Below are positions 1-41,995 of a stretch of 41,995 nucleotides of DNA, in pieces (the first letter of the stretch is position 1; the number at the start of each line of letters is the position of its first letter). The stretch is from assembly GCA_012837285.1 (NCBI GenBank), contig DURJ01000018.1, positions 1 to 41,995 of the forward strand, given 5' to 3'. This DNA is from Bacillota bacterium. GTDB taxonomy: Bacteria > Bacillota > DTU030 > DUMP01. The translations under genes were made by a program, and so were the position numbers. Under the pieces are notes generated by a model that ran no database searches, had not been told where the DNA came from, and saw only the letters and a program-made list of their open reading frames with translations.

Positions 1-461
1 GAACAGACTCCAGGAAGCTGCTTGTCCTCGTCTTCACCTTTGTATTGTTACCCGCATTATAACACGGTTATGGCCACTTGGCAACAGACCGCAGACCCCA
101 GCATCGCCCTTCTCAACTGCCTGCCGGAAGGTGTCTATTCAGGGGTAATCGGAAAGTCAAGGGAGCGAGTACAAGGGTATCGAACGAGTACCCCTTCACA
201 CCATTGCCACAAAAACTCTTCTTAGTTGTCATCCCGAGGGTTTTGCTCAAAGGATCTTAAGATTCCTCAGTCGCTTTGCTCCTTTAAAATGACGGGTAAT
301 CTGTTCATTTGCAGTGCTACGGGCATCGCCCCATATTCAATAACGCCATATACTTCTGAATAGACACGCCGGCAGAACCGGGGCAGGATATTGGCCTGGG
401 ACGTCGAACAATATAAGGCAACTATACTATATCATGGCCTGTACCATAAGGAGGAACACTC
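1..461. other. Non-coding stretch upstream of the penicillin-binding protein gene
   Basis: I see no credible gene here. Short open frames exist but lack a ribosome binding site and protein-like composition. The stretch holds an imperfect palindromic element (listed separately), a small stem-loop near 174-205 (AAGGGTA paired with TACCCTT-like sequence), and just before the gene a possible -10 (TATACT at 423-428) without a convincing -35. A strong Shine-Dalgarno (AAGGAGG) lies about 8 bases before the ATG at 462. Confidence 0.6.
226..298. repeat. Imperfect palindromic repeat-like element
   Basis: The element begins GTCATCCCGAGG and ends AAAATGACGGG. Its two arms are imperfect inverted copies meeting at a palindromic core (GGATCTTAAGATTCC), and the right arm contains TCAGTCGCTTTGCTCC. 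The layout (GTCAT ends, AGGATCT core, a GCTTTGCTCC-like segment) resembles a widespread class of intergenic palindromic repeats I recall from many bacterial genomes. No second copy is in this window, so calling it a dispersed repeat is inference. Confidence 0.45.
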
Positions 462-2906
462 ATGGCAAAGGGAGCTCGAGGGAGAATCAGATTTCCCTTT
501 TTCCTGTTCGCCTTTCTTATTCTGCTTTTAGCAGGGGTGTTGGCAGCTTTCTTGGTTGGGTGTGTGCGCACAATGCCCCGTTTTGACCCTGTTATACTGG
601 CCGAAACCAACATGACCTCCACCGTATACGATGCGAACGGAGAAATCTTTACTCGTCTGCACGGAGAAGAAAACCGACTACCGGTGGACCTGGACAAAAC
701 CCCAGTAGAGCTAAAACAGGCTTTCATTTCCACTGAGGACGTTCGTTTTTACCAGCATTTTGGCATTGATCCTCGGGCCATTGCTCGGGCTGTCTGGCGG
801 ATAGTTTCCGGGCAATCCTTTGAGGGTGGAAGCACCATTACCCAACAATTGGTAAAAAATGCATTTCTTACCCAGGAGCAAACCTTAAAACGAAAAGTAC
901 AGGAAGCAATTTTGGCTATGCAAGTGGAACGACGTTATACCAAAGATCAGATTCTGGAGATGTATTTCAACGAGATTTATTTTGGCCATGGAGCATACGG
1001 TGTTCAAGCTGCCAGCCGTACCTACTTTGGCAAAGATGTGTCTGAATTGAATTTGGCCGAAGCAGCCTTCTTAGCCGGGATAACCAAGAACCCTTCCCGC
1101 TACTCTCCGTTCGAACAATTTGAGAACGGAAAAGCTCGGCAAGAAATAGTCCTGGACAACATGGTGCGAGCTGAAGTCATTACTCCCGAGGTAGCTAAAG
1201 CTGCCAAGGAGCAGCCCATAGAAATTAGATCGGTTCAGGGAGGAGTCAAGCGGCCGGCTCCCTATTTCATCGACTATGTGATCTCTGCTCTGGTTGACAA
1301 GCTTACGCCCAGATACGGATCGGAAAGAGGAGTCTACGATGCTATCTACCGCGGTGGGCTGCAGATATATACTACTTTAGATCCGGCTATGCAGGAGGCA
1401 GCAGAAAACACACTGCTGGAAAGTCTACCAGAAGGAGAAACGGACAAGAACGGCATTACCCAACCGCAAGGAGCTTTAGTGGCTTTGGATCCAAGCACCG
1501 GAGCAGTTAAAGCCTTAGTGGGCGGACGGGACTGGGGAGAGACAAAGTTCAACCGGGCAGTGCAAGCTCTGCGGCAACCAGGTTCGGCGTTTAAGCCATT
1601 CGTATATACAACTGCACTGGTACAGGGTTGGTCCCCTGGCTCAGTCCTAGACGATGCTCCTACGATTTATGACGGAAAACAATGGCCCAATAATTATAAC
1701 AACGTGTTTCGTGGCTTAACTACCCTCAGGGTTGGTATTGAGGGCTCCATTAATGTCATGGCGGTTAAGCTGGGTGAAAAGGTAGGTGCCGACAATACAG
1801 TTGCTACCGCCGAAAGAATGGGGATTTCGACGCTGGTGAAATCCGGGAAGTACAATGACCGGCAATTGGCCTTGGCTTTGGGTGGTATGACTGACGGCGT
1901 CTCACCGCTCGAGATGGCGGCCGCCTATGGGGTTTTAGCTAATGGCGGTTCCCGGATTGAACCTTTTCCTGTGACTTTAGTCAAAGATAGTAAGGGCGAC
2001 ATTATTTGGGAGCATCAGGTTGTCCCGGAAAGGGTTCTTTCACCCCAGGTTAGCTTTATCATCACCGACATGTTACGAGGGGTAATTACCCGAGGAACAG
2101 GTAGCTCAGCAGGCGTAGTCGGGCGACCAGCAGCTGGTAAGACTGGGACCACTACTGGTAACAACGACGTTTGGTTCGTTGGCTATACCCCAGAACTGGC
2201 TACAGCCGTGTGGATCGGCTCGGATGCCAAAGAGGAAGGCTCACGCACCTTCCTTAGTCGCCACAACATTGGCAGCGGCTTTCCGGCTCGAATTTGGGGG
2301 CAATTTATGCGACTGGCCTTAGCTAATTACCCGACACAGAACTTCACCCCGCCGGGCGGCTTAGTAAAGGTTGCAGTCTGCAATAAGTCAGGGTTGCTTC
2401 CCAGCAACATTTGTCCTACAGAGAGTATTGTCACGGACTATTTTGTTCAAGGAACGCAACCTACCGCCACTTGTGATGTTCACGTTACGGCTACCGTTTG
2501 CGCCGAGACCGGTAAGCTGGCTGCTGAATACTGCCCGGAACCGGTAACCAAAGTGTTTATTCAGAGAAAAGAACCTTACGCTACTCGTGCCGACGGCAAA
2601 AAACCTTTGGATGCAGTTGATGAAGTACCGACTGAGATTTGCAGCGAGCACGAAACGCCTCCGGTCGCATCAATAGAAATGTATGTTTGTCCGGACAGCC
2701 AGGCTTTAGCTACTCAATATTGTCCGGCACCAGAGTTGAGGTTATTTATACCGGGGAATGAACCAAAAGATATTTGCCCCATCCATAGATTGCCACCGTC
2801 TGAGCCCGAACCAGGCGACTTTGACGACAATGGCACTAGGCCTGACAACGATAATGGCCAGCACGGACAGGGTAACAACCAGAATCGAGGACGCCGTTTT
2901 CCGTAG
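462..2906 (+). CDS. Class A penicillin-binding protein (PBP1A-type glycosyltransferase/transpeptidase)
   Basis: Builds peptidoglycan outside the membrane: a GT51 domain polymerises lipid II and a transpeptidase domain cross-links the strands. A basic N-terminus and one membrane segment (about residues 10-33) anchor it. The GT51 catalytic Glu is E92 (STEDVRFY). The transpeptidase motifs are SAFK (S375-K378), SIN (429-431) and KTG (560-562), all intact. After about residue 640 there are three Cys-pair repeats of the CxxTGxLAxxYCP type, then a polar Asp/Asn/Gly-rich tail. At 814 residues it is typical of Firmicutes PBP1 proteins. The ATG at 462 has an AAGGAGG site. It converges on mutS2. Spore-specific or housekeeping use cannot be told from sequence. 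Confidence 0.95.
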   Translation: MAKGARGRIRFPFFLFAFLILLLAGVLAAFLVGCVRTMPRFDPVILAETNMTSTVYDANGEIFTRLHGEENRLPVDLDKTPVELKQAFISTEDVRFYQHFGIDPRAIARAVWRIVSGQSFEGGSTITQQLVKNAFLTQEQTLKRKVQEAILAMQVERRYTKDQILEMYFNEIYFGHGAYGVQAASRTYFGKDVSELNLAEAAFLAGITKNPSRYSPFEQFENGKARQEIVLDNMVRAEVITPEVAKAAKEQPIEIRSVQGGVKRPAPYFIDYVISALVDKLTPRYGSERGVYDAIYRGGLQIYTTLDPAMQEAAENTLLESLPEGETDKNGITQPQGALVALDPSTGAVKALVGGRDWGETKFNRAVQALRQPGSAFKPFVYTTALVQGWSPGSVLDDAPTIYDGKQWPNNYNNVFRGLTTLRVGIEGSINVMAVKLGEKVGADNTVATAERMGISTLVKSGKYNDRQLALALGGMTDGVSPLEMAAAYGVLANGGSRIEPFPVTLVKDSKGDIIWEHQVVPERVLSPQVSFIITDMLRGVITRGTGSSAGVVGRPAAGKTGTTTGNNDVWFVGYTPELATAVWIGSDAKEEGSRTFLSRHNIGSGFPARIWGQFMRLALANYPTQNFTPPGGLVKVAVCNKSGLLPSNICPTESIVTDYFVQGTQPTATCDVHVTATVCAETGKLAAEYCPEPVTKVFIQRKEPYATRADGKKPLDAVDEVPTEICSEHETPPVASIEMYVCPDSQALATQYCPAPELRLFIPGNEPKDICPIHRLPPSEPEPGDFDDNGTRPDNDNGQHGQGNNQNRGRRFP

Positions 2907-2928
2907 AAAGACACCTAGTTGTTAACAT

Positions 2929-2945
2929 AACCTTGGACCAAGGTT
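2929..2945 (+). terminator. Perfect palindrome downstream of the PBP gene, possible terminator
   Basis: AACCTTGG and CCAAGGTT form a perfect 8+1+8 inverted repeat 23 bases after the PBP stop codon. The following sequence has only a weak T content, so termination is possible but a protein-binding palindrome is an alternative. Confidence 0.4.
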
Positions 2946-2961
2946 GTAATACTCTTGATTT

Positions 2962-2982
2962 AAGGAGCCTGTCCGGCTCCTT
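2962..2982. terminator. Terminator hairpin between the convergent PBP and mutS2 genes
   Basis: AAGGAGCC and GGCTCCTT form an 8-bp stem around a 5-base loop, followed on the plus strand by ATCTTTTA. It lies between convergent genes and can serve both. The mutS2 stop codon (2981-2983) overlaps the stem. Confidence 0.75.
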
Positions 2983-5365
2983 ATCTTTTAAGTAATGCTA
3001 TTGTAACTCCGGTACCACCTTCTCGATAACCGGCCAGTGAATAAGACCTAATGTCCGGATGGTTCTTAAGATAGTCCTGTACTGCTTGCCGCAGTACGCC
3101 GGTTCCTTTGCCGTGAATCAATCGCACCCGCTCTAATCCTGCCAACCGAGCATCATCCAGGTACTTTCCTAACGCATATTGGGCATCATCAACAGTGAGA
3201 CCTCGTAGATCCAACTCCGGGGAGATTGTTTGCGCTTTGTCGCTGGCTATTGGCCCTACAAAAGGCTCGCGCTCACCGCCTTCAGGAACGGATACAACTT
3301 GTATTTGCCGTGCTGGTAAGATCATTTTGAGTATTCCTGCCTGCACTCTCACATTTCCTTCCGGATCAGGTGGATCAATAACGCTACCCTTTACCTTGAG
3401 GTGAGGGATATATATGGTCTGTCCCGCTGTTAACGGTCGGTCTACACTTATCTCCTCCTCAGCCTGGGTAACCTCTTCTTCCAGTCGTAAATTGTCATGA
3501 ATAAGTTCCTGCATCTTCCCTAAATCGGCCCGCGCAGTTTCAGCTAATAGGGTACGCTCCCTTTCCATCAGCCTTGAGGTCTGTCTTCTTAGTTCCTTAA
3601 TAATCCGTTCGCTTTCCCGCCGAGCGTAATTTACCGTCCGGGTGGCATCTTCTCTGGCCCGTCGGATCAGAGCGTCTTCCCTAGCAATCAATGCTTGGCG
3701 CCGTGCTTCCGATTCCTGGTGAATCTTTTCTGCTTGTACCTTGGCAGTGTCCGCAGCAGCGGTAAGCTGCTCAAAATGTTGACGCTTTTCTTCTAAAGAA
3801 CGTATGAGGTCATCAGCACGCGCATCGGCATAACACAGGAATGATCGAGCCTGCTCTACGATTGTTTTCGGAAGACCTAACCGAGCGGCAATTTCTAAAG
3901 CGTTACTACGGCCGGGGAGGCCGATGACCAGGCGATACGTGGGCTGCAGAGTAATAGGGTCAAATTCTACCGATGCATTCTCTACCCCTGGCTGGCTGTA
4001 GGCAAATACTTTCAGTTCGCTATAATGGGTGGTGGCAACAGTTGTAGCGCCGACTTCGCCCAAGTATTCAAGAACGGCCATACCCAATGCCGCCCCTTCG
4101 CTGGGATCAGTGCCGGCACCAAGTTCATCAAGCAACACTAAGGAGTTGCAGGTACAAGACTGCAAGATAGATATGATGTTGGTCATATGGGCGGAAAATG
4201 TGCTCAGGCTTTGTTCAATGCTTTGCTCGTCACCGATATCGCAGAAAATTTGTTTGAAAATAGGCAGCTCGCTGTCCGCTTGGGCTGGGATATGTAAGCC
4301 TGCCTGATGCATCAGAACTAACAAACCTATGGTTTTGAGGAGAACTGTTTTTCCGCCCGTGTTAGGACCTGTTACTACCAATGTCCGGAAACTGCGCCCT
4401 AACCAGATAGTCACAGGAACAGCAGCTTGATCTAACAGCGGATTTCTGGCCTGGCGTAGTTCCAAGTACCCGTCATCACTGAGCCTGGGAGGAGATGCTT
4501 GTAAAGCCAGGGCTAGTTTTCCTTTGGCCAAGACAAAATCCAGCTTTCCCAGCTGGACCAGCAGGCTTTCAATTTGGTCTTCTTTCTCTGCTACTTGAAG
4601 CGAGAGATTGGTTAAGATTCGTTCTACTTCCCGTTCCTCTTGGGATCGGACTTCGCGCAACCGGTTTCCTAGTTCAAAGGTAATGAAAGGCTCAATAAAT
4701 AAGGTGGCCCCGCTGGCAGATTGGTCGTGAACAACACCGGGAACCTGTTGACGAAATTCGTGCTTTACCGGCAGAACATAGCGGTCGTCACGCATTGTAA
4801 CCAGCGGCTCTTGCAGGTATTTTTGGGTAGTGGGGGAGCGAACCATACCATCTAAATGTTCACGTATTTGGTTTTCCAGCCGTACAATCTCCCGTCGCAG
4901 ACGGAACAAAACGGGACTAGCCTTATCGGCCAATTCGTCAGGGCCAAGAATGCACCGCTCTAATTCGGACTGCAATTCCGGAAAAAGCGGCATGGACGCC
5001 CCCATCTCAATGAAAAATGAAGTCTTCCCTTCCAGCAGAAGAAAGGTTCTAACTTTCCGCCCGGCCTCTAGGGAGCAGCGAACATTGTAGAGTGCAGGTG
5101 TACCTAACATGCCTCCGCGTTGGGCCAGAACAATAAAAGGCCTAATGTCGCTGATACCGCCTAAAGGAGCATGAGCGCCCCGGCATAAAAGGCCCACTGC
5201 TTCGCTGGTTGCAGTCTGGCCGGACTTCACTTCATTGATGTCTTTGGACGGCTCCAAGCTACGGCAGAGCTCTTTCCCTAGTGGAGTATCGGCATGAGAA
5301 GTCAGTTTCTCAATGATCTTCTCCCATTCTAACCTGTTTTTCGTTTTCTCTGAAGCTATCGGCAT
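2981..5365 (-). CDS. mutS2: Endonuclease MutS2
   Basis: MutS-family ATPase with a C-terminal Smr nuclease domain. Family members suppress homologous recombination or act in ribosome-collision rescue, not in mismatch repair. Visible are the Walker A motif GPNTGGKT, Walker B LVLLDELGAGTDP, a long charged coiled-coil-like stretch around residues 520-640, and the Smr motifs LDLRG and HGKGTG near the C-terminus. Length (794 aa) is normal. The ATG at 5365 shares one base with the polX stop (TGATG), so translation is probably coupled. This is the last gene of the pheST-zapA-cvpA-polX-mutS2 unit and ends inside a terminator hairpin. Confidence 0.96.
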   Translation of the reverse strand: MPIASEKTKNRLEWEKIIEKLTSHADTPLGKELCRSLEPSKDINEVKSGQTATSEAVGLLCRGAHAPLGGISDIRPFIVLAQRGGMLGTPALYNVRCSLEAGRKVRTFLLLEGKTSFFIEMGASMPLFPELQSELERCILGPDELADKASPVLFRLRREIVRLENQIREHLDGMVRSPTTQKYLQEPLVTMRDDRYVLPVKHEFRQQVPGVVHDQSASGATLFIEPFITFELGNRLREVRSQEEREVERILTNLSLQVAEKEDQIESLLVQLGKLDFVLAKGKLALALQASPPRLSDDGYLELRQARNPLLDQAAVPVTIWLGRSFRTLVVTGPNTGGKTVLLKTIGLLVLMHQAGLHIPAQADSELPIFKQIFCDIGDEQSIEQSLSTFSAHMTNIISILQSCTCNSLVLLDELGAGTDPSEGAALGMAVLEYLGEVGATTVATTHYSELKVFAYSQPGVENASVEFDPITLQPTYRLVIGLPGRSNALEIAARLGLPKTIVEQARSFLCYADARADDLIRSLEEKRQHFEQLTAAADTAKVQAEKIHQESEARRQALIAREDALIRRAREDATRTVNYARRESERIIKELRRQTSRLMERERTLLAETARADLGKMQELIHDNLRLEEEVTQAEEEISVDRPLTAGQTIYIPHLKVKGSVIDPPDPEGNVRVQAGILKMILPARQIQVVSVPEGGEREPFVGPIASDKAQTISPELDLRGLTVDDAQYALGKYLDDARLAGLERVRLIHGKGTGVLRQAVQDYLKNHPDIRSYSLAGYREGGTGVTIALLKR

Positions 5366-7095
5366 CAAACTACCCCCCGGATAGATTGGAGAAAGTCTTT
5401 CAGGTGCGCAGTGGGCCAGGTGTTGATTACGTCACATGCTTCCAAGCCCGCCCGTCGAGCCACACTTACACCGTACTCCATGTCAGCCAAGCGCTGGGCA
5501 TCGTGAGCATCAGTGCTGATGGCCAGTTTTAGTCCCAAATGCTTAGCTTTGGCAGCCCATTCAGCGCTAAGGTCCAGACGTTCGGGAGATGCATTTATTT
5601 CTAAAACTTTGCCCAGTAGGCGCGCTTCTTCTAGCACCGTATCGAGATTTACCTGGTAAGTGGGTCGTCTTCCAATTAGGCGCCCGCTGGGGTGGGCCAA
5701 AATGTGCACAAAAGGGTTACGCAAAGCGGTTACAATCCTACTGGTCATAGTTTTCTCGTCTTGCCTGAATCCAGAGTGAACAGAGGCAATGACTAAATCC
5801 AGTTTCGCTAGCACTTGGTTCGGAAGATCCAGCTGACCGTCGGCCAAGATATCTGCTTCAATTCCAGCTAGGATCGTCAAATTGGGAAACTCGGCTCGTG
5901 CAGCAGCGATTTCATCTGCCTGGGCTGCGAGCCGCTGGGCATCTAAACCACGGGCAATTTTTAGGCGTTGGGAGTGGTCGGTTATAGCAATGTACTCGTA
6001 TCCACGTTCGACGGCTGCTCGAGCTAGAGAGAAGATGCTTTCTCTACCGTCGCTCCAATTAGTATGTAAGTGCAGATCCCCCTTCATGTGTTCAGGCGAA
6101 ATAACTTGGGGCAAAGTACCGTGCCTTGCCGCTAACACTTCGCCTTTGCCGGTTCTAAGTTCCGGTATGACAAAGTCCAATCCCAAATGGTAGTAAAGAT
6201 CCTGTTCAGATTCTAGTGGCAAAGGGCCATCTTGACCCCTAAGTGACGCAGGTGTAAGCTCCAGATTGCATTGCTTGGCCCTAGCCACCAGAGCGTGCCA
6301 GTGGCCTGCTGAACCAGTGTAATAACAAAGTTGGGTGGTAAACTCAGACGGCGTTACAACAATGAGCCGGGCCTTAAGTCCGATGCCTAAAATTACTGTC
6401 ATATACGTTGAGCCCAACGTTAGGACTTGGCGGACATAAGGTGCCGAACTAAAAGTGGCCAGGATATCCCCAGTTTTGTCCGGTTGGGCGCTCAGTAGCA
6501 AGGTGGCTTCACAGACAAATTCTTCCCTTCTTCTTACCTCTCCTACCACCTCTACGTTTGTAACTTCAGGCAACTGAGCTAGGGCTTCAGCCAGATCAGC
6601 GGCTACCATGGCTGCATCACTAAGAGGCAGCCTTTCAGGCACAACGTCCATCGTAGCTAAGGCATGCTTGATCGCCAGTTCTGATTTAGTCCCCAGACCA
6701 GGAAGCACGCGCAGTTGTTGAGCTGAAGCAGCTGCCTTAAGTTCTTCCAGAGTGGTAATACCCAAGTGGCGGTATATGGTATGTACTGTGCGCGGACCCA
6801 CGCCGGGAATAGAAAGAAACTGTCTTAACTGGGCCGGAACCTCCTGGCGAAGCTCTTTTAGATAGGTTAAATGGCCGGTATCCAGTAGCTCATGTATTTT
6901 AGCCGCCAAAGCTGGGCCAATTCCCGGCAGCTCTGTTAACCTCTTTTCGTTCCAGTAGACTCCAATGTCTTCATCTAACGTGGCCAGCAACTGGGCTGCC
7001 TGTCGGTAGGAACGTATCTTAAACGGGTTATCTCCCTTAATTTCCAGCAGATCAGCGATTTCAAGAAAGATCCAAGAAATCTCAAGATTATTCAC
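5365..7095 (-). CDS. polX: PolX-family DNA polymerase/PHP protein with a degenerate polymerase site
   Basis: By family: X-family DNA polymerase plus a PHP 3'-5' exonuclease domain, used in base-excision gap repair. Three helix-hairpin-helix motifs are present (LPGIGP, IPGVGP, LPGLGT). The PHP domain (from about residue 340) keeps HLHTNWSDG, TDHS, GIEAD, SVHSG, AHP and STDAH, so the metal site looks whole. The polymerase centre does not: where the family has a D-x-D pair this protein reads E196-A-T198, and the third Asp aligns with R243. GTG at 7095 is preferred: AAGGGGG lies 7 bases upstream and the length becomes 576 aa, close to the usual 570. Likely a nuclease or DNA-binding role without polymerisation; that is inference. 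Confidence 0.9.
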   Translation of the reverse strand: MNNLEISWIFLEIADLLEIKGDNPFKIRSYRQAAQLLATLDEDIGVYWNEKRLTELPGIGPALAAKIHELLDTGHLTYLKELRQEVPAQLRQFLSIPGVGPRTVHTIYRHLGITTLEELKAAASAQQLRVLPGLGTKSELAIKHALATMDVVPERLPLSDAAMVAADLAEALAQLPEVTNVEVVGEVRRREEFVCEATLLLSAQPDKTGDILATFSSAPYVRQVLTLGSTYMTVILGIGLKARLIVVTPSEFTTQLCYYTGSAGHWHALVARAKQCNLELTPASLRGQDGPLPLESEQDLYYHLGLDFVIPELRTGKGEVLAARHGTLPQVISPEHMKGDLHLHTNWSDGRESIFSLARAAVERGYEYIAITDHSQRLKIARGLDAQRLAAQADEIAAARAEFPNLTILAGIEADILADGQLDLPNQVLAKLDLVIASVHSGFRQDEKTMTSRIVTALRNPFVHILAHPSGRLIGRRPTYQVNLDTVLEEARLLGKVLEINASPERLDLSAEWAAKAKHLGLKLAISTDAHDAQRLADMEYGVSVARRAGLEACDVINTWPTAHLKDFLQSIRGVV

Positions 7096-7142
7096 AGCCG
7101 TCCCCCTTACATGGATGGTTCGGATTGAGCCCAATACGAGCT

Positions 7143-7664
7143 TCAAGTTCTTATTCTCGGGCCAGCCATAGGTAGCGGTAGTAGGGGGCCCAATTCTTTC
7201 CAGAAGAAGCGGTTAAAAACAGGAGCTACTGACCAAAAATACTGCCCTATTTCTGAGGATTGTATCAGGTCAACAAAATACGGCCAGGGCAAATACGCTA
7301 ACAGACTCACCAGTACAATGGTCAAAAGGGTGCCTACAGCGAGCCCCATGGCTGCTCCGGTAAAGCGATCTATGTTAGATAGACCGGGAATAACAACGAG
7401 GCGCTTAAGAATAGTAGCAACAGTCCTGGCAGCTAATAGCCCTACTAGAAACAAGCCCAAGAAACATAGTATCAGTAAGAGCCAGGCCGGCCCCACCAGA
7501 TATGAACTGACAAAGCCGGCCGCCTGTCTCGAATAGCTGGTTCCTAGCCAAAGTCCCAACACCAGTCCACCCACTTCTCCAAGCAGGCCCAGCAATCCTT
7601 TGCGCCAACCAGTAACCATGTGTAGGATCAAGACTAGGATAATGGCAAGATCCAGTAGGTTCAC
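7143..7664 (-). CDS. CvpA family membrane protein
   Basis: A 173-residue protein with about four hydrophobic segments (near residues 2-18, 22-40, 58-82 and 100-125) and the CvpA/colicin V production family pattern. The family is of uncertain function and is linked to envelope homeostasis. The GTG start at 7664 has a GGGAGTGA site 6 bases upstream. It lies between zapA and polX, as in Bacillus, where the equivalent is yshB. It is cotranscribed with its neighbours, as the gaps are 18 and 47 bases. Confidence 0.85.
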   Translation of the reverse strand: MNLLDLAIILVLILHMVTGWRKGLLGLLGEVGGLVLGLWLGTSYSRQAAGFVSSYLVGPAWLLLILCFLGLFLVGLLAARTVATILKRLVVIPGLSNIDRFTGAAMGLAVGTLLTIVLVSLLAYLPWPYFVDLIQSSEIGQYFWSVAPVFNRFFWKELGPLLPLPMAGPRIRT

Positions 7665-7682
7665 ATATTTTCACTCCCGGAT

Positions 7683-7958
7683 TCAACTTGATTCAGTATT
7701 AGAATCGGAATCCTGAAGCAACTGCAAGAGCTCATCGTAATCTTCCCTTACCCGGTGGAGCTCGGCGGCAATATTAACTGCCGCCAAAATAGCCACCTGC
7801 ATTGTACTAAGACAAGGACTTCGTTGGTGGATTTCGGACATGATCTCGTCTACATAGGTTCCAAGCTTACGGATATGGTCACCGCTGGCTTTGCCCTTAA
7901 CCACGTATTCTTCTCCTAGGATATGGACAGTGACCCGGTTGTGTGTATTCGCAGACAT
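7683..7958 (-). CDS. zapA: Cell division protein ZapA
   Basis: A small cytoplasmic protein that bundles FtsZ filaments at the division ring. The family pattern is visible: an N-terminal beta region (RVTVHILGEEYVVKG), then a long helix beginning QVAILAAVNIAAEL and ending in an acidic C-terminus. I start it at ATG 7958 (91 aa) because GAGGGTGA lies just upstream and this gives the usual ZapA N-terminus. The frame stays open to 8057, which would add 33 residues unlike the family. The position between pheT and cvpA matches Firmicutes gene order; rnhC, present there in Bacillus, is absent. Confidence 0.9.
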   Translation of the reverse strand: MSANTHNRVTVHILGEEYVVKGKASGDHIRKLGTYVDEIMSEIHQRSPCLSTMQVAILAAVNIAAELHRVREDYDELLQLLQDSDSNTESS

Positions 7959-8068
7959 GATTGTCACCCTCATTTTCGGTTCAACTAAAGTGGTGTCGTG
8001 GTTGTATTCAGCAACAGCCCAGAAAAATCCTCCTGCAGGTACGTTTCTTTTCGCCATCTTCCAGCTAG

Positions 8069-10492
8069 CTAGTGTCTTAAGATTGCACCGGTTTTTTCGG
8101 CAGCTTGCATGATAATGTTCTCCAGGTGAGGGTTCACGTCTTCCTCGGTGAGAGTTTGATCAGCTGACCGGAACAACAAAGAATAGGCTAGGTTCTTGTA
8201 GCCTGCGGGAACAGGTGCTCCAAGGTAGACATCGAACAATCTCAGGTGGGCTAGATAAGGCCCAGCGGATTCCATGATTACTTGGGTTACTTGTGCGGCC
8301 TCAGTATCTTCAGGAACTATCAAGGCTAGATCCCGTTCTACCCCGGGGTAGCGCGGCAAAGCCCGGTATCTTGTTGTAAGTCTTATGTGTGATAACAGGG
8401 CCGTCAGATCTAATTCCAACGCATAAACACGGCCAGACAAGCCAAAAGAATCGGCAGCGTCCGGATGGAGCTCACCTAAAACGCCCAGACAGCTTCCATC
8501 TACCTCAAAACAGGTCTGTCGTCCAGGATGGTAGAAGTCCAAACTAGTCGACACGAATTTCCCTGCCACGCCTAATTTCTCAGCTATTTTCTCCAGAATT
8601 CCTTTTAGGCGGTAGAAGCTGTTTGCCGCCGGTATACCTTGCCACGATCTTTCTCCCACTGCTCCGGCCAGGACGATACCCAAATGCCTGGGCATGGAAG
8701 GTAATTCGGTTGGTGGCAGTTGGTGAGACAGATAGACGCGGCTTACTTCAAAGATGTTGACAGCCTGAGCTTTACGCCGTTGGTTTAGAGCGGCAACCTC
8801 TAACAGGCTTGGTATCAGCATTGTGCGTAGTACGGATTGCTCTGAACTCAGGGGGAACAACAACGGCATCAAGCGCTGCCTTTTGTTTGTAGGTGGCAGC
8901 TTGAGCTTGGCAATGCTATCAGGGTCAACCAGACTATAGGTCTGCACTTCGTCCAAACCACATCCCCGCAGGATGTCTTTGATCATCAATTCGATTCTTA
9001 GCTCCAACGGCCGCTGCCCTATTTGAAGTCGGCCCTCGAGCGGTAAAGCTGGAATACGATCAAAGCCGTATAACCGAGCCACCTCCTCTACCAGATCAGC
9101 TTCTTGTTCCAGATCTGGGCGGAAGGTGGGAACCCGCACTTGAAGCGCCGGATAGTCTTCCCGAACCACCTGAAGCTGTAGTCTTTCCAATGCTGCCTTG
9201 ATAAACACGTCGTCCACCGTTGTTCCAATCAAGCGACGAATACGATCAGTATTAACACTGATGATTCTAGGTGTTACCGGTTGTGGATAAATATCGACAA
9301 TGAAATCCAGCTCTCCAGCACCTAATTGCTCCAGCAGCAGGGCAGATCTTTGCAAGGCAAAGATAGCCCCATTAGGATCTACCCCGCGTTCAAAACGCAG
9401 CGATGCCTCTGTTCGCATTCCTAGGTGGTGTGCAGTCCGGCGAATATTGGTGTTGGCAAAGCAAGCTGATTCAAGCAAGACTGTGTTCGTAGCTGTAGTT
9501 ACCTCGGACGCCATTCCTCCCATAATACCGGCCAGCCCCTGGGGCCGGTCGCCATCAGCGATGACTAACATATTTTCGCTAAGCTCTTGTTCAGATCCAT
9601 CTAAGGTAGTCAAAATTTCACCCGGCCGGCTGCGTCGGACAACAATTTGCTTCCGAGATAACTTACCATAATCGAAAGCGTGTAGGGGCTGTCCGATTTC
9701 TAACATCACATAGTTAGTGATGTCAACAACTGTGTTGACAGGGCGCATACCGGCAGCTGTCAACCGTTGTTTTAGCCAGACAGGAGAAGAGCCAATTGAC
9801 ACCTTTCGAATTAGAGCTCCGGCGTAACGCAAACACAGATCCTGGTCCGCAATGCTGATGCTAAGCGGGCCGTCAGCATCTGTCTTGTCATTGGGAACAA
9901 CTGAAGCTGGCAGGAGGACTTTTGCTCCAGTAGCAGTTGCAACTTCACGGGCTATTCCAATCAGACTAAGGCAGTCAGGGCGATCAGGGGTGACTTCTAA
10001 AGTCAGCACCAGGTCACCTAGACTCAGCACTTCAGCCACGTTCTCTCCCAGCTTAGCCGACTCTGGCAAGATGAGTATTCCGGCTGTCTCCTTACCGCTT
10101 GGTTCTTCCCAGCCAATTTCCTCAGCAGAGCAGAGCATTCCTTCTGACATCAATCCTCGAAACCTGGCAGCAGCTACAGTCTGCCCGTCTGCTAATGAAG
10201 CTCCGGGCAGTGCCAACGGGACTTTAAGGCCGGGTCTGAGATTCTTGGCTCCGGTGACCACTTGTATATGGTCCTGAGAACTGATATTGACTTTCGCTAC
10301 TAAGAGATGTTCTGCTTCGGGATGAAGTTTGATTTCTTCGATCTGAGCCACCACTACTTTCTCTATACCGGCACCAGCTCGTTCTATGCTGTCCACCTCT
10401 AAACCGGCTAGCGTCAAAATATCAGCCAGCTCTGTCGGGGGCGGTAATTCTGCCGAAACATAGTCTTGTAGCCAACTATACGGTACTCGCAT
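8069..10492 (-). CDS. pheT: Phenylalanine--tRNA ligase beta subunit
   Basis: Beta subunit of the alpha2-beta2 phenylalanyl-tRNA synthetase, which charges tRNA-Phe. An N-terminal EMAP-type tRNA-binding OB fold (about residues 40-150) is followed by the B3/B4 editing domain (about 210-380), B5 (about 405-475), a synthetase-like core, and a C-terminal FDX-ACB anticodon-binding domain (YPGVERDLALIVPE near 715). At 807 aa it has full bacterial length. Start ATG at 10492, only 14 bases after the pheS stop, so both subunits come from one mRNA under the T-box upstream of pheS. Confidence 0.97.
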   Translation of the reverse strand: MRVPYSWLQDYVSAELPPPTELADILTLAGLEVDSIERAGAGIEKVVVAQIEEIKLHPEAEHLLVAKVNISSQDHIQVVTGAKNLRPGLKVPLALPGASLADGQTVAAARFRGLMSEGMLCSAEEIGWEEPSGKETAGILILPESAKLGENVAEVLSLGDLVLTLEVTPDRPDCLSLIGIAREVATATGAKVLLPASVVPNDKTDADGPLSISIADQDLCLRYAGALIRKVSIGSSPVWLKQRLTAAGMRPVNTVVDITNYVMLEIGQPLHAFDYGKLSRKQIVVRRSRPGEILTTLDGSEQELSENMLVIADGDRPQGLAGIMGGMASEVTTATNTVLLESACFANTNIRRTAHHLGMRTEASLRFERGVDPNGAIFALQRSALLLEQLGAGELDFIVDIYPQPVTPRIISVNTDRIRRLIGTTVDDVFIKAALERLQLQVVREDYPALQVRVPTFRPDLEQEADLVEEVARLYGFDRIPALPLEGRLQIGQRPLELRIELMIKDILRGCGLDEVQTYSLVDPDSIAKLKLPPTNKRQRLMPLLFPLSSEQSVLRTMLIPSLLEVAALNQRRKAQAVNIFEVSRVYLSHQLPPTELPSMPRHLGIVLAGAVGERSWQGIPAANSFYRLKGILEKIAEKLGVAGKFVSTSLDFYHPGRQTCFEVDGSCLGVLGELHPDAADSFGLSGRVYALELDLTALLSHIRLTTRYRALPRYPGVERDLALIVPEDTEAAQVTQVIMESAGPYLAHLRLFDVYLGAPVPAGYKNLAYSLLFRSADQTLTEEDVNPHLENIIMQAAEKTGAILRH

Positions 10493-10506
10493 TTAGCCTT
10501 TCCCTC

Positions 10507-11532
10507 CTAAAACTGGTGTAGAAAGCGCAGGTCATTCTCATAAAAGAGCCGAATATCATCAATACCGTATTTGAGCATGGCGATTCTATCCGGCCCCATG
10601 CCGGCCGCAAAGCCTGAGACTTCTTGCGGATTATAACCGGCGGTGGCCAATACTTTGGGGTGTACCATACCACAGCCCAATATTTCCAGCCAACCGGTTC
10701 CCTTGCACAAACTACATCCATCACCTTCACATACAAGGCAGGAAATATCTACTTCAGCACTAGGTTCAGTAAAGGGAAAGAAACTGGGGCGCAAACGAAT
10801 CCGTCTTTCCGAGCCAAACATTTCACTGACAAATGCTAACAAGGTATGTTTAAGGTTAGCGAAACTGATGTTTCTATCTACTACTAACACCTCTGTCTGA
10901 TAAAACATTGGTGAGTGGGTAGCATCAGCTGGATCCCGGCGGTAACAACGGCCGGGACATATCACACGTATTGGGAGTTCGGGAGCCAATTGTTCCATAA
11001 TACGAGCTTGAAACGGCGATGTGTGAGTGCGCAACAGAATATCCTCGGTTAAATAAAAACTGTCTTGCATGTCGCGGGCCGGATGGTGTTTGGGGATATT
11101 CAACGCCTCGAAATTGTAGTAGTCGTACTCCACTTCCGGACCCTCGAACACATCGAACCCCATCCGGAGAAAAATATCCACAATCTGTTCTAACACTGCT
11201 GATAATGGGTGCTTATGCCCCAGGGTCATGGCCGTGCCTGGTAATGTAATGTCCAACCGTTCTTTTTCTAATTGCTTAAGACGCACTAACCGCCCAATTT
11301 CACTAACCTGGCTTGACAACTCCTTGTCAATTCGGTCCCGGATCTCGTTGGCCAGTTGTCCAACGTGAGCTCGTTTTTCCGGGGCGATGTCTTTCATAGT
11401 TCGAAGAATTTGAGTCAATTCGCCTTTTCGTCCCAGGAATCTGATTCTCACTTTGTCCAGTTCTTCTTTTGAAGTTGCAGCTGATACAGCTTTCAAAGCA
11501 GTCTCCAGTAAAAACCGTAGTCTTTCTTCCAT
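10507..11532 (-). CDS. pheS: Phenylalanine--tRNA ligase alpha subunit
   Basis: Catalytic subunit of phenylalanyl-tRNA synthetase. An N-terminal coiled coil (about 1-90) contacts tRNA. The class II core shows GPEVEYDYYNFEALN, the motif 2 region CPGRCYRRDP and the motif 3 region GFAAGMGPDRIAML. A CLVC...CSLC knuckle near residue 270 precedes GCGMVHP; similar Cys pairs are common in Firmicutes PheS and may bind zinc. Length of 341 aa is normal. Expression is set by the T-box leader directly upstream. Confidence 0.97.
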   Translation of the reverse strand: MEERLRFLLETALKAVSAATSKEELDKVRIRFLGRKGELTQILRTMKDIAPEKRAHVGQLANEIRDRIDKELSSQVSEIGRLVRLKQLEKERLDITLPGTAMTLGHKHPLSAVLEQIVDIFLRMGFDVFEGPEVEYDYYNFEALNIPKHHPARDMQDSFYLTEDILLRTHTSPFQARIMEQLAPELPIRVICPGRCYRRDPADATHSPMFYQTEVLVVDRNISFANLKHTLLAFVSEMFGSERRIRLRPSFFPFTEPSAEVDISCLVCEGDGCSLCKGTGWLEILGCGMVHPKVLATAGYNPQEVSGFAAGMGPDRIAMLKYGIDDIRLFYENDLRFLHQF

Positions 11533-11544
11533 TGCTGGCTACCC

Positions 11545-11791
11545 CCTTTTATGGTAATAAAAAAAGCCTTCCCCCAAGGGACGAAGACTTTTCGTGGTAC
11601 CACCCTACTTTAGTGCCAATGTAGCACCCTTGTGGTCAGTAACGAGACCAACCGGCACAGCCTACTTATCGTTCAGCCTGCGGCTTAGAAGCGAACTTCA
11701 ATCGAATCCTGCCCGGTGCAGCTCTCAGTCATGGCCGCTCCCCTCCCTGTAGGGTAGACCCGATCTACTCTCTTCCTCGTTGCCATAACCT
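11545..11791 (-). promoter_or_regulatory. T-box leader (Phe-specific) of pheST
   Basis: The conserved T-box AGGGTGGTACCACG is at 11593-11606 on the minus strand. Its UGGU can pair with the ACCA end of uncharged tRNA. Stem I closes with GAAG/CTTC and ATCG/CGAT around an internal loop that contains AGTA on one side and the specifier UUC (11693-11695, a Phe codon) on the other. A terminator follows. Low charging of tRNA-Phe should favour the antiterminator and switch on pheST and, by read-through, the downstream genes. Confidence 0.93.
11559..11586 (-). terminator. T-box terminator of pheST leader
   Basis: On the minus strand CTTC and CCC pair with GGG and GAAG across a 3-base loop, with a two-base bulge, followed by GC and seven T residues. 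It is mutually exclusive with the T-box antiterminator. Confidence 0.85.
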
Positions 11792-11795
11792 ATTC

Positions 11796-11885
11796 TTATT
11801 GTAGCATCAATTTCCGATACACCAGATAGGCGATGACAGACCCGGTGTTCTCGAACAGGCGCCAAAAAAAGTCCGCGGCTATCAT
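11796..11885 (-). CDS. YqzL-like small protein (29 aa)
   Basis: A very short frame encoding a 29-residue peptide beginning MIAADFFWRLFENTGS and continuing VIAYLVYRK. The pattern FFWRLFE-TGS-AYL-YR matches what I remember of the YqzL-like family of tiny Firmicutes proteins, whose function is unknown. Supporting evidence is a Shine-Dalgarno (GAGGAG) about 10 bases before the ATG and a good promoter at 11928-11956 immediately upstream, with no other gene in between. The stop overlaps the pheST promoter. Assignment rests on recall of the family and not on a search. Confidence 0.7.
   Translation of the reverse strand: MIAADFFWRLFENTGSVIAYLVYRKLMLQ
11798..11806 (-). promoter_or_regulatory. Extended -10 promoter for the pheST leader
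   Basis: Minus-strand TGCTACAAT is an extended -10 element; no good -35 is present. It overlaps the last codons of the small YqzL-like gene and would start RNA close to 11791, at the base of T-box stem I. Confidence 0.55.
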
Positions 11886-11927
11886 GCACTATCCACTCCT
11901 CTTTTGTGCTGGGAGCTTCTGCCCTTG

Positions 11928-11956
11928 ATTATAGCATAATGCTTTTCTCTTTACAA
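11928..11956 (-). promoter_or_regulatory. SigA-type promoter for the YqzL-like gene
   Basis: Minus strand TTGTAA, 17-base spacer, TATAAT, with an extended TGC before the -10. It overlaps the stop codon of the upstream methyltransferase gene (11929-11931). It probably drives the small gene and may read into the pheST leader. Confidence 0.7.
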
Positions 11957-12756
11957 CTTGTTCGTTGGCGTACAGTTTCAAACAATAAAACTGCCCCTGC
12001 GATAGCTACATTGAGGGATTCCACCTGGGGTGCCAGGGGTATAGATACCTTGGACCCTTTTAGAGCCAGCACATCGCCACTTATGCCGGAGCCCTCATTT
12101 CCCAGCACCAACAGCGTTGGCCGTTTAAAGTCTACATTCCACCAAGGAACTCCTTCGTCAGGTACAGCAAAGACCAGTTGCCAACCGCTATTGATGCAAA
12201 GGTTGCACAGTTCCTGCCCTCCGTCTGAGAGAACTTCCACCGGCAACCGAAACAATGAACCCATGCTGGCCCGGATCACTTTGTCGGAAAATGGATAAAC
12301 GGAACCAGCGGAGAAAAAGGTGCCTCCGGCACCGGCTGCTTCAGCTGTACGAATAATAGTCCCAGCATTACCAGGGTCTTGAATCTGATCACCCAAGACA
12401 AGCAGATCAGTGCTGCCGACAACAGCTGTGAGCTCAGGAGTAGGTGGGCAACGTACCACCGCCGTTAACCCTGGGGGAGATTCTGTTTCGGAAACACTGT
12501 CCACCACAGCTTGGGTAGCGGCTATGACAGAGACTCCGCTGTCTTGAAGTCTGTTTAACAGAGCCTGCATGCGGCCATCAATTGTCGTCTCAATACAGTA
12601 AAGAACAGTATCAACGATGCACTCCGATGCCAGAGCTTCTTCCAATAATCGTACCCCTTCAACAAGAAACCGTCGTCGTGACCGCCGCACTTTATTATTA
12701 TGCAAGGCCCGCATACTACGAACCAATGGATTTCGACGTGACTGAATGAACCTCAT
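11929..12756 (-). CDS. TrmH/SpoU-family RNA 2'-O-methyltransferase (YsgA-like)
   Basis: AdoMet-dependent 2'-O-ribose methyltransferase of the SPOUT class acting on rRNA or tRNA. The N-terminal substrate-binding domain (about 1-100) is followed by the knotted catalytic domain with its three motifs: DPGNAGTIIRTAEAAGA, LGNEGSGIS, and IPLAPQVESLNVAIAGAVLL. Length 275 aa. Next to pheS, as is ysgA in Bacillus. Start ATG at 12756, two bases after the stop of the potassium regulator gene, so the three-gene run ktrB-ktrA-methyltransferase is likely one transcript. Exact target nucleotide unknown. Confidence 0.9.
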   Translation of the reverse strand: MRFIQSRRNPLVRSMRALHNNKVRRSRRRFLVEGVRLLEEALASECIVDTVLYCIETTIDGRMQALLNRLQDSGVSVIAATQAVVDSVSETESPPGLTAVVRCPPTPELTAVVGSTDLLVLGDQIQDPGNAGTIIRTAEAAGAGGTFFSAGSVYPFSDKVIRASMGSLFRLPVEVLSDGGQELCNLCINSGWQLVFAVPDEGVPWWNVDFKRPTLLVLGNEGSGISGDVLALKGSKVSIPLAPQVESLNVAIAGAVLLFETVRQRTSCKEKSIML

Positions 12757-12758
12757 GA

Positions 12759-13409
12759 CTACACTCGCTCCAACTGTTCGATATCCTTGTTTCTCCCTAC
12801 AACGATCACAATATCGTCAGCTTCGATTGTGTCTTTGGCTGAAGGCGCCACCAGCAGTTCATCGCCGCGCTTAATGGCCAGGACGTAAATGCCAAGGCGG
12901 GCTTTAAGGTTAAGCTTCTGTAGAGTCTGTCCATGCCACTCCTTCTTGCTGGACACTTCCACAATGCTGTATTCGGGTGAAAGCTGAATATTATCGATAA
13001 TGTTCGATGACACCATGTTTAAGGCAAGGCGTGTTCCCATGTCCCGTTCTGGAAAAACAACTTTGTCGGCACCGACTTTCTGCAATACTTTACCATGAAG
13101 TTCATTCTGGGCTTTGGCAACCACATGTTTTACCTCTAATTCTTTCAACAATACCGTCACCAAAATACTGGCTTGCAAATCATGCCCTATAGCTACCACA
13201 ACTACGTCAAAATTGCGAATACCAACCGCCCGAAGCGCTGCTTCGTCGGTGGCATCAGCTTGCATAACATGGGTAACGTGTTGAGCGATGTCTTGAACGG
13301 TTTCTTTGTCGTTGTCTAGGGCCAGCACGTCATAGCCCAGATCAAATAAGGTACGGGCTACACTGGAACCAAAACGCCCGAGACCAATGATAGCATATTG
13401 CTTTCTAAT
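12759..13409 (-). CDS. Trk/Ktr potassium uptake regulatory subunit (RCK protein), probable ATT start
   Basis: Cytoplasmic RCK protein that gates a KtrB/TrkH channel in response to nucleotide. The Rossmann motif GLGRFG sits at the very N-terminus, followed by the RCK_N domain and a C-terminal TrkA_C domain (from about residue 135). The first ATG/GTG/TTG in frame is a GTG at 13328, which would remove the Rossmann motif. Reading upstream gives IRKQYAIIGLGRFG, and the only initiator-like codon after the in-frame TGA is ATT at 13407-13409 (or CTT just before), 10 bases after a GGAAGG site. The resulting 216 aa fits the family (about 220). A one-base sequencing error near the start is the alternative. 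Confidence 0.85.
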   Translation of the reverse strand: MRKQYAIIGLGRFGSSVARTLFDLGYDVLALDNDKETVQDIAQHVTHVMQADATDEAALRAVGIRNFDVVVVAIGHDLQASILVTVLLKELEVKHVVAKAQNELHGKVLQKVGADKVVFPERDMGTRLALNMVSSNIIDNIQLSPEYSIVEVSSKKEWHGQTLQKLNLKARLGIYVLAIKRGDELLVAPSAKDTIEADDIVIVVGRNKDIEQLERV

Positions 13410-13424
13410 AAGACATCATCCTTC

Positions 13425-14777
13425 CTAGCCCACCACAAGTTGCTCTTCAGGATACTCAACGTGATTCATTTCTTGACGCTGGGCAATAGCTACAGCTAAG
13501 GTGAGCGGTCCTATCCTGCCGGCGAACATCAGAGCAGCAATCACCAATCGCCCCAGGATTGAAAGCTTAGGTGTAAGACCCACTGACAACCCGACCGTAG
13601 CAAAGGCTGACACAGTCTCAAATAAGGCTGTCAGCAAATCAGTTCCTTCGCTCAACAGCAAGATCAGAGTAACAATAACCACCACAAACAAGGAAAGAAG
13701 AGCAACGGCCGCACTTTTAGGTACCAGTCTTGGGGGAACGGAACGTTGCCTAATTTCTATTCGCCCTTTGCCGTGAGTTGTGCTCAGCACACTCATGACT
13801 AAGATGATAAAAGTGGTGGTTTTTATCCCACCTCCGGTACCGCCTGGAGATGCACCGATGAACATCAACAGAAGAAGAAAGAACAGAGTAGCCGGCCTAA
13901 GATCGCTCATCTCCAAGGTGTTAAAACCGGCGGTGCGAGGGGTTACTGCTTGAAAGTATGAAGCCAGGAACTTTTCGGACCAGGATGCCGTTGCCAAAGT
14001 CGCTGGGTTACTACTCTCTACTGCTAAAATAAACATTGTACCGATTAGAATCAACAGTGCAGTAGTCGTTATAACCACAAGTGCATGTAACGACAACCTG
14101 TGCTTAAGGCGCCAATTCCACAGCTCGATGATAACAGCAAAGCCTAAGCCGCCTAGGATTATCAGAAACGTAATCACCAGATTTACACCAAAATCTTGGC
14201 GATAAGCAGTTAAGCTAGAGAAGTTGTCTTTTAAATCAAAACCCGCGTTACAAAAGGCAGAAATGGCGTGAAATATCCCTTGAAAGATGGCTTCACCAGG
14301 AGGGTAGTCTCCCCACCAGCGCCAAAAGAGAAATATTGCTCCTACGGCTTCTATAGCCAAGGTTACCGTTACCACTGCTTTAGTAAGGCGAACTACACCT
14401 TCTAACGATACCCGGTTTAGAGCCTCCTGGATAATTAATCTTTGATGCAGCATAATCCGCCGACCAAACAAAACAGCAGCCAAGGTGGATAGAGTCATAA
14501 AGCCTAGGCCGCCAATTTGAATTAAACTAATTAAGACTGTATGACCGAAACGGCTCCAATAAGTGCCGGTATCTACCACAACCAAACCTGTAACGCAAAC
14601 GGCAGAAGTGGAGGTGAAAAGAGCGTCGATAAATGGTGTCGATGTTCCAGCCGAACAAGCAACAGGTAATGTCAGCAGTAGAGTGCCGGCTAGAATAACG
14701 GCGGCAAAACCAACCGCCAAAACTTGCGGTGGGGTCAGCCGCCAATGAGGACCGAGCTCCAGTCGAAAGGTGCGCAC
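13425..14777 (-). CDS. KtrB/TrkH-type potassium transporter
   Basis: Membrane subunit of a Ktr/Trk K+ (Na+-coupled) uptake system with eight transmembrane helices and four pore loops. All four loops are visible: SAVCVTGL, SAFCNAGF, TPRTAGFN and SAFATVGL, each with the filter glycine. GTG at 14777 is chosen (450 aa, close to KtrB at about 445) because AGGAG lies 8 bases upstream; the open frame runs further but adds a non-family N-terminus. It is followed 15 bases later by its RCK regulator, so the two form a complete system. Confidence 0.93.
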   Translation of the reverse strand: MRTFRLELGPHWRLTPPQVLAVGFAAVILAGTLLLTLPVACSAGTSTPFIDALFTSTSAVCVTGLVVVDTGTYWSRFGHTVLISLIQIGGLGFMTLSTLAAVLFGRRIMLHQRLIIQEALNRVSLEGVVRLTKAVVTVTLAIEAVGAIFLFWRWWGDYPPGEAIFQGIFHAISAFCNAGFDLKDNFSSLTAYRQDFGVNLVITFLIILGGLGFAVIIELWNWRLKHRLSLHALVVITTTALLILIGTMFILAVESSNPATLATASWSEKFLASYFQAVTPRTAGFNTLEMSDLRPATLFFLLLLMFIGASPGGTGGGIKTTTFIILVMSVLSTTHGKGRIEIRQRSVPPRLVPKSAAVALLSLFVVVIVTLILLLSEGTDLLTALFETVSAFATVGLSVGLTPKLSILGRLVIAALMFAGRIGPLTLAVAIAQRQEMNHVEYPEEQLVVG

Positions 14778-14842
14778 GGCGCTAGCTCCTCTCAATATTG
14801 CGAATAGCCACGCGCTGAAAAACAAACCAATTGCCGATCTGT

Positions 14843-14871
14843 ATTATAGTCTGTCCTAATTCGAAAGCAAA
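14843..14871 (-). promoter_or_regulatory. Promoter for the potassium transport operon
   Basis: A perfect -10 TATAAT on the minus strand with a weak -35 (TTTGCT, 17-base spacer), 65 bases upstream of the transporter start and in the gap after rplT. Confidence 0.55.
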
Positions 14872-14887
14872 CCATACTAACGAGTTC

Positions 14888-15253
14888 TTATCGGTTGTTG
14901 GCTAGGTTTTGTTTAGCCAATGTGACCAAGTCGGAAAAAGCCTTATCATCGTGTATGGCAATTTCAGCTAGCATCTTGCGATTGACCCCTACCCCAGCTA
15001 GTTTGAGACCGTTTATTAGCCGACTGTAGGTAATACCATTTGATCTGGCAGCTGCATTAATTCTGGCAATCCAGAGCTGCCGGAAGTTACGTTTCTTTGC
15101 CCTGCGATCACGCCGCGCATAAAACCTCGATTTAAGAACTGCTTGATTGGCCGCCTTAAAGGTGCGGCTCCTGGCGCCGCGATATCCGCGGGCTAGTTTC
15201 AGAACTTTTTTATGACGGCGTCTGCTGGTGACACCGCGCTTTACTCTTGGCAT
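14888..15253 (-). CDS. rplT: 50S ribosomal protein L20
   Basis: Early-assembly 23S rRNA-binding protein of the large subunit; in Bacillus it also represses its own operon by binding the leader RNA. The N-terminus [16 protein letters not shown] and the body ([35 protein letters not shown]) are typical. 121 aa, with two or three extra residues at the C-terminus compared with many homologues. Last gene of infC-rpmI-rplT. Confidence 0.98.
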
Positions 15254-15283
15254 AATTGGTGCCTCCTTGTGTCTGCAATCGGC

Positions 15284-15481
15284 TTATGCGTAAGGTAGCA
15301 TCTTACGTACGCGTTCATAGTCAGTATTGTGTACTACCGCCGATTTACGTAGTTGGCGTTTTCTCTTGGCTGTCTTATGACCCAATAAATGACCCCTAAA
15401 CGCCTTTGAGCGCTTGATTTTCTTGGTACCAGTAAACTTGAAGCGCTTAGCAGCACTTCGCCGTGTTTTCATCTTTGGCAT
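15284..15481 (-). CDS. rpmI: 50S ribosomal protein L35
   Basis: Small basic large-subunit protein, 65 aa, starting [14 protein letters not shown] as in the family. The ATG at 15481 overlaps the infC stop by one base (TGATG), which suggests coupled translation. The open frame has one extra upstream GTG that I do not use. Confidence 0.97.
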
Positions 15482-16011
15482 CACTGCTTGCCTCCCTTTT
15501 CCTCAGACCGCGGGGTCAGAATCATTACCATTTGCATCCCCTCTAAACGTGGCACTCGCTCTACCACGCCCAGGTCCTTTATCTCCTCAGCCATGCGGGC
15601 CAACAGTTCTTTCCCGGTATCGGCATGCACAAGCTGGCGACCTCTAAACCGTACGGTAACCTTGACTTTGTCGCCGTTGGTCAGAAAGCGCTTCATATTC
15701 CTTAGTTTGACTTGATAGTCATGTTCATCGATGGTGGGTCTTAGACGAATCTCTTTAATTGTAATGATCTTTTGCTTTTTGCGCGCTTCCTTTTCCCGCT
15801 TGCTTTGTTCATACTTATACCGACCGAAATTCATTATCCGGCATACAGGTGGCCGGGCATCGGGAGCCACATTAACAAGATCAAGCCCTTTTTCTCCGGC
15901 TAACCTTAGTGCTTCCCGCGTCGGTATAATACCAAGTTGCTGGCCTTTATCGTCAACCAAGCGGATTTCACGGACGCGGATTTGCTCGTTGACCTGAAGG
16001 TCTCTACTGAT
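15481..16011 (-). CDS. infC: Translation initiation factor IF-3 (ATC start codon)
   Basis: Binds the 30S subunit, blocks premature 50S joining and proofreads start codons. The N-domain ([17 protein letters not shown]) and C-domain ([20 protein letters not shown]) are both present. The true start is ATC at 16009-16011: an in-frame TGA lies just upstream, GGAGGTGA sits 6 bases before it, and the product (176 aa, starting with the family's (M/I)SRD-like N-terminus) has normal length. An AUU/AUC start in infC is a known conserved device by which IF-3 limits its own translation. First gene of infC-rpmI-rplT. Confidence 0.96.
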
Positions 16012-16162
16012 AGCGCGTCACCTCCAACATAGTCCCCAAAGTACAAAAACAAAGGGGCGAGTTGCCACCCGCCCCCGATAACACAAATCAAGCAGTGTCT
16101 GCTTAACCCTGGTAGCAACGATTGCGCCCCAAGGTGAGAAGCGGATGGCTTCTACTTCTTCG
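16012..16162 (-). promoter_or_regulatory. L20-type autoregulatory leader of infC-rpmI-rplT
   Basis: A leader of about 150 bases with several hairpins (AGAAG/CTTCT, AAGCA/TGCTT) and an intrinsic terminator upstream of the infC Shine-Dalgarno. In Bacillus the same operon is attenuated by L20 binding such a leader. The specific L20 contact motif was not verified by folding. Confidence 0.7.
16045..16075 (-). terminator. Attenuator terminator in the infC leader
   Basis: Minus-strand GGGGCGGGT and ACTCGCCCC form a 9-bp stem (with one G-U pair) around GGCA, followed by TTTGTTTTTG. It lies about 35 bases before the infC start, so it is an attenuator and not a gene-end terminator. Confidence 0.85.
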
Positions 16163-16168
16163 CCCACA

Positions 16169-16197
16169 ACTATAGCATATTGCTACCTTGGCGTCAA
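16169..16197 (-). promoter_or_regulatory. SigA promoter of infC-rpmI-rplT
   Basis: Minus strand TTGACG, 17-base spacer, TATAGT with TGC before the -10. The -35 overlaps the stop codon of thrS (16194-16196). Confidence 0.8.
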
Positions 16198-18122
16198 CAC
16201 CAATTTCCGCCTTCAACTATGCGCTCGGATATTTCGGTCAAAATGCCGTGAACAAAGACTTCGAAAGACATGGCGCCGCGATCACCGCGGTCACGGTGTC
16301 GAACTGCTACTTTGCCAGTTTCTGTTTCTCTGGCTCCGACCACTAGCATGTAGGGAATCTTTTGTAGCTGAGCATCGCGAATTTTGTACCCGATCTTTTC
16401 ATTGCGTTCGTCCACTTCGGCCCTCACCCCAGCTTCTTGCAGCTGGAGCATTATTTTCCTGGCATAAGCAGTTTGCCGATCAGTAATGGGCAAAACACGA
16501 GCCTGGATTGGAGCCAGCCAGGTAGGAAAAGCACCGGCATAATGTTCGATTAAAATACCGATGAAGCGCTCGATGCTCCCCAAACATGTGCGGTGAATCA
16601 TTACCGGGGGATGTTTCTCCCCGTCTTCCCCGATATAATCGAGGTCAAAACGTTCGGGCATGAGGAAGTCCAGCTGAATGGTACCACACTGCCAAGTCCG
16701 TCCTAAACAGTCTTTAAGATGAAAATCTATCTTAGGACCGTAAAAAGCACCGTCGCCTTCATTAACCTTATAGTCCATACCCTTCTCTGCTAAGGCTCTT
16801 TCCAGGGCAATGGTGGCTTCTTCCCAGATTTCATCAGAGCCCATGGCGTTGTCTGGTTTAGTGGACAGCTCCACCTGGTAACTGAAACCGAATACCTTAT
16901 ATATGCGGTCTATCAGGTCAATGACTCCTTTGATTTCTTCTGTTATCTGAGAAGGCAGCATGTAAATATGAGCATCATCCTGAGTGAAGCAACGTACACG
17001 CATTAAGCCATGGAGCACACCGGCCCGCTCATGACGATGCACTAAGCCCATTTCCGCCATCCTAAGCGGCAGTTCGCGGTAGCTGTGGCTGGAACTCTTG
17101 TACACCAAAATGCCGCCTGGGCAGTTCATGGGTTTAATAGCGAAGTCCCGGTGGTCTATTTCGGTAAAGTACATGTTCTCACGATAATGATCCCAGTGCC
17201 CTGATCTTTGCCATAATTCTTGACTCAAGATTATGGGAGTACGAATTTCCTCATATCCTGCCTGCCGATGTTCTTCGCGCCAAAAAGACTCTAATTCGTT
17301 TCGCAAAATCATTCCTTTGGGGTGGAAAAAGGGGAACCCGGGTCCTTCTTCATGGAGGGTAAACAGTCCTAGTTCGCGGCCCAGCTTGCGATGGTCCCGC
17401 CGGGCCGCTTCTTCCAACATTTCGAGATGGACTTCCAGTTGTCTCTTACTGCTGAAAGCGGTTCCATAGATTCGCTGCAGCATCTCCCGATTTTCATCTC
17501 CCCGCCAATAAGCTCCAGCAACGTTAAGAAGCTTAAAAGCCTTCACATATCCTGTGCTGGGGACATGGGGCCCGGCGCAAAGGTCCACAAAGTCGCCTTG
17601 GCGATACAAGCATATATGGGCTTCCGGCGGCAAATCATCAATCAGTTCTACTTTGTACTGCTCCCTTTGAGCCGAAAAGTAAGCCCGAGCTTGATCACGT
17701 GGTATTTCTTGGCGTTCAAAGGGTAAGTCTTGAGCAATTATTTGCTCCATTACTGTACTAATTGTTTCTAAATCTTCAGGGGTAAAAGGCTTGTCTACAG
17801 CAAAATCGTAGTAGAATCCGTCTTCGATAGCCGGACCGATAGCTAGCTTAGCTTCCGGGAACAACTCTTTTACAGCCTGAGCCATGACGTGAGCTGCACT
17901 ATGCCTGAGCGCCCGCCGTCCGGCATCGCTATTCCACCCGAGCAGCTTTATTTGACTATCACTCCCGAGTCTGGTACTAAGATCTCTAACTTCGCCATTG
18001 ACCTCAGCGACTAACGACTCCTCGACTTCGTCGGGAGACAGCTGCTTGATCGCCTCAACAACAGTGATACCAGGATCAAAGCGGCCCTCTCTTCCAGCAC
18101 AGCTGATTTTAATCTTAGCCAT
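16194..18122 (-). CDS. thrS: Threonine--tRNA ligase
   Basis: Charges tRNA-Thr. Domain order: TGS (1-60), editing domain with HSAAH (H74-H78), class II catalytic core with MNCPGG (zinc Cys), RHERAGVLHGLMRVRCFTQDDAH (motif 2 region, here split for length) and CLGSIERFIGILIEH (motif 3), then the anticodon-binding domain from about residue 540. 642 aa, full length. Start ATG at 18122. Controlled by a Thr T-box leader with a consensus promoter. Confidence 0.97.
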   Translation of the reverse strand: MAKIKISCAGREGRFDPGITVVEAIKQLSPDEVEESLVAEVNGEVRDLSTRLGSDSQIKLLGWNSDAGRRALRHSAAHVMAQAVKELFPEAKLAIGPAIEDGFYYDFAVDKPFTPEDLETISTVMEQIIAQDLPFERQEIPRDQARAYFSAQREQYKVELIDDLPPEAHICLYRQGDFVDLCAGPHVPSTGYVKAFKLLNVAGAYWRGDENREMLQRIYGTAFSSKRQLEVHLEMLEEAARRDHRKLGRELGLFTLHEEGPGFPFFHPKGMILRNELESFWREEHRQAGYEEIRTPIILSQELWQRSGHWDHYRENMYFTEIDHRDFAIKPMNCPGGILVYKSSSHSYRELPLRMAEMGLVHRHERAGVLHGLMRVRCFTQDDAHIYMLPSQITEEIKGVIDLIDRIYKVFGFSYQVELSTKPDNAMGSDEIWEEATIALERALAEKGMDYKVNEGDGAFYGPKIDFHLKDCLGRTWQCGTIQLDFLMPERFDLDYIGEDGEKHPPVMIHRTCLGSIERFIGILIEHYAGAFPTWLAPIQARVLPITDRQTAYARKIMLQLQEAGVRAEVDERNEKIGYKIRDAQLQKIPYMLVVGARETETGKVAVRHRDRGDRGAMSFEVFVHGILTEISERIVEGGNWC

Positions 18123-18149
18123 GGATTAGTCCCTCCTTATTTCCAACAA

Positions 18150-18389
18150 TAAAGACCCGCCCTGCTAAGGGACGGGTCGTAATACCGTGGTTCCACCCTA
18201 TTTCGCGCTATAGCGCCTCTAAAGCTCTAACGGCTCCCTAGCCGGCCAAGCCTACTTTGTTTCGGCAGGCACTCCGAGGTGGTGAGTTGCCACTTAGTTG
18301 CCGGAAGCACTTGCACCCAAGGCGCTTCCTCGCTGAGGCCTATCTGCGGCTCTCTGATCCTCGTCATAGTTTTAAGACACTCCAATTTG
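18150..18389 (-). promoter_or_regulatory. T-box leader (Thr-specific) of thrS
   Basis: The conserved T-box AGGGTGGAACCACGG is at 18185-18199 on the minus strand. The base of stem I pairs CGAGG with CCTCG, and the internal loop above it carries ACC (18281-18283), a Thr codon at the expected specifier position. A strong terminator follows. Uncharged tRNA-Thr should prevent termination. Confidence 0.93.
18154..18178 (-). terminator. T-box terminator of thrS leader
   Basis: Minus-strand GACCCG(U)CCC pairs with GGGCGGGTC around TTAGCA, followed by TTTATTG; about 9 bp with one bulge. Confidence 0.85.
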
Positions 18390-18395
18390 TACCCT

Positions 18396-18424
18396 ATTAT
18401 ATGCTCACTTTGCCTTCATGTCAA
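18396..18424 (-). promoter_or_regulatory. Consensus SigA promoter of thrS
   Basis: Minus strand TTGACA, 17-base spacer, TATAAT: both hexamers are perfect. Transcription would start near 18389 at the 5' side of T-box stem I. Confidence 0.9.
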
Positions 18425-18434
18425 ATCATTGTTG

Positions 18435-19034
18435 TTAGAAAAAAACAGTTTTCCCCAGCGACAGAACAGCAGCCTGTAAGAGACCGATAACTCCGCCTAA
18501 GACCCCGCCGGCGTATTCAATATAACGCAGCTCCCTTCCGGCGAGTTCCCAGCTCAAAGCTTCCAGTTCCTGTAGCGGTAAGGAGTTGAGTCGGCACTGT
18601 ATCAGTGAGCCGATATCAAGTTGGGATAAGTTAGTGGTGATACTTCTTATCAACTTGTCCACCAGCTCGCGACTTCTGGCATTTGTCCAGCCAGTGAGAT
18701 AATTTACCAAGTAATTACGGAGAGGTAAAGGCAAATACTTAGGTAGGCGTTGAACAACTTCTTGCTCAGTCAACTTGGATACCATCATCAACAACTGTTG
18801 GCAAACCTCCGGGTTTTCCAGCTGTTCCGCCAGATCCGTTGCAGTGAGCAGCTCCTTTTCTATTGCTTGCCCCACATTACGGGCAATGTCAGCTTGCCGG
18901 CGTGGCAGTAACCCCTGCAATTGCCAGGGGCCAAGGCGAATAGGCCGGTACGGGTGAAACAGCAACCAGATGGCAACCATATTAGTACCCCAGCCAATAA
19001 GAGCTCCCATAGCTGCCATAACAATGTAGAGCAT
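18435..19034 (-). CDS. DUF445 family membrane protein
   Basis: A 199-residue protein with hydrophobic segments at the N-terminus (about 2-25) and C-terminus (about 175-198) and an amphipathic middle. The pattern GWGTNMVAIWLLFHPYRP and RRQADIARNVGQAIEKELL is typical of DUF445 (YheB-like) proteins, of unknown function. It is about half the length of Bacillus YheB but similar to short clostridial versions. Start ATG at 19034 has GGGAG upstream. It has its own promoter at 19103-19131 and is followed by the thrS promoter. No clear terminator stem precedes the T-rich end. Confidence 0.8.
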   Translation of the reverse strand: MLYIVMAAMGALIGWGTNMVAIWLLFHPYRPIRLGPWQLQGLLPRRQADIARNVGQAIEKELLTATDLAEQLENPEVCQQLLMMVSKLTEQEVVQRLPKYLPLPLRNYLVNYLTGWTNARSRELVDKLIRSITTNLSQLDIGSLIQCRLNSLPLQELEALSWELAGRELRYIEYAGGVLGGVIGLLQAAVLSLGKTVFF

Positions 19035-19062
19035 ATCATGTTCTCCCTTATCAAAACTGTCG

Positions 19063-19086
19063 GACCAAAATTACGACCAAAATTAC
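19063..19086 (-). repeat. Tandem 12-base direct repeat in the DUF445 leader
   Basis: The 12-mer GACCAAAATTAC occurs twice, perfectly and back to back (read GTAATTTTGGTC on the coding strand). It lies in the predicted 5' untranslated region about 30-50 bases before the start codon and downstream of the promoter. It could be a regulator or RNA-binding site; no function is shown. Confidence 0.6.
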
Positions 19087-19102
19087 ATGACTATTTGGTA
19101 CT

Positions 19103-19131
19103 ATCATAGCAACAACTGTAAGGAAGCTCAA
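19103..19131 (-). promoter_or_regulatory. SigA-type promoter of the DUF445 gene
   Basis: Minus strand TTGAGC, 17-base spacer, TATGAT, with TGC directly before the -10. It lies in the gap downstream of ytxC. Confidence 0.65.
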
Positions 19132-19183
19132 GAGAACATGTATGCTTCCGAGACATAAATTGATGACATGCCCATAGGGGCCG

Positions 19184-20056
19184 TTACGTTCCTCGGCATA
19201 GCGGACAACCCGAACAGGTAATTACTTGCCCGGGAAATATATCATGGATTGTAGTAATCAAATCTCGGAACCAAAGGTCAGCGCTGGTACCCAAATGAAG
19301 AATAATGGTCGCGGGTGCCATACAGACAAGAGCACTCACCAGCAGATCAGCATGTGTCAGGTCGTCATGGGGGCCAAACCCATCCCAGAAATTACCCAGT
19401 CTTAGCAGCCGGCTTTGTTCATCAAGCAACTGAAAACTGCCATTTGAGTCCAGCAATACCTGGATTTGTGACCATTGTGGTTCCTGCAAACTTACAAAGT
19501 ACCGGAGAAGTTGGATAAACTCCAGATACTCTTTTTCCCCTTCCACATCATTGGCCGCGCGCCCAACGGCTTCCTGTAATTCGCGCCGATAATCCTGTAG
19601 ACGGAAGCGAACAAAGCCTTCCACAATAATGGTGTTTGAGCATTTCAGATAATCTACCAATTTCCGTACGATTCTGGCGTGACGGTCCGCTGGCGTCGGC
19701 AGTAGGTCACCCTCTTTTTTTAGGGTCAGGTCTATTATTTTCTGCCGATCCTCAAGAGACAACGTACGGTACTCCCGCTGTACTAACTTATGAACAAGAT
19801 TCTCCTCACAATGGGTAATAATAATATCAGCCAAGGCATTAGCCAAAAAACAGCGCAAGAGCCCCTGGGCTTGGTCGGGCGGTAAGACTCCTGAGTTCTG
19901 TACTATGTTGCAGCCTAAGAAAGTTAGTTGGCCGCGTCTAGTTTCGCACAAACTAACCTCCAAACCTTGTTTACGCAGTTGTAATAGTTCTGCTACAACT
20001 CGTTGGCGCAAAGCAGCAGGATTCTTCATGCTGGCCAGATTAATAGCAGCGGCCAT
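19184..20056 (-). CDS. ytxC: YtxC-like sporulation protein
   Basis: A 290-residue mainly helical soluble protein without membrane segments. Recognised as YtxC-like by the central DYLKCSNTIIVEGFVRFRLQDY region and C-terminal HDIFPGQVITCSGCPLC, and by its position beside thrS as in Bacillus. Biochemical role unknown; the family is annotated as sporulation-associated. The C-terminal CxxCPLC-type cysteines could bind metal. ATG at 20056 is chosen over a GTG three codons earlier because AGGGGTGA then lies 5 bases upstream. A -10-like TATAAT lies just upstream without a good -35. Confidence 0.82.
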   Translation of the reverse strand: MAAAINLASMKNPAALRQRVVAELLQLRKQGLEVSLCETRRGQLTFLGCNIVQNSGVLPPDQAQGLLRCFLANALADIIITHCEENLVHKLVQREYRTLSLEDRQKIIDLTLKKEGDLLPTPADRHARIVRKLVDYLKCSNTIIVEGFVRFRLQDYRRELQEAVGRAANDVEGEKEYLEFIQLLRYFVSLQEPQWSQIQVLLDSNGSFQLLDEQSRLLRLGNFWDGFGPHDDLTHADLLVSALVCMAPATIILHLGTSADLWFRDLITTIHDIFPGQVITCSGCPLCRGT

Positions 20057-20115
20057 GGTTTTCACCCCTAGCGCTATTATATGTGCTTGACAAAACTCAT
20101 ATACGATGCAAAAAA

Positions 20116-20135
20116 ACGCAGCCTGGTAGCTGCGT
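20116..20135 (-). terminator. Terminator of the tRNA-Val transcript
   Basis: ACGCAGC and GCTGCGT form a 7-bp stem with a 6-base loop, followed on the minus strand by seven T residues, 12 bases after the tRNA 3' end. Confidence 0.9.
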
Positions 20136-20147
20136 CTAATAAGCAGA

Positions 20148-20223
20148 TGGTGCGCACTAGAGGGATCGAACCTCTGGCCCCCTCCGCGTCAAGGAGGTGC
20201 TCTCCCGCTGAGCTAAGTGCGCA
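20148..20223 (-). tRNA. tRNA-Val (anticodon GAC), CCA encoded
   Basis: A 76-base cloverleaf on the minus strand. The 7-bp acceptor is TGCGCAC paired with GTGCGCA, followed by CCA. The D arm includes AGCTCAGCGGGAGAGC. The anticodon stem is CCTCC/GGAGG with loop TTGACGC, giving anticodon GAC, and the T arm is CAGAGGTTCGATCCCTCTA. Single-gene unit with its own promoter and terminator. Confidence 0.96.
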
Positions 20224-20234
20224 TCTATGTTCTA

Positions 20235-20263
20235 ATTATACGTATACCGGAACCGAAAGTCAA
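20235..20263 (-). promoter_or_regulatory. SigA promoter of tRNA-Val
   Basis: Minus strand TTGACT, 17-base spacer, TATAAT, 12 bases before the mature tRNA 5' end. Confidence 0.85.
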
Positions 20264-20288
20264 GGTTTTGGCAGACGCCAAGAATTCT

Positions 20289-21887
20289 CTATTCCTTAGC
20301 TGCGGCCACCTCTGCCTGTATACGCAAGGCTCGAATAGCTTGGGCCAGTTGCTCTATTTCCCAAGCATACTCTTCTTCTCTTTCCGGTGGCAACTTACCG
20401 ACCAGTTTACTTAATTCTCGCTGCAAATTTGCCATTTTCGTCTCCGCTGACAACGAGCCCCTTGGCCGCCGTGAAGCAACGCCTCCAGCTGTAATTTTAA
20501 CACTTTCACCCCAAGCAGGAATACTTACTCTAACGCCCAGGCTGTCCTTTAGCAGTTGCGCCAAGTTAGACAATGCATCTTCTTCCCCGTGAACCAAAAA
20601 GACCTCCTGTGGTAACTTGTGGTAGGCGCTAACCCAATTAATGAGTCCGGTTTGGTCGGCATGAGCCGAGTATGCGCTCAGATTATGGATTTTCGCTTTA
20701 ACCGCCACTTGTTCCCCAAATATCCGTACCCGCTCAGCACCTTCCAACAGCCTGCGACCAAGGGATCCTTCAGCTTGATAACCTACCAAGACTACGCTGG
20801 CTTCAGGCCGCCAAAGGTTGTGTTTCAGGTGGTGTTTGATTCGTCCGGCATCGCACATGCCGCTGGCTGAAATTATGATACTGCCGGCAACCTCGGTATT
20901 AAGCCGCTTTGATTCTTCCACTGAACGAACGAATTTAAGGTTTTCAAAAGAAAGCGGTTTGTAGCCTTGCTGCAGTAGTTGCCAGGTCTCGTGGTCATAA
21001 TACCCGGGATTCTTAATAAACACTTCCGTAGCTTTGGTAGCCAAGGGACTGTCAACATACGTTGTTACTTGAGGAGATATCTCCCTTTCACGATAGAGGG
21101 CACTGAGTTCATATAACAAATCTTGGGTTCGTTCGATGGCAAAAGCTGGAATGATAACGTTTCCCCGCCGTTGTACGGTAGCACGGATAATCTGTCCTAA
21201 GTGGGAACGTCTCTGCTCCCGGGGCTCATGAAGGCGATTACCGTAAGTGGATTCAAGAATCATATAATCGGCCGCCTCTATCAAAGCTGGATCGCGAACT
21301 ATCGGTTGCCCGCCGGAACCAAGGTCACCCGAAAAAACCAACTTTATGGTTTGATCGTCTTCGGTAAGCCACATTTCTATAATGGCCGATCCGAAGATAT
21401 GACCGGCATCACGAAGCCTTAGCTTCAGAGACGAAGATAATGAAATGATCTCATCGTAGTTAACACCTAAAAACAAAGGCAAGACAGCTTCAGCATCACT
21501 GACTGTATACAGCGGCGGCCGAGGCGGCAACCCGGCCCGGATACGTTTTCTGTTTTTCCATTCGGCCTCTATTTCTTGAATGTGCCCGCTATCCGGCAGC
21601 ATAATGCGTGCTAAATCAACGCTGGGTCTGGTGGTGATGATTTTGCCTTGAAAACCTTCTTTGACTAGACGCGGCAGTAAACCACTGTGGTCGATGTGGC
21701 TATGAGTCAAGATTACATAATCTATCTCAGCCGGAGCAAACGGAAAAGGCTTACAATTGCGGTCACGCACTTCTTTTTTGCCCTGAAAAAGCCCGCAATC
21801 CACAAGCATACGGGAGTTACGGCTGTTAATAAGGAAACAAGACCCAGTAACAGTACCCGCTGCACCGCAGAAACAAAGTTCTGCCAA
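20289..21887 (-). CDS. Beta-CASP metallo-beta-lactamase fold RNA hydrolase
   Basis: Zinc hydrolase of the CPSF/beta-CASP branch, which cuts or trims RNA. Motif II THSHIDH (H62-H67) and the later signature residues (SGDLGSGGQPIV, LESTYGNR, SASGMC, VHGEEDAL) are all present. The C-terminal 'RNA-metabolising' subdomain is YSAHADQTGLINW. At 532 aa it is longer than the minimal family by a charged C-terminal extension (about residues 465-532). TTG start at 21887 with GGGGGAG upstream. It is not RNase J: the length and motif order fit the CPSF-like bacterial group. Exact substrate unknown. Confidence 0.88.
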   Translation of the reverse strand: MAELCFCGAAGTVTGSCFLINSRNSRMLVDCGLFQGKKEVRDRNCKPFPFAPAEIDYVILTHSHIDHSGLLPRLVKEGFQGKIITTRPSVDLARIMLPDSGHIQEIEAEWKNRKRIRAGLPPRPPLYTVSDAEAVLPLFLGVNYDEIISLSSSLKLRLRDAGHIFGSAIIEMWLTEDDQTIKLVFSGDLGSGGQPIVRDPALIEAADYMILESTYGNRLHEPREQRRSHLGQIIRATVQRRGNVIIPAFAIERTQDLLYELSALYREREISPQVTTYVDSPLATKATEVFIKNPGYYDHETWQLLQQGYKPLSFENLKFVRSVEESKRLNTEVAGSIIISASGMCDAGRIKHHLKHNLWRPEASVVLVGYQAEGSLGRRLLEGAERVRIFGEQVAVKAKIHNLSAYSAHADQTGLINWVSAYHKLPQEVFLVHGEEDALSNLAQLLKDSLGVRVSIPAWGESVKITAGGVASRRPRGSLSAETKMANLQRELSKLVGKLPPEREEEYAWEIEQLAQAIRALRIQAEVAAAKE

Positions 21888-21914
21888 ACTTATCTCCCCC
21901 TAAGTAAGCTCCAC

Positions 21915-22475
21915 TTAATCATCCAATAATTTGGCAATGTGAGACATAATCCGATCAGCTAATACCCGGCTGCTGGCGCGGTCTTTGGGATCTAAGTCGC
22001 CCCATGGTATTGCTTGTCCAAAGGCTATTTGCACAGGTCCCTTGCCTTGAGTGCCTGTAATTCCGGCTGGTATCAAGACAGCTTGGGTACGCAAAGCCAG
22101 CACCGCCGCTCCTTGCTCAGCTGGACCCAGTTTCCCGGTCTTGCTCCGCGTTCCCTCTGGAAACATGCCCAGAACCCGGCCATCTCTTAGGATGCTCAAA
22201 GCACACTTATATGCTTTTCGATCTGCAGTATCCCTTTTAACCGGGAAAGCGCCTAATGTTCTAAAAACCCAACTTAGCAAAGGATTCGCAAACAATTCTT
22301 GCTTAGCCATAAAGTGTACCTGCCGCGGACAAGCTACGGCTACTACGGGAGGATCCCAGTTACTGACATGATTGGCCACAATTATCACCGGACCGCGGGC
22401 CGGAACGTATTCCTGCCCCGAAATCTTGAGCTTCCTAAATAATTGCAGGTACGCTCTGACAATGTTTACGCTCAA
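21915..22475 (-). CDS. plsC: 1-acyl-sn-glycerol-3-phosphate acyltransferase (PlsC)
   Basis: Adds the second acyl chain in phosphatidic acid synthesis at the membrane. Motif I NHVSNWD (H36, D41) and motif III FPEGTRS (105-111) are intact. 186 aa is a normal short PlsC. The TTG at 22475 has no well-placed ribosome site, since GGGAGGA is 17 bases away. A CTG four codons upstream (22485-22487) lies 7 bases from that site and overlaps the cmk stop as CTGA, so it may be the true start. Follows cmk, as in many clostridia. Confidence 0.92.
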   Translation of the reverse strand: MSVNIVRAYLQLFRKLKISGQEYVPARGPVIIVANHVSNWDPPVVAVACPRQVHFMAKQELFANPLLSWVFRTLGAFPVKRDTADRKAYKCALSILRDGRVLGMFPEGTRSKTGKLGPAEQGAAVLALRTQAVLIPAGITGTQGKGPVQIAFGQAIPWGDLDPKDRASSRVLADRIMSHIAKLLDD

Positions 22476-22483
22476 TGTGTAGA

Positions 22484-23197
22484 TCAGCGGCTATTCCTCC
22501 CTTGACTTGTTCTATTCTGCGCCCGTTGCTTAGCGAGTTCGACTATGGTGCTAACTACTTCTTCCGGATTAAGGTTGGTAGTGTCTACAACACAGGCATC
22601 TGGCGCCGGCTTAAGGGGTGCCACCTGACGGTTGGCATCTTCTCGGTCTCGTTGCCGTACTTCCTCTTCAACACGAGCTGCAGACACGAAAAAGCCCCGA
22701 TTCGAAAGCTCTTGTTGTCTTCTTTGCACTCTGGTGGCCAAATCAGCAGTAAGAAACACTTTGATATCGGCAGAAGGTAAAACCACTGTTCCAATATCAC
22801 GCCCGTCCATTACTATGCCCTTTTCATCGCCTAAAGCTTGTAGCTTTTCAGTTACCCGTTCCCGAACAGCTGCCAGTTTGGCTACCTGAGACACCCTATC
22901 ATTGATTTCCGGTGACCGCAGAGCATCAGTCACCTCTTTACCAGCGATAAAATAAACCGGTGAACCGTCCGGTTGCATCCTGACCTCCAAGTCAATTGAC
23001 TTTGCCAGGTTAGCCAAGGTAGCAGAGTCATTGAGGTCTACTCCCTGTCTCACAGCAACCAGGGCTACCGCTCGATATAGGGCACCGGTATCAATATAGA
23101 GGTAGCCAAGTTGTTTGGCCACCTGACGGGCAGCGGTGCTCTTACCTGAGCCAGCCGGCCCGTCAATGGCCACTTGCATTTTGAGCATGATTTGCAC
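22484..23197 (-). CDS. cmk: Cytidylate kinase
   Basis: Phosphorylates CMP and dCMP to the diphosphates. P-loop AIDGPAGSGKSTAA near the N-terminus, the TGALYRAVAL motif, MDGRDIGTVVLP and RQRDREDANR are present. Three closely spaced starts are possible; GTG at 23197 is placed 5 bases after AAGAAGG, and the ATG three codons later (23188) is an alternative. Length of about 235 aa is normal. It is next to plsC, a common clostridial pairing. Confidence 0.95.
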   Translation of the reverse strand: MQIMLKMQVAIDGPAGSGKSTAARQVAKQLGYLYIDTGALYRAVALVAVRQGVDLNDSATLANLAKSIDLEVRMQPDGSPVYFIAGKEVTDALRSPEINDRVSQVAKLAAVRERVTEKLQALGDEKGIVMDGRDIGTVVLPSADIKVFLTADLATRVQRRQQELSNRGFFVSAARVEEEVRQRDREDANRQVAPLKPAPDACVVDTTNLNPEEVVSTIVELAKQRAQNRTSQGRNSR

Positions 23198-23274
23198 CAA
23201 CACCTTCTTAATGGTATTCCCTTATGGCTGTTGTTCGGCCCCAGTAGCGAGTATTCTGTTCACGCTGCCCCTGG

Positions 23275-24000
23275 CTACGAAGAATAGTGTTTGGACGCGC
23301 GGTACAGGGCAGTTACTTCAGCTCTAGTTAGGGTGCGCGCTTTTCCTGGCGGAAGCTGTCCCAATGATAACGGCCCTATTTTGCGTCTAATGAGCCGCTT
23401 CACAGGGGCTCCGATGGCCTGAAACAAGCGGCGCACTTCCCGTTTGCGTCCTTCCATCATTTCAACTTCCCAGCAGGTGCCTTGCTCCCAAGTACCGACT
23501 GCAGACACCTTCACGGCCTGGGCCGGTCCGTCCTCTAACTGAATCCCGGTCACAAGTTGCTTTGTTTTATCTCCAGGATGTCCCAGAACCCAAACCTCAT
23601 AGGTTTTCACAACCCCAACAGAAGGATGAGTCAATCTGTACGCTAAGGCACCGTCATTAGTCAGAATAAGTAGGCCCTCGCTGTTATAATCAAGGCGTCC
23701 GACAGGAAATAGACGAATCCCCTTGGGAACTAAATCTAGCACTGTGGGACGGCCTTGGGGATCGTGAACAGTAGTTACGTAGCCAGGAGGTTTATGGAGC
23801 ATAAGATATACTTTTGGTTTACTTACGGTCAGGATAACGTCGTCCACAGCAATCGAATCAGTATCGGGATCCACTTTTTGGCCCAATCTCGTAATTACGC
23901 AACCGTTCACTTTGACTCGTCCAGCAGTAATTAGTTCTTCTGCCCGGCGACGCGAACATACGCCGGCTCGAGCAATTACTTTGTGCAGCCGCTCTTTCAA
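23275..24000 (-). CDS. rluB: RsuA/RluB-family 23S rRNA pseudouridine synthase
   Basis: Converts a uridine in rRNA to pseudouridine. An N-terminal S4 domain (RLHKVIARAGVCSRRRAEE) is followed by the catalytic domain with GRLDYNSEGLLILTNDG, which contains the catalytic Asp. 241 aa. TTG start at 24000 with GAGGAG 8 bases upstream. In Bacillus rluB also follows the spmA-spmB genes; here two redox genes and one unknown gene are inserted between. Target assignment to helix 90 uridine is by family only. Confidence 0.9.
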   Translation of the reverse strand: MKERLHKVIARAGVCSRRRAEELITAGRVKVNGCVITRLGQKVDPDTDSIAVDDVILTVSKPKVYLMLHKPPGYVTTVHDPQGRPTVLDLVPKGIRLFPVGRLDYNSEGLLILTNDGALAYRLTHPSVGVVKTYEVWVLGHPGDKTKQLVTGIQLEDGPAQAVKVSAVGTWEQGTCWEVEMMEGRKREVRRLFQAIGAPVKRLIRRKIGPLSLGQLPPGKARTLTRAEVTALYRASKHYSS

Positions 24001-24090
24001 AAACGATCTCCTCTCTGGCCATTCTTGTAGACTACGTACTGTGGGCAGCAGCCGGGGTGTGAAAACAAGCCTTCTTGGTTGGTCTTAGAA

Positions 24091-25371
24091 TCAGCATAAA
24101 GGTTGAATGTAAATTCCAGCAAGGTTGGCAGCAGCCACCCGCCGAGCAACTTTATTTGGATCAGTGCTGTATAAGTTCTGTTCGAGCATTGTTTGAAAAA
24201 ATCCTGCTCCGGAAAAGGTATAAGTTTGGTATCCGGGTCGATTTTCTTTTAAATCTTGGCTGATCGCCCCTATCAGGGCTCCGGAAGCGAGCGTTGCAGG
24301 TAGGATTATAGGCTTTAGTCCCAGAGCATAACGAACAGCATTATGGCCGGCCAGAAATCCGGTGACGATGGCTTCTGTATGACCAACAGCTGGGCCTTGT
24401 TTTTCACCAGCCACGAGAACATTGGCCAAGCCATCAACCCTAAGACTGTTGTCCCGGTAGGCCATGGCCAACAAGCGCATAGAATTGCCTATACCTCCGG
24501 CTAATGGGTCGACGTAGCGAACCAGCTCAAAGCCGGGCACCTGTCTGAGTGCATCTAGCGGGAAAAAAGGGGCCATAAGTTTAACCGAACCGGTGTCGAG
24601 AAGAATGATGTTCCTGGCATAGTCGTCATGGGCATATTGTTGACAGACTTTCAATTTTAGCTTTTGCGGACGAATTAGATCGGTAGGCAATTGTACTACC
24701 ACTACTCCGTTCTGTTTCAGCTCCTGCCCAATTTCCGGAGCCAGAGATTCGGGGCAGAGTTTACACGAACCGCTCATAGCACCGAAGCTGCCGTCTCCCT
24801 TCAAAAGAGAATACTCGTGCCCGCCAGCCATCTTTACTAGAGATGTACGCGGACCAAACGAATGACAACGTTGGATGCAAAGAACACAGCCATGCCCGTA
24901 GCGCCAGCAATTGCCCGGTGGTCCGGAGGTGCCAGTGGCATCAACGAAAGCGTCAGCAGTTATGACTTCCCCGGTCTCCAAGATAACACTCTTAACTCCA
25001 TCCCCCACCTGATCCAGGCCCGCCACCCGACTACGGAATCGAATTTTCACCCCCTGTTCTGTTAGCAGCCGGCGGATAAGTGGCTCAACCTTGATAACAT
25101 CATATAGACTGGCATGATTATGACCAGGAAAATTGACATTGCGATGACGATATATTGTTTCCAGGGCTTCAAAAATTGGATGGCCGCCTAACGCAATGGT
25201 TTCTAAAGCCGCTGTTAGCCGACCATTGTTTAACATAATGCCTCCGACCAAACCAGCACCTAATAGCAAATCCGTCCGTTCCAGCACTACCACTTCTCCG
25301 CCAACCTGACGAGCGGACATAGCAGCTGCACAGCCGGCCCAACCTCCTCCTACCACTACTATCTTCGCCAT
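24091..25371 (-). CDS. FAD-dependent oxidoreductase, partner of a PyrK-like protein
   Basis: A 426-residue flavoprotein with an N-terminal FAD Rossmann motif (VVVGGGWAG, then an acidic strand end VVVLERTD) and a second dinucleotide segment VLVAGEKQGPAVGHTEA. Mid-protein it carries cysteines in CVLCIQRC and CKLC, which could hold an Fe-S cluster or disulfides. It resembles the GidA-related FAD oxidoreductases of clostridia, with no known substrate. It starts 3 bases after the stop of the PyrK-like gene, so the two probably work as one complex. Position between spmB and rluB suggests, but does not prove, a sporulation connection. Confidence 0.75.
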   Translation of the reverse strand: MAKIVVVGGGWAGCAAAMSARQVGGEVVVLERTDLLLGAGLVGGIMLNNGRLTAALETIALGGHPIFEALETIYRHRNVNFPGHNHASLYDVIKVEPLIRRLLTEQGVKIRFRSRVAGLDQVGDGVKSVILETGEVITADAFVDATGTSGPPGNCWRYGHGCVLCIQRCHSFGPRTSLVKMAGGHEYSLLKGDGSFGAMSGSCKLCPESLAPEIGQELKQNGVVVVQLPTDLIRPQKLKLKVCQQYAHDDYARNIILLDTGSVKLMAPFFPLDALRQVPGFELVRYVDPLAGGIGNSMRLLAMAYRDNSLRVDGLANVLVAGEKQGPAVGHTEAIVTGFLAGHNAVRYALGLKPIILPATLASGALIGAISQDLKENRPGYQTYTFSGAGFFQTMLEQNLYSTDPNKVARRVAAANLAGIYIQPLC

Positions 25372-25374
25372 GAA

Positions 25375-26319
25375 TTAATTGCCCCCCTTGCTGAGACGGT
25401 ACTGGGCTTTGCACAATGGGATCCGTTCTTGACCAAAATGGACACTGAGACAACTTCCGCACAATCCATCTCCGCAGCACATAGTGATGTTTTGTGAGCG
25501 CACAAACTCTGTTCTGCTGCCAGGGGCCAAAGCCGAGACAGCGGCTTGAAGTACCTCCGGTCCGGCACAGACAACCACTGCCGGTTTTAATTGCGTTAGC
25601 CAGCCTGCAATCACTCTAAGACCAAAGGGGCGCATGCTGGCTACCTCCTCCACCTCGGCGCCATAACTTCTCAGTTTTTCTCCCACATAAACCAAGTTAG
25701 CCGAACCAGGGGCCAAGCAAACCTTAATCGTATTCCCACCGCGTAGCAGAGCTTTTGCCGCCATGACAATAGCGGATTGTCCCATTCCTCCCGCCACCAG
25801 CACAGCCTCTTCATTGCGAGTTGTTTTTAAAATCTGGGTATCGGTAAGACCACTGAAGTAAGGCCCTCGAATAACCACTCGGTCATCAGCTGCCAATAGC
25901 AGGGAAGTTTTCGGTCCAACGCACTTGACTACCAGGCAAACCTCGTTTCCGCTCACGTCGACAACGCTAATGGGAACAGCAGCAGAACTGGGCGCGAACG
26001 CCGGTCGGATAAACAAAAATGTCCCCGCCTGGGAATAACTTGGTAGCCACTCAGCCTCCAACGAAAACCGAATTTTTAGTAAGTTGGAACCTAAGCGTTG
26101 TTTCTTGACGATAACAGTTCTTTCGCTTCGGTTGGCAATAGCTCCGGAACCAAACCAATAATTAAGATAACTACAGCTGCCGCTCCAACGACAGTCACAA
26201 GACTCGGCCCCAGCTAACAAAGAGCAAACGAAACAATGGCCGTTTTCGGCTAAGTAGCACGGACAGTATTCACTCCCGGCATCAACACACTTTAGAGACC
26301 ATTGGGCCAGCTTTCTCAT
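25375..26319 (-). CDS. PyrK-like FAD/NAD/[2Fe-2S] electron transfer protein with Cys-rich N-terminus
   Basis: The C-terminal two thirds is a ferredoxin-reductase fold like the electron-transfer subunit of dihydroorotate dehydrogenase B. It has a flavin domain (about 80-175), a nucleotide domain (GGMGQSAIVMAAKALL, VVCAGPEVLQAA), and the [2Fe-2S] ligands C282-x4-C287-x2-C290-x12-C303. It differs from true PyrK by an N-terminal extension with eight cysteines (C11, 19, 21, 29, 32, 41, 43, 49), enough for further metal clusters. No pyrD is nearby, so pyrimidine synthesis is unlikely. Start ATG at 26319 with GGAGGTG upstream. Pairs with the FAD oxidoreductase behind it. NAD(P)H to flavin to acceptor transfer is inferred. 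Confidence 0.78.
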   Translation of the reverse strand: MRKLAQWSLKCVDAGSEYCPCYLAENGHCFVCSLLAGAESCDCRWSGSCSYLNYWFGSGAIANRSERTVIVKKQRLGSNLLKIRFSLEAEWLPSYSQAGTFLFIRPAFAPSSAAVPISVVDVSGNEVCLVVKCVGPKTSLLLAADDRVVIRGPYFSGLTDTQILKTTRNEEAVLVAGGMGQSAIVMAAKALLRGGNTIKVCLAPGSANLVYVGEKLRSYGAEVEEVASMRPFGLRVIAGWLTQLKPAVVVCAGPEVLQAAVSALAPGSRTEFVRSQNITMCCGDGLCGSCLSVHFGQERIPLCKAQYRLSKGGN

Positions 26320-26369
26320 TCACACCACCTCCGTAGTCAGACTATGAATGGCCCCAGGAGATGGTGTCA

Positions 26370-26414
26370 GGGCACGGAATGCCCATCCCCGGAATAGTAT
26401 GGGCAAAAGCGCCC
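26370..26414 (+). other. Two small hairpins in the leader of the unknown gene
   Basis: GGGCA/TGCCC (26370-26384) and GGGC/GCCC (26401-26414) lie just before the ribosome site of the plus-strand unknown gene and in the divergent gap with the PyrK-like gene. They may be regulatory or incidental. Confidence 0.35.
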
Positions 26415-26440
26415 GAAATATCTTACGGAGGTGATAAACA

Positions 26441-26902
26441 TTGGTGTTGGGCCTTGAGTTAGTTACATTAGTACCGTTAACATTGATTGCCCCGGCTTAT
26501 ATCGAACTCTTTCTATCAGCAGGCAGGGATGTTATTCCAGCTTCGTTTGGCAAAGATGAATACACCAGCACAGTGATTCTGGCACCCCATAGTCGTGTAG
26601 CCGCAACAGGCCGCAAGTGCTTGTTTCTTAATCATCAGCGACCTACCTATATGGTTCAGGCCGGGCCAGCAGAGCTGGTGGACATGTCTCACTGTGCCAA
26701 CAAGGAGACCAGTCTTCACCTCTTTCTGTCGTCTTCGTTGTCCATTACGTGTGCCCAGCTGGCACAGGACTTCTGTCTTAATCTTGTAACTCCAAGGGGG
26801 TCACAATTGATGGTCTGTGACCCGGATCTAATTGAATACTCCGGCAACGGGAAGTTTGTCATCAACTTAGGGTCATGTCTTGCTCACATTACCGGTAACT
26901 AA
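26441..26902 (+). CDS. Unrecognised protein, 153 aa
   Basis: I do not recognise this family. Evidence that it is a gene: a near-perfect Shine-Dalgarno (GGAGGTGA) 6 bases before the TTG start, ordinary amino acid composition, and its position filling the space between two minus-strand genes. The N-terminus (about 2-25) is hydrophobic and could be a membrane segment or buried strand. The rest is mixed, with five cysteines (near residues 59, 84, 103, 111, 125) and a further one close to the C-terminus. Its stop overlaps the spmB stop by four bases, tail to tail. The upstream leader contains two small hairpins. It is the only plus-strand gene after 2.9 kb. Confidence 0.65.
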   Translation: MVLGLELVTLVPLTLIAPAYIELFLSAGRDVIPASFGKDEYTSTVILAPHSRVAATGRKCLFLNHQRPTYMVQAGPAELVDMSHCANKETSLHLFLSSSLSITCAQLAQDFCLNLVTPRGSQLMVCDPDLIEYSGNGKFVINLGSCLAHITGN

Positions 26903-27432
26903 CAGAACAGCAAGCGCGTAAGTACCACTGCTGCCGTTATCCCAGCGATATCGGCCAGTAAACCCACGAACAGGGCATAGCGAAACCGTTTTACCCCTGC
27001 CGAGCCAAAATATACAGTTAATATATAGAAAGTGGTGTCAGTAGCTCCTTGTAAAGCTGATGCCGTTAGTCCTAGTAAAGAATCGGGACCGTAGGTCTGT
27101 AGTGCATCTATCATTAGGGCAAAAGAGGCACTACCGGAAAGAGGACGCATTACAGCCATTAGCAGCAGTTCAGGTGGAAAACCCACCACAGCCAAGGGGT
27201 CTTCAAGCGGACAAAGAATCAATTCTAACAGACCGGAGGTCCGAGCAACGCTAATGGCTGCAAGTATTGCCACCAGATAGGGAATCATTCTTATGGCCAG
27301 TTCAAACCCTTTAGCAGCCCCCTGAATGAAGGCTTCGTATACTCTTACTCCTTTAAGCTTGGCTATTAGTAATATCGTACCAACAAAAAGTGGTACCACA
27401 TTATTGCTGAAGGTAACGAGACAAGAAGCCAA
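26899..27432 (-). CDS. spmB: Spore maturation protein B
   Basis: Multi-pass membrane protein (about five hydrophobic segments) with the nucleoside-recognition/gate domain (VARTSGLLELI, MRPLSGSASFAL, ALQGATDTTFYI). With SpmA it is needed for spore core dehydration in Bacillus. 177 aa, full length. TTG start at 27432 with GGAGG 8 bases upstream. It lies 3 bases after spmA and ends overlapping the convergent unknown gene. Confidence 0.93.
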   Translation of the reverse strand: MASCLVTFSNNVVPLFVGTILLIAKLKGVRVYEAFIQGAAKGFELAIRMIPYLVAILAAISVARTSGLLELILCPLEDPLAVVGFPPELLLMAVMRPLSGSASFALMIDALQTYGPDSLLGLTASALQGATDTTFYILTVYFGSAGVKRFRYALFVGLLADIAGITAAVVLTRLLFC

Positions 27433-27435
27433 GGG

Positions 27436-28020
27436 TCAATCCCTCCCCCACAAGCACTGACAAATACGGTCGCCGATGATGGCTGTTGTAGTTGCTACCA
27501 CTGTAGACAGAAACGTCACTACTACTGTTGCCGCCGGGTTTGTAGAGCCCGCAGCCATACGAGCGGCGATGATGCTGGTAGGTACAAAGGTGATACAGCA
27601 CGTGTTGAGGGCCAGGAACGTACACATGGCAGGAGTTGCCTCATCAGGGTTTGGATTCAACTGCTGTAATTGTTGCATTGCTCTCAGACCTAACGGAGTG
27701 GCGGCGTTGCCCAATCCCAACATATTGGCTGACAAATTTAACAAAACAGAGCCGGCTGCTGGGTCAGAGACAGGTATGGTTGGAAAAAGAAACACAAAGA
27801 CTGGTTTGCACAGCTGAGCTAACATAGTGACAAGGCCGGCGGCCTCAGCAATACTCAATATGCCCAGCCAAAAAGTCATACTGCCGATAAGAGTGAGGGT
27901 AAGTGTCACGGCTGCTTCTGACTCTGTCAATAGAGCCATGGTTACGGCTGCTGATTCACCTCGCAACAAGGATGTGACCATACCGCCAAACAAAAGAATA
28001 AACCAAATTGAATCTAACAT
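27436..28020 (-). CDS. spmA: Spore maturation protein A
   Basis: Membrane protein partner of SpmB. The pattern GSMTFWLGILSIAEAAGL, LLNLSANMLGLGNAATPLG and ALNTCCITFVPTS is typical of SpmA. 194 aa. ATG at 28020 with GAGGAGGGGAGA directly upstream. The dacB-type carboxypeptidase gene that precedes spmA in Bacillus is missing; gerW lies upstream, separated by a terminator, so spmAB must have its own promoter in the roughly 50-base gap. I cannot assign a sigma factor there. Confidence 0.93.
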   Translation of the reverse strand: MLDSIWFILLFGGMVTSLLRGESAAVTMALLTESEAAVTLTLTLIGSMTFWLGILSIAEAAGLVTMLAQLCKPVFVFLFPTIPVSDPAAGSVLLNLSANMLGLGNAATPLGLRAMQQLQQLNPNPDEATPAMCTFLALNTCCITFVPTSIIAARMAAGSTNPAATVVVTFLSTVVATTTAIIGDRICQCLWGRD

Positions 28021-28071
28021 GTTCTCCCCTCCTCAGTTTAGGCTATGATCTCTAAGATAGGGGAAGAACAA

Positions 28072-28096
28072 AAGAGGAGGTTTTTTGCCTCCTCTT
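28072..28096 (-). terminator. Terminator of gerW
   Basis: AAGAGGAGG and CCTCCTCTT form a 9-bp stem around a 7-base loop, followed on the minus strand by TTGTTCTT. The gerW stop codon (28095-28097) overlaps the stem. Confidence 0.88.
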
Positions 28097-28568
28097 ACCT
28101 GCGGCCCTGGGGGTTGTATGCCGGGACTTCTGGGGTATTATCAGTTTTGTCCCTACTGCCGGTACCCGCTCTGGGTTTCATTTCACCCCCTAGGAGTGAG
28201 TTTACCTGGTCCAGAATTTGGGGGGCCAAGTCAATCAAACGATCGTAAAAGGCTCGACTGTCCACCGGCAGCAACCGCACCTGTCCGTTCCCTACAACCA
28301 GGAAAGCAACCGGGTTAATGCTTACGCCGGCACCGCTCCCACCTGCAAACGGAAGTGAATTTACCTCATCCCCAGTGCTACCATGTCCTCGGGAAGGTTC
28401 GTATTCACCCCCGCCGGCGGCGAAGCCAAAAGTAACACGTGAGATGGGAATAATTACGCTCCCATCGCTGGCTTCTACTGGGTCTCCCACCACCGTATTT
28501 ACGTCAACCATGTCCTTGATACTTTCCATCGCTGTTTTCATTAGCCCTTGAATGGGATGCTCTGCCAC
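28095..28568 (-). CDS. ytfJ: GerW family sporulation protein (YtfJ)
   Basis: Forespore protein; in Bacillus GerW affects germination with L-alanine. The N-terminal signature HPIQGLMKTAMESIKDMVD, the glycine-rich SRVTFGFAAGGGEYE and GGSGAGVSINPVAFLVV are typical. 157 aa. GTG start at 28568 with GGGAGGT upstream. It overlaps the 3' end of the DUF2953 gene by 28 bases, which indicates coupling, as ytfI-ytfJ are paired in Bacillus. Confidence 0.93.
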   Translation of the reverse strand: MAEHPIQGLMKTAMESIKDMVDVNTVVGDPVEASDGSVIIPISRVTFGFAAGGGEYEPSRGHGSTGDEVNSLPFAGGSGAGVSINPVAFLVVGNGQVRLLPVDSRAFYDRLIDLAPQILDQVNSLLGGEMKPRAGTGSRDKTDNTPEVPAYNPQGRR

Positions 28569-29140
28569 AGTTTTCTACCTCCCTGCTCAATAGTTGACCG
28601 ACTCAAATGCTTTACGGTTCGTACTACAGCAGTAATAATATGGAGCAGCGGTAGAAAGACTATACAACGGATGTTAACATTGAAGACAACAGTATTGAAT
28701 CTCGGCTCAATTGTTACCTTAAAAGTCCCGCTTGTCATGAGTGCTTGGGAAACGGCTTTGGCCCAGCCTAAAATCTGCCACATGATACCTGTCAGGATCC
28801 CTGTAGCGGCGGCATCGCCGGTTCCTATAACTATGGAACCGCTAACATCTAAGCTACTGTAAGGCATAATGAAACGCACGAAGGTTAGCAGCACTGGCCT
28901 GGCTGACCTTAGCCGACCTCCGGTTTTATAATGACGTCTAGTGCCAGTTGTTGCTGGTGGTTGGGCTGTTCGGAGTTGAAACTGATACAACGGTATAGCC
29001 ACCTGGTACTTGGACCAGTGCCAACAAAGGCCAAAGCGCAGATTATTGCTCGAACAAGTAATAACTAGCTCAATCCATAAAGTACCAGCTAACAGCAGCA
29101 ACAAGGCAAGCAGGCCTAAAACAATAAGGAGGGTAGGCAT
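28541..29140 (-). CDS. DUF2953 protein (YtfI-like), sporulation-linked
   Basis: A 199-residue protein with an N-terminal membrane segment (about 2-22), a basic central part and a weakly hydrophobic C-terminal half. Recognised as DUF2953 mainly from its fixed partnership with gerW/ytfJ and its layout; the function is unknown. ATG at 29140 is used because AAGGTGA lies 4 bases upstream; the frame is open to 29200, but that start has no support. Confidence 0.75.
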   Translation of the reverse strand: MPTLLIVLGLLALLLLLAGTLWIELVITCSSNNLRFGLCWHWSKYQVAIPLYQFQLRTAQPPATTGTRRHYKTGGRLRSARPVLLTFVRFIMPYSSLDVSGSIVIGTGDAAATGILTGIMWQILGWAKAVSQALMTSGTFKVTIEPRFNTVVFNVNIRCIVFLPLLHIITAVVRTVKHLSRSTIEQGGRKLWQSIPFKG

Positions 29141-29199
29141 CCTGTCACCTTCAACTGGATCCTTTCCCCTAGTTTTTCCCCTTTTGTTATTAAAATACA

Positions 29200-29226
29200 A
29201 GTCTCCGGAAAATCATTCCGGAGACT
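29200..29226 (-). terminator. Terminator of scpB
   Basis: AGTCTCCGGA and TCCGGAGACT form a perfect 10-bp stem. On the minus strand it is followed by TGTATTTT. The scpB stop codon (29213-29215) lies in the 7-base loop. Confidence 0.85.
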
Positions 29227-29752
29227 CTTCTGTGGTCATATCTGGCAATACTGACCGAGGTAAATCCCGCAGACTATTTAGCCCCAAGGATTTCAAAAAA
29301 TTATTGGTGGTGCCATACAATATAGGGCGCCCTGGACCTTCTTTTCTGCCAACTTCAGTAACAAAACCGCGCTCTTGCAAAGTGGCTAGCACTGTATCCA
29401 CCTGCACACCCCGCACTAGCTCTATCTCCATCCTGGTAATCGGTTGGCGATAAGCAATAATAGCTAGTGTTTCCAACGCTGCTTGGCTTAGACGCGGCTT
29501 TTCTTGCGGTTGGAGTAGACGCTGTACATAGGGTTTGTACTCCGATCGAGTAAAGAACTGCAGCCCCCCGGCTACTTCCCGAAGTACTATGCCGCGACAG
29601 TTGCGATTTACGCTTTGCCTGAGTTCAGACAAGGCCAGTTCGGTATCGGCCTCTGACAACTCGGATGCAGCAGCCAGTTCCCTTACTGACACCGGTCGGG
29701 CTGCTGCCAGTATTAAAGCTTCCAACAAAGCTGTTAATGATTGCTCCGGCAT
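29213..29752 (-). CDS. scpB: Segregation and condensation protein B
   Basis: Winged-helix subunit of the SMC-ScpAB condensin, which organises and separates chromosomes. The two winged-helix domains and the signature LEALILAAARPVSVREL, RLSQAALETLAIIAYRQPIT and GRPILYGTT are present. 179 aa. ATG at 29752 with GGAGG 7 bases upstream; the start lies inside the end of scpA (19-base overlap). Confidence 0.96.
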   Translation of the reverse strand: MPEQSLTALLEALILAAARPVSVRELAAASELSEADTELALSELRQSVNRNCRGIVLREVAGGLQFFTRSEYKPYVQRLLQPQEKPRLSQAALETLAIIAYRQPITRMEIELVRGVQVDTVLATLQERGFVTEVGRKEGPGRPILYGTTNNFLKSLGLNSLRDLPRSVLPDMTTEESPE

Positions 29753-30486
29753 GCTGGGTCCTCCTTGCGCGCCACAAAGATATCGCCAAAACGTACAGTC
29801 TGCCGAACCCTAATCTTACCTTGGCGCCACAGCTCCAGCAGTGCTAGAAACACGGTCACTAAGCGAGGACGTGAGGGCTTGTTGCCAAGATAACGGCTAA
29901 ATGAGAGGGTTCGTCCACCCTTAAGATATGCCTTCAGGTCAGCCATTTCTTCTTCTACAGTTGGGCGCTCAGGAATAACCGTAACCGAACGGAGTGCGGC
30001 AAAAAGCGGCTTCAAACGGATCCAAGCAGAGACTACCGCATCCAAATCCGGCGGTGGTGCTTCGGCCACAAGCAGCGGTTGGGCGTCTTCCGACCTGACA
30101 GGGTTTATGCCAGTGAAGGCAGCTTCTTTTTCCATCATCTTACCCAGTTCCCGACCGAGATCACGGAACAGACGGTATTGTCGTAAGTGCTGCACTAATT
30201 GCTCAGTGTCTTGGTCTACGGCTAATTCCTCTTGTTCAGATTCCACCAGGTGACTTGACGGTAGTAATACTCTGGTTTTTAGGAGCAATAATCTGGCGGC
30301 CAAGATGAGAAATTCACCTACTGCATCAAGATCAGTTTGCTTTTCAGCCCAGGTGACGTAAGAGACATACTGATCCACCACCTGAGCCAGGGAAATTGCA
30401 CAGATGTCCAGTTCCGCAGTCTCAATCAGATAACAAAGGAGGTCAAAAGGTCCGCTGAAATTCCCCAGCTTGATCTCATAACCCAA
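29734..30486 (-). CDS. scpA: Segregation and condensation protein A
   Basis: Kleisin subunit bridging the SMC heads. The N-terminal SMC-binding region LGNFSGPFDLLCYLIETAELD is followed by a long helix, then a C-terminal winged helix (TVFLALLELWRQGKIRVRQ). 250 aa. TTG start at 30486 with GGGAG about 9 bases upstream. Lies between trpS and scpB, an arrangement common in clostridia. Confidence 0.96.
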   Translation of the reverse strand: MGYEIKLGNFSGPFDLLCYLIETAELDICAISLAQVVDQYVSYVTWAEKQTDLDAVGEFLILAARLLLLKTRVLLPSSHLVESEQEELAVDQDTEQLVQHLRQYRLFRDLGRELGKMMEKEAAFTGINPVRSEDAQPLLVAEAPPPDLDAVVSAWIRLKPLFAALRSVTVIPERPTVEEEMADLKAYLKGGRTLSFSRYLGNKPSRPRLVTVFLALLELWRQGKIRVRQTVRFGDIFVARKEDPACRSNH

Positions 30487-30503
30487 TCTTTATTGCTCCC
30501 AGT

Positions 30504-31496
30504 TTAAAAGTCTCGTAAGTTCATAGCTTGGCGCACTTCAGCCAAAGTAACTTCAGCTGCCAACCGCGCCCTACGGGCTCCGTCACGCAAAACATCAACT
30601 ACATCATCTGGGCGACGGGCCAGTTCTTGTTGCCGTTCGTAAATAGGTGCCATTCGCTCAACAATAATGTCGGCTAACCTCTTTTTGCAGGCCACGCAGC
30701 CTACCCGGGCACCGCGGCATTCCCCGGCAACTTGTTCTTGTCCCTCAGGCGTAAACGCTTTATAGAATTGGTAAGGTACACAAATTTCTGGGCGGCCGGG
30801 GTCGGTTTTTCTAATACGTTCCGGGTCAGTAACCATCTGGGCTACTTTGATCCGAATTTCTGCTGGAGTATCGGACATATGGATTTCATTGCCATAACTC
30901 TTGCTCATCTTGCGGCCGTCGATACCCGGCAGTAAGGCAAATTTGGTCAATTTGGCAGTGGGTTCGGGAAAGACAGAACACCGGAACAAAAAGTTAAAGC
31001 GGCGAGCAATTTCACGTGCAATCTCGATGTGCGGCAGCTGATCTTCGCCCACGGGAATAGCCTCCGCTTTGTAAGCTAGAATATCGGCCGCCATTAGCAC
31101 CGGGTAGCCCAGAAAACCATAAGTGGCAATATTGCGCCCTTCCAGCTGACGAAGCTGTTCTTTGTAAGTGGGAACTCGTTCTACCCAAGAAAGCGGCGTC
31201 GGCATCGACAACAGCAAGTGTAACTCAGCACCTTCTTTTACATTGGATTGAACAAATACTACACACTTATCCGGGTCTATACCCGAACTCAACCAATCTA
31301 TCGCTATGCTCAAGATATTATCCTGGAGTTCTGTTGTGTCTTCATAACCGGTGGTAAGTGCATGCCAATCCACAATACAAAAAAAACACTCGTATTCTTC
31401 TTGCAAGGCTACCATATTAACCACCGATCCTAGATAATTACCCAGATGGAGCCGCCCTGTGGGACGCATACCATTGAACACTCGACCCTTCAACAA
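30504..31496 (-). CDS. trpS: Tryptophan--tRNA ligase
   Basis: Class I synthetase that charges tRNA-Trp. The HIGH-type motif is HLGN (near residue 17) and the KMSKS motif is intact as KMSKSYGN. PVGEDQLPHIEIAREIARRFN is typical. 330 aa. TTG at 31496 lies 5 bases after GGAAGG; a second TTG follows directly. No T-box is seen upstream; the gene is 24 bases after the M50 protease gene and probably shares its promoter. Confidence 0.96.
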   Translation of the reverse strand: MLKGRVFNGMRPTGRLHLGNYLGSVVNMVALQEEYECFFCIVDWHALTTGYEDTTELQDNILSIAIDWLSSGIDPDKCVVFVQSNVKEGAELHLLLSMPTPLSWVERVPTYKEQLRQLEGRNIATYGFLGYPVLMAADILAYKAEAIPVGEDQLPHIEIAREIARRFNFLFRCSVFPEPTAKLTKFALLPGIDGRKMSKSYGNEIHMSDTPAEIRIKVAQMVTDPERIRKTDPGRPEICVPYQFYKAFTPEGQEQVAGECRGARVGCVACKKRLADIIVERMAPIYERQQELARRPDDVVDVLRDGARRARLAAEVTLAEVRQAMNLRDF

Positions 31497-31520
31497 AATC
31501 GCCTTCCTTCGTCTTGTGAT

Positions 31521-32165
31521 CTAGAAATGCAATAAGACTTTATAAATGACACCGAACACAATAACATCGGTTAATTGGTACAAAAGATCATAAATACCGC
31601 TGGCTAAAGGCAGCAAAATAGAGTTAATGCTGCCTAAATACAGCAAGATAATAAGTAAAATAGGCCCGTACTGTTCATATTGGGCTAAGTAGTAGGCAGT
31701 CTTTCGAGGCAGTAGTTCGGCCAGGACCTTAGAACCGTCCAAGGGCGGTATAGGTATGAGGTTGAATACGGCCAAGAAAAGACTGTACCACATGGTCATT
31801 TCCAGGATGCCAGCAATGACGCCGTCCCACGGTATCACTTGCAGTTTCAAAACAATCAATAACAGAGTTGCTAAGGCCAGATTAGCTGCCGCACCCGCCA
31901 GTGAAACAACAATAATGCCCAGACGGCGGGGTCGTATGTACATAGGGTTAATCGGCACCGGTTTGGCCCAACCAAACCGTAACAACCACAGCATTAATAA
32001 TCCTAGCGGATCTAAGTGTGCTAACGGGTTCAGTGTCATTCTACCGCTAAGCCGCGCAGTGGGATCCCCCAAAGCATCGGCTGCCTTAGCATGAGCATAT
32101 TCGTGAACGGAGATGGCCAGCAGCAAAGCCGGTATACGAAATAACATCTCGCGGCCAAATAGCAT
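31521..32165 (-). CDS. Site-2 protease family (M50) membrane metalloprotease
   Basis: Multi-pass membrane zinc protease of the small YwhC-like group. Zinc motif HEYAH (HExxH) near residue 21 and the third-ligand motif NLIPIPPLDG are intact, and about five hydrophobic segments are visible. 214 aa from ATG 32165, chosen because GGAAGGGAAG lies 6 bases upstream; the frame is open to 32207. Substrate unknown. Confidence 0.9.
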   Translation of the reverse strand: MLFGREMLFRIPALLLAISVHEYAHAKAADALGDPTARLSGRMTLNPLAHLDPLGLLMLWLLRFGWAKPVPINPMYIRPRRLGIIVVSLAGAAANLALATLLLIVLKLQVIPWDGVIAGILEMTMWYSLFLAVFNLIPIPPLDGSKVLAELLPRKTAYYLAQYEQYGPILLIILLYLGSINSILLPLASGIYDLLYQLTDVIVFGVIYKVLLHF

Positions 32166-32216
32166 GTATATCTTCCCTTCCAGCGGCCTGTTGGGGGACG
32201 TTGCCACTTAACCGCA

Positions 32217-32225
32217 ATTATAGCA
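32217..32225 (-). promoter_or_regulatory. Extended -10 promoter upstream of the M50 protease-trpS-scpAB run
   Basis: Minus strand TGCTATAAT is a perfect extended -10, about 50 bases before the protease start. The -35 position is a run of T residues and is poor. Confidence 0.5.
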
Positions 32226-32267
32226 TAATAAGACAGGAAAAAAAAGTGAAGCAGTACAGATAAAGCT

Positions 32268-33239
32268 TTAAGCTATTTGCGTACCAATTTGCTCGCTCCA
32301 GCGACCACAGCGGTCACCCCAGCAGGCTAAGGTTTGCCCCTCAGCTATTATTTCTACTACCTCACAACAGTTACTGCAGCCGCCACAATGTTTGCCTTTC
32401 ACATCAAAATTCCAGTGGCTGATCTCAAAACCACGGAAGCTGCTCTTGGTCCCAGGGTGAACTTTTTTTCGGGCCAATAATGCAGCTCCCAAGGCACCCA
32501 TAACGGCGTGCTGTTTCGGCACCGTCACCTTTAGCTTCAAGGCCTCTTCAAAAGCTTGTTTCATTCCTGCATTAGCTGCAACCCCACCTTGAAACAAAAC
32601 CGGCGGAAGTATTTCCTTACCTTTAGCGACGTTGTTTAGGTAGTTGCGAACCAAGGCTTGGCACAAACCGCGGGCAATATCTTCCATGGAGTGTCCCAGT
32701 TGTTGTTTGTGAATCATATCCGATTCAGCAAACACGGCACAGCGTCCGGCTATTCGAACCGGGTTCTTTGATCTGATCGCCAGTTGCCCGAATTGCTCAA
32801 TTGACAGTCCGAGTCTTTCTGCTTGACGGTCAAGAAAAGAACCGGTACCGGCAGCACAAACAGTGTTCATGGCAAAATCCACTACCATGCTGTTTCGCAG
32901 AATGATTATCTTGGAGTCTTGTCCACCGATCTCAAGAACCGTTTGCACATCAGGAAGTTCGTTAGCTGCGGCTATGCCGTGGGCTGTAATTTCGTTCTTC
33001 ACGGTATCAGCTCCTACCATAACACCGGCTAGATGACGGCCGCTGCCGGTACTGCCTACGCCGCGAATGGTAACTTCCGGGGACAGTTGGTTTTGTAGCT
33101 CAATTAACCCCCTTTGCACTGCCGCAATAGGGTTCCCTTGGGTACGCAAGTAGAGATGGGCCAAGGCTGTCTCATCTTGACTTAAGACCAAGAAATTTGT
33201 GCTAACTGAACCTAAATCAATACCCAGATATGCCTCCAA
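32268..33239 (-). CDS. Acyl-CoA dehydratase activase-like ATPase (HgdC family)
   Basis: ASKHA-fold ATPase of the 2-hydroxyglutaryl-CoA dehydratase activator family; such proteins use ATP to push one low-potential electron into a partner. The N-terminal phosphate loop GIDLGSVSTN and GIGG-type GGQDSK are visible. The two Cys that hold the dimer-interface [4Fe-4S] cluster are C128 (NTVCAAGTGSF) and C167 (AGRCAVF). The C-terminus adds a Cys-rich tail (CGGCSNCC ... CWGDRC). 323 aa; TTG start with GGGAGGA upstream. Overlaps the next gene upstream by 23 bases. No canonical dehydratase is nearby, so its target is most likely the two downstream-of-spoVAE partner proteins. Confidence 0.85.
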   Translation of the reverse strand: MEAYLGIDLGSVSTNFLVLSQDETALAHLYLRTQGNPIAAVQRGLIELQNQLSPEVTIRGVGSTGSGRHLAGVMVGADTVKNEITAHGIAAANELPDVQTVLEIGGQDSKIIILRNSMVVDFAMNTVCAAGTGSFLDRQAERLGLSIEQFGQLAIRSKNPVRIAGRCAVFAESDMIHKQQLGHSMEDIARGLCQALVRNYLNNVAKGKEILPPVLFQGGVAANAGMKQAFEEALKLKVTVPKQHAVMGALGAALLARKKVHPGTKSSFRGFEISHWNFDVKGKHCGGCSNCCEVVEIIAEGQTLACWGDRCGRWSEQIGTQIA

Positions 33240-34377
33240 AGGTTAACTCCTCCCTGGTTAGTGGTGACGTTCTCATGTTCTTCTTGCAGCTGGACCCACG
33301 GGCCCGTCTTCGTGCCCACAGCAGCTCGCAAAATGCTTCCAATCTGGTGAGTATTCCTGCTTCGGCAGAGTGTTCGTCCAGCATGAGCGTAAGAACCGGG
33401 ATATTTTCCTCCAAACTGACCCGGGGCAATATACTCTTGGCTACAATCTCCGGCATACAAGTCAAAGGTGCCACCTGAATTACCCCGTCCACACCGGCAC
33501 GAGCGTACATTATGGTGGTGCTTATGGTCTCAATCCCATGGCCACCAACAAAATGGCCCAGATACGGGGCCGCTAATCGATAATGCTCACGGTCGTCGCG
33601 AAGACGAAGGGTATGCAGGATAAGATTAGTCATCACCCAATCGCTAAGGTAGATTGACCGGATGACCTCTACACCCATTTCGCCCAGCAGTCGTTCGATT
33701 TCCAGATTAACTGCCGGTTCCAAAACAGTATATATCTCCCCAACCAAGCCCACCTTAAGGGTGTCTTTTCCTGATTCAACCTCGATTTCCTCCAATAGCA
33801 TGCTTCCATGTTCAGCTGCTTCTTGCACAGCCTTGATGTTTTCTGCCCGGTCAACTTGGGCCAAAATTGTCTTCCAAATACGGGTTGTACAGCCGCGAAG
33901 GACCTCGCGGGCCCGAACAGGGTATGCTTGTTCGGCCAGTGTGTCCAGGGCTTTTAGCTTAGCCCAAGCCAGGGCTCCGGCTCGGTACACGGTCAGGGGA
34001 GTAGCCCTGGCTGTTAAACGTCGGAGCCCCTGAATTAATAGGCGCCATTGACCTTGGGGCGGCTCCAGTACAATCATATCCAGGTTGACACCAAGATCCG
34101 CCAAGATCTCTTGCTGAACCTGGGCGTAGTAACCAAACCGGCACGGTCCAATTCCGCCCGCCATTACTACCGTATCGGCTCCCAGCTCTGCAGCCTGAAG
34201 AAAATTACCGATGTTTACCTTAAGAGGCAAGCAGGCAAACTCAGGAGCATAACGAGTACCAAGGTTAATGGTGTCCTGGCTAATAGCAGGAGGTTCCACA
34301 ACTTCAAGTCCCAGACCGGTCAACAATGACCGTACCGGTATATGAAGGTCACCCATATGAGGAAAGGTAACTTTCAA
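33217..34377 (-). CDS. Acyl-CoA dehydratase activase-related protein, large partner
   Basis: A 386-residue protein of the HgdA/B-like, COG3581-type group, function unknown. Four cysteines occur in fixed contexts: C49 (EFACLP), C79 (GGIGPCRFGYY), C163 (LRGCT) and C307 (PLTCMPE). The C-terminal EHSAEAGILTRLEAF matches the end of the neighbouring paralogue (EHTGEVGLVTRLEAF). This suggests two related halves holding an Fe-S cluster between them. TTG start with GGAGGA upstream. It overlaps both neighbours, so the trio is translated together. Confidence 0.75.
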   Translation of the reverse strand: MKVTFPHMGDLHIPVRSLLTGLGLEVVEPPAISQDTINLGTRYAPEFACLPLKVNIGNFLQAAELGADTVVMAGGIGPCRFGYYAQVQQEILADLGVNLDMIVLEPPQGQWRLLIQGLRRLTARATPLTVYRAGALAWAKLKALDTLAEQAYPVRAREVLRGCTTRIWKTILAQVDRAENIKAVQEAAEHGSMLLEEIEVESGKDTLKVGLVGEIYTVLEPAVNLEIERLLGEMGVEVIRSIYLSDWVMTNLILHTLRLRDDREHYRLAAPYLGHFVGGHGIETISTTIMYARAGVDGVIQVAPLTCMPEIVAKSILPRVSLEENIPVLTLMLDEHSAEAGILTRLEAFCELLWARRRARGSSCKKNMRTSPLTREELTFGGISGY

Positions 34378-35330
34378 GATCTATTCCTCCACTCAATCAT
34401 GTCCAAGAAGGCTTCTAATCGCGTAACCAGTCCCACTTCCCCGGTATGCTCATCCAGCGTAAGGAGTAGAAATGGTATTCGCCTAGCTTTATGTGTTCGC
34501 CGTTCCAACAGTTCCCCTACCAGGGAATCGGGCCCACAACCAAAAGAAACCACATGGACAATACCGACCACCGAGTTGTTCCTTAAGTAATGGCTGGCAG
34601 TACCCACCAGCGATCGACCCAGACTCCAAAACAGGTGTTTTGGCAAACGAGCGGCTTCACGCTCGACGATAGAGGGCGATAGCATCTCCGGTGTAACAAC
34701 TCCATAGCCGCGCTGATAAAGTTGGCTGATCAAATTCATACTGACGAATTCATCGAAGATGTTGTAAGGATGCCCCAGCAGTAATAAAGTGGGACCAGAA
34801 AGGGAGTTGGAAGAATGAGCACGTTGGCCGAGAAGATCAACCGGGGTACAGCCACGTTGAAGCTCTCGCTGATATGATTTTAGTTCATGTCTAGCTTGGT
34901 ACCAGGCAGCTTCGGCGGTTTTCTTGCTGAAACCTAATTTTTGAGCTGCCTGAATGTGTGATCGCCGCCAACCGGTGCTCTTCTGCCGGGCGTTAAGCGT
35001 CGGGGCAATCAACTGAGGTAAGTTGTAACCGCTATGTCTAATCATGTCCGGCAGGCCCATAAGCTTAGGGCAAATATAGGTGCCTTTTTGAGCACTAATT
35101 ATCCGAGGAATAAACAGACAATCAACGCTGCTGGCCAGAGACAAAGCATGTCCGTAATACACTTTTACCGGTAGACAGGCCTCGGGAACCGCTGCAGTAA
35201 CTCCCATATCCAAAATAGTCTTATCTGTTGGGGGCGAGACCACCACCTTCAGGCCTAAATGGCTCCAAAAAGTTTCCCACAAGGGATAGTAATGGTAGTA
35301 GAGCAGCGCCCGGGGGATGCCAATCTTCAC
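34374..35330 (-). CDS. DUF2229 acyl-CoA dehydratase activase-related protein, small partner
   Basis: A 318-residue protein of the DUF2229/COG3580 type (MKIGIPRALLYYHYYPLW). Cysteines C52 (EACLP), C87 (YICPK), C161 (QRGCT) and C265 (SFGCGPDS) occur in the same order as in the larger partner. GTG start at 35330 with GGTGA 7 bases upstream, 39 bases after the spoVAE stop, without a terminator between. It therefore looks like part of the spoVA operon. Function unknown; a redox complex with the adjacent ATPase is inferred. Confidence 0.75.
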   Translation of the reverse strand: MKIGIPRALLYYHYYPLWETFWSHLGLKVVVSPPTDKTILDMGVTAAVPEACLPVKVYYGHALSLASSVDCLFIPRIISAQKGTYICPKLMGLPDMIRHSGYNLPQLIAPTLNARQKSTGWRRSHIQAAQKLGFSKKTAEAAWYQARHELKSYQRELQRGCTPVDLLGQRAHSSNSLSGPTLLLLGHPYNIFDEFVSMNLISQLYQRGYGVVTPEMLSPSIVEREAARLPKHLFWSLGRSLVGTASHYLRNNSVVGIVHVVSFGCGPDSLVGELLERRTHKARRIPFLLLTLDEHTGEVGLVTRLEAFLDMIEWRNRS

Positions 35331-35369
35331 TATCGGATCACCGAACCTTTCTAAACTGCCAGCCAGCCT

Positions 35370-35720
35370 CTATCCTTTAGGGTTAAAAAGAAGGGCTATA
35401 ATCACTCCCAGCACAACAGCAGTTACAACCCCCATAGACGTGTTTTTGAACACACCGCTTAAGATACCGACAGCTCCCTTGGTCTCTACCTGTTCGAGAA
35501 TCCCCTGAACCAAAGCATGACCAAAGCCTGTAAGTGGGATGGTAGCACCTGCCCCGCCGAAGGCTGCGATTTTCTCATAAAGTCCTACACCACTGAGAAG
35601 TGCGCCTATGCAGACAAACAGTACCAACACATGGGCCGAGGTAAGGGAAGTAAGATCCATGAGCAATTGTCCCAGAGAACAAATAATCCCACCAACCACA
35701 AAAGCCTGTAAATAATCCAA
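35370..35720 (-). CDS. spoVAE: Stage V sporulation protein AE
   Basis: Membrane subunit (about four segments) of the SpoVA complex, which moves dipicolinate into the forespore and out at germination. 116 aa, the short SpoVAEb type, with VGGIICSLGQLLMDLT and PLTGFGHALVQGI. TTG start at 35720 with AGGAGGAG upstream. It shares this fold with SpoVAC. Confidence 0.94.
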   Translation of the reverse strand: MDYLQAFVVGGIICSLGQLLMDLTSLTSAHVLVLFVCIGALLSGVGLYEKIAAFGGAGATIPLTGFGHALVQGILEQVETKGAVGILSGVFKNTSMGVVTAVVLGVIIALLFNPKG

Positions 35721-35731
35721 GACAACTCCTC

Positions 35732-36742
35732 CTAGACCTTTTCTATTGATACAGCATGGGCAATGGCGGGAATGGACTCACCTTGTTGGTAAGAAGTAGG
35801 ACTAAGTAAGGCACCGGTGCTGACTAGCAGCATTCGCTTCAGCTCTCCATGCACGAGTCGCGGAAAAAAGTAGCTGGAAAATACAGCGGCTGAACAGGCG
35901 CAACCACTACCGCCGGCATGAGTGTCCTGTTCTGGATCATATATGAGTATCCCGCAGTCGGTATAGTTACTCTTAATGTCGTAACCGGCTTCAGCCAGCA
36001 TATCTTGGGCCAGACCCTTACCAAGGCTACCTAGATCGCCGGTGGCGATTACGTCGTAGTAATCAGGCTGGCGACCGGTATCTTGAAAGTGACGCTCGAT
36101 AGTGTCCACAGCCGCTGGTGCCATAGCTGATCCCATATCATTTATGTCTTTCACTCCCATGTCGATTACCTGTCCCACTGTTATTCCGGTAAGGGCGGCA
36201 CCGCTTCCACTTTCGCCGATTATAGTCGCTGCGGCACCGGTTACAGTCCAATGTGCAGTCGGTTTACGTTGAACGCCCAGTTCTGTCGGATACCGAAACT
36301 GTCGTTCCGCAGTCTGATAGTGGGACGAAGCACTAACCAGCACTTTCGACGCAAACCCTCCGTCAAGGGCAATTCCAGCCAGCCCCAAGGCTTCGCTGAA
36401 GGTGGAGCAGGCTCCAAAGAGACCAAAGAACGGAACCGGCACATGTCGAGCAGCTAAATTAGCGGCAATTATTTGGTTGAGCAAGTCGCCACCAAACATA
36501 AGATCAAGACCGCTGTAGGCCAAATTTATTTTGGCCAAGGCCAGATCCATAGCCCGTCGGACCATTTTTGACTCCCCTAGTTCCCAACTTTTTTCTCCAT
36601 AAAGGGGATCATTGATAATTTCGTCAAAATAACTACCCAGGGGGCCCATTCCTTCTTTTCTGCCCATCACCGACGCAGAACTCAAAACAGGTAACGGCCG
36701 GCTAAACAGATAGGTTTGCTTTCCTACTTTCTTTTGCCTCAA
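35732..36742 (-). CDS. spoVAD: Stage V sporulation protein AD
   Basis: Soluble thiolase-fold subunit of the SpoVA channel that binds dipicolinate. GKQTYLF, GPLGSYFD, FGACSTFSEALGLA and GGSGCACSAAVFSSYF are typical. I use TTG at 36742 (336 aa, close to 338 in Bacillus). It overlaps the spoVAC stop as TTGA, while the longer frame to 36772 has no ribosome site. AAGGTGG lies 12 bases upstream, a little far, so coupling to spoVAC may matter. Confidence 0.95.
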   Translation of the reverse strand: MRQKKVGKQTYLFSRPLPVLSSASVMGRKEGMGPLGSYFDEIINDPLYGEKSWELGESKMVRRAMDLALAKINLAYSGLDLMFGGDLLNQIIAANLAARHVPVPFFGLFGACSTFSEALGLAGIALDGGFASKVLVSASSHYQTAERQFRYPTELGVQRKPTAHWTVTGAAATIIGESGSGAALTGITVGQVIDMGVKDINDMGSAMAPAAVDTIERHFQDTGRQPDYYDVIATGDLGSLGKGLAQDMLAEAGYDIKSNYTDCGILIYDPEQDTHAGGSGCACSAAVFSSYFFPRLVHGELKRMLLVSTGALLSPTSYQQGESIPAIAHAVSIEKV

Positions 36743-37209
36743 ACCTTGATTATCCCACCTTTTAGCAGCCAATGAACAAAACCTACCAGGACTGAGGTAA
36801 GAATGCCGTAGACTAATACCGGGCCGGCTACAACGAACATTCGAGCTCCAACCCCCAGGACCAGACCTTCGCGTTTGAATTCCAACGCCGGTGAAACAAT
36901 GGAGTTGGCAAACCCGGTGATTGGCACAGCTGAGCCGGCACCGGCAAACTTGCCTAACTCATCGTACCAGCCTAAGCCTGTCAATAAAGCTCCCAGAGCA
37001 ACCATTACGGTGGCTGTAAGTCCGGCAGCTTCGTTAGCAGCAAACCCGCGAGAGGTAAATAGGTTAAGTACAATTTGGCCGATGACGCAGATGAATCCGC
37101 CTACGGCAAAAGCAGTGAGCACGTTTCGTACTACCGGGGGCTGGGGTCTCTTTTGCTGAACTCTTCGCTGGTATTCTTGCTGCTTGGGGGTCTTGCTTTG
37201 AGCGGCCAA
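36739..37209 (-). CDS. spoVAC: Stage V sporulation protein AC
   Basis: Membrane subunit of SpoVA; in Bacillus it acts as a mechanosensitive dipicolinate channel. A basic N-terminal arm (about 1-25) precedes four or five membrane segments. AVGGFICVIGQI and PITGFANSIVSPALEFKREG are typical. 156 aa. TTG start with GGGGTGG 7 bases upstream. SpoVAA and SpoVAB, which precede it in Bacillus, are not present. Confidence 0.95.
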   Translation of the reverse strand: MAAQSKTPKQQEYQRRVQQKRPQPPVVRNVLTAFAVGGFICVIGQIVLNLFTSRGFAANEAAGLTATVMVALGALLTGLGWYDELGKFAGAGSAVPITGFANSIVSPALEFKREGLVLGVGARMFVVAGPVLVYGILTSVLVGFVHWLLKGGIIKV

Positions 37210-37242
37210 CTGATACCACCCCTTTACAGTCGTGAAATGAGG

Positions 37243-37264
37243 GAGAGCACCTCCAGGTGCCCTC
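37243..37264 (-). terminator. Hairpin between the dodecin gene and spoVAC
   Basis: GAGGGCACC and GGTGCTCTC form a 9-bp stem (one G-U) with loop TGGA directly after the dodecin stop. The downstream T-run is poor, so it may be a weak terminator or an RNA-stabilising structure that lets some transcription reach spoVAC. Confidence 0.55.
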
Positions 37265-37474
37265 CTAGTGTGTTCCGTCCACCGGGAACGCTATTTTGCA
37301 GTTGGCCTTGTATTCAATTACATCGCCGTCTTCTACATTACCTGTAAGGTTATAAATTTCCACCCCAGAAATATTGCGCACCGTCTTGGATGCTTGTCGC
37401 ACAGCATCTTTTACGGCGTCGTCCCAGCTTGTTTGGGACTCACCAACAACTTCTATTACCTTGACAACTGTCAT
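37265..37474 (-). CDS. Dodecin family protein
   Basis: A 69-residue protein with the dodecin fold pattern (VVKVIEVVGESQTSWDDAV, then a helix, then two strands), usually a dodecamer that stores flavin. W17 is in the usual TSW context. The Trp that stacks on flavin in archaeal dodecin (near residue 36) is glycine here (NISGVEI), so flavin binding is uncertain. ATG at 37474 with GGAGG 9 bases upstream. It sits between sigF and spoVAC, where Bacillus has spoVAA/AB, and has a forespore-like promoter. Confidence 0.88.
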   Translation of the reverse strand: MTVVKVIEVVGESQTSWDDAVKDAVRQASKTVRNISGVEIYNLTGNVEDGDVIEYKANCKIAFPVDGTH

Positions 37475-37533
37475 CTTGACGCCCCTCCTCTCTGACAATA
37501 AGCAGAAAAAGTTGAACTAGTTGATTCTGACAC

Positions 37534-37562
37534 TAGTATGGCTTATCAAGCTAAAAACATAC
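37534..37562 (-). promoter_or_regulatory. Candidate SigG-type promoter of the dodecin gene
   Basis: Minus strand GTATG, 17-base spacer, CATACTA fits the SigG pattern (GNATR / CANNMTA). It starts immediately after the sigF terminator T-run and about 60 bases before the dodecin ATG. Read-through would also serve spoVA. Prediction only. Confidence 0.45.
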
Positions 37563-37565
37563 AAA

Positions 37566-37587
37566 AAAGCGGGCATCTACCCGCTTT
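37566..37587 (-). terminator. Terminator of the spoIIA operon
   Basis: AAAGCGGG and CCCGCTTT form an 8-bp stem around six bases, followed by further T residues on the minus strand. The sigF stop codon (37577-37579) lies in the loop. Confidence 0.88.
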
Positions 37588-38341
37588 CTAGCAGTTCCTT
37601 TATTTTCAGCAGAATTTGTTTTTCCAGCCGCGACACTTGCACCTGTGACAACCCCAATTCTTTCGCCACCTCAGCTTGTGTCTTGTCGACAAAGAAGCGC
37701 TGCCGGATGATGTGCTGTTCCCGTGGGGTTAATTTCTGCAGTAGTTGCCTCAACAGAATATGCTCCAACCAGTCATTGCTGTTTCCTTCTCCTAACCGGT
37801 CTTCCAGTTTTAAGGCGCTGGTTTCGTCTCTATAGATTGGATCCGACAACGAGGCCGGAGTCTGCACTGCTTCCAGTGAACAAACCAACTCTTCCGGACT
37901 CACACCGATTTCAGCCGCAATTTCGCTCACACTCGGATCTCGTCCTAACCGTTGGGCCAGCAACTGTTTTGCTCGACGGCCCTTATGCGCAGTCTCTTTA
38001 AGAACCCGACTTATCTTAATCGGGTTGTCATCACGGAGAAAACGCCGTATTTCGCCGATAATCATGGGGACAGCATAAGTAGAGAACTGGACATTGTAAG
38101 CAGGGTCAAATTTGTCTACGGCCTTCATCAAGCCAATTGTACCAATTTGAAAGAGGTCTTCAAACTCATGGCCGCGGCCAGCAAAACGACGTGCTATGTT
38201 AACCACTAGCCTTAGGTTCTCATTAATCACCTGTTCCCTAGCTTCGCCATCACCCGCCCTTATCCGAGCCAGCAATTCAATTGTTTGCTGCGATCCTTTA
38301 CTCCGCTCAGGTAGATCTAATCGGAGAAAATGTTCAGTCAT
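37577..38341 (-). CDS. sigF: RNA polymerase sporulation sigma factor SigF
   Basis: The first forespore-specific sigma factor, held inactive by SpoIIAB until SpoIIAA is dephosphorylated. Region 2 (NLRLVVNIARRFAGRG, DLFQIGTIGLMKAVDKFD, FSTYAVPMIIGEIRRFLRDD), region 3, and region 4 with the -35 helix-turn-helix (LGLSQVQVSRLEKQIL) are complete. 254 aa. ATG at 38341 overlaps the end of spoIIAB by 8 bases. Confidence 0.97.
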   Translation of the reverse strand: MTEHFLRLDLPERSKGSQQTIELLARIRAGDGEAREQVINENLRLVVNIARRFAGRGHEFEDLFQIGTIGLMKAVDKFDPAYNVQFSTYAVPMIIGEIRRFLRDDNPIKISRVLKETAHKGRRAKQLLAQRLGRDPSVSEIAAEIGVSPEELVCSLEAVQTPASLSDPIYRDETSALKLEDRLGEGNSNDWLEHILLRQLLQKLTPREQHIIRQRFFVDKTQAEVAKELGLSQVQVSRLEKQILLKIKELLESG

Positions 38342-38777
38342 TGTCCAGGCCGCCCCCCTGTTGGCCTAAACGTTTAGTCATGAAAAGGCAGGTGCCTTCT
38401 CCCTCCTTCGACTGAATATCAACCTGATCCATACAGGCTTCGATTAAGGACAAACCAATTCCCATTCTCTCTTGACTGCAGGTTGTTGTCCCTAAGCGCC
38501 GCTTGGACTCTAAATCAGAGATTCCACAGCCATTGTCTTTTACCTCCACATTTACTTGTTGCCCTGATAGTCGTGCCGTTACCATTATCAAGCCTTCTGC
38601 TTGAGGATAGGCATGGACTACAATATTGGTTACGGCCTCGGAAACCGCAGTACTAATGTCGGCCAATTCAGGAACGGTAGGGTCTAGCTGGCTGACGAAA
38701 GCGGCTACAGCGGTGCGCGCAAAGGCGACATTCTCCGGTTTGCTGGGAAATTCCAGATACATATAGTTGTCGGCCAT
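38334..38777 (-). CDS. spoIIAB: Anti-sigma F factor SpoIIAB
   Basis: GHKL-type serine kinase that binds SigF and phosphorylates SpoIIAA. N-box AVSEAVTNIVVHAY, G1 box DNGCGISD and G2 GIGLSLIEACMD are present. 147 aa from ATG 38777 (Bacillus 146), with AGGAG upstream and one base between the spoIIAA stop and this start. Confidence 0.97.
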   Translation of the reverse strand: MADNYMYLEFPSKPENVAFARTAVAAFVSQLDPTVPELADISTAVSEAVTNIVVHAYPQAEGLIMVTARLSGQQVNVEVKDNGCGISDLESKRRLGTTTCSQERMGIGLSLIEACMDQVDIQSKEGEGTCLFMTKRLGQQGGGLDND

Positions 38778-38778
38778 A

Positions 38779-39126
38779 TTATTTCTCCTCCCCCACTGCA
38801 TGCAGAGCTTCCGCCAAGGTTTGCGTTTGCGGGATAAGTTTAGTTAAACCAGAAAGCTCAAATACCCGCCGCACCTGACCTTGAGGCCCGGCCACGATAG
38901 TCTTTCCCCCAGTCTCAGCCAGCCGGTGGTACCGCCCTAACACAAAGCCCAAGCCCGAGCTATCCATAAAAGTAGTATCCGTCAAGTCCAGAATGAGACC
39001 GCCGGCTGTTTTTTCAGCCAGCGCTTTTTCCAGCTTAATCCGAACAGCTGGAACGCTGGCCACATCCAGCTCTCCAGTTATCTTTGCCACTAGCCATGAG
39101 CCTTGGTAAGATAGGTCAATCCCCAT
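38779..39126 (-). CDS. spoIIAA: Anti-sigma F factor antagonist SpoIIAA
   Basis: STAS-domain partner-switch protein. Unphosphorylated, it releases SigF from SpoIIAB. The phosphorylation serine lies in FMDSSGLGFVLGRY. 115 aa from ATG 39126, with GGAGGGAGGGG upstream. First gene of spoIIAA-AB-sigF, with a SigH-like promoter 45 bases upstream. Confidence 0.97.
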   Translation of the reverse strand: MGIDLSYQGSWLVAKITGELDVASVPAVRIKLEKALAEKTAGGLILDLTDTTFMDSSGLGFVLGRYHRLAETGGKTIVAGPQGQVRRVFELSGLTKLIPQTQTLAEALHAVGEEK

Positions 39127-39172
39127 TTTGTCCCCTCCCTCCGGATTCACAATATTTACCAGCTACTTTCAT

Positions 39173-39199
39173 ATTCGCGTTCCACTCTCTTTTCCCTGC
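39173..39199 (-). promoter_or_regulatory. Candidate SigH promoter of spoIIAA
   Basis: Minus strand GCAGGGAAA, 11-base spacer, CGCGAAT, close to the SigH pattern (RnAGGAWWW / RnnGAAT). The spoIIA operon is SigH- and Spo0A-dependent in Bacillus. No clear Spo0A box is seen nearby. Confidence 0.55.
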
Positions 39200-39222
39200 C
39201 AACTGCACCAATAATGAAAAAA

Positions 39223-39248
39223 GGTTGTCCTAGACAGGAAGGACAACC
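39223..39248 (-). terminator. Terminator of dacF
   Basis: GGTTGTCCT and AGGACAACC form a perfect 9-bp stem with an 8-base loop, followed by TTTTTT on the minus strand. It separates dacF from the spoIIA promoter. Confidence 0.92.
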
Positions 39249-39288
39249 GGATCGAATCTTACGGTTCTACTGGCTCAAGACAGAAGTC

Positions 39289-40479
39289 TTAGGGGGCGGC
39301 TCCTTTCGTGCCGCCGGACAGCCAGGTTGTAAGTACTCGGCCAAATAAGCCGCCAAAACCTAATCGGTCAATACTTTCCCCCGCTACCAGGTCTGCTGTC
39401 GCCACCGGTTGATCATCTTTCTTGACGATGATTTTGCCTAACAAAGCACCTTCGGATACCGGGGCTTTTAGTCGGTCAGCTACGAGCTCCAACTCCCAAC
39501 TTACTGTACTTTCTTCTCCCTTCGGTACGCTCACCGCCAACCGGCGGCTACATAAGAGCGCCACTTCCTGTTTTGTCCCGCGCAACACAGGCAAACTGGC
39601 CCTAATTTCTCCTTTATCTGCCACTAACAAGGAAGTGTAACGGGCAAAGCCATAGTTTAAAAGCTTGATAGCTTCTTGAAAGTGACTTCTTGGAACAGGA
39701 CATCCTAAAACAACACTGATCAGACGAAACCCATCTTTTTCGCCGGTGGCAGCAAGACAATACCCCGCTTTTTCGGTCCAGCCGGTTTTTAGTCCGTCCA
39801 CTACCTCTTCGTACCAAGCCAGGAGCTTGTTGGTGTTCCATAAGATAAGAGGAGGGTCGTCACGGTATTTGTATTCATAAATCGACGTGTACTTGAGCAA
39901 CTGAGGAAATTTAGTTGCCTCGACGCACATGAGCGCAATGTCGTAGGCTGTGGTATAGTGGTCCGGGTGCGGCATGCCGTGCGGATTAACAATGTTGGTG
40001 TTGTTCATTCCCATTTCTTTGGCCCTGTTGTTCATAAGCTCCACAAATTGTGCTTCACTGCCAGCTGTCTGTTCGGCCAGGGCCACACAAGCATCGTTAC
40101 CAGAACCAACTGCAATACCGATTAAGAGTTCTTCCACTGTGCGCTTCTCGCCCATCTCTAGAAATACCACCGAACCATCGGTGTCCACTTGCCGGTGGGC
40201 GTTCTCGGAAATGACAACTTCCTCGTCTAACCGCAGCCGGCCTTCTTCCACCGCTTCCAAGGCCAACAACATTGTCATTATCTTAGTTATGCTGGCCGGT
40301 TCTCGCTTCTCGTGAGGGTTTTTTTCGTACAGAACAGCCCCGCTGGTGGCATCCATGAGTAAAGCACAGGCGGCGGAAGTGTCCAATGGTTCAGCTTGAG
40401 CTGAAATTGGCATGGCTGCCGTTAGAACAAGACAAATTATTAAGCTGCCCCAAATTCGGACCAAAACGCTCCTGCCCAT
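39289..40479 (-). CDS. dacF: D-alanyl-D-alanine carboxypeptidase DacF
   Basis: Secreted or membrane-bound low-molecular-weight PBP that trims stem peptides of the spore peptidoglycan. Signal peptide about residues 1-30 (ends near ISAQA). The active site is SITK (SxxK), SGN and KTG, all intact. The C-terminal PBP5-type domain ends with a hydrophobic/amphipathic segment. 396 aa from ATG 40479 with AGGAG upstream. Possible SigF promoter at 40511-40540, in line with forespore expression of dacF in Bacillus. Confidence 0.95.
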   Translation of the reverse strand: MGRSVLVRIWGSLIICLVLTAAMPISAQAEPLDTSAACALLMDATSGAVLYEKNPHEKREPASITKIMTMLLALEAVEEGRLRLDEEVVISENAHRQVDTDGSVVFLEMGEKRTVEELLIGIAVGSGNDACVALAEQTAGSEAQFVELMNNRAKEMGMNNTNIVNPHGMPHPDHYTTAYDIALMCVEATKFPQLLKYTSIYEYKYRDDPPLILWNTNKLLAWYEEVVDGLKTGWTEKAGYCLAATGEKDGFRLISVVLGCPVPRSHFQEAIKLLNYGFARYTSLLVADKGEIRASLPVLRGTKQEVALLCSRRLAVSVPKGEESTVSWELELVADRLKAPVSEGALLGKIIVKKDDQPVATADLVAGESIDRLGFGGLFGRVLTTWLSGGTKGAAP

Positions 40480-40510
40480 CCTGGATCTCCTTTCCTTTGG
40501 CATTCATAGG

Positions 40511-40540
40511 TAGGTTAACCAGGATGGGAACAGGAAATAC
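40511..40540 (-). promoter_or_regulatory. Candidate SigF promoter of dacF
   Basis: Minus strand GTATT, 15-base spacer, GGTTAACCTA resembles the SigF pattern (GYWTA / GGnnAnAnTA) with one mismatch in each half. It lies in the 68-base gap between punA and dacF. Confidence 0.42.
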
Positions 40541-40547
40541 ATGTATG

Positions 40548-41369
40548 TCAGAGCCGGGCACAAACCCCTCTTAACAGTCGGGCCAAAGTGGGGCCAGCTT
40601 TACCGGCTACATCCAACACCTGTCCATGTTGAGCTACTTCGTGAGCTTCACCGCGGGCAATATTAGTAATCACTGACATAGCCAAGACCCTCAGATTAGC
40701 ATGGCTGGCCACAATCACCTCCGGCACCGTAGACATGCCTACAGCATCGGCTCCCCAACGAGCAAAGGCCCCAAGTTCAGCTGGGGTTTCGAAGTTAGGG
40801 CCGGAGACACCGATATAAACACCTTCTTTCAGCTCCACCCCTTCTTTGGCCGCTACCGTCTTAAGTAAAGAGGCCAGCTGAGAGTCATAGACGGCTGCCA
40901 TAGAGGGGAACCGTGGCCCAAGCTCATTATCATTAGCGCCGATTAGAGGGTTGGCCCCCATAAAATTGATGTGATCAGTGATCAGCATGATATCGCCAGG
41001 GCAAAAATTAGGATTCATACCGCCGGCTGCATTGGTAATGAAAAGAAGCTTTGCTCCTAATGCAGCTAGCAATCGTACCGGGAAAGTGACCTCGCTCATG
41101 GAATACCCCTCATAGTAATGGAAACGACCCTGAAAACAAGCCACCTGCTGCTTGCACCACTGGCCCAGCACCAAGCAACCGGCATGACCGGCAACTGTTG
41201 ACTGGGGCATGTGGGGAATTTCCCCATATGGCACTACCAACTTGTCTTCGATTTCCTCCGCCACCTGGCCTAATCCGGAACCCAAGATAAGACCTACGTC
41301 CGGACGAAGGCCACGTAAAGTTTGCAGATAGGCAGAAGCTTCAGTGGCCTTTTTCTTGATTTCCAGCAC
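40548..41369 (-). CDS. punA: Purine nucleoside phosphorylase
   Basis: Splits purine nucleosides with phosphate to base and (deoxy)ribose-1-phosphate. Trimeric, PNP-I type. GSGLGQVAEEI, GRFHYYEGYSM and ITNAAGGMN are typical, and the guanine-type Glu/Asn pocket region is PNFETPAE. 273 aa. GTG start at 41369 with GGGGGTGA upstream. It follows deoB, whose product takes the sugar phosphate onward. Confidence 0.95.
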   Translation of the reverse strand: MLEIKKKATEASAYLQTLRGLRPDVGLILGSGLGQVAEEIEDKLVVPYGEIPHMPQSTVAGHAGCLVLGQWCKQQVACFQGRFHYYEGYSMSEVTFPVRLLAALGAKLLFITNAAGGMNPNFCPGDIMLITDHINFMGANPLIGANDNELGPRFPSMAAVYDSQLASLLKTVAAKEGVELKEGVYIGVSGPNFETPAELGAFARWGADAVGMSTVPEVIVASHANLRVLAMSVITNIARGEAHEVAQHGQVLDVAGKAGPTLARLLRGVCARL

Positions 41370-41387
41370 TGGAAATCACCCCCTATA

Positions 41388-41995
41388 TTAAGTATGATTG
41401 GCAACGGCGGCCCAAAAACTAGTACCGGCACCATGCCAAGGGACTCCCAAGATTTCAGCGGTGGTGGCCCCAACATCGGCGAAAGTCTCTCGGGTACCAA
41501 GATTTTTTGGCCTGATTCGATCACCGTAGGCCAAGAGAGGCACGTATTCTCTTGAATGATTGGTACTGTGGGTAGTGGGATCGCAACCGTGGTCAGCAGT
41601 GATAATCAGCACATCGTCCGGCTCCAGATATTTGAGGAAGTCACCTAAATCTTGATCGAATTCTTCCAAACAACGTGCATAGCCTAACGGATCGTTACGG
41701 TGCCCGTACAACATGTCGAAATCTACCAGGTTAGTGAAAATCAGGTCCCATTGCCCGCTGGTAACAGCTTTCTTTGTTAGCCTCATACCTTCTTTGTTGT
41801 TATGGCTGGGCCAAATGTCACTTAGACCGCGACCGGCAAAAATATCTCCAATTTTGCCAACGCCCAAGACGGCTCGGCCAGCACTGAGGGCAATATCCAA
41901 CACCGTCGGAGCCGGCGGCGGCAGTGAAAAATCGCGACGATTGGCAGTCCGGTGAAAATCTCCCGGTGCCCCGACAAAAGGTCGGGCAATCACTC
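41388..41995 (-). CDS. deoB: Phosphopentomutase, C-terminal part (5' end outside window)
   Basis: Converts (deoxy)ribose-1-phosphate to the 5-phosphate. Alkaline-phosphatase fold. Visible are [17 protein letters not shown], the metal ligands in [10 protein letters not shown] and the [12 protein letters not shown] motif. About 201 residues to the stop, roughly half the normal protein; the frame is open to the window edge, so the gene is cut only by the window. deoB-punA-dacF-spoIIA is conserved gene order. Confidence 0.95.

Follow-up and report, generated by a model that had tools for sequence, protein, structure and literature searches.

A putative forespore-expressed, ATP-driven low-potential Fe-S enzyme encoded directly behind the spoVA genes of a Bacillota bacterium

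The minus strand of the window (the whole 41,995-nt stretch of Bacillota DNA that was analysed) carries an operon in the order dodecin–spoVAC–spoVAD–spoVAE–A–B–ACT, headed by a forespore-type promoter (Table 1). We use A and B for the two genes encoding Fe-S partner proteins, ACT for the gene encoding an HgdC-type ATPase, and trio for the three together. The original prediction held that these genes overlap or nearly abut behind spoVAE with no terminator in between, and the layout agrees: A lies 39 bp behind spoVAE, A and B overlap by 4 nt, and B and ACT by 23 nt. A sequence scan of the window detected neither a terminator-like nor a promoter-like site in the spoVAE–A interval. Beyond the 3′ end of ACT, a gene for an M50 protease might start a separate unit, as weakly hinted by a possible vegetative −10 element in front of it. 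Four features had been overlooked in the earlier reading: the dodecin gene, the forespore-type promoter in front of it, a four-cysteine tail on ACT and a second trio set.

Table 1. Features of the trio operon and its borders in the window
Feature	Position	Strand	Description
Terminator-like hairpin closing spoIIAA-spoIIAB-sigF	37564..37589	-	AGAAAGCGGGTAGATGCCCGCTTTTT, 11 pairs, then T-rich tail
Forespore-type (sigma-G/sigma-F) promoter, operon head	37534..37562	-	GTATG-N17-CATACTA, perfect match
Dodecin gene (flavin-binding protein family), first of the operon	37265..37498	-	PF07311 E 1.3e-27
spoVAC	36739..37209	-	TIGR02838 over cut-off
spoVAD	35732..36772	-	TIGR02845 over cut-off
spoVAE	35370..35720	-	TIGR02839 over cut-off
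Subunit A gene	34374..35330	-	318 aa; DUF2229/COG3580-like Fe-S protein; PF09989 E 8e-53
Subunit B gene	33217..34377	-	386 aa; A-homologous Fe-S protein; PF09989 E 6e-10
ACT gene	32268..33239	-	323 aa; HgdC/BcrAD-type reductive-activator ATPase; PF01869 E 6.5e-47
ACT C-terminal four-cysteine extension	32307..32387	-	C285-x2-C288-x3-C292-x18-C311; putative additional site for a metal or Fe-S cluster
Possible vegetative -10 (TATAAT) for the M50 protease gene	32217..32222	-	Sequence read, weak
M50 protease gene	31521-32207		3′ of ACT

Promoter scoring used the Bacillus subtilis sigma-factor consensus, here that of sigma-G and sigma-F. The promoter at the operon head stands after the sigF terminator and is the sole strict match to this consensus in 8.3 kb of minus strand, placing the unit by sequence in the predicted forespore regulon. 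Identical letters with a spacer of N17 or N18 precede dodecin in most relatives from the class of the source genome, and 43 of 53 named loci have a forespore-type site there within one mismatch, compared with 3.2 expected from shuffled sequences. The original prediction had named a vegetative promoter of the trio's own as the finding that would count against it; none was found before A in the window, where the sole promoter-like head is of the forespore type. A separate forespore promoter for A in the window was also rejected, the best match having three mismatches. Own promoters for A were sought in the 55 loci where 50 nt or more separate A from the gene before it, with shuffles as the expectation. 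A forespore-type site within one mismatch occurred before A in 23 of these loci (2.4 in shuffles) and a perfect site in 11 (0.1 in shuffles), and such a site was present in 3 of about 114 control genes (internal and housekeeping, with gaps). Forespore promoters directly before A belong mainly to groups resembling Desulfotomaculum and Thermincola; a second genome set had a perfect site before A in 0/9 cases and a site within one mismatch in 3/9.

The linkage to spoVA extends well beyond the source genome. In a sample of the phylum, A lies just downstream of spoVAD in 70 of 106 genomes, the 70 spanning 28 families. The original prediction had also named a lack of linkage to spoVA in all related genomes as evidence against it, which did not occur, and by gene order the position directly behind the spoVA genes is conserved across families. 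Several complete genomes outside the 70 (six loci) also proved to be linked on inspection. Among the 71 named loci with enough upstream sequence, spoVA genes precede A in 63; carriers include Desulfotomaculum, Pelotomaculum, Thermincola, Tepidanaerobacter and Thermosyntropha. The dodecin gene occupies the same position in most spoVA-linked loci. A was found in 204 of 255 genomes with SpoVAD versus 9 of 45 without it. Two of these nine genomes probably sporulate, since each has DpaA and one of them also a sigF–spoVAEa–spoVAF–A locus; the other copies are divergent, fused or similar to the second set. In a sister family A and B are located elsewhere and ACT still follows spoVAF, and in some genomes (five loci) A–B is unlinked.

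The product of ACT fits an HgdC/BcrAD-type activator by sequence, scoring 160.7 bits against PF01869 (BcrAD_BadFG ATPase fold; cut-off 31.5) and 187.8 bits against TIGR00241 (cut-off 125.4). As originally proposed, it keeps the HgdC-type cluster cysteines C128 and C167, both invariant in 89/89 homologues; this is a pair of the type that bridges one [4Fe-4S] cluster across a homodimer, and such a cluster is predicted here. The phmmer matches are MbdQ (9gai, E 1e-40), HgdC (1hux, E 1e-34) and DCCP-R (7yyl, E 3e-23). Its scores are far below the cut-offs of the NCBIfam equivalogs for benzoyl-CoA reductase activator subunits (107 of 578 bits for TIGR02259, 65.7 of 312.85 for TIGR02261 and 66.7 of 380.2 for TIGR03192). 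ACT is 323 aa long compared with 243–276 aa for the activators in the PDB, and the Pfam match stops at residue 256. The four-cysteine tail (residues 285–311, C-x2-C-x3-C-x18-C) lies past that point and is conserved in 88–89 of 89 homologues.

A and B align with each other by hhalign with a probability of 99.9% (E 4e-37), and their sequences mark them as ancient duplicates; the matching C-terminus that had been noticed is real (DEH[TS]GEAG..TRLEAF). Four shared, ordered cysteines had also been proposed, but only three are invariant in each protein: C52, C87 and C265 of A (98–99 of 99 homologues) and C49, C79 and C307 of B (93 of 93). The cysteine of the RGCT motif is a chance match, since C161 of A is present in 4/99 homologues and C163 of B in 1/93. 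The related idea that A and B form two halves of one cluster site must likewise be revised. Three conserved cysteines per partner make it most likely that A and B bind one [4Fe-4S] cluster each, as the subunits of 2-hydroxyacyl-CoA dehydratases are reported to do; a three-cysteine [4Fe-4S]-OH2 cluster has precedents in BzdO and HAD (PMC11971306).

AlphaFold2 models of A and B (pLDDT 92.5 and 88) have the predicted fold of catalytic subunits of the benzoyl-CoA reductase/2-hydroxyacyl-CoA dehydratase (BCR-I/HAD) superfamily. The best Foldseek matches were DCCP (7yyl/6eno) and HadBC (3o3m/3o3n) for A, and DCCP, HadBC, BzdN and MbdN for B. Every PDB match at E ≤ 1e-4 is to a chain of DCCP, HadBC, Bzd or Mbd, with moderate TM-scores of 0.4–0.6, and the profile matches to DCCP and HadC align the third cysteine. 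Profiles, predicted folds, invariant cysteines, the deeply conserved linkage and forespore-type promoters give good support to the core of the original prediction, a low-potential Fe-S machine of the radical-dehydratase type that runs on ATP and is co-transcribed with spoVA. The narrower label 'radical dehydratase' is not supported by the family profile: both subunits fall under the PF06050 cut-off of 28.4 bits (A 19.2, B 25.8).

The closest known systems include HadBC with HadI and HgdAB with HgdC (Clostridium/Acidaminococcus), which also combine two homologous subunits, each with three cysteines and the same fold, with an ASKHA ATPase carrying two cluster cysteines; the A–B heterodimer is predicted. 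The trio differs from these systems in the N-terminal DUF2229 region of A and B, the shorter A, the extra tail of ACT and the location in a sporulation operon. The class I benzoyl-CoA reductases BzdNOPQ and MbdNOPQ share the superfamily fold, and MbdQ is the nearest sequence match of ACT, but these enzymes have two different activator subunits instead of one and there are no aromatic-degradation genes near the trio. Proteins of ∼1430 aa annotated as 'acyl-CoA dehydratase activase-related' unite the parts in one chain with a matching four-cysteine motif, though outside any spore operon. One natural fusion of 1434 aa has the order ACT–ACT–Cys4–A–B, which is evidence that the trio parts work together.

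Family and fold membership, cluster cysteines, co-occurrence, gene order and upstream promoter were computed, and from these we infer a mechanism. A, B and ACT probably make up one enzyme of the BCR-I/HAD superfamily, a low-potential Fe-S system driven by ATP and expressed in the forespore. ACT would dimerise around one [4Fe-4S] cluster with C128 and C167 of each chain as ligands, and would be charged by ferredoxin or flavodoxin, perhaps via the four-cysteine tail. ATP hydrolysis on ACT would then pass single low-potential electrons to the A–B heterodimer, where one of the two three-cysteine [4Fe-4S] clusters would act on the substrate. By family precedent, the likeliest class of substrate would be a hydroxy acid or CoA thioester that the forespore remodels. 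Since ATP is scarce in the dormant spore, we place the activity in the forespore during late sporulation, alongside dipicolinate uptake through SpoVA.

The trio could instead be a vegetative metabolic enzyme in the conserved block sigF–spoVA–lysA–M50–trpS–scpAB, merely read through from a spore promoter. The housekeeping genes lysA, trpB2, M50, trpS and scpAB belong to this block and are equally conserved, so gene order alone is weak evidence. Divergent homologues also occur in genomes without SpoVAD, and the source genome has a second trio set elsewhere (39–62% identical to the spoVA-linked one) that adjoins spoVK–ynbB, where the named loci scanned show no consistent forespore or sigma-E promoter match. 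We nevertheless consider the vegetative explanation unlikely. Many lineages have a forespore-type promoter of their own at A, while M50, trpS and scpA on the lysA side do not, and in the window the only promoter-like head, with no vegetative promoter before A, is of the forespore type. In addition, the spoVA-linked type keeps the company of sigF, dodecin or spoVAF even at seven loci where spoVAC–AD–AE was not found in the stretch retrieved.

Both in sequence and in fold, A and B match the double-cubane cluster protein DCCP of Carboxydothermus best, and DCCP has an ATPase partner of the same family as ACT; this might suggest a double-cubane ([Fe8S9]) enzyme that reduces small molecules. This is quite improbable: DCCP is a homodimer with a six-cysteine [8Fe-9S] cluster and BzdN likewise uses six cysteines within one subunit for its [8Fe-9S] cluster (PMC11971306), whereas A differs from B and each has just three invariant cysteines, too few for a double-cubane cluster, which was rejected on this count. 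The ATP-driven activators of ACT's family have proteins as their partners and no substrate gene is co-conserved, as would suit a reductive activase for another metalloenzyme in which A–B docks the target and has no small-molecule substrate. The fold and cluster cysteines of A and B are those of catalytic subunits, however, and the linked genes include no obvious client enzyme, making such a role very improbable. The close linkage to a dipicolinate channel, together with SpoVFA (TIGR02853) not being above cut-off in 13/13 genomes of the class, one of them complete, would agree with the trio replacing the missing dipicolinate synthase. We find this scarcely credible, because outside the class many genomes of the phylum (for example in four families) have SpoVFA as well as a spoVA-linked trio, and the two are not mutually exclusive. 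Dipicolinate synthesis moreover ends in an oxidation, opposite to the role of a low-potential reductase.

Our preferred forespore enzyme would be new to sporulation. By titles and abstracts, the openly licensed full-text literature contained no paper naming the trio in sporulation; matches included work on Anaerostipes genomes (for spoVA with CoA dehydratase) and environmental studies (for COG3580/COG3581/DUF2229), sporulation with activase or COG1924 was covered as well, and the main text of Galperin 2012 lists the spoVA genes and does not mention such a partner (PMC3533761). Going further, we tentatively suggest, at slightly short of even confidence, a forespore-specific radical or low-potential enzyme that performs a reductive or dehydrating step required for maturing or reviving the spore, conserved among anaerobic endospore formers and unknown in the Bacillus model. 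If so, aerobic spore formers would lack it because it is sensitive to oxygen. Knowledge of sporulation comes mainly from the aerobe Bacillus subtilis, and the deep conservation of the trio with the dipicolinate channel genes across many anaerobic lineages suggests that spore formation there includes a step missing from this model. The linkage also gives the ATP-driven DUF2229/COG3580-3581 Fe-S family a likely place and stage of action, the forespore in late sporulation, making its function directly testable. A control search with DUF2229 gave no match in B. subtilis. The SpoVA operon of that species (spoVAA–AF–lysA) shares sigF, spoVAC–AD–AE(–AF) and, in many relatives, lysA downstream, and it differs in that the source genome has added the trio and dodecin.

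On the minus strand of the window (contig C18 of a Bacillota genome that totals 2.17 Mb over 204 contigs), spoIIAA-spoIIAB-sigF are followed by a terminator-like hairpin, dodecin, spoVAC, spoVAD, spoVAE, three genes termed A, B and ACT, and then genes for an M50 protease, trpS, scpA and scpB. As originally predicted, the trio adjoins spoVAE with overlapping frames: A begins 39 bp behind spoVAE, and the overlaps are 4 nt between A and B and 23 nt between B and ACT. ACT is a BcrAD/BadFG/HgdC activator ATPase (PF01869, E 6.5e-47; TIGR00241 above cut-off). A and B both contain DUF2229 (PF09989) and matched the dehydratase family PF06050 only below threshold.

Coordinates of the trio and related features
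Feature	Location	Coordinates	Strand
A	window	34374-35330	minus
B	window	33217-34377	minus
ACT	window	32268-33239	minus
Dodecin	window	37265-37498	minus
A2-B2-ACT2 (second set)	L006 (G000:C154)	3841-6909	
1434-aa fusion	L049	5090-9394	
Genes behind an A-B pair lacking its own ACT	L139	13684-17727	

The linkage to spoVA recurs in relatives. A lies behind spoVA in 7/8 genomes of the window's family; in the eighth, the search turned up only a second-set copy, and the spoVA locus sits close to the end of a contig. In the sister family, ACT is kept behind spoVAE/spoVAF and the A-B pair lies elsewhere with no ACT beside it (L064-L068 versus L058-L061). In a phylum sample of 300 genomes (A called at E ≤ 1e-40), the dipicolinate-channel protein SpoVAD was present in 255 and A in 213; counted by eye from two lists, A occurred in 204/255 SpoVAD-positive versus 9/45 SpoVAD-negative genomes. 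Two of these nine are probably spore formers with gaps, because both have DpaA: G082 carries an intact sigF-spoVAEa-spoVAF-A locus and G234 the trio on a short contig. G255 has only a fused-type match, and in the remaining six the copies are divergent or set-2-like and lie apart from spore genes. Families such as f12, f19, f33 and f61 also contain A-type genes in genomes without detected SpoVAD.

Among matches listed with both positions, A was on the same strand as spoVAD and within 12 kb downstream in 70/106 genomes from 28 families, mostly at 0.4-2.8 kb; since these positions come from the best matches listed, this count is a sample. Fourteen loci were inspected by hand, the majority of which had been scored as unlinked or lay outside the comparison. 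Six missed by the distance rule (L168-L172, L175) were linked to sigF, dodecin, spoVAF or a second spoVA set, L178, L179 and L181 were also linked, and L173, L174, L176, L177 and L180 showed no linkage. Of 80 named loci, 71 extended far enough upstream, and a spoVA gene stood ahead of A in 63 of them (nearest spoVAF in 35, spoVAE in 23), in a set enriched for linked copies because the query was built from spoVA-linked copies and close relatives. Linked carriers include Desulfotomaculum, Desulfofundulus, Desulfovirgula, Desulfotruncus, Desulforadius, Pelotomaculum, Sporotomaculum, Thermincola, Tepidanaerobacter, Thermosyntropha and Thermacetogenium. Relatedness of the genomes inflates these counts and the promoter counts below, and gene order in the sigF-spoVA block is equally kept for housekeeping genes. 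Six loci (L100, L101, L107, L111, L113, L119) run from sigF-dodecin directly into spoVAEa-spoVAF-A-B-ACT, and spoVAC-AD-AE was not seen within the fetched stretch.

The sigma-G consensus of Bacillus subtilis is GHATR-N17/18-CATWHTA. With this consensus, the only strict match in 8.3 kb of the window's minus strand lies directly after the sigF terminator, ahead of dodecin, and identical promoter letters precede dodecin in most relatives of the window's class. Against dinucleotide shuffles, sites within one mismatch preceded dodecin in 43/53 named loci (3.2 in shuffles) and, where the upstream gap was at least 50 nt, A in 23/55 (2.4 in shuffles), with perfect sites ahead of A in 11/55 (0.1 in shuffles). 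Control genes with gaps (M50, trpS, scpA, spoIIAA, B, ACT, spoVAD, spoVAE) gave 3 in ~114, and dacF, which is forespore-expressed in B. subtilis, gave 22/53 within one mismatch. The A-proximal promoters were concentrated in Desulfotomaculum- and Thermincola-like groups; in a second genome set, 3/9 were within one mismatch and 0/9 perfect. Given its forespore-type promoter and its placement between sigF and spoVAC in most linked loci, dodecin appears to be a spore gene in these anaerobes.

Conservation was assessed in homologues from the fetched loci, a few of which overlap (A, n = 99; B, n = 93; ACT, n = 89). The proposed activator cysteines of ACT, C128 and C167, held across all homologues and C193 was near-invariant. 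Four further conserved cysteines (285, 288, 292, 311) lie in a C-terminal extension outside the Pfam domain that exceeds the length of PDB activators. Homology between A and B spans their length (hhalign 99.9%, E 4e-37), with A C52 aligned to B C49 and A C265 to B C307. The original prediction gave them four shared cysteines: three are invariant in each (52, 87 and 265 in A; 49, 79 and 307 in B), and the fourth, in RGCT, occurs in 4/99 A and 1/93 B homologues and was dismissed as chance.

AlphaFold2 models (pLDDT 92.5 for A, 88.0 for B) matched one superfamily only in the PDB at E ≤ 1e-4, namely the double-cubane protein DCCP, 2-hydroxyisocaproyl-CoA dehydratase HadBC and the benzoyl-CoA reductases Bzd and Mbd. 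TM-scores were moderate (0.4-0.6), as expected of distant relatives. Profile searches returned the same relatives, and in their alignments the third cysteine falls on a cysteine in both DCCP and HadC. In BzdO, three cysteines ligate the catalytic [4Fe-4S]-OH2 cluster; HadB coordinates its cluster likewise, and the [8Fe-9S] cluster of BzdN has six cysteine ligands (PMC11971306). Three invariant cysteines per subunit thus match BzdO and HadB in number, whereas BzdN has six, which points to a dehydratase-like arrangement in A-B; a double cubane was rejected on this count. A 1434-aa single chain from a genome of the same genus, ordered ACT-ACT-four-cysteine motif-A-B, joins all parts, evidence that the separate proteins work as one machine.

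Going by its family, ACT would take up electrons and, hydrolysing ATP, hand single low-potential electrons to A-B, and its four-cysteine tail could be an electron-entry cluster or a structural metal site. Activity would be timed to late sporulation, as ATP would be needed and the promoter is of forespore type. From the spoVA neighbours, the obvious guess is that the trio serves dipicolinate, and the dipicolinate synthase SpoVFA (TIGR02853) was indeed above cut-off in 0/13 genomes of the window's class, one of them complete, with SpoVA present. However, SpoVFA and the trio occur together in many genomes outside this class, and the chemistry points against a dipicolinate role. No earlier description of the trio was found in the openly licensed literature searched.

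A related second set, A2-B2-ACT2 (39, 43 and 62% identical), lies elsewhere in the same genome, next to ynbB, a GTPase gene and spoVK. Both families of the class conserve it, and in a tree of 90 A proteins the ynbB-spoVK copies formed one clade (100/100) apart from the spoVA-linked copies. No consistent forespore-type promoter was found for this set. Three loci on MAG contigs (L090, L091, L130), with labels including Nitrospirota and NPL-UPA2, have A then ACT with no B detected, which we ascribe to transfer or misbinning. At L139, an A-B pair with no ACT of its own is followed by a DCCP-like protein, a short activator and a ferredoxin-type oxidoreductase.
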